From NCBI RefSeq assembly GCF_000737325.1, contig NZ_CP011125.1, forward strand, positions 5,270,001-5,334,000: 64,000 nucleotides of DNA. The letters run 5' to 3'. The position numbers were made by a program, and so were the translations under genes. The notes below the pieces were generated by a model. That model searched no databases and was not told the origin of the DNA. It saw only the letters and a program-made list of their open reading frames with translations. This document shows positions 1 through 64,000 of this stretch, piece after piece. The stretch's first letter is position 1, and every line of letters starts with the position of its first letter. The stretch comes from Sandaracinus amylolyticus. GTDB lineage: Bacteria; Myxococcota_A; Polyangia; Polyangiales; Sandaracinaceae.

Positions 1-748
1 GCTCCTTGCCGAGCGCCTTGTCCTCCTCGCCCCAGAGCATCAGCGTCGGCGTCTCGATCACGCGCGCCGCGCCCTTCGCCGGCGACGGATGCCGCAGCGC
101 CGCGCGGTACCAGTTCAGCATCCCGCGCAGCGCGCCCGGCTGCGCGGCGTTGTCGCGATAGACGTCGAGCACCTCCTTCGGGAAGCGCTTCCGATCGATC
201 GCCATCGACATGAACGCGCCCTTGATCGCGCGGTAATCGCCGCGCGCGAGGTACCACTCGGGCACGAACGGCAGCTGGAACATGAACATGTACCAGCTGC
301 GCGCGAGCTGGCGCGGGTTGCTCCGGAGCGCCCGCCGCATGAGCACCGGGTGCGGGATGTTCAGCGCGACGAAGCGGTCGACCGGACGCACCCGCCGCCG
401 CACGAACTCCCAGCCGACCATGCCGCCCCAGTCGTGCGCGACGAGGAGCAGCTCGCGCGGCTTCGCGGCGTCGACCAGCCCCGCGACGTCGTCGAGCAGC
501 GTCTCCATCCGATACGCGCGCACGTCCTTCGGCTTCTCGGTGCCGCCGTAGCCGCGCAGATCGGGCGCCCAGACGCGATACCCGAGCCGCGCGAGCAGCG
601 GCATCTGATCGCGCCACGAGAACCAGCTCTCCGGGAACCCGTGCAGGAGCAGCGCGACACGATCGCCTTCGCCGGCGGTGTGCACGCGGAAGCGGAGGCC
701 GTTCGAGGGGACGTCGATCGCGGGGAAGCGTGTCAGCGCGGGGTGCAT
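1..748 (-). CDS. Epoxide-hydrolase-like alpha/beta hydrolase, 3' end outside window
   Basis: The reading frame runs off the left edge, so only the first 249 codons are present. The N-terminal half shows the alpha/beta-hydrolase signature of epoxide hydrolases and haloalkane dehalogenases: HGFPESW near residue 40 (oxyanion-hole HG), the DLRGYGGTEKP stretch, and HDWGGMVGW near residue 100, where the nucleophile is Asp rather than Ser. A cap region rich in Trp and Tyr follows, then TPTLMLWGEEDKALG, where the acid residue of the triad is expected. The catalytic His lies beyond the window. The Asp nucleophile favours hydrolysis through an alkyl-enzyme ester; substrate cannot be told. The ATG at 748 starts the protein directly before the first beta strand. 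It is divergent from the HEAT gene at 925. Confidence 0.88.
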   Translation of the reverse strand, partial: MHPALTRFPAIDVPSNGLRFRVHTAGEGDRVALLLHGFPESWFSWRDQMPLLARLGYRVWAPDLRGYGGTEKPKDVRAYRMETLLDDVAGLVDAAKPRELLLVAHDWGGMVGWEFVRRRVRPVDRFVALNIPHPVLMRRALRSNPRQLARSWYMFMFQLPFVPEWYLARGDYRAIKGAFMSMAIDRKRFPKEVLDVYRDNAAQPGALRGMLNWYRAALRHPSPAKGAARVIETPTLMLWGEEDKALGKE

Positions 749-924
749 GGTGCGCGAGCGTAGCCGCGGGGCCGCGCGCTCGCGAGAGCGCCAGGCTCGC
801 CACGTCGAGGCCCGTGCCCATGTGAGGGCGGGTGTCGCGGCCGGCTGCGATCGGAGAGACGAGGGGCGCGCGTGGGCGGGCTCCCTCGCGCGCGAGGCGG
901 CTCGCGCGCTACAACCCTCGCACG

Positions 925-3429
925 GTGCTCGGACGCCGCTGCTTCGCTCTCTTGCTCGCGCTCGCGACGCTGCTCCACCTCGGGTTCGAGTGGGAGGGGC
1001 GCGCGGCTCGGCTGCGGCGTGCGCTCGGGTCACCCGAGGCGGCGGAGCGCATCGAGGCGCTCCGCGCGCTCGCCCGGCTCCCCGGGGACGAGGTGCGCGA
1101 CGCGCTGCTCGGAGCGCTCGACGATCGCGAGCGCGAGGTCCGCGTCGAGGCGGTGCGCGCGGTCGGCGACGCGCGCGTCGTCGCGGCGGTGCCGCGGCTG
1201 ACCGAGTGGCTCGCGGATCCCGACGCCGATCTGCGCGCGGTCTCGGCCGAGGCGCTCGGCGCGATCGGCGATGCGAGCGCGGTGACCGCGCTGGTGCGCG
1301 CGCTCGGCGACGCACGCGCCGACGTGCGGCGCGCGGCGGTCGACGCGCTCGCGGCGATCGGCGGCGACGAGGCGATCGTCCCGCTGGTCGCGCGCCTCGA
1401 CGACGGCGATCCCGACGTGCGCATCGCCGCGGTGCATGCGCTCGTCGCGCTGCGCGACGGGCGGGCGATCGTGCCGCTGGTCGCCCGCGCCCGCGACGAC
1501 GCGCCCGAGGTCCGCGCCGCGGTCGCCTCCGCGCTGGGCGATCTCGGCGATCCGCGCGGGATCGCGCCGCTCGTGCAGGCGCTCGACGACACCAGCGCCG
1601 ACGTGCAGCTCGCTGCGATCGCGGCGCTCGCGCGCATCGGCGACGAAGACGCAGCGCACGCGCTCGCGCTGCGCGTGAGCGTGCCCGACGAGCGCATCGC
1701 GCGCGCGTCGACCGCCGCGCTCGGACGACTGCCCAGCGCGCGCGCCCGCACGACGCTCGTCGAGGCGCTCGCGCGCCCTGCCCTCGCGCCGATCGCCGCG
1801 GAGGCGCTGCGCCAGCGGGCGGCGCGCGGTGACGATCAGGTGGTGCCCGCGCTCGCCGAGGCGCTCGACGCGGCGGAAGCGCGATCGAGCGTGGACGCCC
1901 TCGCGCGCACGATGCTCGAGCTCGCGCCCGACGTGTCGCTCGCGCCCGCGGCCCCCGCCCTGACGCGCGCGCTCGAGGACGGCCGCGGCGACGCGGCGCG
2001 CGTGCTCGCGGCGCTCGGCGCGACCGGGAGCGACGACGCGCTGCTGCCGATCCTCGAGCGGCTCCGCGCGCCTGCGGCCGAGCTCCGGAGCGCGGCGATC
2101 GACGCGCTCGCCCGATGGACCACGCTCCGCGGCCCCGACGGGCGCGCCGCCGATCCGCTGCTCGAGGCGTTCGATCGCACGGCGCCCGCGGCCGAGCGCG
2201 CGTCGATCGCGCGGCTGCTCGGCGCGATCGGCGCACCGCGCGCGCTGCCATCGCTCCACCGTGCGCTCGAGGGCGACGACGCGGTCCGCCTCGCCGCGGT
2301 CGAGGCGATCGGCGCGATCGGCGCGCCCGAGGGCGCGTCGTCGCTGATCCCGCTGCTCGATGCGCCCGATGCGCGCGTGCGCCACGCCGCCGCGCGCGCG
2401 ATCGGCGCGTCCGCGAGCGACGACGTGATCGGCACGCTCGCGACGCGCGCGGTCGCGACGACGCCGGTCGATCGCCAGGCGCTGCTCGTGGCGATCGGCG
2501 CAGGAGCGCGGCGTCTTCGCGCGAACGATGCGCTCGGCGCGGCGTCCTCGGAGCACGTGCGCGCGACGCTCCTCGAGCTCGCGCGGTCGCCCGATCCGGA
2601 GCTCGCCTCGGCGGCGCTCGCGGCGATGCCCGCCGACGCCGCGCTCGAGCCCGCGCTGATCGCGATGCTCGAGGCCGCGGCGCCGGGCCGGCGCGCGCCG
2701 ATCGTCGCCGCGCTCGCGTCGATCGACGCGCCGGGCGCGCGACGCGCCGTGATCGAAGCGGCGCGACGCGACGACGCCGCCGGCCTCGTCGCGCTCTCGC
2801 GGCTGGGCGAGCACGGCGACGCGGCGAGCCTCGCGTGGCTCGCCGGCGAGACGCCCTCGATGGCGTGGCCGCGCTCCGCGGCCGCCTCGTTCGCGATCGC
2901 GCGCTTCGCGCGCCGGGGCGTGCTCACCCGCGAGCACGAAGCCGTGCCCTGCTCGCTCGCGCGCTCGCGCGATCCGTGGATCCGCGCGAACGCCGCGATC
3001 GCGCGCGCCGCGCTCGGCGCCGGTGCGTGCGCGGACGGCGCCGATCCCATCGCGTGGCTCGCGCCCGGGCACGCCGCGGTGGTGCGCGCCGCTGCCGCGC
3101 GCTGGGCCCACGCCGCCGCCGAGCGCGGCACGATCGACGCGGACCGCGCGCGCGAGGCGCTCGCTCGTTGCGCGCGCGATCCGATCCCCAGCACCGCGCG
3201 CGACGCCTGCCGCGCGCCTGCGCTGCCCGCCCCCGACGATCGCGCCGACGTGATCGCGTGGAGCGCCGACGGGCGCGACGTGCTGCGCCGCGCGACGCTC
3301 GCGCTCCGCCTCCCCGACGGCAGCGTGATGGTCACGCGCACCGACGACCTCGGACGCATCCAGCTCGACGGCGTGCCGCGCGGCGCGCTCGCCCTCGACC
3401 GTCCCGCCAGCCTGCCGCTCGAGCCCTGA
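925..3429 (+). CDS. Secreted or membrane-anchored HEAT-repeat protein
   Basis: An 834-residue protein starting at GTG 925, chosen because it places a hydrophobic segment (FALLLALATLLHLGF) at residues about 6-20, as a signal peptide or anchor. A GTG at 832 is in frame but would bury that segment. Almost all the rest is tandem PBS-lyase-type HEAT repeats of about 31 residues, with cores such as DVRRAAVDALAAIGG and DVRIAAVHALVAL. The last 65 or so residues leave the repeat pattern and look like a small beta domain (LPDGSVMVTRTDDLGRIQL). HEAT solenoids are binding scaffolds, not enzymes. It ends 2 bp before the TamA-like gene, which is followed after 1 bp by tamB, so the three form one operon and this protein probably serves envelope assembly on the periplasmic side. 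No close family function is recognised. Confidence 0.85.
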   Translation: MLGRRCFALLLALATLLHLGFEWEGRAARLRRALGSPEAAERIEALRALARLPGDEVRDALLGALDDREREVRVEAVRAVGDARVVAAVPRLTEWLADPDADLRAVSAEALGAIGDASAVTALVRALGDARADVRRAAVDALAAIGGDEAIVPLVARLDDGDPDVRIAAVHALVALRDGRAIVPLVARARDDAPEVRAAVASALGDLGDPRGIAPLVQALDDTSADVQLAAIAALARIGDEDAAHALALRVSVPDERIARASTAALGRLPSARARTTLVEALARPALAPIAAEALRQRAARGDDQVVPALAEALDAAEARSSVDALARTMLELAPDVSLAPAAPALTRALEDGRGDAARVLAALGATGSDDALLPILERLRAPAAELRSAAIDALARWTTLRGPDGRAADPLLEAFDRTAPAAERASIARLLGAIGAPRALPSLHRALEGDDAVRLAAVEAIGAIGAPEGASSLIPLLDAPDARVRHAAARAIGASASDDVIGTLATRAVATTPVDRQALLVAIGAGARRLRANDALGAASSEHVRATLLELARSPDPELASAALAAMPADAALEPALIAMLEAAAPGRRAPIVAALASIDAPGARRAVIEAARRDDAAGLVALSRLGEHGDAASLAWLAGETPSMAWPRSAAASFAIARFARRGVLTREHEAVPCSLARSRDPWIRANAAIARAALGAGACADGADPIAWLAPGHAAVVRAAAARWAHAAAERGTIDADRAREALARCARDPIPSTARDACRAPALPAPDDRADVIAWSADGRDVLRRATLALRLPDGSVMVTRTDDLGRIQLDGVPRGALALDRPASLPLEP

Positions 3430-3431
3430 CG

Positions 3432-6400
3432 ATGCGCGCCGCCCTGCAGCGATTCGCGCTCGGCCTCGCGCTGGCGCTCCTGGCCGCGGTCCCAGTCGCG
3501 CGCGCCGACTCGTCGGAGTGGAACCTCCACCTCGATCCCGCGTTCGCGACACCGGCGATCGGCTTGCTCGCGCCCGACGACGCGGGGCTGCGCGGCGCCG
3601 GCTTGTTCGTGTGGGGCGGCGTCGACTGGCAGCTCGCGCGCCCGTTCGCGCTCGAGCTGATCGTCGGCGGCGGGCACATGTGGTCCCTCGGGCCGCCGCG
3701 CTTGCTCCCCGACGGCACGGACGAGGAAATCCCCGGCGCGACGTTCGTGCACGGCGGCATCGGCGGCCGCCTCCGCCTCGTCGACGACGAGAGCGGGTAC
3801 CTCGACCAGTCGGGCGGCAGCGCCGCGGGCAGCCTCTGGATCTCGGCGCACGTCGGCGCGATGGCGTGGCACGGGCCCGAGCTCGCGATCGATCTCGCGC
3901 TCGGGTACGAGCTCTCGCTGGTGCGCCCCGTCTCCGCGGGCCTCTACGCGCGCGCGGTGCTCGGGCTCTTCGGCGAGGGCGCGCAGTCGGACGTCGATCT
4001 CCTCCTCACGCTGGGCGTGTCGCTCTCCTTCGAGGTCACGGTCGGCGTGATCCCGAACGGCCGCTACGGCGTCTCCGACGTGCACATCGAGGGCCTCGAG
4101 GATCTCGACGAAGCCGCGCTGCGCGCGTGCCTCGGGACGCGCGAGCGCGGCACGTTCGCGCTCGACATCGTGACGTCCTCCTCGCTGCAGTGCGGGCAGC
4201 CGCCCTTCGACGGCGATCGACTGCGCGTCGAGCTCTTCTCGTGGCCGTGGACCGACTGGCCCCTCTTCGACGCGAGCGTGTTCGAGCGCGACATGCTCCG
4301 CGTGCAGCGCTGGCTGCGCGCGCGCGGCTACTACGAGGGTCGCGTCGTCGCGAGCCGCGTCGAGCCCGTCGAGGCGCTCGGCGAGGGCGGCACCGTCGCG
4401 ACCCGCGAGCCCTCCTCGTGCGTCGCCGACGACACGCGCGGCTGCGAGGTGCGTGTCTCGATCACCGTCGACGAGGGCGAGCCCGTGCGCGTCGCGCGCG
4501 TGACGCTCCGCGGCGAGCGCGAGATCGAGGAGTCGCTGCGCCTGCGCCTGCGCGCCGCGCTCGAGCTGCGCCGCGACATGCCCTTCGACGAGGCGCTCTA
4601 CGAGCGCACCAAGCGCGCGATGGTGCGCGTGCTCGCGGACAGCGGATATCCCGACGCGCGCGTCGAGGGCGAGGTGAAGCTCAACACCGCGCGCCACGAG
4701 GCGTACCTGCTCTTCCGCATCGAGACCGGGCCGCGCGGCGTGCTCGGGCGCATCTGCGTGACGGGCTACGGCGAGCTGCCGCCCGGGCCGATCCTCGCGG
4801 CGACGTACCTCTCTCCCGGCGACGAGTTCCGGCTGAGCGAGATCGAGGAAGCGCAGCGCGCGATCTTCGCGCTCGGCACGATGGGCTCGGTCGAGATCCG
4901 CCACACGACGCTCGAGGCGATGGAGGAGGAGCGCGCCGAGGCCGAGCGCGCCGCCGAGGACCAAGCGAGGCCGCGCGACGATCAGCCGACCGGCGCCGCC
5001 GAGACCGCGCCGGCGCCGGCCCCCGAGCAGCCCGCCGAGGACGTCGCGCCGACGAGCGAGACGCCCGATCCGAACGCGCCCGCGTCCGAGGCCTCGCCCG
5101 AAGCGACCGACCCGCCGCCGCCCGACGAGCAGCCCGCCGACGACGCGCCCGACGCCGCGGTGATCTCCTCGGCCACCGAGGACACCGACACCGGCCTCAA
5201 CGCGTCGCCCGACACCGCGGTCTCGCCGCCCTCCACGCCGTACTGCACCGACGCGCCGACCTCGGTGCCCGACGGCGCGCGCGCGGTCGATCTCGAGATC
5301 CGCGTGTCCGCGGGCCGCCTCGAGCGCTTCGGTCTCGGCGTGGGCATCCAGGCCGGCGACACGCTCAGCTTCGGCAACCAGTCGCAGGGCGGCGTCACCA
5401 CCGTCAACCAGATCGCGCTGCAGCAGTGGGACATCCACCTCCTGCTCGTCGCGGAGTGGCGCAACCTCTTCGGCAACATGCTGCGGGTGCGCCTCGAGGA
5501 GCGCCCGCGGCTCATCTTCCCCGCGCAGTTTCCCGGCGTCACCAGCGACGCCGGCGAGGGCCCCACGCTCGGCAACCGCATCGGCGTGACCGTGCGCTGG
5601 CCCGCGTTCATCGAGGCCCGCACCGCGCTCTTCGCCGGGCTCACCCACGACTACGGCCCGATCCCGCTGTGGGGCTTCTTCCGGCACGAGCTCGACGGAC
5701 GCATCGGCCTCGAGCGCACGTTCTTCGACGGGCGCCTCTACGTCTCGAGCGCGATCCGCGGGAACCTCTTCGTGCCCGACGAGGGCCAGAACCTCCAGTA
5801 CGCGTCGCGCCGCGAGAGCACGCGCGTGCTCTTCCTCGAGCAGATCGCGACCCTCGATCTCCGCGACGATCCGCGCAATCCCTCGCTCGGCGCGTTCTTC
5901 TCGGTGGGCCTCCAGGAGGCGGGCTTCGGCGGCGTGTCGTCGTGGGACTACTTCCGCATCACCGCGGAGGGCCGCGGCTACGTCCCGCTCGGCCTCGGCA
6001 TCGTGCTCGCCGCGCGCTTCGCGGTCGGCGCGATGTTCATCGGCGACACGTACTTCCGGAACGACGGCGTCGACGACATCTACGACCTCGACGTGCTCGG
6101 GCCGCTCTCGCAGCAGCTCCAGGGCGGCGGCTCGATCTCGAACCGCGGCTTCCCGCCCGGTCTGCTCGGCGACGTGCGCCGCGACGAGATCAAGGTGCGC
6201 GGCACCTACGTGCCGGGCGGCCCGCAGGATCGTCCCATCATCATCTCCGGCGGCACGTACCGCTGGGAGGGCTCGCTCGAGCTGCGCTTCCCGATCACCA
6301 CCGAGCTCGGCCTCGTGCTCTTCACCGACGTCGGCAACGTCTCGCGCGACGCGTTCGACTTCATGGCGCTGAACCTCGCGTTCGGTCTCGGCATCCGATA

Positions 6401-6596
6401 CCGCACCATCGTCGGCCCGCTCCGCTTCGACATCGCGTTCCGTCCCGACGCCCTGCAGTACGTCGGCGGCGAAGATCCGCGCCGGTTCTGCCAGAGCGAC
6501 GATCAGAACGACGGCTGCACGCCGATCCCCGTCATCGACATCGGCGACCTCAGCTTCCCCGGCGCGATCCACCTGACGATCGGCGAGGCCTTCTGA
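3432..6596 (+). CDS. tamA: TamA/BamA-like Omp85 outer-membrane assembly protein with extra N-terminal beta domain
   Basis: A 1054-residue Omp85-family protein. Residues 1-25 are a signal peptide ending ARA-D. Residues about 27-205 form a glycine- and aromatic-rich segment with alternating beta strands, unlike the POTRA modules that normally come first. POTRA-type modules follow at about 212-330 (VSDVHIEGL...FERDMLRVQRWLRARGYYEG), 340-432 (ARVTLRGEREI...RVLADSGYPDARV) and 434-496 (RICVTGYGEL). A Pro/Ala/Glu/Asp-rich linker covers about 499-600. The remainder is the C-terminal barrel, ending in Phe as outer-membrane barrels do. Family members insert or translocate proteins at the outer membrane. 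It sits between the HEAT gene and tamB, which fixes TamA as the best call; a BamA paralogue is the alternative. Length is nearly twice that of E. coli TamA because of the front domain and the linker. Confidence 0.9.
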   Translation: MRAALQRFALGLALALLAAVPVARADSSEWNLHLDPAFATPAIGLLAPDDAGLRGAGLFVWGGVDWQLARPFALELIVGGGHMWSLGPPRLLPDGTDEEIPGATFVHGGIGGRLRLVDDESGYLDQSGGSAAGSLWISAHVGAMAWHGPELAIDLALGYELSLVRPVSAGLYARAVLGLFGEGAQSDVDLLLTLGVSLSFEVTVGVIPNGRYGVSDVHIEGLEDLDEAALRACLGTRERGTFALDIVTSSSLQCGQPPFDGDRLRVELFSWPWTDWPLFDASVFERDMLRVQRWLRARGYYEGRVVASRVEPVEALGEGGTVATREPSSCVADDTRGCEVRVSITVDEGEPVRVARVTLRGEREIEESLRLRLRAALELRRDMPFDEALYERTKRAMVRVLADSGYPDARVEGEVKLNTARHEAYLLFRIETGPRGVLGRICVTGYGELPPGPILAATYLSPGDEFRLSEIEEAQRAIFALGTMGSVEIRHTTLEAMEEERAEAERAAEDQARPRDDQPTGAAETAPAPAPEQPAEDVAPTSETPDPNAPASEASPEATDPPPPDEQPADDAPDAAVISSATEDTDTGLNASPDTAVSPPSTPYCTDAPTSVPDGARAVDLEIRVSAGRLERFGLGVGIQAGDTLSFGNQSQGGVTTVNQIALQQWDIHLLLVAEWRNLFGNMLRVRLEERPRLIFPAQFPGVTSDAGEGPTLGNRIGVTVRWPAFIEARTALFAGLTHDYGPIPLWGFFRHELDGRIGLERTFFDGRLYVSSAIRGNLFVPDEGQNLQYASRRESTRVLFLEQIATLDLRDDPRNPSLGAFFSVGLQEAGFGGVSSWDYFRITAEGRGYVPLGLGIVLAARFAVGAMFIGDTYFRNDGVDDIYDLDVLGPLSQQLQGGGSISNRGFPPGLLGDVRRDEIKVRGTYVPGGPQDRPIIISGGTYRWEGSLELRFPITTELGLVLFTDVGNVSRDAFDFMALNLAFGLGIRYRTIVGPLRFDIAFRPDALQYVGGEDPRRFCQSDDQNDGCTPIPVIDIGDLSFPGAIHLTIGEAF

Positions 6597-6597
6597 G

Positions 6598-9500
6598 ATG
6601 ACGGAGGCGAGCCGCACCGAGCCTCCGGAGCGCTCGCTCTTCGTGCGCGCGCTCCGTCGCGCGCCGATCGTGTTCCTGCGCGGGCTCGGGTGGACGCTCG
6701 TCCTCGTCGCGTGCCTCGTCGTCAGCGCTGCGCTGCACTCGCTGACCGGCCGCACCCGCCTCGTGGCGCGCGAGCTGATCGAGCGGCTCGCGAGCGGCGC
6801 GCTGCGCGGTGATCTCGAGGTCGGCACCATCGAGCAGCTCGACACCGATCGCATCATCGCGCGCGACGTCGTGCTCCGGGATCCTCAGGGCCGCGCCGTG
6901 ATCCGCGTCGATCGCCTGCAGATCTGGCCGAACTACCGCGAGATCCTGTTCGGCGGGCGCATCCACTTCCTCGCGGCGCGCGCCGATCACGTCGAGATCG
7001 AGCTCTACGTCTCGGGCGCCGAGGGCGAGACCGTGTCGCTCCTCGAGGCGTTCGAGCCCGCGAGCCCCGGCCCCGATCGCGGCGGCCCGGCGTCGGCGAT
7101 CCCGATCGTGCTCGACGGCCTCCACGTCGTGGGCGCCGACATCCGCGGCGATCTCCCGAACTACGAGGACCTGCACGTCGAGGGCGCGGACGCGCGCGGC
7201 CGGCTCGAGATCGCGCGCACCGTCGTGGTGAACGTGCACCACCTCGAGGGCCGCATGACCGGCCCGTACGGCGGCGTCACCCACGTCGATCACGCGACGC
7301 TCGATCTCGACACCGATTGGCGCGTCGGGATGCGCGCGTACATGCGCGCGCACCGCGGCGAGGATCGCGCGCGCGCGCGCCTCTCGCTCACGCGCCCCGA
7401 CGCGCCCGATCCCACGCTGCCCGGCCCGCAGGACACGCCGATGCACATGGACCTCGAGGTCCACGTCGATCAGCTCGGCCTCGAGACGCTGCACGAGATG
7501 GGCATCCCGGGCACCGAGCAGCTCGCGGGCACGATGCGCGGCGACGCGCGCATGCAGGGCCCGGTCGCGGATCTGCGCTTCGACGCGTGGATCACCCACG
7601 ACGCCGGGCCGCTCCAGGTGCACGGCCGCATCGCGCAGGAGCAGGACTTCGCGATCGACGCCGAGACCACCGACTTCGATCTCCAGGAGCTCGTGCCGAG
7701 CGCACCACCGATCGCGATCGGCGGCACGATGCACGTCGACGTCGCGCGCGATCCCGCGGCGCCGCAGCGCGCGCGCTTCCGCGTCACCGCGCACCCGCTC
7801 GAGGTCGCGGGGATCTTCGTGCCCGCGTTCGAGACCGAGGGCGCGATCGAGCCCGACGCGGTCGTGATCGATCGCGTGGAGGCGCCGCACCTCGGCGGCG
7901 TGATCGAGGGGCACGGGCGCGTCGGCTTCGACGGAAGCCTCGACGTGCACGCGCGCATCGACGTCGAGGATCTCGGCGGCGATCCCAACGTCGCCGACTT
8001 CGTGCCCGGGTTGCACGGCGCGGCCGAGGGCACGCTCGACGTCGAGTCGGGGCCGCGCGGCACCGACCTCGCGCTCACGACGCAGCTGCGCCTCCGCGGG
8101 TTCCGCTACCGCACGGTGCGCGCGAGCAGCCTCGTGATCCGCGGCCGCGCGCACGGCGAGCTCGCGCGACCGATCGCGCACTTCGACGTCGACGGCCAAG
8201 GCGTCGCGATCGCGGGGCGCGATCTCGGCACCGTCGACGCGCGCATCGACGGAGGCCCGAGCGAGTACGTGCTCCAGTGGAGCTCGCGCGGTCGCGACGT
8301 GCGCGCGCTCGACGTCGACGCGCGCGTCCATCGCCACGGCGAGCGCTGGGAGATCCACGTGCCCGAGGCCGCGCTCGACGTCGGCCTCGGCCCGATGCGC
8401 GGCGCGATCGGCACCGTGCGCATCGATCGCGGCGCGGTGTCGATCGAGGGCGCGGAGATCGAGGGCAGCGGACAGCGGCTCGCGGGCGAGGCGCGCATCG
8501 CGACCGGTGGCGGCCCGAGCACCGCGAGCGTCGACGTCGCGGGGCTCGATCTCGAGCGCGTGGGCGCGCTGGTCGGCGGCGGCCTCGAGACCCTGCGCGG
8601 CACCGCGAGCGGGCACCTCGAGCTCGAGGGCCCGCTGCGCGATCCCGACGTGACCCTGCGCGGCCGCGTCGAGGACCTCAGCTGGGATCGCGTGCGCAAC
8701 ACCGACATCGCGTACGACCTCGCGTACTCGGACGGAGTGCTCACGACGAACGTGCAGGGCGACTTCGGCACCCGCGGCACGCTCGGCGTCGAGGGCCCGA
8801 TCGCGGTGCCCTTCGCCGCGCTCACCGATCCCGGTCGGTTCGCGCGCGAGGCCGAGTTCGGCCTCCACGTCTACGCCGGTCACCTCAACCTCGCGTTCCT
8901 CACGCCCTTCCTCGGCGAGCAGCTCCAGGCGCTCGGCATCACCGGCCGCATCGGTGGTGACGTGCGCATCGGCGGCACCGTCGCCGAGCCGCGCATCGAT
9001 CCCGGCGTCATCATCCTCGACCGCTTCGCGCTGCCCGGATGGTCGGAGCTGCGCGCGAAGATCCATCTCGCGCTCGTCGGTGATCAGCTCACGGTGCAGC
9101 GCGTGTGGCTCGCGGACACGACCGGCGAGCTCGCGATGGTCGAGGCGCAGGTGCCGATCTCGATGGACGATCCGCCCGCGGATCTCCCGGCGTTCCTGCG
9201 CACGCTGAGCGACCAGCCGTGGAGCTTCGCCGCGCGCATCGCGCCGCGGCTGCTCTCGAGCTGGCCGCGCCCGCTGCAGCGTCGCGTCCCCGCGGGCGTC
9301 GTCGGCGCGCTCGCGCTCTCCGCGGCGGGCGGAGACGGCCAGCCCGCGCGCGCCGAGCTCACGGGCACGATGGAGTGGGTCGAGGCGCCGCTCGAGGATC
9401 CCTGCGCGCGCGATCTGCGCCCGATCGTGCAGCTCCAGGGCACGCTGCACGAGGGCACGACGCGCATCGATCTCAGCGGGTTCAGCGAGGGCCGCATGAT

Positions 9501-11349
9501 CGCCTTCGGTCGCGCGGAAGCGGAGACGCCGCTCGACGACTGGCTGGCGGACGGCGCGTTCACGCTGCCGCAGCCCGACCTCCTTGTGCAGCTGCTCGAC
9601 ATGCCGCTCGAGCACGTGCCGTGGACGTGCGGTCGCGCGTCGGGCATCGCGACCGCGGAGGTGATCGTGCAGGACGTGCTCGGCGACTCGCCGCAGCTCG
9701 ACGCGCGGCTCGAGATCACCCAGCTGCGCGTCGCGCACGGCGAGGACGGCGGCCAGGGCACGATGCCCTATCACGTGCTCGCGGCGGCGCGGATCGGCGG
9801 CACGTCGGAGGAGGAGCGCGCCGAGGCGTGCGCGATCATCGCGGCGCAGGGCCGGCTCACGACGCCGTTCGCCGAGTGCGGCTCGACCGAGCTGCCCGAG
9901 GACACCGAGGTCGTGGTGCGCGGCTCGGTGCCGCTGCGCTTCTCGATCGGCAGCGTCGTGCCCGAGGTGCTGCTCGATCGCGATCTCGATCTCACGATGC
10001 TGATGGCGGACGCGCACCTCGAGCCGGTGCTCGCGCTGATCCCGCAGATCGCGGAGTCGGACGTGATCGCCGACGGGCGCCTCGTCGCGCACGGCCCGTG
10101 GGAGACGCTGGAGGTCGCGGGGGGCGTGTCGCTTCGCGAGGGGCGCGTGCGCGTGGTGCCGCTCGGCCAGCACCTGGTCGACGTGCGCGGCGCGCTGCGC
10201 TTCGCGGGGGATCGCGTGACGATCCCGGAGGGCGAGGCGCTCTTCGCGCGCGACGGCGAGGGCACGCTCGAGGTATCGGGCGAGATCGGGCTGCGCGGGC
10301 TGCTCCCGACGTACGCGTACCTCGACGTGCGACCCGCGCAGTTCCCGGTGCGCCGCGAGGGCGCGGTGCTCGCGACGATCAGCGGGCGCGGCGACACCCG
10401 CGTGACGATCGAGAGCGACGGGCTCGAGGGCACGGTCACGACCGAGGAGCTGACGATCCGACTGCCCGAGCAGATGGCGGGCGCGGTGCAGTCGCTCGAG
10501 GAGCACCCCGACCTGCTGGTGATCGGCACCCAGGCGCGCGAGCTGAGCATGGAAGCGGGCCCGGGATACCCGGTGCACCTCTCGGTCGACGCGAGCGATC
10601 CGTTCTGGGTACGGCGCAACGACTTCGCGGTGCAGGTGAGCGCGCACCTCGACGTGCGCTACCTCGATCCGAACCTCTACGTCGGCGGCATCGCGAACCT
10701 CGAGCGCGGCTACTTCGAGGTGTTCGGCAAGCGCTTCGAGGTGCAGGGTGGCTCGCTGGTGTTCGGCGGCACCGAGGAGCTCGATCCCCAGGTGGATCTC
10801 GTCGCGGTCTACGAGCTGCCGGGCGCGGGCGGCGCGAGCATCACGGTCACGGCGGGCGGCACGCTGAGCAACCTGAGCATCGAGTTCTCGTCGACGGAGA
10901 CGAGCGATCAGGGCGAGATCATCGCGCTGCTGGTGAGCGGTCGCCGCACGCTCGGCGACGACACCGGCGCGCAGACGCAGGCGGCGACCGAGCAGGCGGC
11001 GCGCGTCGTGACCGGCATCGCGGCGGGCATCCTCACGCTCGGCCTGCGCGAGCAGTTCGGCGACGCGTTCCCGCTCATCGCGATCGAGACGGGCGCGAAC
11101 CTCGGCGACACGCGCATCCGCGCGGGCTTCAACGCGGACGCGATCATCCCCGACGCGATCCGCGACGTGGTGCTCGGCGCGTACGTCGAGGGCTTCGTGA
11201 CGACGAGCGCGGGCAACCAGGCGGGCGGCGGCACCGGCGGCGTCGGCGGCGGCGTGAACATCGAGCTGCAGTTCCCGTTCGACCTCGTCGGCAGCGGCAC
11301 GTACGTGCCCCCGACGTCGTGGGGGCTCGATCTCGTGTGGGAGCCGTAG
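6598..11349 (+). CDS. tamB: Translocation and assembly module subunit TamB
   Basis: A 1583-residue protein starting at ATG 6598, one base after the TamA-like stop (TGAGATG), so translation is probably coupled. A single N-terminal membrane segment (GWTLVLVACLVVSAALHSL, about residues 24-42) anchors it in the inner membrane. The body is a long series of beta-strand-rich AsmA/TamB-like repeats full of Asp, Val and Gly, expected to form a hydrophobic-grooved beta helix across the periplasm. The C-terminal 400 residues match the TamB (DUF490) domain, with RYLDPNLYVGGIANLERGYF and GGTEELDPQVDLVAVYEL, and the chain ends DLVWEP. Known TamB proteins pair with TamA and are linked to phospholipid transport and outer-membrane protein assembly. 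Size is slightly above E. coli TamB (1259 residues). Confidence 0.93.
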   Translation: MTEASRTEPPERSLFVRALRRAPIVFLRGLGWTLVLVACLVVSAALHSLTGRTRLVARELIERLASGALRGDLEVGTIEQLDTDRIIARDVVLRDPQGRAVIRVDRLQIWPNYREILFGGRIHFLAARADHVEIELYVSGAEGETVSLLEAFEPASPGPDRGGPASAIPIVLDGLHVVGADIRGDLPNYEDLHVEGADARGRLEIARTVVVNVHHLEGRMTGPYGGVTHVDHATLDLDTDWRVGMRAYMRAHRGEDRARARLSLTRPDAPDPTLPGPQDTPMHMDLEVHVDQLGLETLHEMGIPGTEQLAGTMRGDARMQGPVADLRFDAWITHDAGPLQVHGRIAQEQDFAIDAETTDFDLQELVPSAPPIAIGGTMHVDVARDPAAPQRARFRVTAHPLEVAGIFVPAFETEGAIEPDAVVIDRVEAPHLGGVIEGHGRVGFDGSLDVHARIDVEDLGGDPNVADFVPGLHGAAEGTLDVESGPRGTDLALTTQLRLRGFRYRTVRASSLVIRGRAHGELARPIAHFDVDGQGVAIAGRDLGTVDARIDGGPSEYVLQWSSRGRDVRALDVDARVHRHGERWEIHVPEAALDVGLGPMRGAIGTVRIDRGAVSIEGAEIEGSGQRLAGEARIATGGGPSTASVDVAGLDLERVGALVGGGLETLRGTASGHLELEGPLRDPDVTLRGRVEDLSWDRVRNTDIAYDLAYSDGVLTTNVQGDFGTRGTLGVEGPIAVPFAALTDPGRFAREAEFGLHVYAGHLNLAFLTPFLGEQLQALGITGRIGGDVRIGGTVAEPRIDPGVIILDRFALPGWSELRAKIHLALVGDQLTVQRVWLADTTGELAMVEAQVPISMDDPPADLPAFLRTLSDQPWSFAARIAPRLLSSWPRPLQRRVPAGVVGALALSAAGGDGQPARAELTGTMEWVEAPLEDPCARDLRPIVQLQGTLHEGTTRIDLSGFSEGRMIAFGRAEAETPLDDWLADGAFTLPQPDLLVQLLDMPLEHVPWTCGRASGIATAEVIVQDVLGDSPQLDARLEITQLRVAHGEDGGQGTMPYHVLAAARIGGTSEEERAEACAIIAAQGRLTTPFAECGSTELPEDTEVVVRGSVPLRFSIGSVVPEVLLDRDLDLTMLMADAHLEPVLALIPQIAESDVIADGRLVAHGPWETLEVAGGVSLREGRVRVVPLGQHLVDVRGALRFAGDRVTIPEGEALFARDGEGTLEVSGEIGLRGLLPTYAYLDVRPAQFPVRREGAVLATISGRGDTRVTIESDGLEGTVTTEELTIRLPEQMAGAVQSLEEHPDLLVIGTQARELSMEAGPGYPVHLSVDASDPFWVRRNDFAVQVSAHLDVRYLDPNLYVGGIANLERGYFEVFGKRFEVQGGSLVFGGTEELDPQVDLVAVYELPGAGGASITVTAGGTLSNLSIEFSSTETSDQGEIIALLVSGRRTLGDDTGAQTQAATEQAARVVTGIAAGILTLGLREQFGDAFPLIAIETGANLGDTRIRAGFNADAIIPDAIRDVVLGAYVEGFVTTSAGNQAGGGTGGVGGGVNIELQFPFDLVGSGTYVPPTSWGLDLVWEP

Positions 11350-11372
11350 ACAGCGAGAAGGCCTCGGCGTGA

Positions 11373-11559
11373 GGCGTGGGGTGGTGGGTCCGACGGCCTG
11401 AGTGCTCGCGGGCTGCCTCACGAACGCAGTGAGAGCGTCGGGCGTCGGTGGGCGCATCGCGGCGCGCGCTTCGCGCTCTGCCGCGATGCTGTCGTCACGC
11501 TGTGATCGGCCTCTGCGAGCCCCCGTCGCACGGGGCCGCCGGACCCACCACCCCACGCC
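11373..11559. repeat. Long inverted repeat enclosing nested hairpins
   Basis: The arms are 11373-11398 and 11534-11559, 26 bp each, complementary at 25 of 26 positions, separated by 135 bp. Inside lies a perfect 10-bp inverted repeat (11454-11463 with 11480-11489, GCATCGCGGC / GCCGCGATGC) and shorter ones such as CTCAC/GTGAG and TCAC/GTGA. The element begins 23 bp after the tamB stop. It could be a large terminator-like structure, a structured RNA, or a small palindromic mobile element; no flanking target duplication was evident. Confidence 0.7.
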
Positions 11560-11712
11560 CGGTACCGCGGTTCTGCCGCCTCGGCTTGTAGTGGTGGGAT
11601 GGCTCGCGTCTGGTCCGCGCTTCGCCGCGGCCCAGGCGCTCGCGATCCGGGCTCTGCTGCGCATTCGCCTCGATCAGACGGGCTCCGCTTCGCGTTCGCC
11701 ACGATCGGCGTC

Positions 11713-11802
11713 GAGGCGACGGCACGCGCGGAGCGCGGGACGGCGACGCAGCGCGGGGAGGCGATGGCACGCGCGAAGCGCGGGACGGCGACGCAGGAGG
11801 CG
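11713..11802. repeat. Two direct repeats of 45 bp
   Basis: Copies at 11713-11757 and 11758-11802 share the core GGCACGCGCG-RAGCGCGGGA with few differences. They lie directly upstream of the 42-bp array and are part of the same gene-free island. Confidence 0.65.
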
Positions 11803-11804
11803 AG

Positions 11805-12185
11805 CACCACCGCGACGAGGCGGTCGCCGGCTGTCGAGACCATCGGTGGCCACCGCGGCGAGGCCGGTCGCGCGCTCCGAACCATTCGCGACCACCTCGG
11901 CGAGGCGGTCGCGAGCCTCCGAACCACTCGCGACCACCGCGACGAGGCGGTCGCCCATGGTCCAGACCATCGACGACCACCGCGACGAGGCGGTCGCCCG
12001 TGGTCTGGTGGCCCGAGACCGCCGCAACGAGGTGGTCGCCGGTGGTTGGGACCATCGCCGACCACCCCGACGCGCTGGTCGCTGGTGGTTGAGACCATCG
12101 CGCACCGCCTCGACGCGGCGTTCGCCGGTGGTCTGGTCGCCCTCAGCACCGCAACGAGGCGCTCCGGAGTGGTCCAGACCATCCA
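11805..12185. repeat. Degenerate tandem array, 42-bp period, about nine copies
   Basis: Successive units begin GACCACCGCGACGAGGCGGT or close variants, and the better-kept ones end in TGGTCNAGACCATCG. The repeat length averages 42 bp. Both halves are themselves imperfect inverted repeats (GACC...GGTC and ATGGTC..GACCAT), so each unit could fold into small hairpins. Units differ at many positions, so this is an old or fast-diverging array rather than a fresh expansion. No CRISPR-like spacers. Confidence 0.7.
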
Positions 12186-12263
12186 CGCCCCACCGACCGC
12201 ACCGGTCCGATGGTTTCTCATGGCAATTCGATGCCACGCGACCAACGACCAGCCCCGGAACGG

Positions 12264-12492
12264 GGACGCGGACGCGGACTCCGACACGGACACGGACCCG
12301 GACTCCGACACGGACGCGGACTCCGACTCGGACGCCGACTCCGACACGGACCCGGACTCCGACACGGACGCGGACTCCGACTCGGACGCCGACTCCGACC
12401 CGGACCCCGGACTCCGACCCGGACCCGGACCCCGACCCGAACCCGGACCCCGACCCGAACCCGGACCCCGACCCGAACCCGGACCCCGGACC
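12264..12492. repeat. Degenerate hexanucleotide repeat, GAC-rich
   Basis: About 230 bp built of GACNCG/GACTCC-type six-base units, shifting toward GACCCG and GAACCCG at the right end. One forward frame would read Asp-Ser/Asp-Thr repeats and the reverse strand Ser-Glu repeats, but there is no credible gene boundary on either side. It ends about 45 bp before the sua5 start and replaces whatever promoter or ribosome binding site would be expected there. Confidence 0.75.
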
Positions 12493-12536
12493 CGCCCCTG
12501 GCTCCCTCTCACTCCCCGTGTCACCAGCCCCGTGCC

Positions 12537-13505
12537 GTGGCTCCCACCGTCGACGTCGACACCGCCGCGACGCTGCTCCGCGCGGGCAAGCTCGTCGCGA
12601 TCCCCACCGAGACCGTCTACGGGCTCGGCGCCGACGCCGAGCAGCCCGACGCCGTCGCGCGCATCTTCGCCGCGAAGGGCCGCCCTTCCTCGCACCCGCT
12701 CATCGTCCACCTGCGCGCCGCCGACGCGCTCGACGAGGGCTGGGCCGCGAACGTCCCGCCCGCCGCGCGCCGCCTCGCCGACGTGCTCTGGCCCGGCCCG
12801 CTCACGCTCATCCTCCAGCGCGGCCCGCGCGCGCTCGACGCCGTCACCGGCGGCCTCTCCACCGTCGGCCTCCGCGTCCCCGCGCACCCGCTCGCCCGCG
12901 CGCTGCTCGAGCGCGTGGGCGGCATCGCCGCGCCCTCCGCGAACCGCTTCGGCTCGGTCAGCCCGACCACCGCCGCGCACGTGCAGCGCGACCTCGGCGA
13001 CCGCATCGACGCCGTGCTCGACGGCGGTCCCTGCGAGGTCGGCATCGAGTCGACCATCGTCGACGTCTCGACCGGCGTGCCGCGCATCCTCCGCCCGGGC
13101 GGCATCTCGCGCGAGGTGCTCGAGGAGATCCTCGGCGCGCCCGTGCCGATGGCCGGCGACGACGCGCCGCGCGCCCCCGGGATGCTCGCCTCGCACTACG
13201 CGCCGCGCGCGAAGGTGGTCGCGGTCGCGCCGCGCGACGCGTCCCAGCGCGCCCACGAGCTCGCGCGCGAAGGGCGCATCGCGCTCCTCGCGCCGCCCAC
13301 GCTCGCGCTCGATCTCCCCGACGCGCTCGAGCGCATCGACGTGCCCGCCGATCCCCGCGAGCGCGCGCGCACGCTCTACGAGAGCCTCCGCGCGATCGAC
13401 GAGCGCGGCTTCGAGCGCGCGATCGTCGTGCTGCCCGACGACGAGCGCGGCCTCGGCCTCGCGATCGCCGATCGCCTCCGCAAGGCGGGCGCCCCCAAGG
13501 ACTGA
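12537..13505 (+). CDS. sua5: Threonylcarbamoyl-AMP synthase (Sua5/YrdC family)
   Basis: A 322-residue two-domain Sua5 protein. It makes threonylcarbamoyl-AMP from threonine, bicarbonate and ATP, the first step of the t6A modification at position 37 of ANN-decoding tRNAs. The YrdC domain (about 1-200) has the diagnostic KLVAIPTETVYGLG near residue 15, KGRPSSHPLIVH near residue 50, WPGPLTL, and the APSANRFGSVSPT loop. The Sua5 C-terminal domain follows a linker containing APGMLASHYAPRA. GTG 12537 is chosen because it opens the protein just before the first conserved helix. The frame stays open upstream into the hexanucleotide repeat with an ATG at 12210, but that extension would be pure repeat. 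No clear ribosome binding site precedes either. The STAS-like gene follows after 33 bp. Confidence 0.92.
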   Translation: MAPTVDVDTAATLLRAGKLVAIPTETVYGLGADAEQPDAVARIFAAKGRPSSHPLIVHLRAADALDEGWAANVPPAARRLADVLWPGPLTLILQRGPRALDAVTGGLSTVGLRVPAHPLARALLERVGGIAAPSANRFGSVSPTTAAHVQRDLGDRIDAVLDGGPCEVGIESTIVDVSTGVPRILRPGGISREVLEEILGAPVPMAGDDAPRAPGMLASHYAPRAKVVAVAPRDASQRAHELAREGRIALLAPPTLALDLPDALERIDVPADPRERARTLYESLRAIDERGFERAIVVLPDDERGLGLAIADRLRKAGAPKD

Positions 13506-13538
13506 CCCGGCTTGCGCCGGGCGGTACCCTACACGGCG

Positions 13539-13994
13539 ATGGCCGAGCTCCAGTTCGACGAGAGCAGGTTCCCGCTCGTGGTCCTGCGCTGCCCGACGGC
13601 GTTCGACGTGCGCGGCGCCGAGGCGCTGCAGAGCGGGCTCGAGCGCCTCTTCGCGCGCCGCCAGAAGTTCGTGCTCGTCTGCGACATCCGCCCGGTGTCG
13701 CGCGTGCCCGACGCCGTCGTGCGCAAGCGGCTCGCCGACGTGATGAACCTGCCGCAGGTGCGCGAAGGACAGGCGCAGTACCAGCTCGGCTCCGCGAACG
13801 TCGTCGACTCGGCGCCGCTGCGCGCCGCGCTCACCGCGCTGCTCTGGCTGTGGACGCCGCCCACGCCGATGGCGACGTTCGCCGGGACCGACGAGGCCGT
13901 GCGCTGGTCGATCGAGCGCCTGCGCGCCGCGGGCGTCGAGATCCCGGCGTCGCTGCGCGAGCTCGAGGCACCGGTGCGCCGCGCCGCGCGCTGA
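13539..13994 (+). CDS. Small STAS/SpoIIAA-like protein, function unknown
   Basis: A 151-residue soluble protein starting at ATG 13539. The alternation of strands and helices (PLVVLRCPTAFDVRGAEAL, KFVLVCDIRPVSRVPDAVVR) and the total length suggest a STAS-like fold of the kind often found singly in myxobacteria. The usual DSSG phosphorylation-type loop of anti-sigma antagonists is not visible, so it should not be called a partner-switch protein. A central hydrophobic stretch (LRAALTALLWLWTPP) is too polar at its ends to be a clear membrane span. It follows sua5 by 33 bp and probably shares its transcript. The stop lies 3 bp from that of the convergent AgmX-like gene. Confidence 0.7.
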   Translation: MAELQFDESRFPLVVLRCPTAFDVRGAEALQSGLERLFARRQKFVLVCDIRPVSRVPDAVVRKRLADVMNLPQVREGQAQYQLGSANVVDSAPLRAALTALLWLWTPPTPMATFAGTDEAVRWSIERLRAAGVEIPASLRELEAPVRRAAR

Positions 13995-13997
13995 CCG

Positions 13998-15389
13998 TCA
14001 CCCCTGCGGCGCGAACACGAACGGGAACGACACGCTCGCCGGCCCGTCCTCGGGCCCGCTGGGCAGCCGCACCGCGCGCACCGCGCGCTCCACGCACCCG
14101 TGGAACGCCGCGTCGCCGATCGAGCCTTCGCGCACGTGCACGTCGCTCAGCGTGCCCACGCGCTCGACCTGCACGTCGACGTCGATGCGCCCGGCGAGCG
14201 TCGGCTCGTCGCGCAGCGCGCGCTCGTAACACGCGCGCACCGCGCCCATCCGGCCGCGCATCGCGCGCGCGAGCGCGCGCGGATCGAACCCCGGTCGCGG
14301 TCCGTCGTCCTCGATGGGCTGCGCGCTCACCTGCACCGGGCGCTCCTCGCGCGGTGGACCTTCGCCCTCGCGCACCGGGCCGACGCGATGCACCGCGATG
14401 TCGCCGCACCCCTCGCAGCCACGCGCGAGCGCCTCGATGCCCGCGCCATCGCGCATCGCGGGCACGTCGCCGGCGCGCGGCGCGAGCGCGGCGTGCTCGT
14501 CGCCGCGCACGAGGCCCATCACGTCGGCCTCGGACGCGAGCGGCGCGCCGTCGCGCAGCAGGTTGCCCATCGCGCCGCCCTCTCCGATCGCGCCCAGCAT
14601 CGCGTCGACGCGCGTCGCGATCTCGGCGCGCATCGCGTCGAGCGACTCGCGCGAGGGCGCGCTCGGCCGCGGCGTGCCGGGCGCACGTGGCGTCGGGATC
14701 GACGGAGCGTCGGCGTCGCCCTCGCCGACGTCGTCGCTCGGCGGCCCATCGGTCGTGCGCGCGACGATCTCGTCGGGCACCGGCGGCATCGGCTCCTCGA
14801 CGAACACCACGCTCGCGATGCGCGACTCGATCGTTCCGCTCGGCGCGGGCCAGTCGCGCTCGGCGAGCACCGTCACCACCGTCGCGTGCAGCACGAGCGA
14901 CGCGACCGCGATCGCGGTGAAGCGCTCGTCGAGCCCGAGCGCGCCGATCGCCGACCGCGGCAGCGGCGCGCGGCGCGGGCGCGGCGGTCTCGGTGTCATC
15001 TCGACGAGCAGCTCGCTCGCGCCACCGAGGACGAGGCGTGCGCGCGCGCCCTGCTCGAGCGACACGCGTCGCGCGTCGCCGCGGAGCTCGAGCACCTGGC
15101 CGCGCGACGACACGCGCCCGGTGATCGCCGCGTCGACGACGATCGTGTGCGCGTCCTCGTCCCACGTGATCAGCGGCGCGACGTCGTGCGGCGCGCTCGC
15201 CACCACGACGTCCGCGCGCTCGGTGCGGCCCCACGTGAGCGCGTCACCGGGCGCGATCCAGCGCTGCTCCACGATCGTCCCGTCGCGCACGATCGCGACG
15301 CGCGCCCAGGTCTCGACTGGAACCGTCGCGCGCACCGCGCGCATCGCCGCCGTCATCGCGCCGGGGCGCGGCGGAGAGAGCTCACCCAT
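13998..15389 (-). CDS. AgmX/PglI C-terminal domain protein with FHA-like N-terminus
   Basis: A 463-residue single-span membrane protein. Residues about 15-135 are strand-rich and resemble an FHA-like or scaffold domain (WARVAIVRDGTIVEQRW...LTWGRTERADVVV). A membrane segment follows at about 158-178 (FTAIAVASLVLHATVVTVLA), then a long low-complexity periplasmic linker with a CEGC pair. The last 90 residues form the AgmX/PglI-type domain found in myxobacterial gliding and secretion proteins: MRGRMGAVRACYERALRDEP, then VDVQVERVGTLSDVHV. This domain resembles TonB C-termini. ATG 15389 is chosen because GAGGTG lies 6 bases upstream; an ATG at 15461 is also in frame. A TonB-like energy-coupling or gliding-motor role is inference from architecture only. 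Confidence 0.8.
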   Translation of the reverse strand: MGELSPPRPGAMTAAMRAVRATVPVETWARVAIVRDGTIVEQRWIAPGDALTWGRTERADVVVASAPHDVAPLITWDEDAHTIVVDAAITGRVSSRGQVLELRGDARRVSLEQGARARLVLGGASELLVEMTPRPPRPRRAPLPRSAIGALGLDERFTAIAVASLVLHATVVTVLAERDWPAPSGTIESRIASVVFVEEPMPPVPDEIVARTTDGPPSDDVGEGDADAPSIPTPRAPGTPRPSAPSRESLDAMRAEIATRVDAMLGAIGEGGAMGNLLRDGAPLASEADVMGLVRGDEHAALAPRAGDVPAMRDGAGIEALARGCEGCGDIAVHRVGPVREGEGPPREERPVQVSAQPIEDDGPRPGFDPRALARAMRGRMGAVRACYERALRDEPTLAGRIDVDVQVERVGTLSDVHVREGSIGDAAFHGCVERAVRAVRLPSGPEDGPASVSFPFVFAPQG

Positions 15390-15520
15390 CTCGATCACCT
15401 CGCGTCGGCGGATCGACAGCGCGCGCGCCGAGAGGTTCCCGTGGGCGCCGCCAGCCATCACGCTCGCCGAGATCGCCGACGAGCCTCACGACGCGACGGC
15501 GCCTCCCGCGCTGACGCGCC

Positions 15521-16969
15521 CTACTCGTCGGCCGGCGGCGGCTCGGGCTCCGCGGGCGCTTCGCCTGCGTCGCGCTTCCGCTTGTCGACGAGCAGCGGCA
15601 TCACGTAGGGGTAGCCGACCTGCATCGCGTCGACGTCGGGATCGAGCTGACCCACGAGCCAGAACGCGAGCACCGCCGCGCGCTCCACGTAGAACCAGCC
15701 CTCGGGGTACTCGACGCTGCGCATGAGCTCGCGCAGCTCCTCGCGCGCGACCTCGGGATCGACGAGCGTCTCGAGCTCCTTCACGTTCGCGCGCATCAGC
15801 GCGCCCGGCGTGCGCTGCTTCACGCTCAGGAGCTTCTCGAAGTACGTGTAGACCGTCTTCTCGAGCAGCTCGTGGTTCGCCTCGCGGCTCGCGAAGCCCA
15901 TCTGGTAGAAGCCCTTGAGCAGCTTCGGCCCGTCGCCTTCGAGCAGACCGCCGATCACGTCGATCATCCCGTCGACGAGATCGTCCTTCACGTCGCTCAC
16001 CGCGCCGAAGTCGAGCACGACGATCTTCGGGCGGCGCGGCGTGCGCCCCTTCTGCACGAGGAAGTTCCCGGGGTGCGGGTCCGCGTGGAAGAAGCGATCG
16101 ACGAAGATCATCTTGTACGTGGTCTCGACGAAGCGCGTCGCCACCGCCGTCGGATCGATCCCCTCGGCGCGCAGCGCGTCGACCTGGTTGATCTTGATCC
16201 CGTCCATGAAGCTCATGGTCAGCACGTCGCGCGTCGTCAGCGCGTGCACGACCTCGGGGAACAAGATGTCCTTCTCGCGCGCGAAGTTCGCGGCCATGCG
16301 CTCCATCGCGCGCGCCTCGTGCAGGTAGTCCGTCTCGCGCGCGAGCAGATCGAGCAGCGACGCGTGCACGCGGTCGAGCCCGACCACCGGCACGAACCAC
16401 TTGTAGACCTGCACCGCGAGCCAGATGACCTTCATGTCGATCCGGATCACGTCGCGGATCCCCGGATAGAGCACCTTCACGGCGACCTTCCGGCCCTCGG
16501 TCTCACCCTCCTCCGGCCTCATCCACGCGACGTGCACCTGGCCGAGCGACGCCGCCGCGAGCGGCGCCGCGTCGATGCGCGCGAAGCACTCCTCGGGCGT
16601 GCGCCCGAGGCTCTCGACGAACGCGCTCCGGATCTCCTGGAAGTCGCGCGGGGGGACCTTGTCCTGCAGCCGCTCGAGCTCCTTCGTGTACACGCGCGGC
16701 AGGAACCCGCCGGTGATCGAGAGGACCTGGCCGAGCTTGATGAAGACGCCGCGCAGCCGGACCATGCCCTCGTAGAGCCGCTTCGCGTTCCTCGCGTCGA
16801 GCCGCTTGCGGCGGCGGTGCAGCCACGCGGGCACGCGCCGCGTCTCGCGCCCGTGCTCGTCGCGCGCGTCCTCGCCGAGCAGCGACGTGAGCGCGAGCTG
16901 GCTCATGTAGCTCAGGAAGATCAGCCCGAAGACCCAGAGGGCGCGGACGAGTCGGATCGCGAGGCTCAT
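15521..16969 (-). CDS. AarF/ABC1/UbiB-family atypical kinase
   Basis: A 482-residue member of the UbiB protein-kinase-like family, which supports ubiquinone or other isoprenoid lipid metabolism at the inner membrane. The family hallmarks are present in order: the KxGQ motif (FIKLGQVLS, about residue 78), the Ala-rich nucleotide loop (AAASLGQVH, near 140), the VAVKV lysine, the catalytic HADPHPGNF near 300 and the metal-binding DFG (VVLDFGAVSD). An N-terminal hydrophobic segment (LWVFGLIFLSYMSQLALTSL) could touch the membrane. It is the downstream partner of the YbjN-domain gene, separated by 33 bp on the same strand. Substrate and true catalytic mode (ATPase or kinase) remain open for the family. 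Confidence 0.9.
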   Translation of the reverse strand: MSLAIRLVRALWVFGLIFLSYMSQLALTSLLGEDARDEHGRETRRVPAWLHRRRKRLDARNAKRLYEGMVRLRGVFIKLGQVLSITGGFLPRVYTKELERLQDKVPPRDFQEIRSAFVESLGRTPEECFARIDAAPLAAASLGQVHVAWMRPEEGETEGRKVAVKVLYPGIRDVIRIDMKVIWLAVQVYKWFVPVVGLDRVHASLLDLLARETDYLHEARAMERMAANFAREKDILFPEVVHALTTRDVLTMSFMDGIKINQVDALRAEGIDPTAVATRFVETTYKMIFVDRFFHADPHPGNFLVQKGRTPRRPKIVVLDFGAVSDVKDDLVDGMIDVIGGLLEGDGPKLLKGFYQMGFASREANHELLEKTVYTYFEKLLSVKQRTPGALMRANVKELETLVDPEVAREELRELMRSVEYPEGWFYVERAAVLAFWLVGQLDPDVDAMQVGYPYVMPLLVDKRKRDAGEAPAEPEPPPADE

Positions 16970-17002
16970 CGCTGGTGTCGATGCCGTGAATCGAGCCCGC
17001 GC

Positions 17003-17443
17003 TCAGACGCCGGTGCGCCCGATCGCGTCCGAGCCCGCGCACAGCTTGCGCAGCTCGTCGTAGTGGCGGTCGGCATAATACGAGAGCACGTCGAGCGCGT
17101 CGTCGAACTCGCTGCGATCGAGCTCCGCCACCGCGTACTCGACCGAGAGCACGACGTCGAGGTCGTCGTCGATCGAGAACTTCGCCATCAAGAGGCTCTG
17201 GTTCAGCTCCAGCAGCCGCGCGTAGAGCTTGCCCGCGATCGCGGCGTCCGAGGGCGAGCGCAGGTACGGCACGATCGCGAACACGACGAACCCCGCGGGA
17301 TCGATCCGCACGAAGAACGGGAAGCTCGCGTTCTTGCCCTGGAAGAGGCTGCGGAATGTGTCGTCGGCGATGCGATGACACGGCCAACCGCCCTCCTCGA
17401 GGATCGCGCGGATCGTGTCCGGGCCGAGGCGAACGCGGGCCAT
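17003..17443 (-). CDS. YbjN-domain protein
   Basis: A 146-residue soluble protein whose pattern fits the YbjN family, a type III secretion-chaperone-like fold: an N-terminal helix (DTIRAILEEGGWPCH), strands with FFVRIDPAGFVVFAIVPYL, then LLELNQSLLMAKFSIDDDLDVVLSVEYAVAEL. YbjN proteins are thought to bind or tether partner proteins and have no known catalytic residues. Start ATG 17443 lies directly before the conserved first helix; the longer open frame upstream has no support. It precedes the AarF-type kinase on the same strand, so the two are probably co-transcribed. The divergent TatT-like lipoprotein starts 115 bp away. Confidence 0.75.
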   Translation of the reverse strand: MARVRLGPDTIRAILEEGGWPCHRIADDTFRSLFQGKNASFPFFVRIDPAGFVVFAIVPYLRSPSDAAIAGKLYARLLELNQSLLMAKFSIDDDLDVVLSVEYAVAELDRSEFDDALDVLSYYADRHYDELRKLCAGSDAIGRTGV

Positions 17444-17557
17444 CCGGCTCGACCTTATGAGATGCGCGCGTCGCCCACAAGGTGGACGGAGGCGCCGTTG
17501 ACACACCGAGAATTCCTGCGGTATTCGGGACCTCCGATGCAACGGACGGGAGGGGTC

Positions 17558-18487
17558 ATGGCGCGCTCGAACCAGCTGGGAGTGATCGCGGCGCTCGTGG
17601 GAATCGCGAGCGTCGGGTGCGGCGGCGGCGGACGCACCGCGGCCTGGGAGGAGACGACGGCGCAGGGCGCGGAGCCGGTCTCGGCCGAGCAGCAATCCCA
17701 GAAGGATCAGCTCGTCGCGACGGGCGACGCGGCCTGGGAGCAGCGCCAGGACGAGGCGCAGCTGCGCGCGGCGATCGACGCATGGACGCAGGCGCTCGAG
17801 CTCGATCCCGCGGACTGGCAGCTCTGGCACCGCCTGTCGCGCGCGCAGTACTTCCTCGCGGACGGCCACCTCGCGTTCCGCGATCAGGAGGACGCGCCCG
17901 ATCCCGAGGCGACCGCGATGTACCAGGCGGCGGTGACCTCGGCGGAGCGCTCGCTGCAGGTCCTCTCGCCCGCGTTCGCCGACCAGGTGCGCGCGCGCGA
18001 GCACGTCGACGAAGCGGCGCTCGCGGTGCTCGATGCGCAGGCGGTGCCCGCGCTCTACTGGCGCAGCGCGGCGCTCGGCAAGTGGGCGCGCCGCGACGGC
18101 TTCGCGACGCTGCTCGCCTACAAGGACGAGATCCGCGCGATCATGACGCGCGTGCTCGAGCTCGATCGCGACTTCTTCTTCGCGGGCCCGGACCGCTACT
18201 TCGGCGCGTTCTTCGCGGTCGCCCCGGCGTACGCGGGCGGCGACCTCGAGCGCTCGCGCCAGCACTTCGACTACACGATCTCGCGCTACCCCGGGTACTT
18301 CGGCAGCCACGTGCTCTACGCGGTCGAGTACGCGGTGAAGGCGCAGGATCGCGCCCTCTTCGAGCGCGAGCTGCGCTTGGTGATCGACGGTGATCCGAAC
18401 GTGCTGCCCGACGTGCGCGCGGAGAACCTCGCGGAGCAGCGCAAGGCGCAGCAGGCGCTGGCGCGCGCGGACTCGCTCTTCGAGTGA
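17558..18487 (+). CDS. TRAP-transporter T-component (TatT-like) lipoprotein
   Basis: A 309-residue lipoprotein. The start is ATG 17558, preceded by GGGAGGGG; an ATG at 17537 is also in frame. The lipobox is IASVGC, so the mature protein begins at Cys about 20 and is lipid-anchored in the periplasm. The body is all-helical with TPR-like repeats (AIDAWTQALELDPADWQLWHRLSRAQYFL; YWRSAALGKWARRDGF), matching the TatT family described from Treponema pallidum Tp0956, a trimeric TPR lipoprotein partnering a TRAP substrate-binding protein. The next gene, 61 bp downstream, is exactly such a binding protein, which strengthens the call. Confidence 0.85.
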   Translation: MARSNQLGVIAALVGIASVGCGGGGRTAAWEETTAQGAEPVSAEQQSQKDQLVATGDAAWEQRQDEAQLRAAIDAWTQALELDPADWQLWHRLSRAQYFLADGHLAFRDQEDAPDPEATAMYQAAVTSAERSLQVLSPAFADQVRAREHVDEAALAVLDAQAVPALYWRSAALGKWARRDGFATLLAYKDEIRAIMTRVLELDRDFFFAGPDRYFGAFFAVAPAYAGGDLERSRQHFDYTISRYPGYFGSHVLYAVEYAVKAQDRALFERELRLVIDGDPNVLPDVRAENLAEQRKAQQALARADSLFE

Positions 18488-18548
18488 GCCGCGCTGAATC
18501 GCCGCTCACCGTGCCGCGTCGTTCACCAATCACCGAGAGGTGCGCGCC

Positions 18549-19574
18549 ATGAACCGCAAGAAGCTCGCGATCACGCTGACCACGCTCTCCGTCGTGCTCA
18601 GCGCGTTCCTCGTGACCCTCGCCCCCCGCGAAGAGGCCCACGCGCAGGAGGCGATCCAGATGCGGATCGGCACCGTCGCGCCCGAGGGCACACCGTGGGA
18701 GAAGCAGCTGCGCTCGCTGAAGACCCACATCGAGTCGCAGAGCGGTGGGCGGATCAAGGTGCGCCTCTTCATGGGCGGCTCGCTCGGCGGCGAGAAGGCG
18801 CTGGTGCGCCGCGTCTCGCAGGGCTCGCTCGAGGCGTTCGGCGGATCGACGGCGGCGCTCGGCTCGGTGGTGCCCGAGCTCAACGTGATCGAGGCGCCGT
18901 ACCTCTTCGACACGGCAGAGCAGGCGGACCGCGCGCTCGACTCGGCGCCGGTGCGCGAGCAGGTCGGTCGGCTCGTGTCGGCGAAGGGCTTCACCTTCGC
19001 GCTGTGGGCGGAGAACGGGTTCCGCTCGTGGTTCACGCGCGAGCGGCCGATCCGTCAGCCCGCGGATCTGCGCGGGCTGCGCATGCGCTCGCAGGAGTCG
19101 CGGGTGCACATCGCGACCTACGAGGCGTTCGGCGCGACGCCGAACCCGATCGACGTGACGAACGTGCTCACGTCGCTGCAGACCGGCGTCGTCGACGGCT
19201 TCGACAACACGCCGCTCTTCGCGTTCGCGACGTCGTGGTACCAGGCCGCGCGCCACCTCAACCTCAGCGAGCAGAGCTACCAGCCGGGCATCGTCGTGTT
19301 CTCGCAGACGTGGTTCAACGGTCTGCCCGACGATCTCAAGCAGATGCTCTCGAGCTTGCCGGTGGCGCTCACGACCGACGGTCGCGCAGCGGTGCGCCGG
19401 ATGGATCCGATCCTGATCCAGAACCTCCAGCGCTACGGCATCGACGTGCACCGTCCGACGCCCACCGAGCGCGAGGCGTTCGCGGCGATCGGCAGGCCCG
19501 TGCAGGACCGCGTCGCCGAGGGCGCGGCTGCGCGGACCCTGCTCAAGGCGCTGCGCACCGGTCGCGGTCAGTGA
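18549..19574 (+). CDS. dctP: TRAP-transporter substrate-binding protein, DctP family
   Basis: A 341-residue exported solute receptor. A GAGAGG site sits 8 bases before ATG 18549. The signal peptide ends near residue 32 (EEAHAQE). The mature chain opens with MRIGTVAPEGTPWEKQL and carries the DctP core: RIKVRLFMGGSLGGEK, the NVIEAPYLFDTAEQA hinge, FALWAENGFRSWFT, and LRGLRMRSQESRVH, where the Arg that pairs with a substrate carboxylate is usually found. The VVDGFDNTP segment is also typical. It follows the TatT-like gene and overlaps the next gene by 4 bp. No DctQ or DctM membrane subunit lies nearby, so the transporter is incomplete here; the permease may be encoded elsewhere. The substrate is unknown, with an organic acid or lipophilic ligand most likely. 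Confidence 0.9.
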   Translation: MNRKKLAITLTTLSVVLSAFLVTLAPREEAHAQEAIQMRIGTVAPEGTPWEKQLRSLKTHIESQSGGRIKVRLFMGGSLGGEKALVRRVSQGSLEAFGGSTAALGSVVPELNVIEAPYLFDTAEQADRALDSAPVREQVGRLVSAKGFTFALWAENGFRSWFTRERPIRQPADLRGLRMRSQESRVHIATYEAFGATPNPIDVTNVLTSLQTGVVDGFDNTPLFAFATSWYQAARHLNLSEQSYQPGIVVFSQTWFNGLPDDLKQMLSSLPVALTTDGRAAVRRMDPILIQNLQRYGIDVHRPTPTEREAFAAIGRPVQDRVAEGAAARTLLKALRTGRGQ

Positions 19575-20131
19575 GCGCGGGCAAGCCGATCTACGAAGCG
19601 AGCTTCGTGTCGGCGGGCGCGCGCAACGTCGTCGCGATCCTCGGCGCGCTGGCGCTCACGGGCGCGGTGGGCGCGGGCGTCGTGCTGATCCGGGGCAGCG
19701 CGGAGGCGGTGCCCGAGCTGCTCGTCGGATCGATCGTCCTGCTCGTCGTGTTCGGCATCGCGGCGGCCGTCGCGCAGCTGGGCGCGTCGCGGCGCGTGAT
19801 CGTGGTGCGTGACGAGCGAGTGCGGCTGCGCGTCGAGCGCGCGGGCGGCGTCGAGCTCGCGCTCGAGGGCCCGTTCGAGCTCGACGCGGCTTGGTACGAG
19901 GGCGAGATCGCGACGGGCCGCAGCACGATGTCGCACCCGGTGTTGCTGCTCGTGCTGCGCGAGCGTGGTCGCCCGGTGCTGCTGCTCGAGGAGAGCCTCG
20001 GCACGCTGCACCGTCCGCCCGCCGACTGGCCGAGGGGCTACGTGAACGCGGCGGGCGCGCGCAAGCTCGTGAATTCGATCGGGCGCGTGCACCTCGATCG
20101 GCTCCGCGAGCTCCTCGCCCCCGCCGCCTGA
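19571..20131 (+). CDS. Membrane protein with PH-like soluble domain, unknown function
   Basis: A 186-residue protein translationally coupled to the DctP gene by a GTGA overlap. Two membrane helices lie at about 16-41 and 48-72 (ELLVGSIVLLVVFGIAAAVAQ), followed by a cytoplasmic strand-rich domain (RVIVVRDERVRLRVERAGGVELALEG, then PVLLLVLRERGRPVLLLEE) with the look of a bacterial PH-type domain. It is not DctQ, which has four spans and no such tail. The tight coupling suggests it works with the receptor pair upstream, but I recognise no family. Its stop is 2 bp from the convergent ftsH stop. Confidence 0.7.
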   Translation: MSAGKPIYEASFVSAGARNVVAILGALALTGAVGAGVVLIRGSAEAVPELLVGSIVLLVVFGIAAAVAQLGASRRVIVVRDERVRLRVERAGGVELALEGPFELDAAWYEGEIATGRSTMSHPVLLLVLRERGRPVLLLEESLGTLHRPPADWPRGYVNAAGARKLVNSIGRVHLDRLRELLAPAA

Positions 20132-20133
20132 CC

Positions 20134-22128
20134 TCAGCGCCGCCCGTCGCCGTTCGACGCGACGGGCTTCATGTGGCCGGGGTCGCCGAGCACCTCGGGC
20201 ACGCTCGGCGGCGGCGGTCGCGATCCCGTGCGCAGGCGCGGCGCTGCGATGCGCTCGAGCTCGTCGCGATCGATCGTCTCGTTCTCGAGCAAGCGCGCGG
20301 CGATCGCCTCGAGGTCACGACGGCGCTCCTCGAGGAGCGCGAGCGCGCGCTTCTCCTCGTCCTCGATGATGCGTCGCACCTCGGCGTCGATCGCGCGCGC
20401 CGTCTCCTCGCTGTACCCGCGGCCCGAGTGCAGCCCCGGGATCTCGAGGAAGCGCCCGCCCATCGGCTCGCCGTAGGTCACCGGCCCGAGCGCGTCGCTC
20501 ATGCCGAAGCGGCAGACCATGTGCCGCGCGGTCTCGGTCGCGCGCTCGAGATCGTTCTGCGCGCCGGTCGAGAGGTCGTCGAACGCGACGAGCTCCGCCG
20601 CGCGCCCACCGAGCATCACGCAGATGCGATCGCGCAGCTCGTTGCGCGTCATGAGGTAGCGCTCCTCCGCGGGCAGCTGGAGCGTCGCGCCGAGCGCGCC
20701 GATCGAGCGCGGGATGATCGTCACGCGATGCACGGGATCGGCGTGCTGCACCGAGAGCGCGACCAGCGCGTGGCCGCCCTCGTGGTACGCGACGCGCTCG
20801 CGCTCCGGCTCGGTCATCACGCGGCCCTTCTTCTTCAGGCCGAGCTGGATGCGATCGACCGCCTCCTCGAAGTCGCGTGTCTCGACCTCGGCGGCGCCGC
20901 GACGGCTCGCGGCGAGCGCGGCCTCGTTCACGACGTTCGCGAGATCGGCGCCGGCCATGCCCGGCGTGCGCTGCGCGACGACGCGCATGTCGACGTGCTT
21001 CGCGACGCGGATCTTGCGCACGTGCACCCGCAGGATCGCCTCACGTCCGCGCACGTCGGGACGATCGACCGCCACCTGCCGGTCGAACCGACCGGCGCGC
21101 AGCAGCGCGGGATCGAGCACCTCGGGGCGGTTCGTCGCGGCGAGGATCACCACGCCCTTGCCGGCCTCGAAGCCGTCCATCTCGACGAGCAGCTGGTTGA
21201 GCGTCTGCTCGCGCTCCTCGTGCACCGCGAGCCCCGAGCCCGCGCCCGATCGCGAGCGACCGATCGCGTCGAGCTCGTCGATGAACACGATGCAGGGCGC
21301 GCGCTGCTTCGCCTGCTCGAAGAGATCGCGCACGCGCGCCGCGCCGACGCCGACGAACATCTGCACGAACTCGGAGCCCGAGATCGAGAAGAACGGCACC
21401 TGCGCCTCGCCCGCGACCGCTCGCGCGAGCAGCGTCTTGCCGGTGCCCGGCGGGCCCACGAGCAGCACGCCCTTCGGCGAGCGCGCGCCGATCGCGCGAT
21501 AGCGCTCGGGGTGCTTGAGGTAGCTGACGATCTCGACGAGCTCGGCCTTCGCCTCGTCGACGCCCGCGACGTCCTCGAAGTTCACCGGCTCCTGCGCGTT
21601 GCGGTCGTAGATCTTCGCCTGCGCTTTGCCGACGGAGAGCGGCCCGGCGTTCTTCGTCACGCGCCGCATCACGAGCATGTAGATGCCGAAGAGCACCGCG
21701 AAGGGCAGCACCCATCCGAAGAGCAGCGGCTGCCACCACGCGTCCTCGCGCATCTCACCCGAGAACGTCACGCCGTGCTGGCGCATGTTCGCGAGCAGCG
21801 GCGCGTCGTCGACGTCGGGGATGCGCGTCGCGTAGACGCGCTCGACCTCGGCGTCCGGCGTCCCGGCCGGCGCGGTGCGCGGCGTGCTCGGCGCGTCCTG
21901 CGCGGCCGGCGCGTCGGCGGCGGGGCGCAGCTTGGCGATGATGCGATCGGCGCGAACCGTCGCCTCTTCGACGCGGTTCTGCTCGACCAGTGAGACGAGC
22001 TCGCTGTACGGCACGCTGCGAGGCGGCGGCGGTCGCGAGGCGAAGCTCTGGATGACCCAGAGCAGCAACGTGACCAGCACGACGTACGCGACCGTGAGCG
22101 CGAGCCGGCGATTCCCCTGCGGATCCAC
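20134..22128 (-). CDS. ftsH: ATP-dependent zinc metalloprotease FtsH
   Basis: A 664-residue membrane-anchored AAA protease that degrades unfolded membrane and some cytoplasmic proteins as a hexamer. Two spans flank a periplasmic region: about residues 8-28 ([20 protein letters not shown]) and 133-155 ([20 protein letters not shown]). Then come Walker A GPPGTGKT (near 220), the [13 protein letters not shown] pore loop, Walker [11 protein letters not shown], the second region of homology [20 protein letters not shown], the zinc site HEGGH (near 450) and the third-ligand region [18 protein letters not shown] 22128 is chosen because AGGAG stands 5 bases upstream; GTG 22164 is in frame. The periplasmic part holds an Ala/Pro-rich stretch that looks lineage-specific. 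Transcribed alone, convergent with the PH-like gene. Confidence 0.96.
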
Positions 22129-22371
22129 CCGATCTCCTGATGGGGCGCCGCGACGCACCGCCACGTGTGGCAGCGAGCCCCGGCAGTCCTTCGTTCGTCT
22201 CGGCCTGATGTAGACGCTGCGATCACGTCTGCACGCGGCGGACCGGATCGGGTCACCGTGCGCGCTCGGTGTATGCCGGGGCGCGCGCGGGAGACGCGGA
22301 GGAACGAGACCGATGGGAGTGTCGCGGAACGTTGCGCGCGAGCGACGTCGTGCGCCGCATCGCCCCGACCC

Positions 22372-24150
22372 TCAGCCCTCGGGGGTCTCGCCGTGGATCC
22401 ACAGCCACGTGCCGGGCTGCGTCTCGGTCGGATACGACCCGTGCCACGCCTCGGGCAGCGCCGGGCCCGCCCACTGGAAGATCCAGCGCGCGTCGAGCGG
22501 CGCGAGGTTCACGCACCCGTGGCTGCGCGGCCGACCGAATCCGTCGTGCCAGAACGCCGAGTGCAGCGCGTACGCGAGCTGGAAGTACATCACGTAGGGC
22601 ACGTCTTCGATCGAATAGGGACCGTCGACCGCGTGGTCTCCGTCCATCGTGTGCGTGACGTGCTTCGACGTGATGCGGAAGAGCCCGGTCGGCGTGCGCA
22701 TGTCGCGCAGCGGATCTTCGGGATCGCGCACGCGCCCGGTCGACACGAGCGTCGCGTAGACCGGCGTGCGGCCTTCGTACGCGACGAGCGACTGGTTGCC
22801 GAGATCGACCTCGATCCAGTGGTCCTCGGGCCCGACCTCGGGCGGCGGATCGTGCGCCTCGACGATGCGGATCTCGCTCGTCTCGTAGAGCCGCTCGTCG
22901 TGGCCCACGAGGTACTCGCGATCGCGATGCGTCTCGCGGCCCGTGATGCGGAACGCGTAGTGGTACCCGGGCGCGCGCGAGCGACGCGGGCGACCATCAC
23001 GACCGCGCGTGAACGAGGTCGTCTTGCTCGACATCACGAAGCCGATCGGCAGCTCCCATCGCGGCGCCGCGGGCGCGCTCGCGGTCGCGGCCTCTCCTTC
23101 GGCCGGCGCAGCCTCGGGCGCCGCCGCGACCGCGCCCTCGACCGGCGGATCCAACCGCACGCCCTGGAACGTCGAGCCCCGCACCTCGACCTGCGAGTGA
23201 TAGGGCACGAACCCGTTGCTCAGCGTGCGCCAGTAGCGCCGCGCGCCCGCGCGCATGTCGCGATCGAGCGAGACGATGAAGCCCTTCACCAGGCGTCGGT
23301 GCAGCAGCCCTCCGCGCTCGCCCTGCAGGTCGCCGAGCGTGACCATCCGCGCTTCTTCGTCGGGCGGCTCACCGCTCGCCGCCGCGGCCGCCGCCGCCGC
23401 GCTCGCCTCCGCGACCTGCGGCTCGCGCGCGACCGCGGGCTGCGCCGCGCGCTCCGGGATCGCCTCGCGGCGATCAGTCCGCGAGTCAGCCAACTCTGCG
23501 CTCGCGCTCGCGGCCGACTCCTCCGAGCCCATCTCGACCGGCGCGGCCGCGACCTCTTCGGTGAAGCGCACGCCCCCGTCGGGCAGGTGCTCGAGCTGCA
23601 TGCCCGGCACGCGATAGCCCTCGTGCACCGCAGCCTCGAGATCGCTCGGAAGCCGCCGGTACATCGGCGTGTTGTCGCGCCGCGTGCGCGCGAAGCGGTA
23701 CGGCAGCGGCTCTTCCCAGTCGGGCTGCGCCGGCCTGCGCTCCGGGAGCCGCCGTCCCTCGAACGCGATCACGTCGCGCCCGTTGCAGACGAAGCCCCCC
23801 GTCGTAAGCTCGAACCACCCTTCGCGGCACCCTTCGGTCGACACGGGGTCCGCCGTCGTCGCCTGGAGCACGGCGCCCGCCCGCAGGTAGCCGATGCGCG
23901 GCGACTCTCGATCGGGCCGGGCACGAACGTTGACCACGAACCGCTTGGTGAAGATGCGCTTCGGCGGCCCGCTCGGAGGCCTGGCCGCGTCGGGCCTGCC
24001 CGAGTCGACGGCCTCGCGTGGCGCCGCGCCCACGGTCGCGCCGGCGTCCGCGCCCTCCTCGCTCGAGCTGCTGCCGCATGCGATCAGGACCGACGCGACG
24101 AAGGCACCCGTCGCGAGCGCGACGAGCAGGCTGTGGTTTCGGCGTGACAT
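22372..24150 (-). CDS. L,D-transpeptidase (YkuD) lipoprotein with SH3-like domain
   Basis: A 592-residue cell-wall enzyme. The start is ATG 24150; the lipobox VLIAC puts the lipid anchor at about residue 25. An SH3b-like segment (FVVNVRARPDRESPRIGYLRAG) follows at about 70-120, then a long Ala-rich linker. The YkuD catalytic domain occupies about 425-570: HWIEVDLGNQSLVAYEG, STGRVRDPEDPLRDMRTPTG, and HSAFWHDGFGRPRSHGCVNL with the catalytic Cys at about 546. Such enzymes form 3-3 peptidoglycan crosslinks or attach proteins to peptidoglycan. Compared with family members of about 300 residues it is long, mostly from the N-terminal and linker parts. It is divergent from the gene at 24325. Confidence 0.92.
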   Translation of the reverse strand: MSRRNHSLLVALATGAFVASVLIACGSSSSEEGADAGATVGAAPREAVDSGRPDAARPPSGPPKRIFTKRFVVNVRARPDRESPRIGYLRAGAVLQATTADPVSTEGCREGWFELTTGGFVCNGRDVIAFEGRRLPERRPAQPDWEEPLPYRFARTRRDNTPMYRRLPSDLEAAVHEGYRVPGMQLEHLPDGGVRFTEEVAAAPVEMGSEESAASASAELADSRTDRREAIPERAAQPAVAREPQVAEASAAAAAAAASGEPPDEEARMVTLGDLQGERGGLLHRRLVKGFIVSLDRDMRAGARRYWRTLSNGFVPYHSQVEVRGSTFQGVRLDPPVEGAVAAAPEAAPAEGEAATASAPAAPRWELPIGFVMSSKTTSFTRGRDGRPRRSRAPGYHYAFRITGRETHRDREYLVGHDERLYETSEIRIVEAHDPPPEVGPEDHWIEVDLGNQSLVAYEGRTPVYATLVSTGRVRDPEDPLRDMRTPTGLFRITSKHVTHTMDGDHAVDGPYSIEDVPYVMYFQLAYALHSAFWHDGFGRPRSHGCVNLAPLDARWIFQWAGPALPEAWHGSYPTETQPGTWLWIHGETPEG

Positions 24151-24324
24151 CGTTCGCGAAAAGCAGCTCGCGGCCCCGAGGAGCGGAGCACGCTCGCCTC
24201 GGCGCTGCAGCAGGTGGGTGCGGCGCGACGCCACGCTCGATCACGGAGCGCGTCGCCACGCCACGGAGCGAACCCTTCTTTCACGTGCTCTGGCCGAGGT
24301 CAACCCGGCGTTCGCGGAGGCGCG
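24151..24324. other. Divergent promoter region
   Basis: The 174 bp between the L,D-transpeptidase and the membrane-anchored unknown must hold both promoters. I cannot point to convincing -35/-10 boxes. The forward gene's ribosome binding site GGAGG is at 24316-24320. Confidence 0.4.
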
Positions 24325-25728
24325 ATGAACGATCCGCTCGCGCGGCGCAGCGCTGCCGTCGGATGGATCGCGTCGGTCGCGCTGCACGCGGGCGTGCTCT
24401 TCGTGGCGAGCGTCGCGCTCGCGCCGCCGGACACCGGCTTCGAGCTCCAGGCGCCGATCGAGGTCGAGCTCGGCATGGTCGAAGCGACCGAGGTCGAGGT
24501 CGCGGCGCCTGCCGCCCCGCCCGAGCCTCCCTCGGAGCCCGCGGCGTCGACGAGCGAGAGCACGACCGGCGAAGGCGAGAGCGCCGCGCGCGACGCGGGA
24601 ACGAGCGCCGACGCAGGCGCGCGCCGGCGTCGTCGCGATGCGGGCGTCGACGGCGCGACCACGAGCCCGGGGCTCGGCGAAGGCGCGCCGGTCGCGTTCC
24701 TCCCCGCGGGCGCGCAGCTCGCGCTTCGCATCGACATGGATCGCGTGCGCGGCTCGCCGGTCGGCGAGGACATCGCGTCGTTGCTCCGCGTGGTGCCCGA
24801 CTGGCGCGCGCTGCTCGGCGAGTCCGGCGTCGACCCGGTGCGCGACCTCTCGCGCGTCCTCATCGCGACGCCGAACCTGCAGCGCTCGAGCATCGTCGTC
24901 GCGGGGCGTCTCAGCGAGGGCGCGCCCGATCCGCGCGCGCTCGCCGAGCGGTTCGCGCAGGGCCGAGGCCTCGCGATCGAGTGGCGCGACGAGGCGGGCG
25001 TGCCCTCGACGCGATGGCCGAGCCCCGACGGCATCGAGCGCGACGTCGCGCTGGTGGGCGAGCGCCACTTCGTGATCGCGCGACCCGACGATCTCCCGCG
25101 CGTGCTCGCGATCGCCGCGGCACGACGCGCGCGGCGCGCCACGGTCGAGCCCGCCGACGCGCTGCTCGCGATGGACGACGGCGAGGGCCTCTCCATCGAG
25201 GTCGAGAACGTCGCGGTGTTCGTGCGACGCAGCCTCTGCCCCGTGCCCCTGCGCTTGCGCGTCGGCGTGACCGAAGGCGACGACGGCGCGCGGCTCCGCG
25301 GCGAGGCGCGCTTCGCCACGCACGACGACGCCGAGGGCGCCAGCGAGTGCCTCGCCGAGCGCGCCCGCGCAGCTGCGTCGAACGTGATCGTCTCGCTGTA
25401 CGGCCTCGACGGCCCCCTCGATCGCCTCGACTTCCGCGTCGAGGACGACGTGCTGCACGTCGAGACGCAGCTGCGCTTCACGGAGATCCGCACGATCGCG
25501 GGCCTGGTGCGCGAGCTCTTCGAGCGCCCCGCGGGCGCGCCGCCCCGACCGCGCCGCCGCCCTCGACCACGCCGCCGCCGAACCCGTTCTGAGCGACGGA
25601 AAGCAAGAAGGGGAGCCCGCGCGATCCGCGGCTCCCCTCATGCCCGACGACCGCAGTGGCGTCGTCGATGTCACTCCGCAGATGGAGCGACGATGTGTTG
25701 CTGCTCGATCAGAGGACGAGGTCCTTGA
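24325..25728 (+). CDS. Membrane-anchored protein of unknown function, probable frameshift near the 3' end
   Basis: Start ATG 24325 has GGAGG 4 bases upstream. As read, the protein is 467 residues: one N-terminal span (VGWIASVALHAGVLFVASVAL, about 12-32), an acidic Pro/Glu linker, an Arg-rich patch, and a globular periplasmic region with GAQLALRIDMDRVRGSP and repeated strand-helix units. No family is recognised. The last part is suspect. From about 25535 the third codon positions turn AT-rich and the product becomes Arg/Cys-rich, while the neighbouring frame keeps G or C at third positions and ends PPPNPF at a TGA, 25590-25592. A 28-bp hairpin follows at 25610. So the gene most likely ends at 25592 and a one-base indel (sequence error or real) shifts the frame. 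As read it would overlap the HU gene by 20 bp. Confidence 0.7.
   Translation: MNDPLARRSAAVGWIASVALHAGVLFVASVALAPPDTGFELQAPIEVELGMVEATEVEVAAPAAPPEPPSEPAASTSESTTGEGESAARDAGTSADAGARRRRRDAGVDGATTSPGLGEGAPVAFLPAGAQLALRIDMDRVRGSPVGEDIASLLRVVPDWRALLGESGVDPVRDLSRVLIATPNLQRSSIVVAGRLSEGAPDPRALAERFAQGRGLAIEWRDEAGVPSTRWPSPDGIERDVALVGERHFVIARPDDLPRVLAIAAARRARRATVEPADALLAMDDGEGLSIEVENVAVFVRRSLCPVPLRLRVGVTEGDDGARLRGEARFATHDDAEGASECLAERARAAASNVIVSLYGLDGPLDRLDFRVEDDVLHVETQLRFTEIRTIAGLVRELFERPAGAPPRPRRRPRPRRRRTRSERRKARRGARAIRGSPHARRPQWRRRCHSADGATMCCCSIRGRGP
25610..25637 (+). terminator. Stem-loop between convergent genes
   Basis: A perfect 8-bp stem, GGGGAGCC (25610-25617) with GGCTCCCC (25630-25637), loop of 12 bases. 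It lies 17 bp after the presumed true stop at 25592 and before the HU stop on the other strand. There is no T-run, so it is a GC-rich hairpin of uncertain terminator strength. Confidence 0.5.
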
Positions 25729-26032
25729 GGCCCTTCACCGGAAGCGCCTTGAGCTTGCGCGAGGCCGGCACGTCGCGGACGACCGTCTCACCCGTCGCCG
25801 GGTTGCGGAACTTCACGCCCTTGCGCGCCTCGGTCTTGCGGATCTTCAGGCGCACGATGCCCGGGATCTCGAACTGCTCGGGGCCACGCTTGCCGAGCTC
25901 GCGCTTCATCAGGCCACGGAGCGACTCGAACACCTCGCCCACCTGCTTGCGCGACAGGCCGGTCTTCTCCGCGATCTCACCGAGGACCTGAGCCTTCGTC
26001 ATCTTCTTCGCAGCGGTCTCTGCCTTCGCCAT
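25709..26032 (-). CDS. HU-family DNA-binding protein
   Basis: A 107-residue HU/IHF-type nucleoid protein. It begins MAKAETAAKKMTKAQVLGEI at ATG 26032 behind a strong AGGAGG site. The HU fold is seen as two N-terminal helices (LGEIAEKTGLSRKQVGEVFESL), the saddle strands (FEIPGIVRLKIRKTEARKG) and the DNA-minor-groove arm. The arm motif is VKFRNPATGETVV, where IHF and HU usually have RNPxTG; RNPATG is intact. The 15-residue Lys/Ala-rich N-terminal extension and the missing canonical GFG step make it a divergent HU. A second, more typical IHF-type protein is at 39419. Confidence 0.9.
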   Translation of the reverse strand: MAKAETAAKKMTKAQVLGEIAEKTGLSRKQVGEVFESLRGLMKRELGKRGPEQFEIPGIVRLKIRKTEARKGVKFRNPATGETVVRDVPASRKLKALPVKGLKDLVL

Positions 26033-26348
26033 GGTCTCTTCCTCCTGTGGAACCGGTTTCCCGATCGCGGGACGGACCGACCCCTTCCCCGTCGAGGTCG
26101 CACCCACATCACCCCAACTCCCCGCAAACATCAGGGGCGCCGTCTTCGACGGCGATCAAGCCGGGTGCGAGCGTGTGCGCCTCGCGAGGGATCGACCTCC
26201 CCGCGCTTGCGCGGAACCCCCCTTTTTCCTGGGCTTCCGCGCGTCGGCCCCTTCGATGCCACCGATTTTCGAGGCTGACAAGCGCAATTCGCTGCCGAGC
26301 CCCCGAAAATCACCGAATTCGTGATCACAAGAGCGAATTCGCCCCCAT
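26033..26348. other. Intergenic region between ybeY and the HU gene
   Basis: About 316 bp with no gene. It must hold the HU promoter on the minus strand. An 8-bp inverted repeat (GATTTTCG 26264-26271, CGAAAATC 26304-26311) extended by GGCT/AGCC lies close to the ybeY stop and could end that transcript. A perfect 6-bp hairpin CCGCGC-TT-GCGCGG is also present. Local base composition around 26260-26345 is clearly less GC-rich than in the genes. I could not fix a promoter. Confidence 0.5.
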
Positions 26349-26822
26349 TCAGGGCGATCCGGAGCGATCGCGAGACCCCTTCCGGCGCGGCTTCGCCGCC
26401 GCTCGGAGCAGATCGGTGCGCGCCGTCATGCGCCTTTCTTCGGTGCGATCGCGGTGATCGAGCCCGAGGAGATGCAGCACGCCGTGCGCGAGCAGCGTCG
26501 TCACCTCCGCCTCCAGCGAGCGCGCGTGCTCGCGCGCCTGGCGCGCCGCGGTGTCGAGCGAGATCACGACGTCGCCGAGCACGCCGGGCGCGTGCCCGCT
26601 CTGCTCGCCTTCCATCATCGCGAACGCGAGCACGTCGGTCGGCTTGTCCTTGTGGCGGTAGTCGCGGTTGAGCGCGTGGATCGTCGCGTCGTCGCACAGG
26701 AGGATCGAGAGCTCGCGATCACCGAGCCGCATCGCTTGGAGCATGCGCTCGCCGCGCGCGCGCACGTCGCTCGCGCGCATCGCGGGACGCGACAGACCTT
26801 CGACCGAGATCAGCACCGCCAT
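26349..26822 (-). CDS. ybeY: Endoribonuclease YbeY
   Basis: A 157-residue UPF0054 protein, a zinc-dependent single-strand RNase needed for 16S rRNA 3'-end maturation and 70S quality control. The defining zinc motif [11 protein letters not shown] is complete, preceded by [19 protein letters not shown] and [11 protein letters not shown]. The start is ATG 26822, just before the first strand (MAVLISVEG); the longer frame to 26858 adds nothing family-like. The tail after the zinc motif ends in a short basic stretch. It is divergent from the biotin-carboxylase-like gene, 65 bp apart. Confidence 0.94.
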
Positions 26823-26887
26823 CGCGGCGCACCCTACTCCTCTGCCGCGCTCGCGCACGCGACGACGCGCTCGTATGCTGCGCGCGC

Positions 26888-28258
26888 ATGTTCGAGAAGA
26901 TCCTCGTGGCCAACCGAGGCGAGGTCGCAGCGCGCGTCGCGCGCACCTGCCGCCGCATCGGCGCGGACACGGTCGCGGTGCACACGGACGGTGAAGAGGA
27001 AGACGTGCACGCGCAGGCGTGCGACGAAGCGGTGCGCGTCGGCCCGCCTCGCACGAACGGCGCGGTGCCGGTGCGCGACTCGTACGCGAGCGTCGCGGCG
27101 CTGATCACCGCGGCGCGCGCGACCGGGTGCACCGCGCTGCACCCCGGCTACGGCCTGCTCGACGACGATCCGACGCTCGCGCGCGCTTGCGAGGCGGCGG
27201 GCATCGCGTTCATCGGGCCCTCTCCCGAGGAGCTCGTGCTCTACCGCGATCGCTTCTCGATCCGTCACGCCGCGTTCGACGCAGGCCTGCGCATCCTGCC
27301 CGGCAGCGAGCGTCCGATCCGCGAGCCGAGCGAGCTGCGCGCCGACGTCGAGGCGATCGGCTATCCGCTCGTCATCAAGCCCGCGTTCGGCCTCGGCGAG
27401 CCGAACGTGCTGCCCACGCTCGACTCGGCCGACGATCTCGAGCGCGCGATCGCGGGCATCGAGTGGGAAGGCGCGGCCTGCTACGTCGAGCGCCACGTCG
27501 ATCGCCCGCGCCACGTCGAGGTCCAGGTCGTCGGCGACGGCCGGGGCAACTGCGTGGTGATCGGCGATCGCGAGGTCAGCGTGCGCAAGGATCACCGGCG
27601 CGTGCTGGCCGAGTCCCCCGCGCCCGCGATCGACGCGCTGCGCTCGGGCGCGGCGGTGCGCAGCGCGATCGGCGCGGCCGCGATCGATCTCGCGCTCTAT
27701 CTCCGGTTCCGCGGCGTCGGGAGCGCGCACTTCCTGATCGACGCGCGCGGCAGCTTCTATTTCCTCGGCTTCCATCCGCTGCTCCAGCCCGAGCACGCGG
27801 TCATCGAGGCGTGCGCGAACATCGATCTCGTCGAGGTGCAGGTGCGCCTCGCGAACGGCGAGCCGATGCCGCCCGAGGTGCCGCGCGTCGCGCCGACCGG
27901 GCACGCGGTGCAGGCGCGCATCGAGGCCGCCACCGATCCGCGCGACGGCCGGCCGTTCCCCGGTCGCGCCGACGACGTGCGATGGCCGCCCGCGCCGGCC
28001 GGCAAGGTGCGGATCGAGACGGGCATCCAGCCGCGCTCGCGCGTGCAGCACGATCACGATCCCGTCGTCGCCACCGTCACGACCTACGCGCCGACGCGCC
28101 ACGAGGCGGTGCTGGTGCTCGATCGTGTGATCGCCGAGACGCGCATCGCGCCGCTGGTCACGAACCTCCGGCTGCTCCGTCGCGCGCTCAACCACGAGAG
28201 CTTCCGCGCGTGTCAGTACGACGAGGGATTCCTCGATCGCGTGTCGGCGAATCCTTGA
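26888..28258 (+). CDS. Biotin-carboxylase-like protein lacking catalytic residues
   Basis: A 456-residue homologue of the biotin carboxylase subunit of acetyl-CoA carboxylase (E. coli AccC, 449 residues) along its full length: [75 protein letters not shown] and VQARIEA. The active site is broken. The glycine-rich ATP loop is replaced by PAFGLGEPN after Lys164. By alignment to E. coli AccC the metal ligands Glu276 and Glu288 become His281 and Gly294, Asn290 becomes His296 and the catalytic Arg292 becomes Leu298. Glu296 survives as Glu302. It therefore probably does not carboxylate biotin. There is no biotin-carrier or carboxyltransferase gene beside it. Codon use is like its neighbours, so it looks maintained. 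Perhaps a regulatory or binding role. Confidence 0.88.
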
Positions 28259-28295
28259 GCGACTTGCGACGGGGCGTGATACCGTGAACGGACAG

Positions 28296-28979
28296 ATGAA
28301 GCCCGAGCGTCCCGAGCTCCGGATCATCCGAGAGTCGCTCGAAGCCCTGGTCGCGCCGTCGATGGTCTCCAGCGCGATCTTCGAGGCGCTCGAGGCGATC
28401 GGCGGCGACCTCGCCCAAGGCGGGGCTGCGGCGAGCGAGTTCGTGCAGGGCCCGCTGCGCGACGCGCTCGCGCGTCGCATGGGCGCGGACGCGCATCCGG
28501 TGATCGACGACGTGCTCGCGATGATCGGCGCGGTGACGCCGAGCGGCCCGGGCGCGGTGCGTCGCGGCGGCGACGTGACGCGCGAGGTGTTCGTCGACTC
28601 GCGCCCGGTGATCGTGATCGTCGTCTCGGCGGGGCACGCGTTCGCGTCGAAGCTCCAGGCCGCGCTCGGCGCGACGCGCGTGATCCCGATCCCCGCGGCG
28701 AGCCTCGAGCGCATGGACGAGCAGCTGCGCGTCGCCGCGCCGCAGATGGTGCTCGTCGACAGCGCGGACTTCGCGCCGATCGAGCCGGAGCGCCTGGCGC
28801 TCTTCCTCGAGAAGCTCCCCGCGACGACGGTCCGCGCGATCTGGGGCGCGGACCTGCCGTACGGCGGCGCAGTGCTGCGCGCGATGATCACGCGCTCGAT
28901 CCCGGCGACCCCGCTCGACCGGCGCGAGGGGATCGATCCGGTGCTCGATCTGATCCGATCGCGTCAGCTCGTGCGCTGA
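28296..28979 (+). CDS. Conserved-looking protein with receiver-like C-terminal half, unknown function
   Basis: A 227-residue soluble protein. Two starts are close: GTG 28284 and ATG 28296; the ATG is used. The N-terminal half is helical (LRIIRESLEALVAPSMVSSAIFEALEAIGG), followed by a patch of glycines. The C-terminal half has the strand-helix rhythm of a response-regulator receiver (VIVIVVSAGHAFASKLQAALG; QMVLVDSADFAPIEPERLALFLEKLP), but the acidic pocket and the conserved Lys are not evident, so it is at best a degenerate receiver. It follows the biotin-carboxylase-like gene by 37 bp and may be co-transcribed with it. A good terminator-like hairpin follows at once. Confidence 0.65.
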   Translation: MKPERPELRIIRESLEALVAPSMVSSAIFEALEAIGGDLAQGGAAASEFVQGPLRDALARRMGADAHPVIDDVLAMIGAVTPSGPGAVRRGGDVTREVFVDSRPVIVIVVSAGHAFASKLQAALGATRVIPIPAASLERMDEQLRVAAPQMVLVDSADFAPIEPERLALFLEKLPATTVRAIWGADLPYGGAVLRAMITRSIPATPLDRREGIDPVLDLIRSRQLVR

Positions 28980-28985
28980 ATGCCC

Positions 28986-29004
28986 AAGGGGGCTCCGCCC
29001 CCTT
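28986..29004 (+). terminator. Stem-loop terminator after the receiver-like gene
   Basis: A perfect 8-bp stem AAGGGGGC-TCC-GCCCCCTT directly after the stop codon, followed by one more T and then TCG. The stem is strong, the T-tract weak. Confidence 0.65.
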
Positions 29005-29017
29005 TCGAACCCCGGCC

Positions 29018-29067
29018 GCCCGCCTTCGGCGGCGCTGCGCGGGCGCCCGCCTTCGCCGGCGCTGCGC
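29018..29067. repeat. Direct repeat of about 25 bp, two copies
   Basis: GCCCGCCTTCG..GGCGCTGCGC occurs at 29018 and again at 29045, a 27-bp step. Each copy holds its own small inverted repeat (GCCGCC...GGCGGC in the first). It lies in the otherwise empty 220 bp between the receiver-like gene and eno. Confidence 0.6.
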
Positions 29068-29200
29068 ATGGGCGGTGATGCGCAGCGGAGCGCCCGTGAT
29101 CTCGCGGCGCCGCGTCGTGACTCGTACACGTGCACGTGCCACGTGCTCGTGCACGGCCGTCGCGGCGCCGCCCGATCTCCGAGCGCTCAGCGACGACCGA

Positions 29201-31103
<1,903 letters not shown>

Positions 31104-31168
31104 GAGGGCGGCGACCCTATCACGCGTTCAGCACCGAGCTCGAACGTCGACGCGCGAAATCGATGTCG

Positions 31169-31420
31169 GCGTCGCGGTCTCGAAGCGATCGACTTCGAAA
31201 TCGACCCGCGGGGTCGCTGACACCCAACGATCGATTCGAAAATCGACCTCCGGGGTCGCTGACACCCAACGATCGATTTCGAAATCGACCTCCGGGGTCG
31301 CTGACACCCAACGATCGATTTCGAAATCGATCTCGCGGGTCGGTGACGGTCGACGAGCGATTCGGAGAGCGACCTCCGGGGTCGCTGACACCCCACGATC
31401 GATTCCGGAATCGGTCTCGG
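31169..31420. repeat. Tandem array of six 42-bp units with a central palindrome
   Basis: Units start at 31169, 31211, 31253, 31295, 31337 and 31379, exactly 42 bp apart. The best ones read GGGTCGCTGACACCCAACGA then TCGATTTCGAAATCGA, a perfect 16-bp palindrome, then CCTCCG or TCTCGC. The first and fifth units are diverged but keep the palindrome in degraded form. Because 42 is a multiple of three, frames stay open on both strands and give 14-residue repeats, but no gene signals support translation. The array fills the gap between a lipoprotein and a histidine kinase that point away from and toward it. Confidence 0.85.
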
Positions 31421-31439
31421 CGTGCCCGAGACTCCGAGC

Positions 31440-33113
31440 TCACGCCGGCAGCGTGAAGTGGAACGTCGCGCCCTCGCCCGGACGGCCCTCGGCCCACACG
31501 CGGCCGCCGTGGCGCGTCACGATGCGGCGTACGTTCGCGAGGCCGATGCCCGTGCCCTCGAACTCCTCGGGCGCGTGCAGCCGCTGGAAGACGCCGAAGA
31601 GCTTGTCCACGTAGCGCATGTCGAACCCGACGCCGTCGTCCGCGACCCAGACGTGCACCACCCCGGTGCCGGCCTCGCCCTGCTCGCGCGCCGCGCCGAT
31701 CTCGATGTGCGCGACCTCGCGCGTGCGCGTGTACTTCACCGCGTTCGAGAGGAGGTTCTTCACCACCGAGCGGAGCAGCGTCGGGTCCGCGGTCACCGCC
31801 GGCAGCGCGCCGATGCGCCACTCGATGTTCCGCTCGCCGATCTCGGGCGCGAGATCGCTCCGCACCGCCGCGACGAGCTCCGCGAGATCGAGCTCGCGCA
31901 CGCTCAGCTGCGCGCGACCCATGCGGCTGAACGCGAGCAGCTCGTCGACGAGCCGGCCGCCCTGCTGCGCGGCGTCCGCGATCGTCTCGAGGTACTCGCG
32001 CGAGGTCGCGTCCAGCGCGCTGGCGCCGCGCCGCTTGAGCATGTCTGCGAAGCCGCTGATGTGGCGCAGCGGCGCGCGGAGATCGTGGCTGACCGAGTAG
32101 CTGAAGCTCTCGAGCTCGCGGTTCGCCTCGGCGAGCGCCTCGGTGCGCGCGGCGACGCGCTGCTCGAGGCGCTCGTTCATCTCGCGGATGATCGACTCCG
32201 CCTTCTTCTGCTCGGTGATGTCGTGGCCCTGCACGAAGATGCCCTCGACCTCGCCCGCGCGGTTTCGGATCGGCTGGTAGATGAAGTCGATGTAGCGATC
32301 CTCGCGCGCGCCGCCGAAGTCGAGCTCGACGCGAACGCTGCGACCGATCCACGGCCGACCATCGCGGTAGACGCCGTCGAGCAGCCCGATGAAGCCCTGC
32401 TCGACGACCTCGGGCAGCGCCTCCGCGACCGTGCGGCCGACGACGTCGCGACCGCCGACGAGCGAGCGGTACGCGTCGTTCGCCATGTCGAACACGTGCC
32501 GCTCTCCGCGGAGGAACGCCATGAAGCTCGGCGCCTGATCGAAGAGGTGGAGGAGTCGCCGGCGCTCGTCGTCGAGCAGCTGGTTCTCGTGCTCGACGCG
32601 GCGCGCGCGCGCGAGCACGCCCGCCTCGGCGACGCCCGAGTCGTCGCGGGCCGCGCTCGATCCCGCCGCGCCCTCGGCGCGCGCCGCGACCTCGCGCAGC
32701 CGGTGCAGCTCGGTGACGTCGACCGTGTGCTGCAGGACGTACGCGACCTGTCCGCGCGCGTCCTTCAGCGGCGTGTGGGTCGCGCTCCAGAAGCGCTGCT
32801 CGACGACGGGGCCGCTCGGCGTGAGCGTGGGCACGCGGTACGGCAGGAACGCGAGCACGTCGGTCTCACCGGTGCGCACGGCCTTCTCGAGCGAGCGACG
32901 CAGGCGCTGGCGGCTCGCGTCGTTCGGATCGTCGGGGACGTTCGGGAAGAGATCGAAGACGTACTTGCCGACGAGATCCTCGAGCCGGCTCGCGGTCTCG
33001 CGCAGGTACGCGTCGTTCGCGGCGACGTAACGGAGGTCGCGGTCGAGCACCATGTACGCGTTCGGCGAGAGACGGAACGCCTCCCCGTGGACGAAATCGA
33101 GCTCGGGCCTCAT
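31440..33113 (-). CDS. PAS-PAS sensor histidine kinase
   Basis: A 557-residue soluble hybrid-free kinase, no membrane span. PAS domain one spans about 12-135 (FRLSPNAYMVLDRDLRYVAANDAYL), PAS two about 180-305 (LFDQAPSFMAFLRG...GIFVQGHDITEQKKAE), then a coiled helix and the HisKA box SYSVSHDLRAPLRHISGF with the phospho-acceptor His near 350. The ATPase part has NLLSNAVKYT (N box), VADDGVGFD (G1) and GTGIGLANVRRIV (G2). It is the third gene of a minus-strand run: response regulator, receiver-PAS-kinase, this kinase, spaced 19-20 bp. The ligand or cofactor of the PAS domains is not evident; there is no GAF or bilin-type cysteine. Phosphotransfer to the single-domain regulator is likely. Confidence 0.93.
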   Translation of the reverse strand: MRPELDFVHGEAFRLSPNAYMVLDRDLRYVAANDAYLRETASRLEDLVGKYVFDLFPNVPDDPNDASRQRLRRSLEKAVRTGETDVLAFLPYRVPTLTPSGPVVEQRFWSATHTPLKDARGQVAYVLQHTVDVTELHRLREVAARAEGAAGSSAARDDSGVAEAGVLARARRVEHENQLLDDERRRLLHLFDQAPSFMAFLRGERHVFDMANDAYRSLVGGRDVVGRTVAEALPEVVEQGFIGLLDGVYRDGRPWIGRSVRVELDFGGAREDRYIDFIYQPIRNRAGEVEGIFVQGHDITEQKKAESIIREMNERLEQRVAARTEALAEANRELESFSYSVSHDLRAPLRHISGFADMLKRRGASALDATSREYLETIADAAQQGGRLVDELLAFSRMGRAQLSVRELDLAELVAAVRSDLAPEIGERNIEWRIGALPAVTADPTLLRSVVKNLLSNAVKYTRTREVAHIEIGAAREQGEAGTGVVHVWVADDGVGFDMRYVDKLFGVFQRLHAPEEFEGTGIGLANVRRIVTRHGGRVWAEGRPGEGATFHFTLPA

Positions 33114-33132
33114 GGCGTGACGCTCCTCCAGC

Positions 33133-34635
33133 TCACGAGCGCGCGGTCGGATCCGCGGGACGTCGCGGCAGACGCACGCAGAAGGTCGTGCCCTCGTCGG
33201 CGTTCGAGCGCACCGCGACGGTGCCGCCGTGGGCGCGCACGATGTTGTCGACGATGAAGAGCCCGAGCCCGATGCTGCGGTCGCGCCGATCGATCGGCGC
33301 GCTGCCGCGGGTCAGCGGCTCGAAGATGTGATCGAGCATCGAGGGCGGGATCGGCTCGCCGAGGTTGTGCACCTCGAGGACCGCCTCCGTCGCGTCGCCG
33401 CCGATGCGCACCGAGATCGGCGTGCCCGCCGGGGAGTACGCGATCGCGTTGCTGACGAGGTTTCCGAGCAGCTGCGCGATGCGATCGGGATCCCACTCGC
33501 CGTCGATCGGCTCCGCCGAGAGCTCGAGGCGGCGATCGGGGCGAGCGTGCTCGAGCTCCTCGAGGACGCCCGACGCGATCGCGCGGAGCTCCGCGCGACG
33601 CGGCGAGACCGGGAGCGCGCCGCGGAGCCGCACCTGCGTGAAGTCGAGCAGGTCGTGGATCATGCGGCTCGCACGCTCCGCGCTCGCGAGGATGCGCCGC
33701 ACGATGCGCGTCGCTCCCTCGGCGGCGTGATCGCCGCGCAGCAGCGCGTTCGCGCCGAGGAGGATCGCGTTCAGCGGGTTGCGCAGGTCGTGGCTCACGA
33801 TGCCGACGAGCTGCTGCTGGAACTCGATGCGCTGCGCGAGCTCGGTCTCCGCGCGCTTCTGCATCGTGACGTCGGTGACGAAGCCTTCGACGTGCCCGGG
33901 CTCGCCCGGCGCCTCGCTCGGCACGAGCACCGCCCGGGCCCACAGCCATCGCTCCGCGCCGTCGCGCCGGGTGATGCGATACGTCGTGGTGAAGGGCTCG
34001 CCGTCGACGTAGGCGTTGCGCGACTCCTCGCGCACGCGGCGCGCGTCGTCGGGGTGGACGATGTCGTCCCAGAGCATCGTCCCGCCGATCGCGAACGTCT
34101 CGGGCGGATAGCCGCTCAGCGCGAGGCACCCTTCGCTCGCGAAGTCGAAGCGCCACGGCCCGCCGCGCACGGTGCGGAACACCATGCCCGGCAGGTTCTG
34201 CATCAGCGTCGAGAGCGTGCGCTCGCGGTCACGGAGCTTCGCCTCGGCGGAGCGTCGATCCCGGCGCTCGCGCGCCTCCGCGAGCGCGCGCTCGACGCTC
34301 GGCCCGAGCCGCTCGAGCTGGTCCTTGAGCACGTAGTCGGTCGCGCCGCGCTTCAGCAGATCGATCGCGGCGTGCTCGCCGAGCGCGCCGGACACGAACA
34401 CGAACGGCACGTCGGGGCGCTCCGCCTGCGCGATGTGCAGCGCGTCCTCGCCGTCGAAGCCCGGCACGCGGTAGTCGCAGAGGATCGCGTCGTACGAGCT
34501 CGACCGGATCGCGCGGACGAACGCGTCGCGCGCGTCGACGCGGTCGCACTCGACGGCGAGGCCCGCCCGCGCGAGCGCCGCGATCACGAGCTCCGCGTCG
34601 AGGCGACTGTCTTCGAGGTGCAGCAGGCGGAGCAT
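33133..34635 (-). CDS. Hybrid receiver-PAS-histidine kinase
   Basis: A 500-residue protein with a receiver in front: RLLHLEDSRLDAELV, then ILCDYRVPGFDG with the phospho-acceptor Asp at about 55, VFVSGALGE and the conserved Lys in YVLKDQ. A PAS domain follows at about 145-265 (LPGMVFRTVRGGPWRFDFASEGCLALSGYPPE...VTDVTMQKRAE). The HisKA box is IVSHDLRNPLNAILLG, and the ATPase domain has NLVSNAIAYSP and GLGLFIVDNIVRAHGG. The N-terminal receiver suggests it takes phosphate or a signal from another kinase before phosphorylating its own target. ATG 34635 is chosen because the receiver begins there. Confidence 0.93.
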   Translation of the reverse strand: MLRLLHLEDSRLDAELVIAALARAGLAVECDRVDARDAFVRAIRSSSYDAILCDYRVPGFDGEDALHIAQAERPDVPFVFVSGALGEHAAIDLLKRGATDYVLKDQLERLGPSVERALAEARERRDRRSAEAKLRDRERTLSTLMQNLPGMVFRTVRGGPWRFDFASEGCLALSGYPPETFAIGGTMLWDDIVHPDDARRVREESRNAYVDGEPFTTTYRITRRDGAERWLWARAVLVPSEAPGEPGHVEGFVTDVTMQKRAETELAQRIEFQQQLVGIVSHDLRNPLNAILLGANALLRGDHAAEGATRIVRRILASAERASRMIHDLLDFTQVRLRGALPVSPRRAELRAIASGVLEELEHARPDRRLELSAEPIDGEWDPDRIAQLLGNLVSNAIAYSPAGTPISVRIGGDATEAVLEVHNLGEPIPPSMLDHIFEPLTRGSAPIDRRDRSIGLGLFIVDNIVRAHGGTVAVRSNADEGTTFCVRLPRRPADPTARS

Positions 34636-34655
34636 CTCGATCGTCCCGCGGTGCG

Positions 34656-35117
34656 TCAGCGACCGTCCGCGTCGGGCTCGCGCGGCTCGGGCGGAGGCTG
34701 GTTGATCACGGCCCAGAACAGGCCGAGCTCGCGGAGCGCCGCGACGAATTCGGAGAAGCCGACGGGCTTCACCACGTACGCGTTCACGCCGAGCCCGTAC
34801 GAGCGCGCGAGGTCGCGCTCCTGGTTGCTGCTGGTGAGCATCACGATCGGGAGCGCCTTCATGGCGGGATCGCCCTTCACGCGCGCGAGCACCTCGAGAC
34901 CGTCGATCTTCGGCAGCTTCAGGTCGAGGAGCACGACGACCGGCAGCTCGGACGCACGGCTCGCGTGCGCCCCCTCGCAGTACAGGTAGTCGAGCGCTTC
35001 CTGGCCGTCCTTGACCCAGACGACCTCGTTCGCGAGCCCGACCTCCTCGAACGCCGCGAGCGTGAGCCGCGCGTCGTTGGGACTGTCCTCGACGAGCAGG
35101 AGCGATTTCAGCTTCAT
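34656..35117 (-). CDS. Single-domain response regulator (Rcp1-like)
   Basis: A 153-residue stand-alone receiver with no output domain. It opens KLKSLLLVEDSPNDARLTL, has the phospho-acceptor Asp in VVLLDLKLPKIDGLEVL, the Thr/Ser switch in IVMLTSSNQERD, and the Lys in AYVVKPVGFSEF. The insertion after the second strand (YLYCEGAHASRASELP) is typical of Rcp1-type regulators that serve phytochrome-like kinases. The start is ATG 35117, just before the first strand. As the first gene of the three-gene cluster it is the probable phosphate acceptor or shuttle for the two kinases behind it. Confidence 0.93.
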   Translation of the reverse strand: MKLKSLLLVEDSPNDARLTLAAFEEVGLANEVVWVKDGQEALDYLYCEGAHASRASELPVVVLLDLKLPKIDGLEVLARVKGDPAMKALPIVMLTSSNQERDLARSYGLGVNAYVVKPVGFSEFVAALRELGLFWAVINQPPPEPREPDADGR

Positions 35118-35250
35118 GGTGCGTTCGGTCCCACCCCCGCACGAGGGCATGGCCGGCGGCAACTAGTCGCGCCGGCGCGAGCTCGCAATGCCCGATCGTC
35201 ACGCGTGCTACGCTCGGCGCGGAATTCACGGGCGGGCGGGGGTCCGGGGC

Positions 35251-36309
35251 ATGCGCGGCATGGTGGGGGTCGCGGCGCTCTGCGCGCTGCTCGGCGGGTG
35301 CGGCGGCGAGGTGTCCGGGGACGCGCCCGCGCGCGACGGCGGGGTCGCCGACGCGCCGATCACGGTCGATGCGAGCCCAGCGATCGACGCGGCGCCGGTC
35401 GCGCCAGTGGTCGCGTTCGAGTCACCCGCCGACGGCGCGCGCTTCGTGCGCGACACCATCGAGGACGAGTCGTGGCTCGCGCGCGTCGAGCTCGTGGTGC
35501 GCGCAGAAGGCGTGGACCACGTCGACGTGATCGCCGACGACACCATCGAGCTCGCGACGCTGCGGCCGCCGATGCTCAGCGCATTCGCGTCGTTCGCGGC
35601 CGACGGCGCGCGGGTGCTCACCGCGATCGGGCGCGACGCGGGCGGCGCGGAGCTGGTGCGCGACGAGATCACGATCGAGGTCGCCGCGCCCGCCGACGAG
35701 AGCTGCCACGCGATGCTCGACGCGCTCGGGCTCGAGTGGGAGCCGATCGCGTCGCTGCGCGGCGTCGCCGACCCGGTGCGCGTGCAGCCGACGATCGCCG
35801 GCGTGCGGTATCGATCGGCGTCGCAGTCGATGCCGACCGCGATGTCGATGGACTGCGAGCTCGCGCCGCGGCTCGTGCGCCTGTCGGAATTGATCTCGAC
35901 GTACGGGATCGACGAGGTGATCCACCTCGGGATCTACAACTATCGCTGCATCGGCGGCGGCGATCCCGACAGCGGCACCTGCACGCCGAGCCAGCACGCG
36001 TACGCGCGTGCGATCGATCTTCACGCGTTCGGCCTCGAGGGGTCCGACGCGACCTACAGCACCGAGGACGACTTCGTGATCACGCGGCGCGCCGACACGT
36101 GCCCGATGATGTCGTCGTCCGAGCCCGACCGCGTGCTCAAGGAGATCGCGTGCGCGCTGTGGTCGGAGCGCGTCTTCCAGATCGTGCTGACGCCGAACTA
36201 CAACGACGCGCACCGGAACCACTACCACGTCGATCTCACCGAGGGCTCGATGTACCTCGGCAGCGGCGTGGAGGGCGTGGACCCGATCGTCGGCGGGCTC
36301 GGCGACTAG
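35251..36309 (+). CDS. Extensin-like lipoprotein (peptidase M15-like fold)
   Basis: A 352-residue lipoprotein; ATG 35251 gives a short signal with lipobox LLGGC (Cys about 17). An Asp/Ala-rich linker follows, then an Ig-like strand region ([23 protein letters not shown]) at about 55-150. The C-terminal 180 residues match the extensin-like C-terminal family: [51 protein letters not shown] and [12 protein letters not shown]. The His and Asp residues of these last two motifs correspond to the zinc site of M15/VanY-type peptidases, so a peptidoglycan-related hydrolase is plausible, but the family is not biochemically settled. Six Cys in the domain may form disulfides. Its stop overlaps the convergent apt stop by 4 bp. 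Confidence 0.82.
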
Positions 36310-36833
36310 TAGCGGACGAGCGCGATCGTCGGGATCGGCGCGAGCTTCGCGCCGCCGTCGAGGAACGTCAGCTCGATCAGGAACGCCGCGCCCACGATCT
36401 CGCCGCCGAGGCGCTTCACGAGCTTGCACGTCGCGCGCGCGGTGCCGCCGGTCGCGATCACGTCGTCGACCACGAGGACGCGCGTGCCGTGCGAGAGCGC
36501 GTCGGAGTGCATCTCGACCGCGTCGGTGCCGTACTCGAGGTCGTACTCCTCGCGCGTCGTCGCGTGCGGGAGCTTGCCCGGCTTGCGCACCGGGACGAAC
36601 CCGATGCCGAGCGCGGTCGCGAGCGGCGCACCGAAGAGGAAGCCGCGCGACTCGATGCCGACGATCACCTCGGGCGCGAGTGGGCGTGCCTGCTCCGCGA
36701 GCAGATCGATCGCCGTGCGGAACGCGACGCCGTCGGAGAGCAGCGGCGTGATGTCGCGGAAGAGGATCCCGGGCTTCGGGAAGTCCGCGACGTCGCGGAT
36801 GCGCGAGCGGATGAGATCGACGCGGGGATCCAT
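36306..36833 (-). CDS. apt: Adenine phosphoribosyltransferase
   Basis: A 175-residue purine-salvage enzyme joining adenine and PRPP to AMP. Typical features are [21 protein letters not shown] at the N-terminus, [14 protein letters not shown], the [11 protein letters not shown] flexible loop, and the PRPP-binding motif [16 protein letters not shown]. The size matches the family (170-185). Its ATG overlaps the surE stop (TGATG), so surE and apt are translationally coupled, a nucleotide-recycling pair: SurE releases nucleosides from nucleotides and Apt recaptures adenine. Confidence 0.96.
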
Positions 36834-37621
36834 CAGCGTTCCTCCGTGGGCGGGAGCTCGCCGTCGCCCGCGAGGAACGCGGCGAGGCCGAGGTGATCGG
36901 GGAGCGTCGCGTCGAGGCGCAGCGGCGTCACCGAGACGAACCCCGCGTCGACGGCCTCGGTGTCCGAGCCCGCGACCTCCTCGTGACGCGCGTTCGGCCC
37001 GCCGATCCAGAAGTACTCGTGGCCGCGCGGATCGTGGCGCATCACGACGACGTCGTCGTAGAGGCGACGGCCGAGGCACGTCGCGCGCACCCCCGCGTGC
37101 TCGTTGCGCCCGGCGGGGAAGTTCACGTTGAGCAGCGGCGTGGGCCCGTGGGGCTCGCGCGGCGCCGCGAGGAAGCGGCGCGCCAGCTCGGCCGCCACCT
37201 TCGCCGACGTCTCCATCGAGCCGCCCTGCCCTTGCGAGAACGCGATCGCCGGGACGCCGCGGAGCGCCCCCTCGCGCGCGGCGGCGACGGTGCCCGAGTA
37301 GAACGTGTCGGTGCCGAGGTTGTAGCCGTGGTTGATCCCGCTCACGACGAGGTCGGGCCAGCGCGGCAGGAAGCGTCGCTCGAAGAGCGCGACGTAGATG
37401 CAGTCCGCGGGCGTGCCGTCGATCGCGTGCAGGCCGTCGACCTCGCGATGGCGCAGCGGGCGCGCGAGCGTGAGCGAGTGGCTGTTGGCGCTCTGCTCGA
37501 AGAGCGGCGCGACGGTGATCACGTCGGCGATCTCGAGCAGCGCCTGGCGCAGGAGGCGCAAGCCCGGGGCGTACACGCCGTCGTCGTTGGACTGCAGGAT
37601 CAGCGGGCGCACGGAGCTCAT
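36833..37621 (-). CDS. surE: 5'/3'-nucleotidase SurE
   Basis: A 262-residue metal-dependent nucleotidase of the stationary-phase survival family. The metal site is [13 protein letters not shown] (the Asp-Asp pair in the usual TNDDG position), and [37 protein letters not shown] and [13 protein letters not shown] are all family signatures. The start ATG 37621 is two codons before the first strand. It is the first gene of the surE-apt unit and overlaps apt by one base. Confidence 0.95.
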
Positions 37622-37663
37622 CTCGGGGGCGAGTCTGCGTCAGCCTGCGCCGCGATGCCTCCG

Positions 37664-37708
37664 AAAAAACGAGCGGCGCGCGGCGGGCCTTCGCCGCGCG
37701 CCGCGCTC
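37664..37708 (-). terminator. Rho-independent terminator of the lipoprotein gene at 37710
   Basis: On the minus strand, right after the stop codon, a long GC stem (GAGCG-CGGCGCGCGGCG with its complement, about 15 bp with one 2-base bulge) is followed by GTTTTTTC. This is the clearest intrinsic terminator in the window. Confidence 0.85.
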
Positions 37709-37709
37709 C

Positions 37710-38522
37710 TCACCAGCCGCCGCTGTCGACGCGATCCGAGCCGAGCCAGCCGACGATCTCGAGCGGGTCGCCGTCGCCGCGCGGCGCGAGCTCGCCGTGG
37801 AAGTGACCGCGGATCGCGGTCGCGGTGACGTCGAGCTCGACGGTGAAGTCGTCGTCGTTCGTCGCCGCGCCGAGCATGCCGAGCCCGTCGAGCCCCATCA
37901 CCTCGAGGCACACGAACGTGTCCTCGCCGTCCGCCGGACCATACGTGCCCGACGCGATGTCGCGCGGCATGCAGAAGTGCGTGTCCGAGTCGCGGTCGAG
38001 GATGATCCACTCGGCGCCGCCGTTGAGGAAGAAGCGCGTGTCGAGGCGGCGCGGCGAGGTCTCGCCGGGGACGACGAGCACGGTCGTGTTCACGAGCGTC
38101 TCCATCTCGAGCGCGTAGGCGCGCTCGTCGTCGCCCGCGGTGACGATCGCGCGCGCGCCGTCGTCGAGGAACGACGCGGGATCGAGCGCCGATCCGTCGT
38201 CGGCCTCGAGCGTGGCCGCGGCGCCGGACGAGAGCGTGAGCGCCGCGATCAGCGCGCTCCCGCGCGTGCCGTAGGGGAGCGCCGTGATCGCGTCGCGCGC
38301 GGTCTCGAGCGTGCCGACGCTGGTCGCGACGATCGCGGGCTGCGACGCGGGCGCGTCGGGCGCGGCGTCGCGAGGGGCGCTGGCGTCGGAGCCGGGCGTC
38401 GCGGCATCGGTGGAGGCGTCGGCACGAGGTGTCGAGGCGTCCTGGTCGGTCGTGGTCGCGGAGGATCCATCGCAGCCCGCGAGCGCGAGCAGCGAGACGA
38501 GCAACAAGTGAGTTCGCAGCAA
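37710..38522 (-). CDS. Lipoprotein, unknown function
   Basis: A 270-residue lipoprotein. TTG 38522 is chosen because AAGGAG ends 7 bases upstream; TTG 38528 is in frame but sits against the site. The signal ends in LLALAGC (Cys about 17). A 40-residue Asp/Ala/Ser linker follows, then a globular domain with SVGTLETARDAITALPYGTRG and later strand pairs (TTVLVVPGETSPRRLDTRFFL; EWIILDRDSDTHFCMPRDIA; FTVELDVTATAIRGHFHGEL). Two Cys in the mature domain may bond. No recognised family. It has its own terminator, so it is a single-gene unit. Confidence 0.75.
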   Translation of the reverse strand: MLRTHLLLVSLLALAGCDGSSATTTDQDASTPRADASTDAATPGSDASAPRDAAPDAPASQPAIVATSVGTLETARDAITALPYGTRGSALIAALTLSSGAAATLEADDGSALDPASFLDDGARAIVTAGDDERAYALEMETLVNTTVLVVPGETSPRRLDTRFFLNGGAEWIILDRDSDTHFCMPRDIASGTYGPADGEDTFVCLEVMGLDGLGMLGAATNDDDFTVELDVTATAIRGHFHGELAPRGDGDPLEIVGWLGSDRVDSGGW

Positions 38523-38632
38523 GTCCAAGCTCCTTCGAGCCGCGACGAGCGCGGCCCTACCTCGGACTTGGACGTCCCCCTCGTCGATCCGTCACCACGC
38601 GCCCGAGCGCGACGACATCGCGCGCGCGCAAC

Positions 38633-38688
38633 GACGAAGCGACAGCGACGAAGCGACAGCGACGAAGCGACAGCGACGAAGCGACAGC
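38633..38688. repeat. Four copies of a 14-bp tandem repeat
   Basis: GACGAAGCGACAGC is repeated four times without a mismatch (38633, 38647, 38661, 38675) and then breaks off. The repeat lies between the 3' end of tRNA-Pro and the upstream side of the lipoprotein gene. Perfect copies suggest recent slippage. Confidence 0.85.
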
Positions 38689-38746
38689 GACGGAAAGACG
38701 AAGGCCGCGAAGCATCTGCTCCGCGGCCTCTGTCTCCGACTTCGAC

Positions 38747-38821
38747 TCGGGGCGGCGGGATTCGAACCCACGACCCCCAGACCCCCAGTCTGGTGCGCTA
38801 ACCAGGCTGCGCCACGCCCCG
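38747..38821 (-). tRNA. tRNA-Pro (GGG anticodon)
   Basis: A 75-nt cloverleaf. The acceptor CGGGGCG pairs with CGCCCCG, the anticodon stem CCAGA pairs with TCTGG around the loop CTGGGGG (anticodon GGG, reading CCC), and the T arm is GTGGG-TTCGAAT-CCCGC with a G-G opposition absorbed at one position. No CCA is encoded. It sits 53 bp downstream of the merR-like gene, the arrangement also seen after ihfA-merR in many proteobacteria. Confidence 0.95.
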
Positions 38822-38874
38822 CCGGTGAGTCGGAGGGCGGAGGTTAGCCGCAAACGGAAAACCCGCAAGCTCGA

Positions 38875-39351
38875 TCAGCGCTCGCTGCGCGCGCTGGTCT
38901 CGATGCGCACCACGACCTCGCTCGGGTGCGCGTCGGTCGTGCTCGTCTTCGCGCGCTCTCGTTCGTCGCGCGAGGCCACGTCGATGCGCGCGAGCAGCGA
39001 CGCGAGCTCCGCGCGGACCGCGAGGAGCTCGGCGCGCAGCTCGAGCGCGCGCGTGCTCGCCTCGGCCGCCTGCCGCCCGATCGCGACCGCCTCGAGGTGC
39101 CCGAGCTCGCGCAGCTTCTTGCGCGCGCCCGCGACCGTGAACCCGTCCTCGTGCAGCAGCTTCTTGATGACGAGCGCGAGCTCGACGTCGCGGCGCCGGT
39201 ACTGCCGGTGCGCGCCGCGTGTCTTCATCGGCTTGAGGATGCCGAACTCCTCTTCCCAGTAGCGCAGCACGTGCGGCCGCACGCCGACGAGCTCCGAGAC
39301 CTCGCCGATGCGGAAGAAGAGCTTGTCCGGCAGGAGTGTGGGTCGCGCCAT
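38875..39351 (-). CDS. MerR-family transcriptional regulator
   Basis: A 158-residue regulator. The N-terminal winged helix is clear: [27 protein letters not shown], then [20 protein letters not shown]-type residues ([14 protein letters not shown]). A dimerisation helix fills residues about 75-130. There is no Cys-rich effector loop, so it is not a metal sensor of the MerR/ZntR kind. Its position downstream of ihfA and upstream of tRNA-Pro is the conserved place of an uncharacterised MerR-like protein in many proteobacteria, where it is often co-transcribed with ihfA. Confidence 0.92.
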
Positions 39352-39418
39352 CGCTCGCGGGGGACGGTCTGGTACCCGGCCGCGCCCACCCGGTCAACGG
39401 TGCTGGGCGCGTGCCGAG

Positions 39419-39766
39419 TCAGGTGCCCGACGAGCTCGCGCCGGTGTTCGCGGTCGGTGCGACGAAGGTTCCCGAGCCGCTCGACTTGTGCGGGTTCAGC
39501 GTCGCCTTGAGGACCTGGCTCGGCTTGAACGTCAGCACGCGGCGGGCGCTGATCGGGATCGGCTCGCCGGTCTGCGGGTTCCGACCTACGCGCTGCTTCT
39601 TCGCCCGGACGACGAAGTTGCCGAAGCCGGAGATCTTGATCTTCTCGCCCTGGGCGAGGACTTCCTTCATCTCCTCGAACACCGCTTCCACGACCTCGGC
39701 GGCTTCCTTCTTCGAGAAGCCTCCGACGCGCTCGTAGACGCTGTCGATGATCTCGGCCTTGGTCAT
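39419..39766 (-). CDS. ihfA: Integration host factor alpha subunit
   Basis: A 115-residue IHF/HU protein. It begins MTKAEIIDSVYERVGGFSKK at ATG 39766 with GAGGGG 6 bases upstream, has the KISGFGNFVVRAKKQRVGRN saddle and the arm RNPQTGEPIPISARRVLTFKPS. The Pro at the arm tip that wedges into the minor groove is present. The C-terminal tail is about 18 residues longer than E. coli IhfA and Ser/Gly/Thr-rich. Lying directly after pheT, exactly as in E. coli, it is taken as IhfA rather than a generic HU. It bends DNA at specific sites for recombination, replication and transcription. Confidence 0.92.
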   Translation of the reverse strand: MTKAEIIDSVYERVGGFSKKEAAEVVEAVFEEMKEVLAQGEKIKISGFGNFVVRAKKQRVGRNPQTGEPIPISARRVLTFKPSQVLKATLNPHKSSGSGTFVAPTANTGASSSGT

Positions 39767-39916
39767 CAGAGCCCCCTCGATGCCGGGTATGCGATGCAAC
39801 CACGGCAGGGAGTCGAATTCAAGGGCTCTGGATTCACAGTCGAATTCAGGAATCGATGGCGCGCGCACACGCCTCGATCCCCGCACCGTTGGCTGACAGC
39901 GGGATCAGTGCGCTGC

Positions 39917-42427
39917 TCAGGCGCGCAGCGCGCCGCCGAAGCGATCGGCGATCGCCTGGACGACCGCGGCGTGCACCTGCTCGACGCGCGCATCGGTGAG
40001 CGTCGCGTCGGGGTCGCGATAGGCGATGCGGAACGCGAGGCTCTTGCGCCCTTCGGGCACGGGCTTGCCGCGGTACACGTCGAAGAGCTCGGCGCGCTCG
40101 GCGAGCGGCGCGGCCTGCGAGATCGCGGCTATCACGTCCGCCGAGGTCGTGTCCTCGGGCACGACGACCGCGAGATCGCGGACCACGGCCGGGAAGCGCG
40201 GCAGCGGGCGCGCACGGGGCAGCCCGGCCGCCTTCGTGAGCGCGACGACCGCCTCGATGTCGAGAAGGCCGAACACCGGACGCCCCGTCGCGCCGAACGC
40301 CTCCGCGACGTCGGGGTGCACCTCGCCGAGCACGCCGACCGAGCGGCCACCCACGACGACGCGCGCGCTGCGCCGCGGGTGCAGCCACGGCGCGGTCTCC
40401 GCCAGGGACTCGTCGCGCACGGTCTCGCCGCTCAGGCCCACCGAGCGCAGGATCGCGAGCACCGCGCCCTTGCCATCCCAGAAGTCGAACGCGGTCTCGT
40501 CGCCGACCCAGAGCTCGCGCGGGCCGCTCAGGATCACCGCGAGCAGCGGGCGCTCGACCACGCGACGCGGCGTCTCCGGCGCGGGGTGGTAGGTGCGGCC
40601 GACCTCGAAGAGCAGCGCGCGCGGCGCCTGGTGCCGCTGCGCTCGAACGACGTCGGAGAGCAGCCCGGGGAGCATGGAGGTGCGCATCACCGAGCGCTCC
40701 TCGGAGAGCGGGTTGCTCAGCGCGACCACGTCGAGCGGCGCCTTCGCGAGCTCGAGATCGCGGCGCGAGCAGAACGCGAAGTTCACCGCCTCGAAGAGCC
40801 CCGCGGCCGCGGCGCCTTCGCGCAGCGCACGGACGATCGCGTAGCGGCGATCCCCCGCGTCGGCGCTCGGCGCCATCGACGCGAGCGCGCTCGGGATGTG
40901 GTCGTAGCCGCGCACGCGCGCGACCTCTTCGATGAGGTCCTCGGGGCGGCCGAGATCGGGACGGTGCGTCGGCGCGGTGACGCGCCAGCCGCCCTCTTCC
41001 GCGGGCGCGATCTCGCAGCCCACGCCCTCGAGCACGCGACGCACCTCGCTCGCGGGCACCGGCCCGCCGAGGAGCGACTCGACGTGGCCGGGGCGCAGGG
41101 AGATCGCGACGGGCGCGATGCGGCGCGCGTGCGCATCGGTCGCGCTCGGCGCGCTCGCCGCTTCGGCGACGGTGCCGAGCAGCTGTGCCGCGCGCCGCAT
41201 GACGTGCTCGAGGCCGTTCGGATCGACGCCGCGCTCGAAGCGATGGCTCGCCTCGGTGTGCAGCCCGTGACGGCGGCTGGTGCGGCGCACCGACCGCGGA
41301 TCGAAGTGCGCGACCTCGAGCAGCACGTTGCGCGTCTTCGCGCGCACACCGCTCGCTGCGCCGCCCATCACGCCCGCGAGCGCGACCGGGACCTCGGCGT
41401 CCGCGATCACGAGATCGTCGGTCGAGAGCGCGCGCTCGATGCCGTCGAGCGTGGTGAAGCGCTCGCCGTCGCGCGCGGTGCGCACGACGATCGCGGGCCC
41501 GCGCAGCGTGTCGAGATCGAACGCGTGGATCGGATGTCCGGTCTCGAAGAGCACCCAGTTCGTCACGTCGACGACGGCGTCGATCGAGCGCTGACCGAGC
41601 ACGTGCAGCCGGTAGCGCATCCAGAACGGCGCGGGACGGACGTTCACGTGCTGGAGCACGAGGCCGAGGTAGCGCGAGCAGCGATCCGCATCGCGGATCG
41701 CGATCGGCACGTTGATCGGCGCGCCCGGCGCGGGCTGCACGAGGCTGAGCGTCTCGCCGGGGTGCTGCCGCGACGGATCGAGCACCGTGACCACCGGGCT
41801 GACGCTCTCCGCGGAGTCCACCGAGAGCAGCCGCTGCGGCGCGGGGGGCGCGCGGAGCACGAAGGGCTGCTCGAAGAGCATCGCGATCTCGCGCGCGAGC
41901 CCGAGGTGCCCGAGGCAGTCCGGCCGGTTCGGCGTGAGCGAGATCCCGAGGACGTGATCGCGCAGGTTGAGCGCGTCCACGACGGGCGCGCCCACGCGGC
42001 CCGAGCTCGCGCGCTCGAGCACGACGATCCCGTCGGAGTCCGCGCCGATCCCGAGCTCGGTCTCGCTGCACAGCATGCCGGACGAGCTCACGCCCGCGAC
42101 CTCGCGCGCCGCGATCTCCATCCCGTTCGGCAGCTTCGCGCCGACCTCGGCGAGCAGCACCTTCGCGCCGGGCTCCGGCACGTTGGGCGCGCCGCAGACG
42201 ACCTCGCGCTCTTCCTTGCCGTTCCAGACGCGGACGAGCGTGAGCTTGTCGCGCGAGGGATGCGGGCGCTTGCCTCGCACCTCCGCGACCACCACGCGAT
42301 CGAGCCCCTCGCCGAACGCGGTGAGCGTCTCGACCTCGACGCCCGCGCGCGTCAGCCGCTCGGCCATCTCGCTCGGGCTCGCGTCCACGCCCGAGAGCTC
42401 GCGCAGCCACTGGTACGAAGCCTTCAT
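39917..42427 (-). CDS. pheT: Phenylalanyl-tRNA synthetase beta subunit
   Basis: An 836-residue beta chain of the (alpha-beta)2 enzyme that charges tRNA-Phe. In order: KASYQWLRELSGV, the tRNA-binding B2 (EMAP-like) domain (VVVAEVRGKRPHPSRDKL...VVCGAPNV), the B3/B4 editing domain (RYLGLVLQHVNVRPAPFWMRYRL, VVDVTNWVLFETGHPIHAFD), the B5 domain with THRPDLGRPEDLIEEVARVRGYD, the synthetase-like core (RTSMLPGLLSDVVRAQRH) and the C-terminal ferredoxin-like anticodon-binding domain (RFPAVVRDLAVVVPED). Length is within the bacterial range (about 800). It lies 92 bp after pheS on the same strand. Confidence 0.96.
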   Translation of the reverse strand: MKASYQWLRELSGVDASPSEMAERLTRAGVEVETLTAFGEGLDRVVVAEVRGKRPHPSRDKLTLVRVWNGKEEREVVCGAPNVPEPGAKVLLAEVGAKLPNGMEIAAREVAGVSSSGMLCSETELGIGADSDGIVVLERASSGRVGAPVVDALNLRDHVLGISLTPNRPDCLGHLGLAREIAMLFEQPFVLRAPPAPQRLLSVDSAESVSPVVTVLDPSRQHPGETLSLVQPAPGAPINVPIAIRDADRCSRYLGLVLQHVNVRPAPFWMRYRLHVLGQRSIDAVVDVTNWVLFETGHPIHAFDLDTLRGPAIVVRTARDGERFTTLDGIERALSTDDLVIADAEVPVALAGVMGGAASGVRAKTRNVLLEVAHFDPRSVRRTSRRHGLHTEASHRFERGVDPNGLEHVMRRAAQLLGTVAEAASAPSATDAHARRIAPVAISLRPGHVESLLGGPVPASEVRRVLEGVGCEIAPAEEGGWRVTAPTHRPDLGRPEDLIEEVARVRGYDHIPSALASMAPSADAGDRRYAIVRALREGAAAAGLFEAVNFAFCSRRDLELAKAPLDVVALSNPLSEERSVMRTSMLPGLLSDVVRAQRHQAPRALLFEVGRTYHPAPETPRRVVERPLLAVILSGPRELWVGDETAFDFWDGKGAVLAILRSVGLSGETVRDESLAETAPWLHPRRSARVVVGGRSVGVLGEVHPDVAEAFGATGRPVFGLLDIEAVVALTKAAGLPRARPLPRFPAVVRDLAVVVPEDTTSADVIAAISQAAPLAERAELFDVYRGKPVPEGRKSLAFRIAYRDPDATLTDARVEQVHAAVVQAIADRFGGALRA

Positions 42428-42519
42428 CGATCCCTCGCGCCCTCGCGCGATCCCAGGCCGACCGGGCGAGAGCAAGCGGGGCCGGAGCCCCGCGCGCAGT
42501 GTGTTGGGGGTCCTTCGAG

Positions 42520-43638
42520 CTACAGCTGGCTGAGGAACCGGATGTCGTTCTCGTAGAGGAGCCGGATGTCGCCGACGTTGTGGCGGAGCATCGCGATGCG
42601 ATCGATGCCCATGCCGAACGCGAAGCCCGTGACCTCCTTCGGGTCCCAGCCGCAGTGCTCGAAGACGACGGGATGGATCATCCCGCAGCCCAGCACCTCC
42701 AGCCATCCGGTGCTCTTGCACACGCGGCACGCGTCGGTGCGCGCGCGCTGCGCCTCGCTGCCCGGCTCGTCGTAGGGACGACAGATCGTGCAGCCGACGT
42801 CGAGCTCGCCGCCCGGCTCGACGAACGGGAAGTAGCTCGGGCGGAAGCGCACCGGCACCTGCTCGCCGAACATCCGCTTCACGAACGTCGTGAGCACGCC
42901 CTTGAGGTGGGCGAAGGAGATCCCGCGATCGACCCAGAACCCCTCGATCTGATGGAACATCGGGGAGTGGGTCGCGTCGTCGTCGCGGCGGAACACCTTG
43001 CCCGCCGAGATGCACGCGATCGGGATCGTCCGACGGCGCGACATCTCGTGGACCTGCGCGTTCGAGGTGTGCGTGCGCAGCAGCACCTGATCCTCGAAGC
43101 GCTTGACGCCCGGCGCGCCGATCTCTCCGCCCGCGACGAAGAAGCTGTCCTGCATGTCGGTCGCAGGGTGATCGGGCGGGAAGCCGAGCCGTGTGAAGTT
43201 GAAGTCCGCGAGCTCGATCTCGGGCGCGTCCGTGACCTCGAAGCCGATCGACGCGAACACGTCGAGCAGCGCGTCGATCGTGCGCGTGATGGGGTGCAGC
43301 GCGCCGCGCGCGAGGCCGCGACCGGGCAGGCTCGGATCGATCGGAGGCGCGTCGAGCTCCGCCTGGCGCGCTGCGCGCGCGAGCCCCTCGAGGCGCGCGT
43401 CGAACGCGGACTGCACCGCGTTCTTGAGCGCGTTCGCGCGCTGGCCGAGCTCCTTGCGGCGATCGCCGGGGAGCTGCGGCATCAGCTTCAGGAGCTGCGT
43501 CACCTCGCCGCTGCCGCCGATCAGCTTCGCTGCGGCGGCGCGCAGCGAGCTCTCGTCGGGGCACTGGGCGAAGGTGGTCTCGAAGCCCGCAGCGACGCGA
43601 GCCAGACCTTCTTCGAACTTCTGGACCGCGTCGCTCAT
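42520..43638 (-). CDS. pheS: Phenylalanyl-tRNA synthetase alpha subunit
   Basis: A 372-residue catalytic alpha chain. The N-terminal coiled coil is followed by motif 1 and 2 pieces FNFTRLGFPPDHPATDMQDSF, LLRTHTSNAQV, FRRDDDATHSPMFHQIEGF, and motif 3 GFAFGMGIDRIAML. The Ala that sets phenylalanine specificity lies in this last block. It carries a Cys-rich insertion (CTICRP...CRVCKSTGWLEVLGCGM), two CxxC pairs that could bind zinc, present in some but not all bacterial PheS. The start ATG 43638 is 15 bp after the rplT stop, so rpmI-rplT-pheS-pheT read as one operon. Confidence 0.96.
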   Translation of the reverse strand: MSDAVQKFEEGLARVAAGFETTFAQCPDESSLRAAAAKLIGGSGEVTQLLKLMPQLPGDRRKELGQRANALKNAVQSAFDARLEGLARAARQAELDAPPIDPSLPGRGLARGALHPITRTIDALLDVFASIGFEVTDAPEIELADFNFTRLGFPPDHPATDMQDSFFVAGGEIGAPGVKRFEDQVLLRTHTSNAQVHEMSRRRTIPIACISAGKVFRRDDDATHSPMFHQIEGFWVDRGISFAHLKGVLTTFVKRMFGEQVPVRFRPSYFPFVEPGGELDVGCTICRPYDEPGSEAQRARTDACRVCKSTGWLEVLGCGMIHPVVFEHCGWDPKEVTGFAFGMGIDRIAMLRHNVGDIRLLYENDIRFLSQL

Positions 43639-43653
43639 GTGGCTCTCGAGGGG

Positions 43654-43998
43654 TCAGCGAGCGGCGTCGACCACCGCCTTGAACGCGCCCGGGTCACGAA
43701 GCGCGAGATCCGCGAGGATCTTGCGGTCGAGCGCGATGTTCGCCTTCTTCAGCGACGAGACGAGGCGCGAGTAGCTGAGGCCGTGGGTGCGGGCGCCCGC
43801 GTTGATGCGGACGATCCACAGGCGGCGGAAGTCGCGCTTCTTCGCGCGACGAGCGCGGAACGCGTCCTGCCAGGCATTGCGCACCTGCTCGACGGCATCG
43901 CCGAAGATGCGGCCACGGGCGCCATAGAAGCCCTTGGCGTGCTTGAAGATGCGGTTACGACGACGGCGGGCCTTGAAGCCCCTCTTCGCGCGCGGCAT
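43654..43998 (-). CDS. rplT: 50S ribosomal protein L20
   Basis: A 114-residue L20, matching the 115-118 of relatives, with the basic extended N-terminus [23 protein letters not shown], then [21 protein letters not shown] and [22 protein letters not shown]20 is needed early for 50S assembly and in E. coli and Bacillus represses its own operon by binding leader RNA. No such leader structure is obvious here. It follows rpmI by 41 bp. Confidence 0.97.
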
Positions 43999-44039
43999 TG
44001 CTCTTCTCCCGTTCTTTCTTCTTCAGTCGACGAGTGCGA

Positions 44040-44243
44040 TCAGGCCCGCCCGTAGGGGAGGAGGCGCTTGACCATCTTCTCGTGGGTGGGGGAGATGAGG
44101 CTGTTCTTGCGGAGACGGCGGAGGCGGTTCGCGCTCTTGCCACGCATCATGTGGCTGAGGCCGGCGGTGCCGCGGCGCACGTGACCGGAGCCGGTCAACC
44201 ACATGCGCTTCTTCGTCCCGCTGTGGGTCTTCATCTTCGGCAT
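44040..44243 (-). CDS. rpmI: 50S ribosomal protein L35
   Basis: A 67-residue L35: PKMKTHSGTKKRMWLTGSGHV, then LRRLRKNSLISPTHEKMVKRLLPYG. It is a standard size with an intact start (ATG 44243) behind AGGGAA. In most bacteria it follows infC directly; here two other genes lie between infC and rpmI. Confidence 0.96.
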   Translation of the reverse strand: MPKMKTHSGTKKRMWLTGSGHVRRGTAGLSHMMRGKSANRLRRLRKNSLISPTHEKMVKRLLPYGRA

Positions 44244-44364
44244 GACTGCGATTCCCTGACTTTCTTGGCGGCGTGAGGCCCAGCGCGCACGCGGGCCTAC
44301 GCGGGGGAGCGGAGGTGTACGAGCGTGAACCTACGCAGTCAAGCGAGGGGCACGCCCGGGACCA

Positions 44365-45993
44365 TCAGCGCGCGCCGGGAGAGAGGAAGTCCACGAGCGA
44401 GCGAAGCGAGTCGCGGAGCGGACGGGAGATGGACGTGCGCGCGAGCAGATCGCGGAGCGCTCGCGCGTCCTCGGGCGAGGGGGCCGCTCCGGCACGCCAG
44501 CGCCGACCGAGCCACGACGCGAGCGCGTGCTCCACCGTCATGCGGATCTCGGGATCGGACGCGATCTCCAGGAGGACGAGCGGCGGCGCCCAGCCACCGA
44601 GCTGGATCGCGAGGCGCGCCGCGTGGGCGCGCACGTGGACGTGCGGTGAGCGGAGGTAGGCGCGGATCCAGCGCTCGTCCTCGGCCCAGATCTGCCCGGC
44701 GAGCGAGAGCATCGCGTCACGGCTCAGCTTCGGGCGCGGATCGTCGACGAGCATCAGGCGGATCTCGCGCGTCGCCGAGCGATCGAGGCGGCGCATCGCG
44801 CCGAGCGCGGCGCGCGCGAGCTTGGGCGAAGCGTCGAGCGCCGGGACGAGGAGCTCCCAGTCGCTCGCGACGCCGTGATCGCCGAGCACGCGGATCGCGC
44901 CGCGGGAGATCCGACCGGCGACGATCTCTCGGCGATGGATCGCTGCGAGATCGACGCGCTCACCGCGCGAGGCGAGCGCGCTCAGCGCGAGATCGCGGAC
45001 GCGCCGCTCGGGATCGCGCAGCGCGGCGTGCAGCACCGGGACGACGGTGCTCGGCGACGCATCGAGCTCGAGCTCGATGCCGCGGACACGCAGCCTCGCC
45101 AGCGGATCGCGCCGGAGCAGCGCCCGCCGCGCAGCGTCGGCGGGCTCGGTGCCGACGTGCCGCGCCACCCGTGATCGGACGCCGGAGTCACGATCATGCA
45201 GCGCGAGATCGACGAGCTCACGCGACGGATGATCGAGCAGCTCCACCAACGCGCGGCGGACGGACGCGCTCCGGTGCTCGACGCCAGCCCGGAGCGCGTC
45301 CTCGGGCGACGCGCGCACCGTCGCGACGACTCCGTCGACCACCGGGCCCGCGTCGACGCGCGAGAACGCGAGGAGGCGCAGCGCGAGCGGGAGCACCCCG
45401 AGCAGCGCCGAAGCCCGCTCGCGTCGGAGGTGATCACGAACGATCCCCGCCGCGCGTGCGCGCACCGGCGCGACCCAGTCGACCGTCCGCAGCACGATCC
45501 AGGGCAGCGCCTCCTCGCGATAGGCCATGAGCTCGACGAGCGCTGCCTCGCGCACGTAGCCGCTCGCGTGCAGCGAGAGCGACGCCAGCGCGAGCAGGCT
45601 GGCGCTCGCGCGCACCGCATCGGGCGTGATCGCGAGCCAGCGCTCGCGCGCGCGATGCTCGTGCGGGGACCACCGCGTCGCGCGCACCTTTGCATCGATC
45701 GCGATCCACGCGTGGCTCGGCACGCGGTCGACCAGCGCTGCGAGCGCGCCCTCCGCGATCGCCGAGATCGCGTCGAATCGCGCACGATCCCCGGCGTCCC
45801 GCGCAGGCCACGATCGCGCCGCCGCGAACGGCACCAGAGCGACGATCGCGTCCTCCGCGCGCACACCGGCGAGGCTGGTCAATGCGCTCGCGAGCGCGCG
45901 TGGTGCGTCGCCCGACGCTGGGTCGATCCGTGAGAGGGAGAGGCCGAACGCGCTGCGTCGAGGTGACATCCTCGATGTTAACCCGAAGACCAC
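44365..45993 (-). CDS. HEAT-repeat protein inserted in the translation operon
   Basis: A 542-residue soluble HEAT/ARM-type protein with no signal peptide. Start GTG 45993 is chosen because GAGGAGC stands 7 bases upstream; ATG 45969 has no spaced site. The solenoid shows degenerate repeats such as SVRRALVELLDHPSRELVDLAL, GVRSRVARHVGTEPADAARRAL, RVRDLALSALASRGERVDL and VHVRAHAARLAIQLGG. It belongs to no enzyme class I can see, and is probably a protein-binding scaffold. It and the panE-like gene lie between infC and rpmI, where most bacteria have nothing. Its own ribosome binding site and hairpins upstream suggest an independent transcript start. Confidence 0.8.
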   Translation of the reverse strand: MVFGLTSRMSPRRSAFGLSLSRIDPASGDAPRALASALTSLAGVRAEDAIVALVPFAAARSWPARDAGDRARFDAISAIAEGALAALVDRVPSHAWIAIDAKVRATRWSPHEHRARERWLAITPDAVRASASLLALASLSLHASGYVREAALVELMAYREEALPWIVLRTVDWVAPVRARAAGIVRDHLRRERASALLGVLPLALRLLAFSRVDAGPVVDGVVATVRASPEDALRAGVEHRSASVRRALVELLDHPSRELVDLALHDRDSGVRSRVARHVGTEPADAARRALLRRDPLARLRVRGIELELDASPSTVVPVLHAALRDPERRVRDLALSALASRGERVDLAAIHRREIVAGRISRGAIRVLGDHGVASDWELLVPALDASPKLARAALGAMRRLDRSATREIRLMLVDDPRPKLSRDAMLSLAGQIWAEDERWIRAYLRSPHVHVRAHAARLAIQLGGWAPPLVLLEIASDPEIRMTVEHALASWLGRRWRAGAAPSPEDARALRDLLARTSISRPLRDSLRSLVDFLSPGAR

Positions 45994-46149
45994 TTGCGTC
46001 GCTCCTCGACGCCGTGGGCTTCGGGTTCCGGGCGGGATGGAGGCTCGGCGGGCTTTGCCCGACGAGGGAGGGCGCGCCGCACGCGCCCTCCGGAAAGGAA
46101 GGGGCTCATGCGGTGCCCGAGTTGAGGTTCACCTCAACTCGGCGCTGCG
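45994..46149 (-). promoter_or_regulatory. Hairpin-rich gap between panE-like and HEAT genes
   Basis: Contains a perfect 12-bp stem with a 2-base loop at 46117-46142 (CCGAGTTGAGGT / ACCTCAACTCGG), a perfect 10-bp stem with a 5-base loop at 46067-46091 (GGAGGGCGCG / CGCGCCCTCC) and a small GGGC-TTT-GCCC at about 46050. The first begins 8 bp after the panE-like stop on the minus strand. No T-run follows either, so termination is possible but not proven. Alternatively they separate the infC-panE transcript from rpmI expression. Confidence 0.55.
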
Positions 46150-47136
46150 CTAGCTCGCGAGCAGCTGCTCCGCCGTGACGCCTGCGGGCTCGCCGCGCTC
46201 CATCCGCCGGATCGCCTCGACGACGCGACGGTTCACCGGCGTGGGCACGCCGACCTTCTCGCCGAGCTCGACGATCGCGCCCTGCAGGTACGCGATCTCC
46301 GTCTTCCGACCGCGCGCGAGATCGTCCGCCATCGAGCTGCGCGCCGCGGCGTCGATCTTCACGACGCGGCCCGCGAGCGCGCGGAAGATCACGTCGGGCA
46401 CCAGCAGCATCCGCGACGCGAAGCGCGGGTCCATCGTGCCGCCCAGGCGCACCGGCGAGATGCCCGCCTCGCGCAGCGCATCGAGCCCCTCGCGCTGACA
46501 CGCCGAGACCACGCGACGCCATCCGCGCTGCGCGAGCTCATCCGCGAGCGACACGCCGCTGATCGCGTTCACCGCGTTGTTCAGGTTGAAGAGCAGCTTG
46601 CTCCAGAGCACCGGCTCGATCGGGTCGGCGCCCTTCGCAGGGATCCCCGCGCGATCGAGCGCCGCGAGCACGCGCAGCACGATCGCGTCCTCGCCGCGCT
46701 GCTCGATCACCACCGGTCCGCTCGTCGAGCGACGCAGCGTGCGCTCGTCGCGCCAGACCGCGTTCCACGAGACGATGCCCGCACGCGCGCGCGGCGCACC
46801 GAGCACCTGCCGGAGGATGCGCGGCGCCTCGACGCCGTTCTGCAGGCCGATCGCGATCGAGGCGTGCCGGAGGATCGACGCGGCGGCCTCCTCGAGGTCC
46901 GCCACCTTCGTCGTGATCAGCACGACCTCGCAGTCGCGCAGGGCGCCGGGATCGCTCGCGCAGCGCGGGAGCGCCTCACGGCGCGACCCGTCGAGATCCT
47001 CGAGGACGAGACCGTCCTTCGCGATGCAGTCGAGCACGCGCGGGCGCCCGACGAGCACCACGTCGTGGCCCGCCGCCGACAGCCGCCCGCCCAGGTACGA
47101 GCCGATCGTGCCGGCGCCGAGGATGCCGATCCGCAT
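46150..47136 (-). CDS. panE: 2-dehydropantoate 2-reductase family protein
   Basis: A 328-residue PanE/ApbA-like NADPH-dependent reductase. The Rossmann motif RIGILGAGTIGSYLGGRLSAAG opens the protein, SIAIGLQNGVEAP marks the nicotinamide side, and PVLWSKLLFNLNNAVNAISG holds the catalytic Lys and Asn. The C-terminal helical domain has HYSSMADDL-type features (AARSSMADDLARGRKTEIAYLQGAIV, with the substrate-binding Ser and Glu). PanE makes pantoate for coenzyme A. The family is broad, so pantothenate synthesis is likely but not certain. It starts 12 bp after infC ends and is read with it, an unusual partner for IF3. Confidence 0.87.
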   Translation of the reverse strand: MRIGILGAGTIGSYLGGRLSAAGHDVVLVGRPRVLDCIAKDGLVLEDLDGSRREALPRCASDPGALRDCEVVLITTKVADLEEAAASILRHASIAIGLQNGVEAPRILRQVLGAPRARAGIVSWNAVWRDERTLRRSTSGPVVIEQRGEDAIVLRVLAALDRAGIPAKGADPIEPVLWSKLLFNLNNAVNAISGVSLADELAQRGWRRVVSACQREGLDALREAGISPVRLGGTMDPRFASRMLLVPDVIFRALAGRVVKIDAAARSSMADDLARGRKTEIAYLQGAIVELGEKVGVPTPVNRRVVEAIRRMERGEPAGVTAEQLLAS

Positions 47137-47148
47137 CCTCGTCCCCCG

Positions 47149-47862
47149 TCACTCGTCGTCGTCGTCGTCTTCGTCGTCCTCGTCGTCGTCATCCTCGTCA
47201 TCGAGGTCTTCGTCGACGGGGGCGCCCTTGCTCTGGCCGTTCGCGACCTTCGCCGGCGGGCGCTCGGCGGCCTTCTTCGCAGCCTGCGCGGCCTGGGCCG
47301 CGACGCGCGCGCGGATCTCGGGCTTCGGCGCGATCAGGATCGTCATCGTCTTGCCCTCCATGCGCGGGGGCTGCTCGATGACGCCGATGTCGCGCGTCTT
47401 CTCGATGATCTCGATGAGCTGACGCTCGGCCGTCTCGGGGTGCGTGATCTCGCGACCGCGGAAGCGGCACGTGACCTTCACCTTGTTTCCTTCTTCCAGG
47501 AAGCGGCGGACGTGACGGGTCTTCACGTCCATGTCGTGATCATCCGTCTTCGGGCGGAGCTTCACTTCCTTGAGCTCCACCTGGATCTGCCGCTTCTTGG
47601 CCTCGTTCTCCTTCTTCTTCTCCTCGTACTTGAACTTGCCGAAGTCCATGATCTTGCAGACCGGCGGCATGCCCTTCGGGTTGACCTCGACGAGGTCGAG
47701 CTCCTTCTCCTTCGCGAGACGGAGCGCCTCGTGAGTCGGAAGGACACCGAGCATCTCGCCCTCGGCGCCGATGACACGGACTTCGGGGACGCGAATGCGG
47801 TGATTCGTACGAGGGCCGGAGAAGGCGGCGCGCTGGGCGCGCGGGTCGAAGCGGGGTCGGAT
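47149..47862 (-). CDS. infC: Translation initiation factor IF-3 with ATC start and acidic tail
   Basis: IF-3 binds the 30S subunit, keeps 50S away and checks the start codon. The first ATG in frame (47754) would cut off the family N-terminus. Reading upstream gives RIRVPEVRVIGAEGEMLG, joined to TNHRIRV, and ends at a TGA just above the ATC at 47862; an AGGAGG lies 8 bases before that ATC. So the start is ATC, as reported for the M. xanthus infC homologue dsg and parallel to ATT in E. coli. The 237-residue protein has the N-domain (LDLVEVNPKGMPPVCKIMDF), the linker and the C-domain (RFRGREITHPE, PRMEGKTMTILIAPKP). About 55 extra residues follow: an Ala/Lys helix, then a run of Asp and Glu. An extended C-terminus is also known for M. 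xanthus Dsg, though its acidity here is striking. Confidence 0.95.
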   Translation of the reverse strand: MRPRFDPRAQRAAFSGPRTNHRIRVPEVRVIGAEGEMLGVLPTHEALRLAKEKELDLVEVNPKGMPPVCKIMDFGKFKYEEKKKENEAKKRQIQVELKEVKLRPKTDDHDMDVKTRHVRRFLEEGNKVKVTCRFRGREITHPETAERQLIEIIEKTRDIGVIEQPPRMEGKTMTILIAPKPEIRARVAAQAAQAAKKAAERPPAKVANGQSKGAPVDEDLDDEDDDDEDDEDDDDDE

Positions 47863-47870
47863 GACTCAAT

Positions 47871-47876
47871 CCTCCT
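47871..47876 (-). promoter_or_regulatory. Ribosome binding site that fixes the ATC start of infC
   Basis: AGGAGG on the minus strand, 8 bases before ATC at 47862-47860. No ATG, GTG or TTG in the infC frame lies between it and the ATC, and a TGA in frame closes the upstream side. Confidence 0.85.
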
Positions 47877-47983
47877 GTGGGAAGGGCCCCTGCCCTTCCA
47901 TGAACGAACGGCGATGATGGAGCGTGCGAGGGCTCATCACAAGCCCCCGCGCCACAGTCCAGAAAGGCTGCGCGAGTGCTGCG

Positions 47984-49972
47984 TCACTCCCCGGCCGGCG
48001 AGGGGCGGAGCGAGGGGGGACGCGACTCGTGTCGAAGGCGCGCGATCACCTGATCGAGCGCCACGAAGCCGAGGTCCTTGTCCTCGTCGCGCGAGCGGAT
48101 CGCGAGGCCGCGACCTTCGACTTCCTTCTCGCCGATCACGCCGAGGAACGGGATGCGCATCAGGCGCGCGTTGCGGATCTTCGCGCCGAGCTTGTCGCTC
48201 GAGAGATCGATCTTCACGCGGAAGCCCTCGCGCGTGAGGAGCTGCTGCACCTCGCGCGCGTACGGCTCGAACTTCTCGCTCACCGTGAGCAGCGCGATCT
48301 GCTCGGGCGCGAGCCACGTCGGGAACGCGCCCGAGACGTGCTCGATCAGCACGCCCATGAAGCGCTCGATCGAGCCGAGGATCGCGCGGTGCAGCATCAC
48401 GGGACGGTGCTGCGTGTTGTCCTCGCCGACGTAGGTGAGGTCGAAGCGCTCGGGCAGGTTGAAGTCGACCTGCATGGTCCCGAGCTGCCAGCTGCGTCCG
48501 ATCGCGTCCTTCAAGTGGAACTCGATCTTGGGGCCGTAGAACGCGCCTTCACCCTCGGCGATCGAGTAGTCCAGCTTCTTCGCCTGCACGCCGGCGATCA
48601 GCGCCTTCTCCGCGCGATCCCAGACCTCGTCCGAGCCGAGGCGCTCGTCGGGGCGCGTCGCGATCACCACGCGCACCTCGGCGAAGCCGAAGTCCTGGTA
48701 GACCGCGTACACGAGATCGATGAACGACTCGATCTCGCCCTGCGCCTGATCGAGCGTGCAGAAGATGTGGGCGTCGTCCTGGCAGAACGTGCGGACGCGC
48801 GTGAGGCCCTGGGTGACGCCGCTGCGCTCGAAGCGATGCAGTCGACCGAAGTCCGCGACGCGCATCGGCAGCTCGCGGTAGCTGCGGCGCTGCATGCCGT
48901 AGAGGAGGCAGTGCCCGGGGCAGTTCATCGGCTTGATGCCGAAGCGGATCTTCTCCTCGAGCGCCTTCTCGATGTCCTTCGCGTTGCCGAGCGCTTCCTT
49001 GCCGAGGTGCTCGATCACGTCCTCGATGTTCTCGCGCGTCGCGGCGAGGAACATGTTCTCCGAGTACGCGGGCAGATGGCCCGACGTGAGGAAGAGCTCG
49101 CGATCGAAGATCTGCGGCGTGACGACCTCGTCGTAGCCGAAGCGCACGTAGAGGTCGCGCACGTAGTCGACGAGCTTCGCGTAGATCGATGCGCCGCGCG
49201 GCAGGAAGAACGGCGACGCGGGCGCCCACGGGTGGAAGCCGACGAGCTCGAGCTCCTTGCCGAGCTTGCGGTGATCGCGCTTCTTCGCTTCCTCGAGCTG
49301 CTTGAGGTAGGCGCGCAGCGCCTTCTCGTTCGCGAAGGCGGTGCCGTAGATGCGCTGGAGCATCGGGTTCCGCTCGTCGCCGCGCCAGTACGCGCCCGCG
49401 ACCGTCGTGAGCTGGAACGCCTTGAGGTACTTCGTGCTCGGGACGTGCGGGCCCTCGCAGAGATCGACCCAGTCGCCGTGGCGGTAGATCGAGATCTGCT
49501 CGCCCATCGCGGCGAGGCGCTCGAGGTGCTCGAGCTTGTACGTCTCGCCGAGGCGCGTGAGGATGTCGCGCGCCTGATCGACCGTGACCTCTTCGCGCTC
49601 GAACGGACGATCCTCGGCGATGATCTCCGCCATCTTCGTCTCGATGGCGCGGAGATCCTCCTCGGTGAACGAGCCGCCGGGGCGATCGTAGTCGTAGTAG
49701 AAGCCGTTCTCCGTCGCGGGACCGAACGCGACCTTGGTGCCCGGGAAGAGCCGCTGCACCGCGTCGGCCATCACGTGCGACGACGAGTGGCGGATGACCC
49801 AGAGCGCGTCGGGGTGATCGAGCGCGATCGGCTTGATCGGCGTGCCCTCGGGCAGCGGCGTGTGGAGGTCGACGATCTTCTCGCGGCCGTCGATCGTCGC
49901 GCGCGCCGCGATCACGTCGGGGCGCATCGCGTTCTGCGCCTCGAGCACGGCGCGAGCAGTCGTCGTTCCCAT
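47984..49972 (-). CDS. thrS: Threonyl-tRNA synthetase
   Basis: A 662-residue class II synthetase. The editing domain has the zinc-type HSSSHVMADAV with GPATENGFYYDYD and CEGPHVPSTKYLKAF. The catalytic core has the motif IKPMNCPGHCLL (zinc-binding Cys), motif 2 GRLHRFERSGVTQGLTRVR, FCQDDAHIFC and motif 3 HRAILGSIERF, and the C-terminal anticodon domain starts near WLAPEQIALL. The N-terminal TGS domain is reduced: only its second half (DVIAARATIDG...) is recognisable. ATG 49972 is used because AGGAG is 8 bases upstream; ATG 49981 is only 2 bases from it. It is the first protein gene of the conserved thrS-infC block. Confidence 0.95.
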   Translation of the reverse strand: MGTTTARAVLEAQNAMRPDVIAARATIDGREKIVDLHTPLPEGTPIKPIALDHPDALWVIRHSSSHVMADAVQRLFPGTKVAFGPATENGFYYDYDRPGGSFTEEDLRAIETKMAEIIAEDRPFEREEVTVDQARDILTRLGETYKLEHLERLAAMGEQISIYRHGDWVDLCEGPHVPSTKYLKAFQLTTVAGAYWRGDERNPMLQRIYGTAFANEKALRAYLKQLEEAKKRDHRKLGKELELVGFHPWAPASPFFLPRGASIYAKLVDYVRDLYVRFGYDEVVTPQIFDRELFLTSGHLPAYSENMFLAATRENIEDVIEHLGKEALGNAKDIEKALEEKIRFGIKPMNCPGHCLLYGMQRRSYRELPMRVADFGRLHRFERSGVTQGLTRVRTFCQDDAHIFCTLDQAQGEIESFIDLVYAVYQDFGFAEVRVVIATRPDERLGSDEVWDRAEKALIAGVQAKKLDYSIAEGEGAFYGPKIEFHLKDAIGRSWQLGTMQVDFNLPERFDLTYVGEDNTQHRPVMLHRAILGSIERFMGVLIEHVSGAFPTWLAPEQIALLTVSEKFEPYAREVQQLLTREGFRVKIDLSSDKLGAKIRNARLMRIPFLGVIGEKEVEGRGLAIRSRDEDKDLGFVALDQVIARLRHESRPPSLRPSPAGE

Positions 49973-50142
49973 CGTCGTCATCTCTCCTGCCTGCGGGTTC
50001 GCAGCAGCGCGAGATGAGCGAGTGAGAGCCTCGCTGCGGGTCTCGTCGCGCTGCGACTCGAGAGGTCGCTATCGCTTGCCGAGACTCAACCGAAAACCGC
50101 GCGAGCGACGGGCATCGGAGATGCCCTTGGAGCTCGCTGCAT

Positions 50143-50214
<72 letters not shown>

Positions 50215-50347
50215 GAGGTGCTGCGTTGTCAGCCCCGTCGAAAGGGAGGCGTTTGGTAGCGCCGTGCCCTGGCGGTGTCAAGCACGTGTGAGGTGATTGT
50301 GCGTGCTGCGTCGGACGGCGGCGCGCGGTGATAGCATCGCCGCCGTC

Positions 50348-51826
50348 ATGAAGTCGTCGTCGCTTCGCTCGTGCTTGGTCCTCGCGCTCTCGATTCCATC
50401 GCTGCTGACGATCGGATGCTCCGAAGGAGGCGGCGGACGCATGCGCGATCCCGACGGCGGCACCGTGCAGCCGACGTTCGACGGCGGACCGCTCGAGCCC
50501 GAGTGCGGCGACGGCTTCGACGAGTGCCCGACCGGGTTCTTGTGCGCGGCGGTCGGCGGGATCCCGCGGTGCGTGCCCGATCCGGATCGCCCGCCGCCGG
50601 GTGACGGAACCGACTGTCGTCCGTGCGACGCGCCCGGCGAGTGCCGCATGGGCGTGTGCGTGCAGCCGTCGGACTCCGGCGCGTTCTGCGAGTTCGATCC
50701 CGAGTGCGGTGAGGACGAGCTCTGCATCGCCGGACGATGCACGCACGATCCGCGCATCCCGATCCCGTGCGACGCGTCGATGATGTGCCCGCCTCCGCTG
50801 ACGTGCGGCGAGGACGGCGTGTGCCACTGCGCGTTCACGACCGACTGCCCGATCGGCCTCGAGTGCACCGATGGTCTCTGCGTGCCGGGGCCAGGTGGCG
50901 GCGCGTGCTTCGCCGACGACATGTGCCCGCCCGAGGATCTCTGCGAGGCCGGTCGATGCAGGCCGCGAACGGTCTGCGACATCACGAACCCGGATCTCGC
51001 GGGCACGTGGACGATGACGTCGACGCTCCACGTGGGCGAGGCGGTGCCGGCGTGGATCGCGGACGTCGAGGACATCTTCCGGTTCCTCGGGACCGACGGC
51101 ACGTGCATCGACTGGGACGGGCTGCCCGACTGGGTCGACATGGAGATCTGCCGCCTCGCGCAGCCGTTCATCGCGGAGTACCTGCCGCCGTGGTCGCGCG
51201 ACGTGTTCCGCGCGGTCGCGGACCTGAACGTCGTGCTCGACACGTGGGTGATCGACGAGACGATGACGCTGCGCGCGGGCGCGGTGGCGGACAGCTATCG
51301 CGGCACGCACACGTGGGATCGCGTCACGTTCATGTACCGCGCGACGCCGATCGTCGGTGACCCGCTGATGGTGCGCGACTGGCGGTTCAGCCCGAGCGAG
51401 TTCAACGCGAGCGCGGTCTGCGGCGAGTTCAACATCGAGCGCCACACGATCAACGTGAGCATCGGATCGATCGTGGCGTGGCTGCTCGACGCGCTGGTGT
51501 ACGAGGGCAGCGGTCGTCGCTGGACGACGCTGCGCGAGGCGCTCACCGAGGTCGCGGGCGGGTTCTGCGACGGGCTCGCGCAGGCGGCGGAAGACGCGGT
51601 CGACTATCCGAACGTCGGCACGACGGTGGACAACGTGTGCACCGGGATCGTGTCGGCGGGCGTCGACGCGGCGATCGATGCGGTGGTGAACGCGCGGATC
51701 GGCGCGGATGCGATCACGCTGCGCGGGAACGCGACGATCTCGGGGCCGAACACGTTGAGCCCGGGGCGCTGGGACGGAACGCTCGTGGGGCGCGGGTTCT
51801 CGGGGACGTTCGACGCTCGTCGGTGA
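50348..51826 (+). CDS. Cys-rich lipoprotein, unknown function
   Basis: A 492-residue lipoprotein. ATG 50348 leads a signal with lipobox LLTIGC (Cys about 24). Residues about 50-215 form a Cys-rich region made of short CxxxxxC modules (CGDGFDECPTGFLC, CRPCDAPGECRMGVC, CGEDELCIAGRC, CPIGLECTDGLC), resembling the EB/Dickkopf-like cysteine modules common in myxobacterial surface proteins. The C-terminal 270 residues are a separate domain (LAGTWTMTSTLHVGEAV...MTLRAGAVADSYRGTHTWDRVTFMYR) with few Cys and a strand-rich lipocalin-like feel. Export and surface display are likely; its role is unknown. A gene-free stretch of 550 bp follows. Confidence 0.8.
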   Translation: MKSSSLRSCLVLALSIPSLLTIGCSEGGGGRMRDPDGGTVQPTFDGGPLEPECGDGFDECPTGFLCAAVGGIPRCVPDPDRPPPGDGTDCRPCDAPGECRMGVCVQPSDSGAFCEFDPECGEDELCIAGRCTHDPRIPIPCDASMMCPPPLTCGEDGVCHCAFTTDCPIGLECTDGLCVPGPGGGACFADDMCPPEDLCEAGRCRPRTVCDITNPDLAGTWTMTSTLHVGEAVPAWIADVEDIFRFLGTDGTCIDWDGLPDWVDMEICRLAQPFIAEYLPPWSRDVFRAVADLNVVLDTWVIDETMTLRAGAVADSYRGTHTWDRVTFMYRATPIVGDPLMVRDWRFSPSEFNASAVCGEFNIERHTINVSIGSIVAWLLDALVYEGSGRRWTTLREALTEVAGGFCDGLAQAAEDAVDYPNVGTTVDNVCTGIVSAGVDAAIDAVVNARIGADAITLRGNATISGPNTLSPGRWDGTLVGRGFSGTFDARR

Positions 51827-52376
51827 GCTGGGCGATCGCCGCGCGGGGTGAGGCTTCGATGAGAGGCGCGGGGAGGAAGCCCGTGCTCGGACAGTCCTCG
51901 CGATCCGACCGATAGCGCTCGTGACGGTCGATGGCCGGGGCTCTCGTGAGCGCGGGGCGCCTTCGGCGCTTCGCGCTCACGCGCAGTCGGGGGCCACGCG
52001 GAGACTGGATGGCGCTGCGGAACTGCGCGCGGGCCCCCTCCCCGCGCCCGCGAGTCGACCGTCGGTGGGTCGCACGCCCGCGCTGAGATGTGGTCTTCCT
52101 CCGACTCCTGCTCTCGTCAGAATCTCTCGATGCGCTGAGTCGACGAACGGCAGGCCTCATTCGCGCGCGGCGACGTGGTCTTCCTTCCACTCCTGCTCTC
52201 CTCAGAAATCTCCCTGATTGAGCGGAGTCGACGAACGGCACGCGTCATTCGCGCGCTCCGACGTGGTCTTCCTTCCACTCCTGCTCTCCTCAGAAATCTC
52301 CCTGATTGAGCTGAGTCGACGAACGGCACGCATCAGTCGCGCGCTCCGACGTGGTCTTCCTTCGATTCCTGCTCTC
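51827..52376. other. Gene-free stretch between the Cys-rich lipoprotein and the epimerase
   Basis: About 550 bp. The first 260 bp have no distinct signal. The rest is an 88-bp tandem repeat described separately. Short minus-strand frames inside the repeat begin MPFVDSAQSGRFLRR, but the repeat length is not a multiple of three, so the frame changes from copy to copy and translation is unlikely. Confidence 0.65.
52087..52375. repeat. Tandem repeat with 88-bp period, three copies and a fragment
   Basis: Copies begin with GAYGTGGTCTTCC at 52087, 52172, 52260 and 52348. The steps are 85, 88 and 88 bp; the second and third copies are nearly identical and the first is diverged. Each contains CTGCTCTCCTCAGAAATCTC and GAGTCGACGAACGGCACGC. 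The array stops at the 3' end of the epimerase gene, so the repeats are probably transcribed at the end of its mRNA, but on the strand opposite to the neighbouring lipoprotein. Confidence 0.85.
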
Positions 52377-53390
52377 CTAAGAGGCCGGCACGCTCGCCGT
52401 CGTCGTCGTGGAGCGCGCCTTCCTGCGCTCCGCGCGGAGCTCTTCGAGGCCGTCCTGGTACGTCACGATCGGCGCGTAGCCGAGCTCGTCGCGGGCCTTC
52501 TTCGTGCTCACCGTGACCGTGCTCGACATCATGTCGATCGCGAACCTCGTCATCGGGGGCGTGCTGCGCAGGCCGAGCGTGCGCCACACCGACTCGACGA
52601 CGCGCGCGAGCGGACGCGCGAGCGACGACGGCACGTTGCGCGTGCCCAGCTCCACACCCGCGGCGGCATCGGCGAGCTGCGAGAGGAAGTCGCGCATCGT
52701 GTGCGTCTCGGCGTCGGCCACGAAGTACGCGTTCCCTGGACGACCTCTCGTGAGCGCGAGCTCCAGCGCGTGCGCGATGTTGTGGACGTGCGTGGCCGAC
52801 GTCCGCACGCGGCCTCCGTCGAGCCACGCGAACCGACCGGTCTCCGCCATGCGCAGCACCGCCGGCAGCACCGTCGTGTCGCGCGTGCCCCACACGAGGC
52901 GCGGGCGGATCGAGAGCGTCTCGAACCCGGGCGCGCTCGCCGCGAGCACGCGGCGCTCGGCCTCGGCCTTCGTGACGCCGTAGAGGTACGGGCTCGACGT
53001 CGGGTACGGCGCGCGCTCGTCGACGTCGACGAGATCGCGCCCCGCGAAGATCGCCGCCTCGGTGCCGACGTGCACGAAGCGGCGCACGCCGGCGCGGCGA
53101 GCAGCCTCGAGCACGCGCGTCGTGCCGTCGACGTTCGCGCGCTCGAACTCGTCCTTCGTGCCCCACTCCTCCGCGCGCGCGGCCGCGTGGATCACCGCGT
53201 CGCACTCCGCGAGGTGCTCGGGGCGCACGTCGTCGAGATCACAGCGCACCGGCGTCGCGCCATAGCGACGAGCCAGCTCCGCGCTGCGATCCGAACGCGC
53301 CATCGCGCGCACGTCGTGGCCCTTCCGCACGAGGTGCTCGACCAGGTGACCGCCGACGAACCCCGAAGCTCCGGTGACGAAGACGCGCAT
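52377..53390 (-). CDS. NAD-dependent epimerase/dehydratase (extended SDR)
   Basis: A 337-residue extended short-chain dehydrogenase/reductase. The Rossmann motif VFVTGASGFVGGHLVEHL opens it, with CDLDDVRP and DAVIHAAA following. The catalytic Tyr and Lys are in SPYLYGVTKAEAERR (YxxxK), and the substrate pocket has LSIRPRLVWGTRD. Its relatives include sterol/nucleoside-sugar and cholesterol-dehydrogenase-like proteins, so the substrate cannot be set. The start is ATG 53390, the first residues of the Rossmann strand. It is divergent from a LysR regulator, a usual regulator-target pair. Confidence 0.88.
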   Translation of the reverse strand: MRVFVTGASGFVGGHLVEHLVRKGHDVRAMARSDRSAELARRYGATPVRCDLDDVRPEHLAECDAVIHAAARAEEWGTKDEFERANVDGTTRVLEAARRAGVRRFVHVGTEAAIFAGRDLVDVDERAPYPTSSPYLYGVTKAEAERRVLAASAPGFETLSIRPRLVWGTRDTTVLPAVLRMAETGRFAWLDGGRVRTSATHVHNIAHALELALTRGRPGNAYFVADAETHTMRDFLSQLADAAAGVELGTRNVPSSLARPLARVVESVWRTLGLRSTPPMTRFAIDMMSSTVTVSTKKARDELGYAPIVTYQDGLEELRAERRKARSTTTTASVPAS

Positions 53391-53482
53391 CGCCCGATCA
53401 TGCCGGACGCCGACCATGCGTCCCATCGATGGCTCGCAGACATCCATGCACGACGTCGATGGATGCGCGAAGCTCGTTCGCG
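53391..53482. promoter_or_regulatory. Divergent promoter region, epimerase and LysR regulator
   Basis: The 92 bp must hold both promoters and, by LysR custom, the regulator's T-N11-A type operator. CGATGGATG-like direct elements (CCATCGATGG and CATCCATG) are visible but I cannot assign the operator. Confidence 0.4.
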
Positions 53483-54412
53483 ATGCTCACCGCCGCGCCG
53501 GAGCTCGCCGGGATCGATCTGAACCTGCTCGTCGTGCTCGACGCGCTGCTCGCCGAGCGCAACGTGACGCGCGCCGCACGACGGCTGGGGCTCACCCAGC
53601 CGAGCACGAGCCACGCGCTCTCGCGGCTGCGCGAGCTGCTCGGCGATCCGCTGCTCGTGCGCGTCGGACGCGCGATGCACACGACGCCGCGCGCCGACGC
53701 GCTCGCCCCCGCGCTGGCCCGCACGCTCGCCGACGTGCGCCGTCTGCTCCAGGTCGAGCCCGCGTTCGATCCCGCGACGTCGCAGCGCGCGTTCACCGTC
53801 GCGTGCCCCGATCTGCTCGCGCCTCAGGTGCCGGCGATCGTCGCGCGCATGCAGCGCGAGGCGCCTCACTGTGGGCTCGAGCTGCGTCCTCCGATCGCCG
53901 GCGACGACACGACGGCGCTCGGCGCGGGCGGCATCGATCTCGCGCTCGCGCCCGCGCCGCGCGAGGGAACGGGGCTGGTGCAGCGCGCGCTCGGCACCGT
54001 GCGCTGGGGCGTGCTCGCGAGGCGCGGTCACCCGGCCCTGCGGCGTCGGACGATCACGCGCGAGGCGTGGCTCGCGCATCCGCACGTCGTCGTGCGCACC
54101 GGCAGCGCGTCGCCCAGCGCGGTGGGCGTCGCGATCGAGCGGCTGGGGCTCGAGCGGCGCGTGGGCCTCGTGGTGCCGGGGTTCCTGCTCGTGCCGCGCG
54201 TCGTCGCGTCCACGGACATGCTCGCGGCGGTGCCGCGCGAGCTCGTGGTCGACGTCGCGCGCGAGATGGATCTCGTCGTCGTCGATGTGCCGATCCCGAT
54301 CGGCGCGATCCCGGTCGCGGCGCTCTGGCACGAGCGCTTCCACGCGGACGCCGGGCATCGCTGGATGCGCGGCGTGATCGTCGAAGAGCTGACGCGCGCG
54401 CTGCGATCGTGA
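53483..54412 (+). CDS. LysR-family transcriptional regulator
   Basis: A 309-residue regulator. The winged helix is typical: GIDLNLLVVLDALLAERNVTRAARRLGLTQPSTSHALSRLRELLGDPLLVRVGR. A substrate-binding domain of the PBP2 kind follows from about residue 95 (AFTVACPDLLAPQVPAIVARM; IDLALAP). ATG 53483 is chosen as the start closest to the HTH; an ATG at 53459 adds eight residues. It is divergent from the epimerase gene, which is its probable target. Its stop touches that of the convergent rhomboid gene without a gap. Confidence 0.92.
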   Translation: MLTAAPELAGIDLNLLVVLDALLAERNVTRAARRLGLTQPSTSHALSRLRELLGDPLLVRVGRAMHTTPRADALAPALARTLADVRRLLQVEPAFDPATSQRAFTVACPDLLAPQVPAIVARMQREAPHCGLELRPPIAGDDTTALGAGGIDLALAPAPREGTGLVQRALGTVRWGVLARRGHPALRRRTITREAWLAHPHVVVRTGSASPSAVGVAIERLGLERRVGLVVPGFLLVPRVVASTDMLAAVPRELVVDVAREMDLVVVDVPIPIGAIPVAALWHERFHADAGHRWMRGVIVEELTRALRS

Positions 54413-55231
54413 TCAGCGCATCAGCGGCACGCCGAGCCACGCGATGCCGCACATCGCAGCCCCGACCGCGGCGACCACGGGATACGCCCAGTACGCGCGC
54501 TGCGGGCCCTCGCGCGTGACCGTCGGCGTGGCGAGCAGGCCGGTGAGGAAGCCCATCACGAGCCCTCCGACGTGCGCGGCCATGTCGATCCCCGGCAGCG
54601 TGAAGCCGAGCGCGAGGTTGATGAGCACGAACGTGACCAGGCTGCGCCGCAGGTGCGCCGAGACGTGCGGATCGATGCGGCCACGGTTGCGCACGAGGAA
54701 CGCGAGGAACGCGCCCGCGACGCCGAACACCGCGCCCGACGCGCCGACGCTCACGCCCACCGGGTTGATGCTCACGCTCGCGAGGCTGCCGCCGATGCCC
54801 GCGACGAGATAGACGAGCGAGAACCCGAGCGCGCCGTACACGCGCTCGGTGAGGCGCCCGAGATCCCAGAGCACGTACATGTTGAACGCGAGGTGGATCA
54901 GCCCCGCGTGCACGAAGCACGCGGTGACCAGGCGCCACCACTGACCCCCGAGCGTGTAGGGCCCGAAGTTCGCGCCCCAGCCGAGCAGCGACTGCGCGGT
55001 CGGCGCCATCGCGCCCACACCGCTCGCGATCATCAGGCCCATCACGAGCACGTTGGCGATCACGACGGTGAGCGTCACCGGCGTCCGATCGCTCGCGCGA
55101 CGAGCCGGAGCGCGATCGGCCGGAGCGCGATCGGTCGGAGTCTGCGGACGCGGCGTCTCGCGCGGACGCGGACCGACGCGCGGCTCGGGGGTCGGCCCAC
55201 GGAACGAAGGCCCCTGCGGCGGAAGAACCAT
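54413..55231 (-). CDS. Rhomboid-family intramembrane serine protease
   Basis: A 272-residue polytopic protease. An N-terminal Pro/Arg-rich cytoplasmic tail of about 55 residues is followed by about six membrane helices. The active-site pieces are the HAGLIHLAFNMYVL region in the second helix (conserved His and Asn), VGASGAVFGVAGAF with the nucleophile Ser in GASG, and the catalytic His in MAAHVGGLVMGFL. Rhomboids cut transmembrane helices near the bilayer surface. Start ATG 55231 is used; an in-frame GTG at 55288 is possible. It is divergent from the DAHP synthase gene, 86 bp apart. Confidence 0.92.
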   Translation of the reverse strand: MVLPPQGPSFRGPTPEPRVGPRPRETPRPQTPTDRAPADRAPARRASDRTPVTLTVVIANVLVMGLMIASGVGAMAPTAQSLLGWGANFGPYTLGGQWWRLVTACFVHAGLIHLAFNMYVLWDLGRLTERVYGALGFSLVYLVAGIGGSLASVSINPVGVSVGASGAVFGVAGAFLAFLVRNRGRIDPHVSAHLRRSLVTFVLINLALGFTLPGIDMAAHVGGLVMGFLTGLLATPTVTREGPQRAYWAYPVVAAVGAAMCGIAWLGVPLMR

Positions 55232-55317
55232 CCCAGTGACCGATGTAGGCACCGATCGCCCGAGGCCCGAGCCTGTGCGCTCGCGCACAGGCCTGTTTGG
55301 CTCTACACCTCCGCCCC

Positions 55318-56730
55318 ATGACCGGCAGCAAGCGCGACACGACCGCCCCGAAGCCCTCCACCGCTCCGCGCGGCTGGCACCCCGATTCGTGGCGTGAGTT
55401 CCCCGTCGCGCAGGGCATCACGTACCCGGATCCGGCGAAGCTCGCGGCCGCGGTCGAGACGCTGCGCAACATGCCGCCGCTCGTGACGTCGTGGGAGATC
55501 GAGCGCCTCAAGAAGCACCTCGCCGACGCGCAGGAGGGCCGGCGCTTCATCCTGCAGGGCGGCGACTGCGCCGAGACGCTCGCGGACACGCGGCCGCGCG
55601 TCATCAGCGCGAAGCTGAAGATCCTGATGCAGATGTCGCTCGTGCTGGTGCACGGCTCGATGAAGCCGGTGGTCCGCATCGGGCGCATCGCGGGGCAGTA
55701 CGCGAAGCCGCGCAGCCAGCCGACCGAGCGCGGCAAGCTCGCCGACGGGCGCGAGGTCGAGCTGCCGAACTACTTCGGGGATCTCGTCAATCGCGCGGAA
55801 TTCACGCCCGAGGCGCGCGCGGCGGATCCGCAGCTCTTGCTCGCGGGCTACCAGCACGCCGCGCTCACGCTGAACTTCGTGCGCTCGCTGACCGAGGGCG
55901 GCTTCGCCGATCTGCATCACCCCGAGCAGTGGGACCTCGCGTTCTTCGAGAACGCGGTGCTGCCCGGGACGTTGCGCGAGGAGTACCAGCGCACGAGCCG
56001 TCAGCTTTCGGAGGCGCTGCGCTTCATGGAGGCGCTCGGCGAGAAGACGATCGACGACCTCACGCGCGTCGAGTTCTACACGAGCCACGAGGGCTTGAAC
56101 CTCGAGTACGAGTCGGCGCAGACGCGCACCGTGCCGCGCCGTGATCAGTGGTACGACCTGACGACGCACCTTCCGTGGATCGGCGAGCGCACGCGCCAGC
56201 TCGACGGCGCGCACGTCGAGTTCTTCCGCGGCATCGCGAACCCGGTCGGCGTGAAGATCAGCGCGAGCGCGAAGCCCGACGAGGTGCTCCGGCTGATCGA
56301 GACGCTCAGCCCCGACGACGAGCCGGGCAAGATCGTGCTGATCACGCGCATGGGCGTGCGGCGCGCGGCGGACGCGCTTCCGGGGCTGCTCTCGGCGATC
56401 AAGGCGTCGGGACGTCGCGTGCTGTGGATCTGCGATCCGATGCACGGCAACACGCAGACGACGTCGAGCGGGCGCAAGACGCGCGACTTCGGCGACATCC
56501 TGCGCGAGATCGAGATCACGATGGACGCGCACGCGGCGGCGGGCACCGTGATGGGCGGCGTGCACTTCGAGCTGACCGGCGAGGACGTGACCGAGTGCGT
56601 CGGCGGCGCGGCGGGCATCACCGAGGGCGACCTCGAGATGAACTACGCGACGGCGTGCGATCCGCGGCTCAACTACCGTCAGGCGCTCGAGATGGCGTTC
56701 TCGATCGCGCGCAAGCTGCGCAACCGTTAG
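55318..56730 (+). CDS. 3-deoxy-7-phosphoheptulonate synthase, class II
   Basis: A 470-residue class II (plant/microbial AroAII) DAHP synthase, the first enzyme of the shikimate pathway, joining phosphoenolpyruvate and erythrose 4-phosphate. Characteristic blocks are WHPDSWREFPVAQGITYPD, FILQGGDCAETLAD, KPVVRIGRIAGQYAKPRSQP, YTSHEGLNLEYESAQTR, HLPWIGERTRQLDGAHVEF, and the C-terminal CDPMHGNTQTTSSGRKTRDF with metal ligands. Class II enzymes are unrelated in sequence to E. coli AroFGH. ATG 55318 is chosen; ATG 55297 is in frame but adds a non-conserved stretch. No other aromatic-pathway gene is adjacent. Confidence 0.96.
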   Translation: MTGSKRDTTAPKPSTAPRGWHPDSWREFPVAQGITYPDPAKLAAAVETLRNMPPLVTSWEIERLKKHLADAQEGRRFILQGGDCAETLADTRPRVISAKLKILMQMSLVLVHGSMKPVVRIGRIAGQYAKPRSQPTERGKLADGREVELPNYFGDLVNRAEFTPEARAADPQLLLAGYQHAALTLNFVRSLTEGGFADLHHPEQWDLAFFENAVLPGTLREEYQRTSRQLSEALRFMEALGEKTIDDLTRVEFYTSHEGLNLEYESAQTRTVPRRDQWYDLTTHLPWIGERTRQLDGAHVEFFRGIANPVGVKISASAKPDEVLRLIETLSPDDEPGKIVLITRMGVRRAADALPGLLSAIKASGRRVLWICDPMHGNTQTTSSGRKTRDFGDILREIEITMDAHAAAGTVMGGVHFELTGEDVTECVGGAAGITEGDLEMNYATACDPRLNYRQALEMAFSIARKLRNR

Positions 56731-56781
56731 CGCGCCGCGGAGAAGTGGGCGCGCCGGAGCGGCGCTTGTAGCATCGCGGCC

Positions 56782-57159
56782 ATGCGAGCGGCGTGGATCG
56801 CGTGCGTGGTGATGATGGCGACGGCGAGCGGCATCGCGGGATGCGGCGGAGGCCTCGAGTCCGCGCACGCCGATCCCACCGAGCACGAGGACGATGCGAT
56901 GCTCGCGCGGCAGTGGCACGAGCGCGTGGTGCGCCTCGAGAGCGAGGCGAACGTCGCGGCGCAGCGCGAGGAAGCGTGCGCGCCGCGGTGCGAGATCGCA
57001 GGGCACGCGTGCGACCTGAGCGGGCGCATCTGCGAGCTCGCCGAGCGCGACGATCACGACGAGGGGACGCGCATGCTCTGCGAGGACGCGCGGCCTCGCT
57101 GCGATCGTGCGCGCGCTGCGGCGGGGGCGTGCGGGTGCGAGGGACGCGCGACCGAGTGA
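56782..57159 (+). CDS. Small Cys-rich lipoprotein
   Basis: A 125-residue lipoprotein with lipobox GIAGC (Cys about 21). The mature part is acidic and helical with eight Cys (CAPRCEIAGHACDLSGRIC, then CEDARPRC and ACGC), probably disulfide-bonded. It lies 21 bp before the M48 protease gene on the same strand and may be co-transcribed with it. Proteins of this size and Cys pattern recur in myxobacterial genomes, but I recognise no function. Confidence 0.75.
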   Translation: MRAAWIACVVMMATASGIAGCGGGLESAHADPTEHEDDAMLARQWHERVVRLESEANVAAQREEACAPRCEIAGHACDLSGRICELAERDDHDEGTRMLCEDARPRCDRARAAAGACGCEGRATE

Positions 57160-57179
57160 GCACGTAGACTCTCTCCGCG

Positions 57180-58778
57180 TTGGGCTCCGAGGCGATCGAG
57201 GCGGTTCGCGCGGTCCTGCCCTGGTGGGTCGGGATCGGCGCGCTCGTGTGGGTGCCGCTCGCGGCGCTCGTGTCGTTCGTGGGCGCGCACGTCGGCGTGT
57301 CGCTGGCGCTGCTCGCGGCGCGTGGGACGCCGGGCGACGCGCACTGGACCGAGCGCGCGCGTCGCGCGTGGCCGGCGCGCGTGGTCGCGTCGAGCGCGCC
57401 GATGCTCTGCGCGATCGTGCTCGGTGTGACGGCGGGCGTGGTCGCGGGGCCGCTCTCGTACCTGCGCGGCGGGGCGCTCGGCGTGCTCGTCGGGATCGCG
57501 GCGTTCGCGGGCGCGTACCCGCAGCTCGGTCGCGTGGAGCGCCGCATCGGGAGGCGCGTGGTGCCGCTGCGCGAGCGTCTCGCGGGACAGGTCTTCGTGT
57601 TCCTCGCGATGTACCCGCACGTGCTGATCGTGCTCGTCGGCGGCGCGCTGATGCCGGCGGAGCCGCTGCCCGCCGCGGTCGTCGCGGCGGTGATCTTCGC
57701 GATGCTCGTGGCGGTCGCGCTGGGCGCGGGGCTGCGCGTCGCGGTCGCGCTCGGGCTCGCGCGCCCTGCCGACGCGCGGATCACGACGATCGTCGACGCG
57801 TGCGCGGAGAAGGTCGGCGTGCGCGCGAAGCGCACGTGGGTGGTGCGCTGGCCGATGGTCAACGCGCTCGCGTTCCCGCGCACCGCGGAGCTCGCGTTCA
57901 CCGAGCACGCGGTGCGCGAGCTCAGTGACGAGGAGATCGCCGGCGTCACCGCGCACGAGCTCGGCCACCTCGGCGAGCCGCGCAGCGTGGTGCTCGCGCG
58001 GTCGGTCGCGCTCGTGGCGCTGTACCCGCTCGCGCTGATCCGTCCGCTGATGCACGCGTTCGGGCGCGGCGACGCGATCCGCGGCTTGCTCGTGCTCCTC
58101 GGGCTCGTGCTGGTGGCGCTCGTCGTGAGCCGCGTGGTGCAGCGCATCGCGCGCCGCATGGAGGAGCGCGCCGACGCGATCGCGCACGCGCACGAGGACG
58201 ACGAGGGGAGCTACGCGCGCGCGCTCGAGCGCATCTACGAGCTGAACCTCGCGCCGGCGGTGACGCGCGTGGCGAAGCCGGTGCACCCGCACCTCTACGA
58301 TCGGCTCGTCGGCGCAGGGCTCACGCCGAGCTATCCGCGGCCCGCGGCGCCGCCGCGCGCGGCGCAGACGATCGGCACGCTCGCGGTGCTCTTCGTGATC
58401 ACCGCGGGGAGCGTGGGGTGGACGACCGCGCTCGCGCTCGCGGAGCCCGGCCCAGGGCCACCGCCCGCGTGGATCGTCGCGCTGCGTGGCGGTCCGACCG
58501 ACGATCTCGGCGAGCACGCCTACGCGCGCTGGGACGCCGGCGATCTCGAGGGCGCCCTGCCGTTCTATCGCGCGCTGATCGAGCTCGAGCCGGACATCGC
58601 GCACTGGCCGCTCGAGACGGCGCGGCTCGCGTCGTGGCTCGAGCGCTGCGACGACGCGCAGGCCGCGCTCGAGATCGCTCGGTCACGCATCGAGACCGTC
58701 GACCCCGCGGCCCAGGGGCTCGAGGTCTCGATCGCCGCCGTCGAGGCGTGCTTCGCGCGCCGCGGGCTCGCGCGGTAG
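57180..58778 (+). CDS. M48-family membrane metalloprotease with TPR-like C-terminus
   Basis: A 532-residue protein starting at TTG 57180 (the only in-frame start before the first membrane span). Several N-terminal spans lead to the zinc site TAHELGHLG (HELGH at residues 259-263) with a further span behind it, the arrangement of HtpX/Ste24-type proteases that turn over membrane proteins. The third ligand is probably in MEERADAIAHA. The C-terminal 100 residues are soluble and TPR-like (LGEHAYARWDAGDLEGALPFYRALIELEP). The gene's last 96 bp overlap, on the opposite strand, the end of the histidine-kinase gene. Confidence 0.9.
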   Translation: MGSEAIEAVRAVLPWWVGIGALVWVPLAALVSFVGAHVGVSLALLAARGTPGDAHWTERARRAWPARVVASSAPMLCAIVLGVTAGVVAGPLSYLRGGALGVLVGIAAFAGAYPQLGRVERRIGRRVVPLRERLAGQVFVFLAMYPHVLIVLVGGALMPAEPLPAAVVAAVIFAMLVAVALGAGLRVAVALGLARPADARITTIVDACAEKVGVRAKRTWVVRWPMVNALAFPRTAELAFTEHAVRELSDEEIAGVTAHELGHLGEPRSVVLARSVALVALYPLALIRPLMHAFGRGDAIRGLLVLLGLVLVALVVSRVVQRIARRMEERADAIAHAHEDDEGSYARALERIYELNLAPAVTRVAKPVHPHLYDRLVGAGLTPSYPRPAAPPRAAQTIGTLAVLFVITAGSVGWTTALALAEPGPGPPPAWIVALRGGPTDDLGEHAYARWDAGDLEGALPFYRALIELEPDIAHWPLETARLASWLERCDDAQAALEIARSRIETVDPAAQGLEVSIAAVEACFARRGLAR

Positions 58779-60173
58779 CGAGAGGCGCGCCTCGGTGCCG
58801 ACGGCGAGCGTGCTCCGCAGCTCGAGCGTGCCGCCGTGCGTCTGCGCGATGCCGCGCGCGATGGCGAGGCCGAGCCCGCGCCCTCCGGTGCCGCGCGCGC
58901 GCGACGGATCGACGCGGAAGAGCGGCTCACCGATGCGCGCGAGATGCTCCTCCGCGATCCCTTCGCCCTCGTCGCGCACCACGACGCTCGCGTCTCCCCG
59001 CGCGTCGCGACCGACCTCGACGAGCACGGCGCCGCCCGCGCGCGAGTGGCGGATCGCGTTGTCGAGCAGGTTGCGGATCACCTGTCCGACGCGCCGTCGA
59101 TCGACGTCCGCGATGACGCCGTGTCCTTCCGCGCGCACGGTCACCGACGCGTCCTTCGCGCGCGGCGCGAGCGCGTCGATCTCGCAGCGGGCGATCGCGA
59201 GCAGATCGTGGGGCGCGCGCTCGAGCGACATGCCGTCGTGCTCGAGCCGCGAGAGGGTCTCGAGATCGTCGGCGAGCGCGTCGAGCGCGAGCGCCTGCTC
59301 GTACGCGACCTCGACGTAGCGACGGCGCGTCTCGGGATCCGCGTCGACGTCGTCCATCCGGAGCGACTCGAGGTACCCGAGCACGCTCGTGAGCGGCGTG
59401 TTGATCTCGTGGGTGAACGCGGCGAACAGCGCGCGCTTGCGCGCTTCCTCGCGACGCAGCGTGGCGACGAGATCCTCCACGCGATCCGCCATGCGGTTGA
59501 AGTCGCGCACCAGCGCACCGAGCTCGTCGTCGCCCGCGGCGGGCAGCCGGCGATCGAGCGCGCCTCCGGCGATCGCGTGCACGACGCGCTGCGTGCTCCG
59601 GATGCCGTGGCGGATGCGGTGCGCGAGCATCGCGGTCACGCCGAGCGCGAAGAGCGCGAGCATCACGACGATGATGCTCAGCGTACGCATCCGCACGGCC
59701 GTGAACGTCGCCGCCGCGCTGTGCTCGAACACGCCGAGGTACGCGGCGCGCCCCGCGCCCTCGACGCGCGCGATCATCTCGGTGGGCGCGTCGAGCCGCT
59801 GCGCGCCGATCGAGCGCGGTCGTCCCGGCGTCGCGTCGGCGAGCTCCCGCATGCGCGCGTCGAGGCGCTCGGGCACGTCGGGCTGATCGTCGCGCGAGCG
59901 CGCGAAGAGCACGCCGTCGTGATCGTAGAGCGCGATGCAGAAGCCCTCGACGTCTCCCAGCTCACGGCGCAGCGACGCGTCGTCCGCGTTCCCCGCGCGC
60001 ACGATCGCGATCGAGAGCGCGAGCCCGGGCTGCACGAGCCGCGCGCGCAGCTCCTCGCCGTAGACCAGCAGCGTCAGGCGGAACACGAGCCAGAGACCGA
60101 GCGCGACGAGCACGACCAGCGTCGCGACCGCGACGCCGATCTTGAGCGACACGCGCTGGCGCAGCGCCCTCAC
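58683..60173 (-). CDS. Membrane sensor histidine kinase
   Basis: A 496-residue class I sensor kinase. Membrane spans lie at about 11-33 (VAVATLVVLVALGLWLVFRL) and about 165-185 (IIVVMLALFALGVTAMLA), with a periplasmic sensor between them. A HAMP linker follows, then the H-box AAFTHEINTPLTSVLGYL, NLLDNAIRHS, VVRDEGEGI and GRGLGLAIARGIAQTHGG. The start is GTG 60173, overlapping the regulator's stop (GTGA), so the pair is coupled. The last 30 residues run past the usual end of the ATPase domain and overlap the convergent M48 gene. Signal unknown. Confidence 0.93.
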   Translation of the reverse strand: MRALRQRVSLKIGVAVATLVVLVALGLWLVFRLTLLVYGEELRARLVQPGLALSIAIVRAGNADDASLRRELGDVEGFCIALYDHDGVLFARSRDDQPDVPERLDARMRELADATPGRPRSIGAQRLDAPTEMIARVEGAGRAAYLGVFEHSAAATFTAVRMRTLSIIVVMLALFALGVTAMLAHRIRHGIRSTQRVVHAIAGGALDRRLPAAGDDELGALVRDFNRMADRVEDLVATLRREEARKRALFAAFTHEINTPLTSVLGYLESLRMDDVDADPETRRRYVEVAYEQALALDALADDLETLSRLEHDGMSLERAPHDLLAIARCEIDALAPRAKDASVTVRAEGHGVIADVDRRRVGQVIRNLLDNAIRHSRAGGAVLVEVGRDARGDASVVVRDEGEGIAEEHLARIGEPLFRVDPSRARGTGGRGLGLAIARGIAQTHGGTLELRSTLAVGTEARLSLPREPAAREARLDGGDRDLEPLGRGVDGLDA

Positions 60174-60901
60174 GCGTCCTCGTGTCGATCCGAGCGCTGC
60201 GGCTCGAAGCGCTGCGGCTCGAAGCGATAGCCGACGCCGTGCACGGTCGTGATCGGATCGCCGACGAGCCCCGCGGCCGCGAGCTTCTTGCGCACCCGCG
60301 TCACGTGCGAGTCCACGGTGCGCGCATAGCCCGCGTGTCGATAGCCCCACACCTCCGCGAGGAGATCCTCGCGCTCGAGCACGCGCGACGGGTGCTGCGC
60401 GAGATGCGCGAGCAGATCGAATTCCTTGGGGGTCAAACGAACTTCGCCGCTGCGAACGCGCACCGAACGCGACGCGAGATCGATCCGCATCCCCGCGATC
60501 TCGATCGTCGACGCGGGCGCGGGCGCGCGTGGCCGTCCCGCGAGCGCGAGCAACGCACCGACACGACGCACCAGCTCCGCGACGCCGAACGGTTTGCGCA
60601 CGTAGTCGTCGGCGCCCGCTTCGAAGCCGGCGACCGCGTCCTCTTCACCGCTGCGCGCAGTGAGCATGAGCACGACCGGCTGCGCGCCACCGCCGCGCCG
60701 GATCGCGCCGCAGACCTCGAGGCCGCTCCTCCGCGGGAGCATCACGTCGAGGACGAGCAGGTCCGCAGGCTCGGCCGCGTGCTTCGCGAGCGCCTCGTCT
60801 CCGTCGCGTGCGATCGCCACCCGGTGTCCCGCGCGCTGGAGATGGTCTGCCACCAACGTCGCGATCGGCCCTTCGTCCTCCACCACCAGGATGCTCGCCA
60901 C
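60170..60901 (-). CDS. OmpR-family response regulator
   Basis: A 243-residue regulator: receiver (SILVVEDEGPIATLVADHL, VLDVMLPRRSGLEV with the phospho-Asp, LMLTARSGEED, YVRKPFG) and winged-helix output (VRLTPKEFDLLAHLAQHPSRVLEREDLLAEVWG, RTVDSHVTRVRKKL, TVHGVGYRFEP). Start GTG 60901 precedes the first strand. The tail carries a small duplication, RFEPQRFEPQRSD, caused by a 15-bp direct repeat at about 60190-60222. It is coupled to the kinase gene and divergent from the lipoprotein/monooxygenase pair at 60994. Confidence 0.94.
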   Translation of the reverse strand: MASILVVEDEGPIATLVADHLQRAGHRVAIARDGDEALAKHAAEPADLLVLDVMLPRRSGLEVCGAIRRGGGAQPVVLMLTARSGEEDAVAGFEAGADDYVRKPFGVAELVRRVGALLALAGRPRAPAPASTIEIAGMRIDLASRSVRVRSGEVRLTPKEFDLLAHLAQHPSRVLEREDLLAEVWGYRHAGYARTVDSHVTRVRKKLAAAGLVGDPITTVHGVGYRFEPQRFEPQRSDRHEDA

Positions 60902-60993
60902 CGATCGATCATCGCACGACCACGCTCGCGAGAGGTCCCGTGCACAAAACGTCCACACCGCCCCGAGGCGCGTCCTCGTATGCTCGTTCCCCT
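60902..60993. promoter_or_regulatory. Divergent promoter region, two-component pair and lipoprotein operon
   Basis: The 92 bp between the OmpR-type regulator and the lipoprotein gene hold promoters for both directions. No certain operator repeat is seen. The layout makes the lipoprotein operon a candidate target of the regulator. Confidence 0.4.
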
Positions 60994-61662
60994 ATGAAAT
61001 CCGGGGGAATCATCGCGTTTGCGCTGACGCTGTCGGCGCTGGTGATCGCGTGTGGAGGAGAGTCGGACGCGCCCGACGACGCCGGTGCGCGCATCGATGC
61101 GCAGACCGAGATCGTCGATGCGGGCGCGCCCGCGGCGGATGCGGGCTGCGACGTCAGCCCGGAGCCCGACGCGGTGCCGGAGATCGCGGGAGGCTTCGAC
61201 GTCGCCACGGTCGACGGAGGCTCGAACGTGCCCGTCGCGACCGGCGGTGATCCCACGGGCACGTGGGTGTTCGACGAAGCGACGTTCTACGTCTCCGAGA
61301 CCGCCGCGACGATGTTCGATCGCGAGGCGTCGACGGTCGGCGGTCGCGCGTGGGCCGCGTTCGACGGCACCGAGGCGCGCCTCGACTTCGAGTTCGTCAC
61401 GACGCTCAACGGCACGCCCGCGGGCACGATCGTGCGGCCGAGCTCGACGCAGATCCGCGGCACCTACGAGGTCGACGGGAGCGCGATCGTCATCACGCCC
61501 GCGTGCGCGCAGTCGAGCGCGGGAGGAGCCGGCGGCGGTGGCAGCGCGGGCGGCCTGCAGTTCTCGATGGACGGCGACGTGGGCCGGCTGATCACGAGCG
61601 TCAGCGGCACCGCCGGGATGATCACGATCGTGCTCGATGGGACGAGGAGGGGGACGCCGTGA
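60994..61662 (+). CDS. Lipoprotein, unknown function, coupled to the copper-monooxygenase-like gene
   Basis: A 222-residue lipoprotein. Signal with lipobox ALVIAC at about residue 20, then an Asp/Ala linker (DDAGARIDAQTEIVDAGAPA) and a beta-rich domain with TWVFDEATFYVSETAATMF and RLDFEFVTTLNGTPAGTIV. A Gly/Ser-rich loop precedes the last strands. It resembles a lipocalin-like fold in pattern only. Its stop overlaps the next ATG (TGATG), so the two proteins are made together and are probably functional partners at the outer membrane. Confidence 0.75.
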   Translation: MKSGGIIAFALTLSALVIACGGESDAPDDAGARIDAQTEIVDAGAPAADAGCDVSPEPDAVPEIAGGFDVATVDGGSNVPVATGGDPTGTWVFDEATFYVSETAATMFDREASTVGGRAWAAFDGTEARLDFEFVTTLNGTPAGTIVRPSSTQIRGTYEVDGSAIVITPACAQSSAGGAGGGGSAGGLQFSMDGDVGRLITSVSGTAGMITIVLDGTRRGTP

Positions 61663-62966
61663 TGAGAACGAAGACGTGGATCGCTCCACTGCTCGCGATC
61701 AGCGGGCTCGCAGCGTGCGACGGCGGCGACGAGGCGCCCGAGGTGCTGCGGCTGCCCGCCCACGTGCAGGCGATCGTCGACGCGCGCTGCGGGGGATGTC
61801 ACTCGGATCCGCCGCAGTTCAGCGCGCCGATGTCGGTGCTCTCGTACGAGGCGATGCACGCGATGGCGGTGACGAGCCCGTCGCGTCGCGTGTTCGAGCT
61901 CGTCGGCGATCGCATCCACGACGAAGCGCGCCCGATGCCGCCCGGCGAGCAGCTGCCCGCGGAAGAGCTCGCGGTGCTCGACGCGTGGATCGCCGCGGGC
62001 GCGCCGGCGGGTCAGGGCTCGACCGACGACGCGGGCGCTCCGATGCAGGCGCCGATCGGCCCCGAGCACCTGCCGTGCGAGGTGACCCACGAGTTCCGCG
62101 CGCACGCGCCCGGCGCGATGGACGCGCCCTACGAGCTCGCGCCCGCGGCGGGCAACACGACGATGTGCTTCGCGTTCGCGTCGCCGTTCACCGACGTCGA
62201 GCAGGGCACGGCGTTCGCGCCGATCATCGACGACCCGCGCGTGCTCCATCACTGGATCATCTTCGGCGCGACCGCGCTGCCCGAGGGGATCGAGCCGGGC
62301 GATGCGTGGGAGTGCGGCACCGCGCTGAACCAGGGCTCGCAGTTCCTGCAGGGCTGGGCGCCGGGAGGGCGGAACTCGGTGCTGCCGGACACGATGGGAC
62401 GCGAGCTGCCGGGCTCGACCGGCTTCGTGGTCCTGCAGGTGCACTACTGGAACGTCGCGGGCTACGGCGACGTGCGCGACCGGAGCGGCGTCGCGATGTG
62501 CTCGACGCAGACCGCGCGCGAGCACGAGATCGGCACGTCGACGCTCGGCTCGCTCGCGATCGCGATCCCGCCGCGCGCGCGGGGGCACGAGGTGGTCGGG
62601 CGCTGCACGCCCGCGATCACGGCGCCGGTGACGGTCGTGGGGTCGGGCCTGCACATGCACACGCACGGCGTCTCGATCCGCACCGAGGTGCTGCGCGGCG
62701 GCAGCGAGGCCGACGTCGTGATGCTCGCGGACGAGCCGCACTGGGACTTCAACGCGCAGACCGGATGGATCCCGCCCGGCGGCTCGCTGGTGATCAACCC
62801 GGGCGACGTGCTGCGGACGACGTGCGTCTACGACAACCCGACGGACGCGCCGATCTACTTCGGCGAGCGAACGGAAGACGAGATGTGCTTCAACTTCGTC
62901 TCGGCCTATCCCGCAGGCGCGCTCGCGAACGCAGCGGGCGCAGCACGCAGGCTCTGCGTCGAGTGA
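61662..62966 (+). CDS. Lipoprotein fusing a cytochrome c-type heme motif to a PHM-like copper monooxygenase domain
   Basis: A 434-residue lipoprotein with lipobox SGLAAC (Cys 19). A c-type heme motif CGGCH follows at residues 43-47, in a short cytochrome-like domain. From about 120 on, the chain matches the copper type II ascorbate-dependent monooxygenase fold of peptidylglycine hydroxylase and dopamine hydroxylase. All five expected ligand sites can be placed: the His pair in VLHHWIIF (196, 197), VHYWN His 261, the HxH in HMHTHG (His 333, 335) and Met 408 in EDEMCFNF. So both copper sites look intact, with a heme domain as an internal electron donor. The substrate is unknown. It is coupled to the lipoprotein before it. 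The start is ATG 61662, GAGGAGG lying further upstream. Confidence 0.85.
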   Translation: MRTKTWIAPLLAISGLAACDGGDEAPEVLRLPAHVQAIVDARCGGCHSDPPQFSAPMSVLSYEAMHAMAVTSPSRRVFELVGDRIHDEARPMPPGEQLPAEELAVLDAWIAAGAPAGQGSTDDAGAPMQAPIGPEHLPCEVTHEFRAHAPGAMDAPYELAPAAGNTTMCFAFASPFTDVEQGTAFAPIIDDPRVLHHWIIFGATALPEGIEPGDAWECGTALNQGSQFLQGWAPGGRNSVLPDTMGRELPGSTGFVVLQVHYWNVAGYGDVRDRSGVAMCSTQTAREHEIGTSTLGSLAIAIPPRARGHEVVGRCTPAITAPVTVVGSGLHMHTHGVSIRTEVLRGGSEADVVMLADEPHWDFNAQTGWIPPGGSLVINPGDVLRTTCVYDNPTDAPIYFGERTEDEMCFNFVSAYPAGALANAAGAARRLCVE

Positions 62967-63258
62967 GCACGCTGCGCCGCGCGCTCGGGATCGAATGAGC
63001 GCAGCGTGACGATGGACGGGCGCGTGAGCGGCGAGCACCGCAAACGCGCCCGCAGCCGTTCGCACCCCGCACGCGCCGTCGCACGGCCGTCCGGACCCAC
63101 ACCGCGCCGACGGCGCCTTGTTGCATCGGGGGGACGAGTCCCGGTGCGGCGCCGTCGGCGCGGTGTTTCCGCGAGGAAGGGGACGAGGAACGAGGAGGCG
63201 AACGAGAGAAAATCGTCTGGGTCGCGCTCGCGCCGGAACGCGAGCGCGACCGGAGGCT
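62967..63258. other. Intergenic region between convergent genes
   Basis: About 290 bp without a gene. It contains one large hairpin (described separately). The remainder shows only GC-rich sequence with no open frame of family character. Confidence 0.55.
63099..63166. terminator. Long perfect hairpin with nested stem, probable bidirectional terminator
   Basis: Arms 63099-63117 and 63148-63166 are complementary over 19 bp (ACACCGCGCC...GGCGCGGTGT). The 30-base loop contains a second perfect stem, GGGAC-GA-GTCCC. The element lies between convergent genes and could stop transcription from either side, though neither side has a long T-run. A structured RNA is an alternative. Confidence 0.65.
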
Positions 63259-63939
63259 TCAGGACGCGAGCGCGAGCGAGTCGACGAAGCGCGCGAACGG
63301 GCGCCACGGCTCGTCGGCATCGAGCGTCTGCAGATCCTCGAGGTGCAGTGCCTGCGCGAGCGTCACCGCGATCCACGCGCGACGACCCGGCATCGCGACC
63401 AGCGGGACGAAGCGCAGCGCCACGTCCTTCGACTCGAGGAGCACGTTGAGCGCGTACACGAACGAGCGCGGCGGCAGACCGTCCATCGACACCGGGCGCG
63501 CACGACCGCTGCGCGCGTGCGTCTGCATGCGGCGCAGCGTGACGCGCGCGCGCGTCGTCGCGATCGTCTCGCGCTCGGTCGCGAGGCGAACCTCGAGGCC
63601 CTCCGCCGTGCGACGCGTCGCGATGCGGACCTCGGGCAGGATCAGCTGCGTCGCGCCCGCGAGCGCCTCGGGCGCGGTCGGCTCGTCGGCGAGCTCGAGC
63701 ACGCGGTCCGACTGCGCGCGCCAAGCGCGCTCCACCGGGTCGCCCGACGCGTGGTAGTGGGCCGCGAGCACCATCGCCATCGTCGCGTCCGTCGGCGGCG
63801 CCGACATCAGCCGGGTCAGCCAGCGCGCGTCGAGCTCGCGCGCGAGGCCCGCGTCGCGCCACCCCGCGAGCACGGGGACCCAGCTTGGATGCACACCCGA
63901 CGGAAGATCACGGCGTGCCGCCTTGGTGGAAGCTTCCAT
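63259..63939 (-). CDS. Protein of unknown function
   Basis: A 226-residue soluble protein with ATG 63939. The N-terminal part is helical (GVHPSWVPVLAGWRDAGLARELDARWLTRLM), the rest strand-rich (TQLILPEVRIATRRTAEGLEVRLATERETIATTRARVTLRR), ending VPLVAMPGRRAWIAVTLAQALHLEDLQTL. There is no signal peptide or membrane span and no catalytic motif I recognise. It is the right-most gene; its upstream neighbours lie outside the window, and it converges with the monooxygenase-like gene across the large hairpin. Confidence 0.7.
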   Translation of the reverse strand: MEASTKAARRDLPSGVHPSWVPVLAGWRDAGLARELDARWLTRLMSAPPTDATMAMVLAAHYHASGDPVERAWRAQSDRVLELADEPTAPEALAGATQLILPEVRIATRRTAEGLEVRLATERETIATTRARVTLRRMQTHARSGRARPVSMDGLPPRSFVYALNVLLESKDVALRFVPLVAMPGRRAWIAVTLAQALHLEDLQTLDADEPWRPFARFVDSLALAS

Positions 63940-64000
63940 GCCGCGGCTTCGAGCAACCCACGTGCCGTCGAGGCGGTGCGCACCGTGGTTTCCGAAAGGC

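Follow-up and report, generated by a model that had tools for sequence, protein, structure and literature searches.

The gene at positions 26888..28258 on the forward strand of the window, by which we mean the whole stretch of 64,000 nucleotides of Sandaracinus amylolyticus that was analyzed (G000:C1:5270001-5334000, within a single contig of 10,327,335 bases), raises the question of why a biotin carboxylase (BC) should be maintained at full length when much of its active site has been replaced. BC is among the most conserved housekeeping enzymes. A preliminary description of the locus had proposed that this open reading frame of 456 aa, which begins with ATG, encodes a BC homologue without catalytic or metal residues, which selection would maintain for a purpose apart from carboxylation. 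The gene and its product are referred to here as pseudo-biotin carboxylase (pseudo-BC). Full-text searches of open-access literature gave no description of a BC pseudoenzyme.

Predicted fold and active site

Three Pfam domains of BC, Biotin_carb_N (6.5e-33), CPSase_L_D2 (5e-33) and Biotin_carb_C (1.7e-16), together span the whole length of pseudo-BC. The AlphaFold (AF2) model, computed from a 26-row alignment, has a mean pLDDT of 90.2 and a pTM of 0.90, and residues 169-173 of the former Gly-rich loop form the only segment with pLDDT below 50. The best Foldseek matches listed for this model are all BCs or BC-containing carboxylases, including E. coli BC, with TM values of ~0.8-0.9, and the match spans ~460 columns. 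The fold, as modeled, is the complete three-domain fold of BC, and the full-length homology claimed in the preliminary description is borne out.

Residues were compared with those of E. coli K-12 AccC, whose numbering is given first; the alignment is collinear at 32-33% identity. According to published work on BC, Mg-ADP is coordinated by the residues equivalent to E276, E288, E201 and Q233 and biotin by those equivalent to R338 and D382, and the counterpart of E296 holds and deprotonates bicarbonate (PMC11077971). In pseudo-BC, the Mg-ATP residues Lys116, the Gly loop, Gln233, Glu276 and Glu288 are replaced by R, GLGEPN, R, H and G, and the bicarbonate/carboxyphosphate residues Lys238, Asn290 and Arg292 by R, H and L. 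All of the following positions are on the forward strand. The codon of Arg122, which takes the place of the ATP-binding Lys116, lies at 27251..27253, and the degenerate Gly-rich ATP loop (residues 165-173, PAFGLGEPN) is encoded at 27380..27406. Residues 233-238 (RKDHRR, 27584..27601) include Gln233>Arg and Lys238>Arg, and His281 (27728..27730) replaces the metal ligand Glu276. The segment of residues 294-302 (GFHPLLQPE, 27767..27793) has Glu288>Gly at 294, Asn290>His at 296 and Arg292>Leu at 298. The general base Glu296 is retained as Glu302, and Lys159 as Lys164. Every substitution and retention listed in the preliminary description is exact by alignment, and three changes, K116>R122, Q233>R233 and K238>R238, were absent from its list. 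An intact Glu/Glu/Asn/Arg set was looked for in the rest of the chain and is absent, the alignment being collinear and the fold match covering the length of the protein.

Pseudo-BC shares with the AccC-type BC (E. coli AccC; TIGR00514 / PRK08591) the three-domain fold, the length, a collinear alignment, Glu296, most of the biotin-side residues and the dimer arginines. In contrast, it has neither the metal glutamates nor Asn290, Arg292, Lys238, Gln233, Lys116 and the Gly loop, it is unlinked to accB, and it scores 321.8 bits against the NCBIfam accC model (TIGR00514), below the curated cut-off of 626.5. Since both metal glutamates and the bicarbonate-site Asn, Arg and Lys are gone, we infer from the sequence that pseudo-BC has no BC activity.

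The altered active site across the family

The closest 10 genomes, which come from 6 genera and are called Sandaracinaceae-level (f1), all have an orthologue with the same pattern of losses (10/10). K116R is found in 9/9 readable copies, and Q233R, K238R and E288G in 10/10 each. E276 is His in 9/10 and Arg in the other, N290 has become H, T or R in 10/10, and R292 is lost in 10/10. On the side of retention, E201, H209, E211 and E296 are each kept in 10/10 and K159 in 9/10, together with Y82 in 8/8 readable copies and R338 and D382 in 7/9 each. Because the substitutions are common to 10/10 relatives (E276H to 9/10), chance or sequencing error is excluded as their source. Read with the published roles in binding Mg-ADP, biotin and bicarbonate (PMC11077971), these counts indicate that the ATP/Mg side has been mostly lost and the biotin side mostly kept. 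The phrase "without catalytic or metal residues" goes slightly too far where catalysis is concerned, since Glu296 is present in 10/10 copies and Lys159, Arg338, Asp382 and Tyr82 in most or all readable ones. Among 114 positions that are near-invariant in intact orthologues, 11/22 of those that we assigned to the active site are lost in all f1 rows compared with 18/92 of the others (Fisher p 0.006).

Arg16, Arg19 and Arg366, which we take to be dimer-interface positions of BC, are invariant in f1. The PDB titles of the R16E, E23R and F363A mutants agree with this reading; the dimer and BCCP interfaces of pseudo-BC were assessed from few residues.

The reading frame of pseudo-BC is intact in 10/10 f1 genomes despite ~50% protein divergence (3 copies are cut by a contig end). 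Nei-Gojobori dN/dS is 0.095 for the pair G000-G002 and 0.053 for G007-G009, and the pairs that come next have 0.25 and 0.32. Canonical AccC gives 0.03-0.33, and the intact orthologues give 0.12-0.29; the values of 0.43 and 0.62 for distant pseudo-BC pairs are near saturation and uninformative. In one same genome pair, dN is 0.019 for pseudo-BC and 0.005 for canonical AccC. Conservation of the ATP lid is 0.40 in f1 versus 0.58 in intact orthologues, whereas that of residues 371-446 is 0.70 versus 0.55, a comparison that is indicative only since the two groups differ in number, spread and age. Several C-terminal positions are newly fixed in the family, A426N, S427H, D428E and E429S among others. 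With 10/10 copies degenerate at one locus and low dN/dS, the earlier proposal that selection keeps the gene for a role other than carboxylation is upheld. Pseudo-BC is almost certainly a pseudoenzyme, with a homologous fold that has lost the required catalytic residues, a state common to its orthologues and under purifying selection.

Locus, descent and the downstream gene

The order ybeY / BC / enolase, with an HU-like gene adjoining, is shared by f1 with f9 and f10, which like f5, f7 and f12 belong to the same order. In the window, three syntenic neighbors lie on the reverse strand: the genes for endoribonuclease YbeY (26349..26858; Pfam PF02130, 2e-35) and for an HU-like DNA-binding protein (25709..26131; Pfam PF00216, 1.7e-14), and, on the other side, that for enolase (29201..30655; named from its ORF translation, synteny cluster C2). 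An unnamed gene with a 504-aa ORF at 24214-25728 (cluster C1) is syntenic with ybeY, HU and BC in many f1, f9 and f10 genomes. In G006, a contig end falls inside the BC gene and the upstream ORF is antisense to ybeY; the copies of G004 and G008 begin at contig ends. An accB gene beside the BC of f9 was considered and rejected, the small upstream ORFs being antisense to ybeY.

In the BC tree, the f1 rows form a single branch (support 100/100) within a clade of mostly intact orthologues from f9, f10, f5, f7 and f12, and this order-wide clade is separate from canonical AccC and the other paralogues. As most orthologues of the related families are still intact, pseudo-BC is an ancient pseudoenzyme that goes back to a stand-alone BC present across the order. 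Pseudo-BC and this Polyangiales clade (e.g. L083 of Polyangium sp. 6x1) are orthologues by the tree and share the ybeY locus in f9 and f10. However, the active site of the clade is intact in nearly all members, and no gene of the downstream family described below was found in f9. When 379 genomes from across the phylum were searched with a profile under a strict threshold, members turned up in f1 and f9 only.

The locus copies of f9 are intact in 5 genomes and degenerate in 2, G029 and G039, each in its own way (L015, G029:C336:17793-19142; L026, G039:C151:26814-28178). G039 has K116R, Q233R and K238R as in f1, while the copy of its congener G042 is intact; common descent, transfer and convergence could each account for the likeness of G039 to f1. 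The tree does not establish that all degenerate copies go back to one origin, as f1, G029 and G039 form a group (80/95) but on long branches, and a grouping of G039 with G042 survives the AU test (p 0.41). It is possible that the degenerate state arose by one to three losses.

The Sandaracinus genome has a canonical accB-accC pair (3801332-3801805 and 3799950-3801290), a further stand-alone BC at 6027774 and another BC at 5457241. It also encodes a chain of 675 aa that joins BC to BCCP, and a chain of the size of pyruvate carboxylase. The degenerate pattern was seen in none of the other BCs within the f1 alignment, and neither the ORFs of the window nor the synteny comparison gave an accB, accC or carboxyltransferase gene adjoining pseudo-BC. 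Given these intact BCs elsewhere, BC activity is not missing from the genome, and more than one BCCP would be available for pseudo-BC to meet. There is no need to suppose that a gained accBC replaced an ancestral accC, as f10, f12, f5 and f7 have both the canonical accBC and an intact BC of the clade. Within f9, a clearly stand-alone AccC-type BC apart from the locus copy is seen in the 2 genomes where that copy is degenerate but in none of the 5 where it is intact (n=7, fragmented assemblies). Neither a BCCP that exceeds the curated cut-off nor a canonical accB-accC pair was found in these five (G017, G023, G034, G042 and G046), and the role of AccC may fall to the intact BC of the clade that they have at the ybeY locus.

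The next gene on the same strand (28284..28979) has no Pfam match and encodes 231 aa from GTG 28284 or 227 aa from ATG 28296, which leaves a gap to pseudo-BC of 25 or 37 bp, respectively. The "receiver-like" protein that had been placed 37 bp downstream therefore has the right distance if ATG 28296 is the start, but its receiver character is weakly supported. The protein appears to have a helical N-terminal part and an alpha/beta C-terminal half. For this half, hhalign against 4 receivers gives a weak match (probability 28.6%) that is collinear over 121 columns. None of 7 family members matches any Pfam family, the receiver family included, at E up to 10, and a PDB profile search gave chance-level matches only. 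A single-sequence model (pLDDT 40) is too poor to use. Between the two genes, neither a sigma-70-like promoter nor a terminator was seen, a negative that carries little weight in a genome rich in G+C.

The same downstream neighbor adjoins pseudo-BC in 9/9 testable f1 genomes, being co-directional in 8 and inverted in 1. The inverted gene is at positions 1047-1709 of L059 (G004:C407); it is not inverted in G008 of the same genus, and the inversion may be real or an assembly artefact. At the threshold used, the family was not found in f9, nor was it present beside the f9 BC orthologues. Paralogues exist within f1, and homologues in genomes of f2, f3, f4, f6, f8 and f11; the paralogues in the Sandaracinus genome, at G000:C1:5174791-5175498 and 3452406-3453086, are part of this myxobacterial family without a Pfam match. 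The conserved adjacency fits a joint function with pseudo-BC. It should be mentioned that the downstream gene probably arrived once, so that the association counts as a single evolutionary event.

Possible roles of the retained protein

We tentatively favor a role for pseudo-BC as a carboxylase-linked helper or regulator, a reading drawn from the sequence that has somewhat less than an even chance of being correct. The descent itself is shown by sequence: the order-wide stand-alone BC at the ybeY-enolase locus was inherited vertically, and its Mg-ATP residues and those that activate bicarbonate were lost in or before the ancestor of Sandaracinaceae. The fold, the dimer-interface arginines, Glu296 and most biotin-side residues were kept, and purifying selection has acted since then. 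Among the candidate partners put forward in the preliminary description (ATP, biotin, a partner carboxylase or the downstream protein), the residues retained favor biotin/BCCP or another BC over Mg-ATP. Pseudo-BC would then be a BC subunit without catalysis of its own, docking biotinylated BCCP or pairing with a chain of active BC, and could thereby tune the assembly or activity of acyl-CoA carboxylases, with the family-specific conserved C-terminal surface and the downstream protein as a possible regulatory input. This C-terminal surface could also serve an unrelated partner.

The last possibility leads to a different proposal, namely that pseudo-BC has been recruited outside carboxylases. 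It might, for instance, sense a ligand independently of ATP, or be a scaffold, acting with the downstream protein. We regard this recruitment as a real possibility, though it would probably prove wrong. The gene stands alone with no carboxylase neighbor, the downstream gene is kept in f1 and absent from f9, and the C-terminal part has newly fixed positions; K116R and K238R, moreover, preserve positive charge and could hold an anionic ligand. However, such a recruitment gives no obvious reason for the persistence of the biotin-side residues and the general base, and the dimer arginines are retained as well.

The invariance of E201, H209, E211 and E296, with K159 in nearly all copies, might instead reflect continued catalysis, by an altered mechanism or in a novel reaction of ATP-grasp type, that proceeds via Lys159, Glu201, His209 and Glu296, and the His at position 276 could in principle bind metal. 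This is improbable, as both ATP-grasp metal ligands are gone, with E288 changed to Gly throughout, and the Gly loop is lost, its remnant being disordered in the model. The idea that histidines form a new metal site was rejected since position 290 is variously H, T or R. Decay of a functionless gene toward loss has very little to recommend it. Pseudo-BC does evolve faster than canonical AccC, and the two f9 genomes have more erratically degenerate copies, but the maintained frame, the dN/dS of 0.05-0.10 in close pairs, the same catalytic substitutions fixed in the family and a C-terminal part more conserved than in active relatives all stand against it.

A parallel to the favored role as a carboxylase helper is offered by plant BADC, non-biotinylated BCCP relatives that aid assembly of the heteromeric acetyl-CoA carboxylase, or inhibit it in an alternative model (PMC11926652). 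Like BADC, pseudo-BC would be a non-catalytic relative of a carboxylase component. However, BADC derives from BCCP and not from BC, and the parallel is one of possible working, not of kinship. A more specific and rather unlikely extension is a two-protein device, in which the dead BC, binding biotinylated BCCP or an active BC, acts with a receiver-like signal partner to regulate acyl-CoA carboxylation and malonyl-CoA supply in Sandaracinaceae; if true, it would be the pseudo-BC counterpart of the BADC system. A dead BC kept family-wide and for long beside intact paralogues is a natural experiment on the non-catalytic surfaces of BC, and it may provide a handle on myxobacterial control of fatty acid synthesis. 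The automatic label "acetyl-CoA carboxylase biotin carboxylase subunit" should be read with caution for pseudo-BC genes.

Elsewhere in the window, a tandem array at 31186-31413, with a 42-bp unit in 5.4 copies and 82% matches, sits just past the end of a sensor-kinase-like gene (31440-33113).

Follow-up and report, generated by a model that had tools for sequence, protein, structure and literature searches.

We show that a 42-bp tandem array of Sandaracinus amylolyticus, located at positions 31186-31413 of the 64,000-nucleotide stretch analysed here (the window), belongs to a class of intergenic arrays with a near-constant period that recurs throughout the genome. The array is noncoding, its family is found at several sites, its dyads keep a constant spacing, and it is a member, with a repeat size of its own, of an enigmatic but described kind of bacterial repeat. 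A preliminary description made from the letters of the window alone was mostly right in what it observed; the significance of the array is different, and its membership of a genome-wide length class was not visible to that earlier reader. With regard to mechanism, we lean towards a helically phased function at the level of DNA.

Layout and genomic setting of the array

TRF placed the array at 31186-31413 with a period of 42 bp, 5.4 copies, 82% matches and a score of 286, without assigning it to a strand, and a repeat search returned a 126-nt repeat family in strict 42-nt register at the same place. The six dyads start at 31190, 31232, 31274, 31316, 31358 and 31400, each exactly 42 bp from the next, in agreement with the exact register described earlier. 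The 16-bp perfect palindrome that had been ascribed to every unit is present in two of them: TCGATTTCGAAATCGA occurs exactly only at 31273-31288 and 31315-31330, is found with one mismatch at 31189-31204 and, when up to two mismatches are allowed, has three places in the window versus none in 100 shuffles. The remaining three dyads, GATTCGAAAATC, GATTCGGAGAGC and GATTCCGGAATC, are imperfect. Read along the plus strand in the dyad alignment, unit 1 (31190-31231) carries the dyad GACTTCGAAATC, one mismatch from the perfect palindrome, and unit 2 (31232-31273) carries GATTCGAAAATC; the perfect palindromes belong to unit 3 (31274-31315) and unit 4 (31316-31357), the latter with a diverged second half. 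Unit 5 (31358-31399) joins the degenerate dyad GATTCGGAGAGC to an intact second half, and unit 6 (31400-31441) has the dyad GATTCCGGAATC and a strongly diverged tail, with the profile match reaching 31435. At the left edge, a degenerate half unit on the same strand (31155-31189) is marked by a two-unit profile match at 31155-31230 and a motif match at 31161. As noted before, the block is less GC-rich than its surroundings, with values of 0.62-0.63 over the array versus 0.70-0.74 in most neighbouring 250-bp windows (0.64 near the tRNA gene).

The genome is a single contig of 10,327,335 bases. Upstream of the array on the minus strand, an ORF at 31440-33113 encodes a PAS-domain sensor histidine kinase (Pfam PAS_4, HisKA and HATPase_c) whose stop codon is 27 bp from the array, and downstream of it a small ORF on the same strand (30714-31103), free of Pfam matches, is predicted to be lipoprotein-like from its leader sequence. 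A tRNA-Arg gene nearby is the sole Rfam match at gathering score in the stretch; at that score no Rfam family was found over the array or in six related loci, and we regard the sub-threshold miRNA names over the array as chance. Our codon-usage gene caller, trained on a sample of the genome, called no gene over the array. A protein-coding repeat of 14-residue units could draw on the several frames that are open across the array; it would, however, lie outside the called genes, and the 41-bp intervals of the array's family (10/33) break the frame. Since related arrays with 41-bp units shift the frame, the noncoding status of the array is supported, and we give a coding origin next to no credence, in line with the earlier judgement that no protein product was credible.

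The window holds further repeats. An array of the 41-43 bp class with a period of 42-43 (11806-12183; TRF, no strand assigned) is unrelated in sequence to the array described above and is syntenic and 91% identical in the sister species G002. Shortly before it, at about 11360-11645, lies a dispersed repeat; G002 contains some 35 places similar to it. Another dispersed array family is represented by an 88-bp array at 52079-52382 of the window and an 81-bp array at 3239-3469 of stretch L071, distant sites which by eye have in common a stretch around GTGGTCTTCCTTC. Finally, a 14-bp perfect tandem repeat of 4.4 copies (38632-38692) adjoins a tRNA-Pro gene.

The family recurs in the genome and in a sister species

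The preliminary description had proposed a genome-wide search for the unit. A two-unit query of the window array found three more arrays in the same genome, at 1.047, 2.308 and 4.830 Mb (the last is array C), which places the unit at no fewer than four loci, and two of the 96 genomes searched gave a match, S. amylolyticus itself and G002 of the same genus, with arrays at 2.236, 6.733 and 9.402 Mb. Across the seven arrays of the family in the two species, the dyads are 41 bp (10) or 42 bp (23) apart in all 33 intervals. Both the recurrence and the spacing are the opposite of what the preliminary description had named as evidence against itself, namely a unit found nowhere else and non-helical spacing in relatives.

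A profile, R1, built from two units of the family, detected more distant arrays in S. amylolyticus and G002 and further ones in genomes G004 and G001. Most of these arrays have the dyad GATTYYRRAATC (GATT-YYRR-AATC) in common and are otherwise different, with other inverted repeats such as CGAATCTCSGAGATTCG or GAAGGGTCSGACCCTTC lying between, and a weak profile match at 9.161 Mb is without the GATT-YYRR-AATC dyad. A pattern scan of the genome collection returned 25 stretches, among which L084 (an uncultured Sandaracinus) and L091 belong to the group of the window array, and two 41-bp arrays of a delta-proteobacterial MAG (L102 and L104) have a different sequence; the remainder consist of AT-rich or coding stretches, inverted elements and other arrays. 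Four of the stretches (L095, L098, L097 and L083), from Bacteroidales, Cytophagales and Aminicenantes MAGs, hold 21-bp or 42-bp arrays with GATT..AATC-like dyads, and four others (L086, L092, L096 and L101) hold a repeated inverted element with CTAGTGTC-like ends from the alphaproteobacterial MAG UBA1303. A search for a phage or plasmid origin gave no match in the phage or plasmid collection.

Comparison with G002 revealed both persistence and turnover. The window site corresponds by synteny to the 2.236-Mb site of G002, where the outer flanks are 92% identical and the array is kept, but other DNA takes the place of the kinase block and the small gene. The block (31440-35162) comprises two sensor kinases and a response regulator. 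Because it is absent at this site in G002 while the array is present, kinase and array are not tied, and we rejected a kinase-linked function. We also rejected arrival of the block by recombination between array copies, as a profile search of the window found no trace of the unit at the far end of the block. The 1.047-Mb site and the 6.733-Mb site of G002 are also syntenic, and by eye similar convergent gene ends flank the 3.609-Mb array and, in G002, the 3.870-Mb array. At the site of array C, 402 bp between matching flanks compare with 101 bp containing another short repeat in G002, both flanks being intact, and array L137 5580-5932 shows 390 bp versus 137 bp at the syntenic site; arrays are thus gained, lost or altered by unit turnover between the two species. 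The 2.308-Mb array sits at a synteny break. Its units are similar (mean identity 0.85) to the units of the 9.402-Mb array of G002, which is not syntenic with it, and this suggests spread between sites.

Arrays of 41-43 bp form a length class

To describe the tandem arrays of the genome, we sampled 60 stretches of 20 kb, approximately every 170 kb (1.2 Mb of 10.3 Mb), in addition to the window, called genes with our own codon-usage caller trained on the sample, and kept noncoding arrays that had a period of 20 or more, scored 110 or more and comprised no fewer than 2.8 copies. Sixteen of the 30 arrays have a period of 41-43, 14 of them in the sampled stretches, and among the 24 arrays with periods of 30-60 this concentration has a binomial p of 2e-11 for a range that was chosen after looking. 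None of the 16 overlaps a called gene. Their consensus units are largely unrelated in sequence, and profile R1 recognises only two of the 14 sampled arrays at E < 0.01. Extrapolating from these 14 arrays in 1.2 Mb, the genome would hold roughly 120. In G007, another genus of the same family, 400 kb contained seven arrays, one at 41 and one at 43, and in G056, from another family, none of the nine arrays in 291 kb has a period of 41-43. One array of G007 (L186 1457-1717) is a 41-bp array with two clear dyads.

Among the sampled arrays, 7/15 lie between convergent genes (p=0.009) and 0/15 between divergent genes (p ~0.008). The array left out of this count as unplaced, L136, is array C and is divergent, and in the window family four of the seven arrays (A2, C, D and D2; gene calls read by eye) lie between divergent genes, so we set orientation bias aside as an argument. 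For the 21 arrays located with BLAST, with profile R1 or in the pattern scan, gene calls read by eye gave 9 convergent, 7 tandem and 5 divergent settings, counts that are not independent since three pairs among these arrays are orthologues.

Dyads and the core pattern

Relative to copies with permuted unit columns, inverted repeats are in excess (p < 0.05) in 9/16 arrays of the class, in 5/12 noncoding arrays of other periods and in 0/8 coding arrays (Fisher p=0.087 for the class versus the other 20). As noncoding arrays with other periods show the excess too, dyads do not clearly set the class apart. The two best dyads are separated by 19.5 bp or more in 7/16 arrays of the class (null 11%, p=0.0009, with a cut chosen after looking); a wholly symmetric repeat has its centres half a period apart by geometry, and this distance therefore reflects overall symmetry. 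The second dyad picked automatically in the window array falls 12.5 bp from the first rather than 21 bp. A weaker dyad near half a period, with GGGTC-GACCC arms, can be seen by eye in the sister arrays.

At the dyad centre, purine/pyrimidine identity is kept in 33/33 units at columns 5, 6, 8, 9 and 10 and in 30/33 at column 7, whereas at columns 6-9 the majority base accounts for only 52-67% of the 33 units. The units were initially picked with a motif favouring YY ahead of the centre, which biases the purine/pyrimidine result somewhat. In 106 motif matches, some of them off-register in GAATCTC arrays, the innermost core pair is Watson-Crick in 26 cases versus 43.5 expected under independent columns, and the next pair in 58 versus 47.4, slightly more than expected. 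The deficit at the innermost pair speaks against a pairing constraint there. On balance, the pattern is easier to reconcile with recognition of a flexible DNA centre than with a stem, although the strong single-strand folding of both strands, seen also under a control that keeps the repeat, weighs the other way.

Discussion

Noncoding tandem repeats of constant size and variable sequence have been described for many bacteria by Subirana and Messeguer, who suggest a nucleoid protein polymer or small RNAs and equate 20-21 nt with two helical turns (PMC8161180, available part). The arrays studied here resemble these repeats in having one shared length per genome, several families of unrelated sequence, a noncoding location and a restriction to close species; moreover, in both, short words recur with their reverse inside the repeat, and position and length are partly conserved between relatives (PMC8161180, same part). 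The sizes given there are 20-23 or 52 nt, whereas our class, at 41-42 bp, falls outside both and corresponds to two units of 20-21, with a second dyad near half a period in 7/16 arrays. The part of that text available to us treats Bacillus and names Cyanobacteria and Actinobacteria, without myxobacteria or Sandaracinus, and does not describe two dyads per unit or a YYRR core (PMC8161180). Like REP/BIME elements, the array is intergenic and palindromic, with several palindromes per cluster (partly PMC3733652, as far as available). It differs from them in its strict head-to-tail 42-bp register and in the few copies per genome of each family, and by eye its consensus lacks a GTAG or CGTC tag on both strands. 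The dispersed satellites of Leptospira interrogans likewise place one noncoding family at several sites; they are set apart by description only, no dyad or helical spacing being described in the accessible part of that source (PMC6749651). CRISPR arrays share the regular spacing and the short palindrome, and were rejected because the whole 42-bp unit repeats, leaving no spacers. With regard to centromere or replication iterons bound by a partition or initiator protein, the unit lies at no fewer than four loci of the genome. A 2020 survey in J. Bacteriol. reportedly gives 22/44 nt as one class and, if so, 41-42 would be closer to that than to the sizes of 20-23 or 52 nt. At the level of titles and abstracts, and among the matches listed, literature on myxobacteria, Sandaracinus or Myxococcota together with tandem or satellite repeats contained no such arrays.

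We tentatively favour, at somewhat less than even confidence, the reading that the window block is an intergenic satellite of the constant-size, variable-sequence type held under DNA-level constraint by a putative dimeric protein on one face of the helix. Each unit, of about four helical turns (41-42 bp), has the conserved dyad GATT-YYRR-AATC, and its other half contains further, weaker inverted-repeat material. The spacing would be maintained at the DNA level, most simply by a dimeric DNA-binding, perhaps nucleoid, protein seated on the dyads along one face and tolerant of transitions in the flexible YYRR centre. Unequal exchange or slippage would alter the copy number, and units would spread to new intergenic sites. 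The spacing of 41 or 42 bp in 33/33 intervals, together with a kept pyrimidine/purine centre that shows no clear pairing, favours this constraint, and the functionally unrelated neighbouring genes argue for a general role rather than a regulon. Of the helically phased dimer already envisaged in the preliminary description, the phasing has thus gained support, and the protein stays putative. The absence of array C from its syntenic site in G002 counts against this reading, as do the presence of excess dyads outside the class and the 12.5-bp distance of the second dyad in the window array. In addition, the two units with the best palindromes are adjacent and hardly differ in that half, and copying could by itself account for the regularity.

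Copying is the core of a serious alternative, which we consider possible though rather doubtful: a neutral or selfish satellite without any binding role, generated when slippage or template switching follows an inbuilt ruler of ~41-42 nt and tolerated between genes, in which regularity and dyads arise from copying and hairpin-prone seeds. It would accommodate the constant length of arrays with mostly unrelated sequences, their absence or replacement in G002 (array C and L137 5580-5932), the avoidance of called genes with a convergent excess in the sample, where insertion harms least, and a unit identity within arrays that equals or somewhat exceeds that between arrays. However, arrays A and D and the array at 11806-12183 have been kept at their sites through ~8% flank divergence, and neutral drift does not predict a dyad centre conserved as purine or pyrimidine with free transitions.

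The earlier suggestion of mRNA-level structure after the kinase gene, in which an array transcribed from the kinase operon would form long hairpins that stabilise or terminate the message, appears unlikely to us. Its setting just past the kinase stop codon is suitable, and the folding is good: the minus-strand RNA has a folding energy of -124 kcal/mol (z -6.1), and with a unit-column permutation control that keeps the repeat, adopted in place of dinucleotide shuffles because these destroy the repeat and inflate z, the window array has a z of -5.0 and 24/34 arrays fall below -3. Folding is, however, strong on both strands, the much better-folding strand in D and D2 is antisense to the nearest gene, no terminator-like sites were found in 30600-32000, and the innermost core pair lacks co-variation. 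We regard as more improbable still a classical operator cluster controlling a neighbouring gene: the divergent settings of four family arrays and the end of the D2 array ~100 bp before a called start codon would suit it, but the flanking genes are unrelated (sensor kinase, MauG-like peroxidase and pseudouridine synthase), and at the window site the two species have kept the array next to different genes.

Returning to the helically phased, DNA-level function, a bolder extension, which we put forward as speculation and on the whole doubt, is that about a hundred intergenic dyad 'tracks' at integral helical turns are bound by one lax dimeric protein, or by paralogues, forming same-face filaments, with length under selection and sequence drifting except for the YYRR centre in one group of arrays. 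If true, this dyad-track reading would explain the constant-length, variable-sequence repeats of many bacteria. The reason that some bacteria retain tandem repeats of a single length and unrelated sequence is an open question, for which the genome of S. amylolyticus offers a clear case. Moreover, a dyad common to otherwise differing arrays, and syntenic sites with and without an array, make protein binding, transcription and the effect of deletion directly testable.
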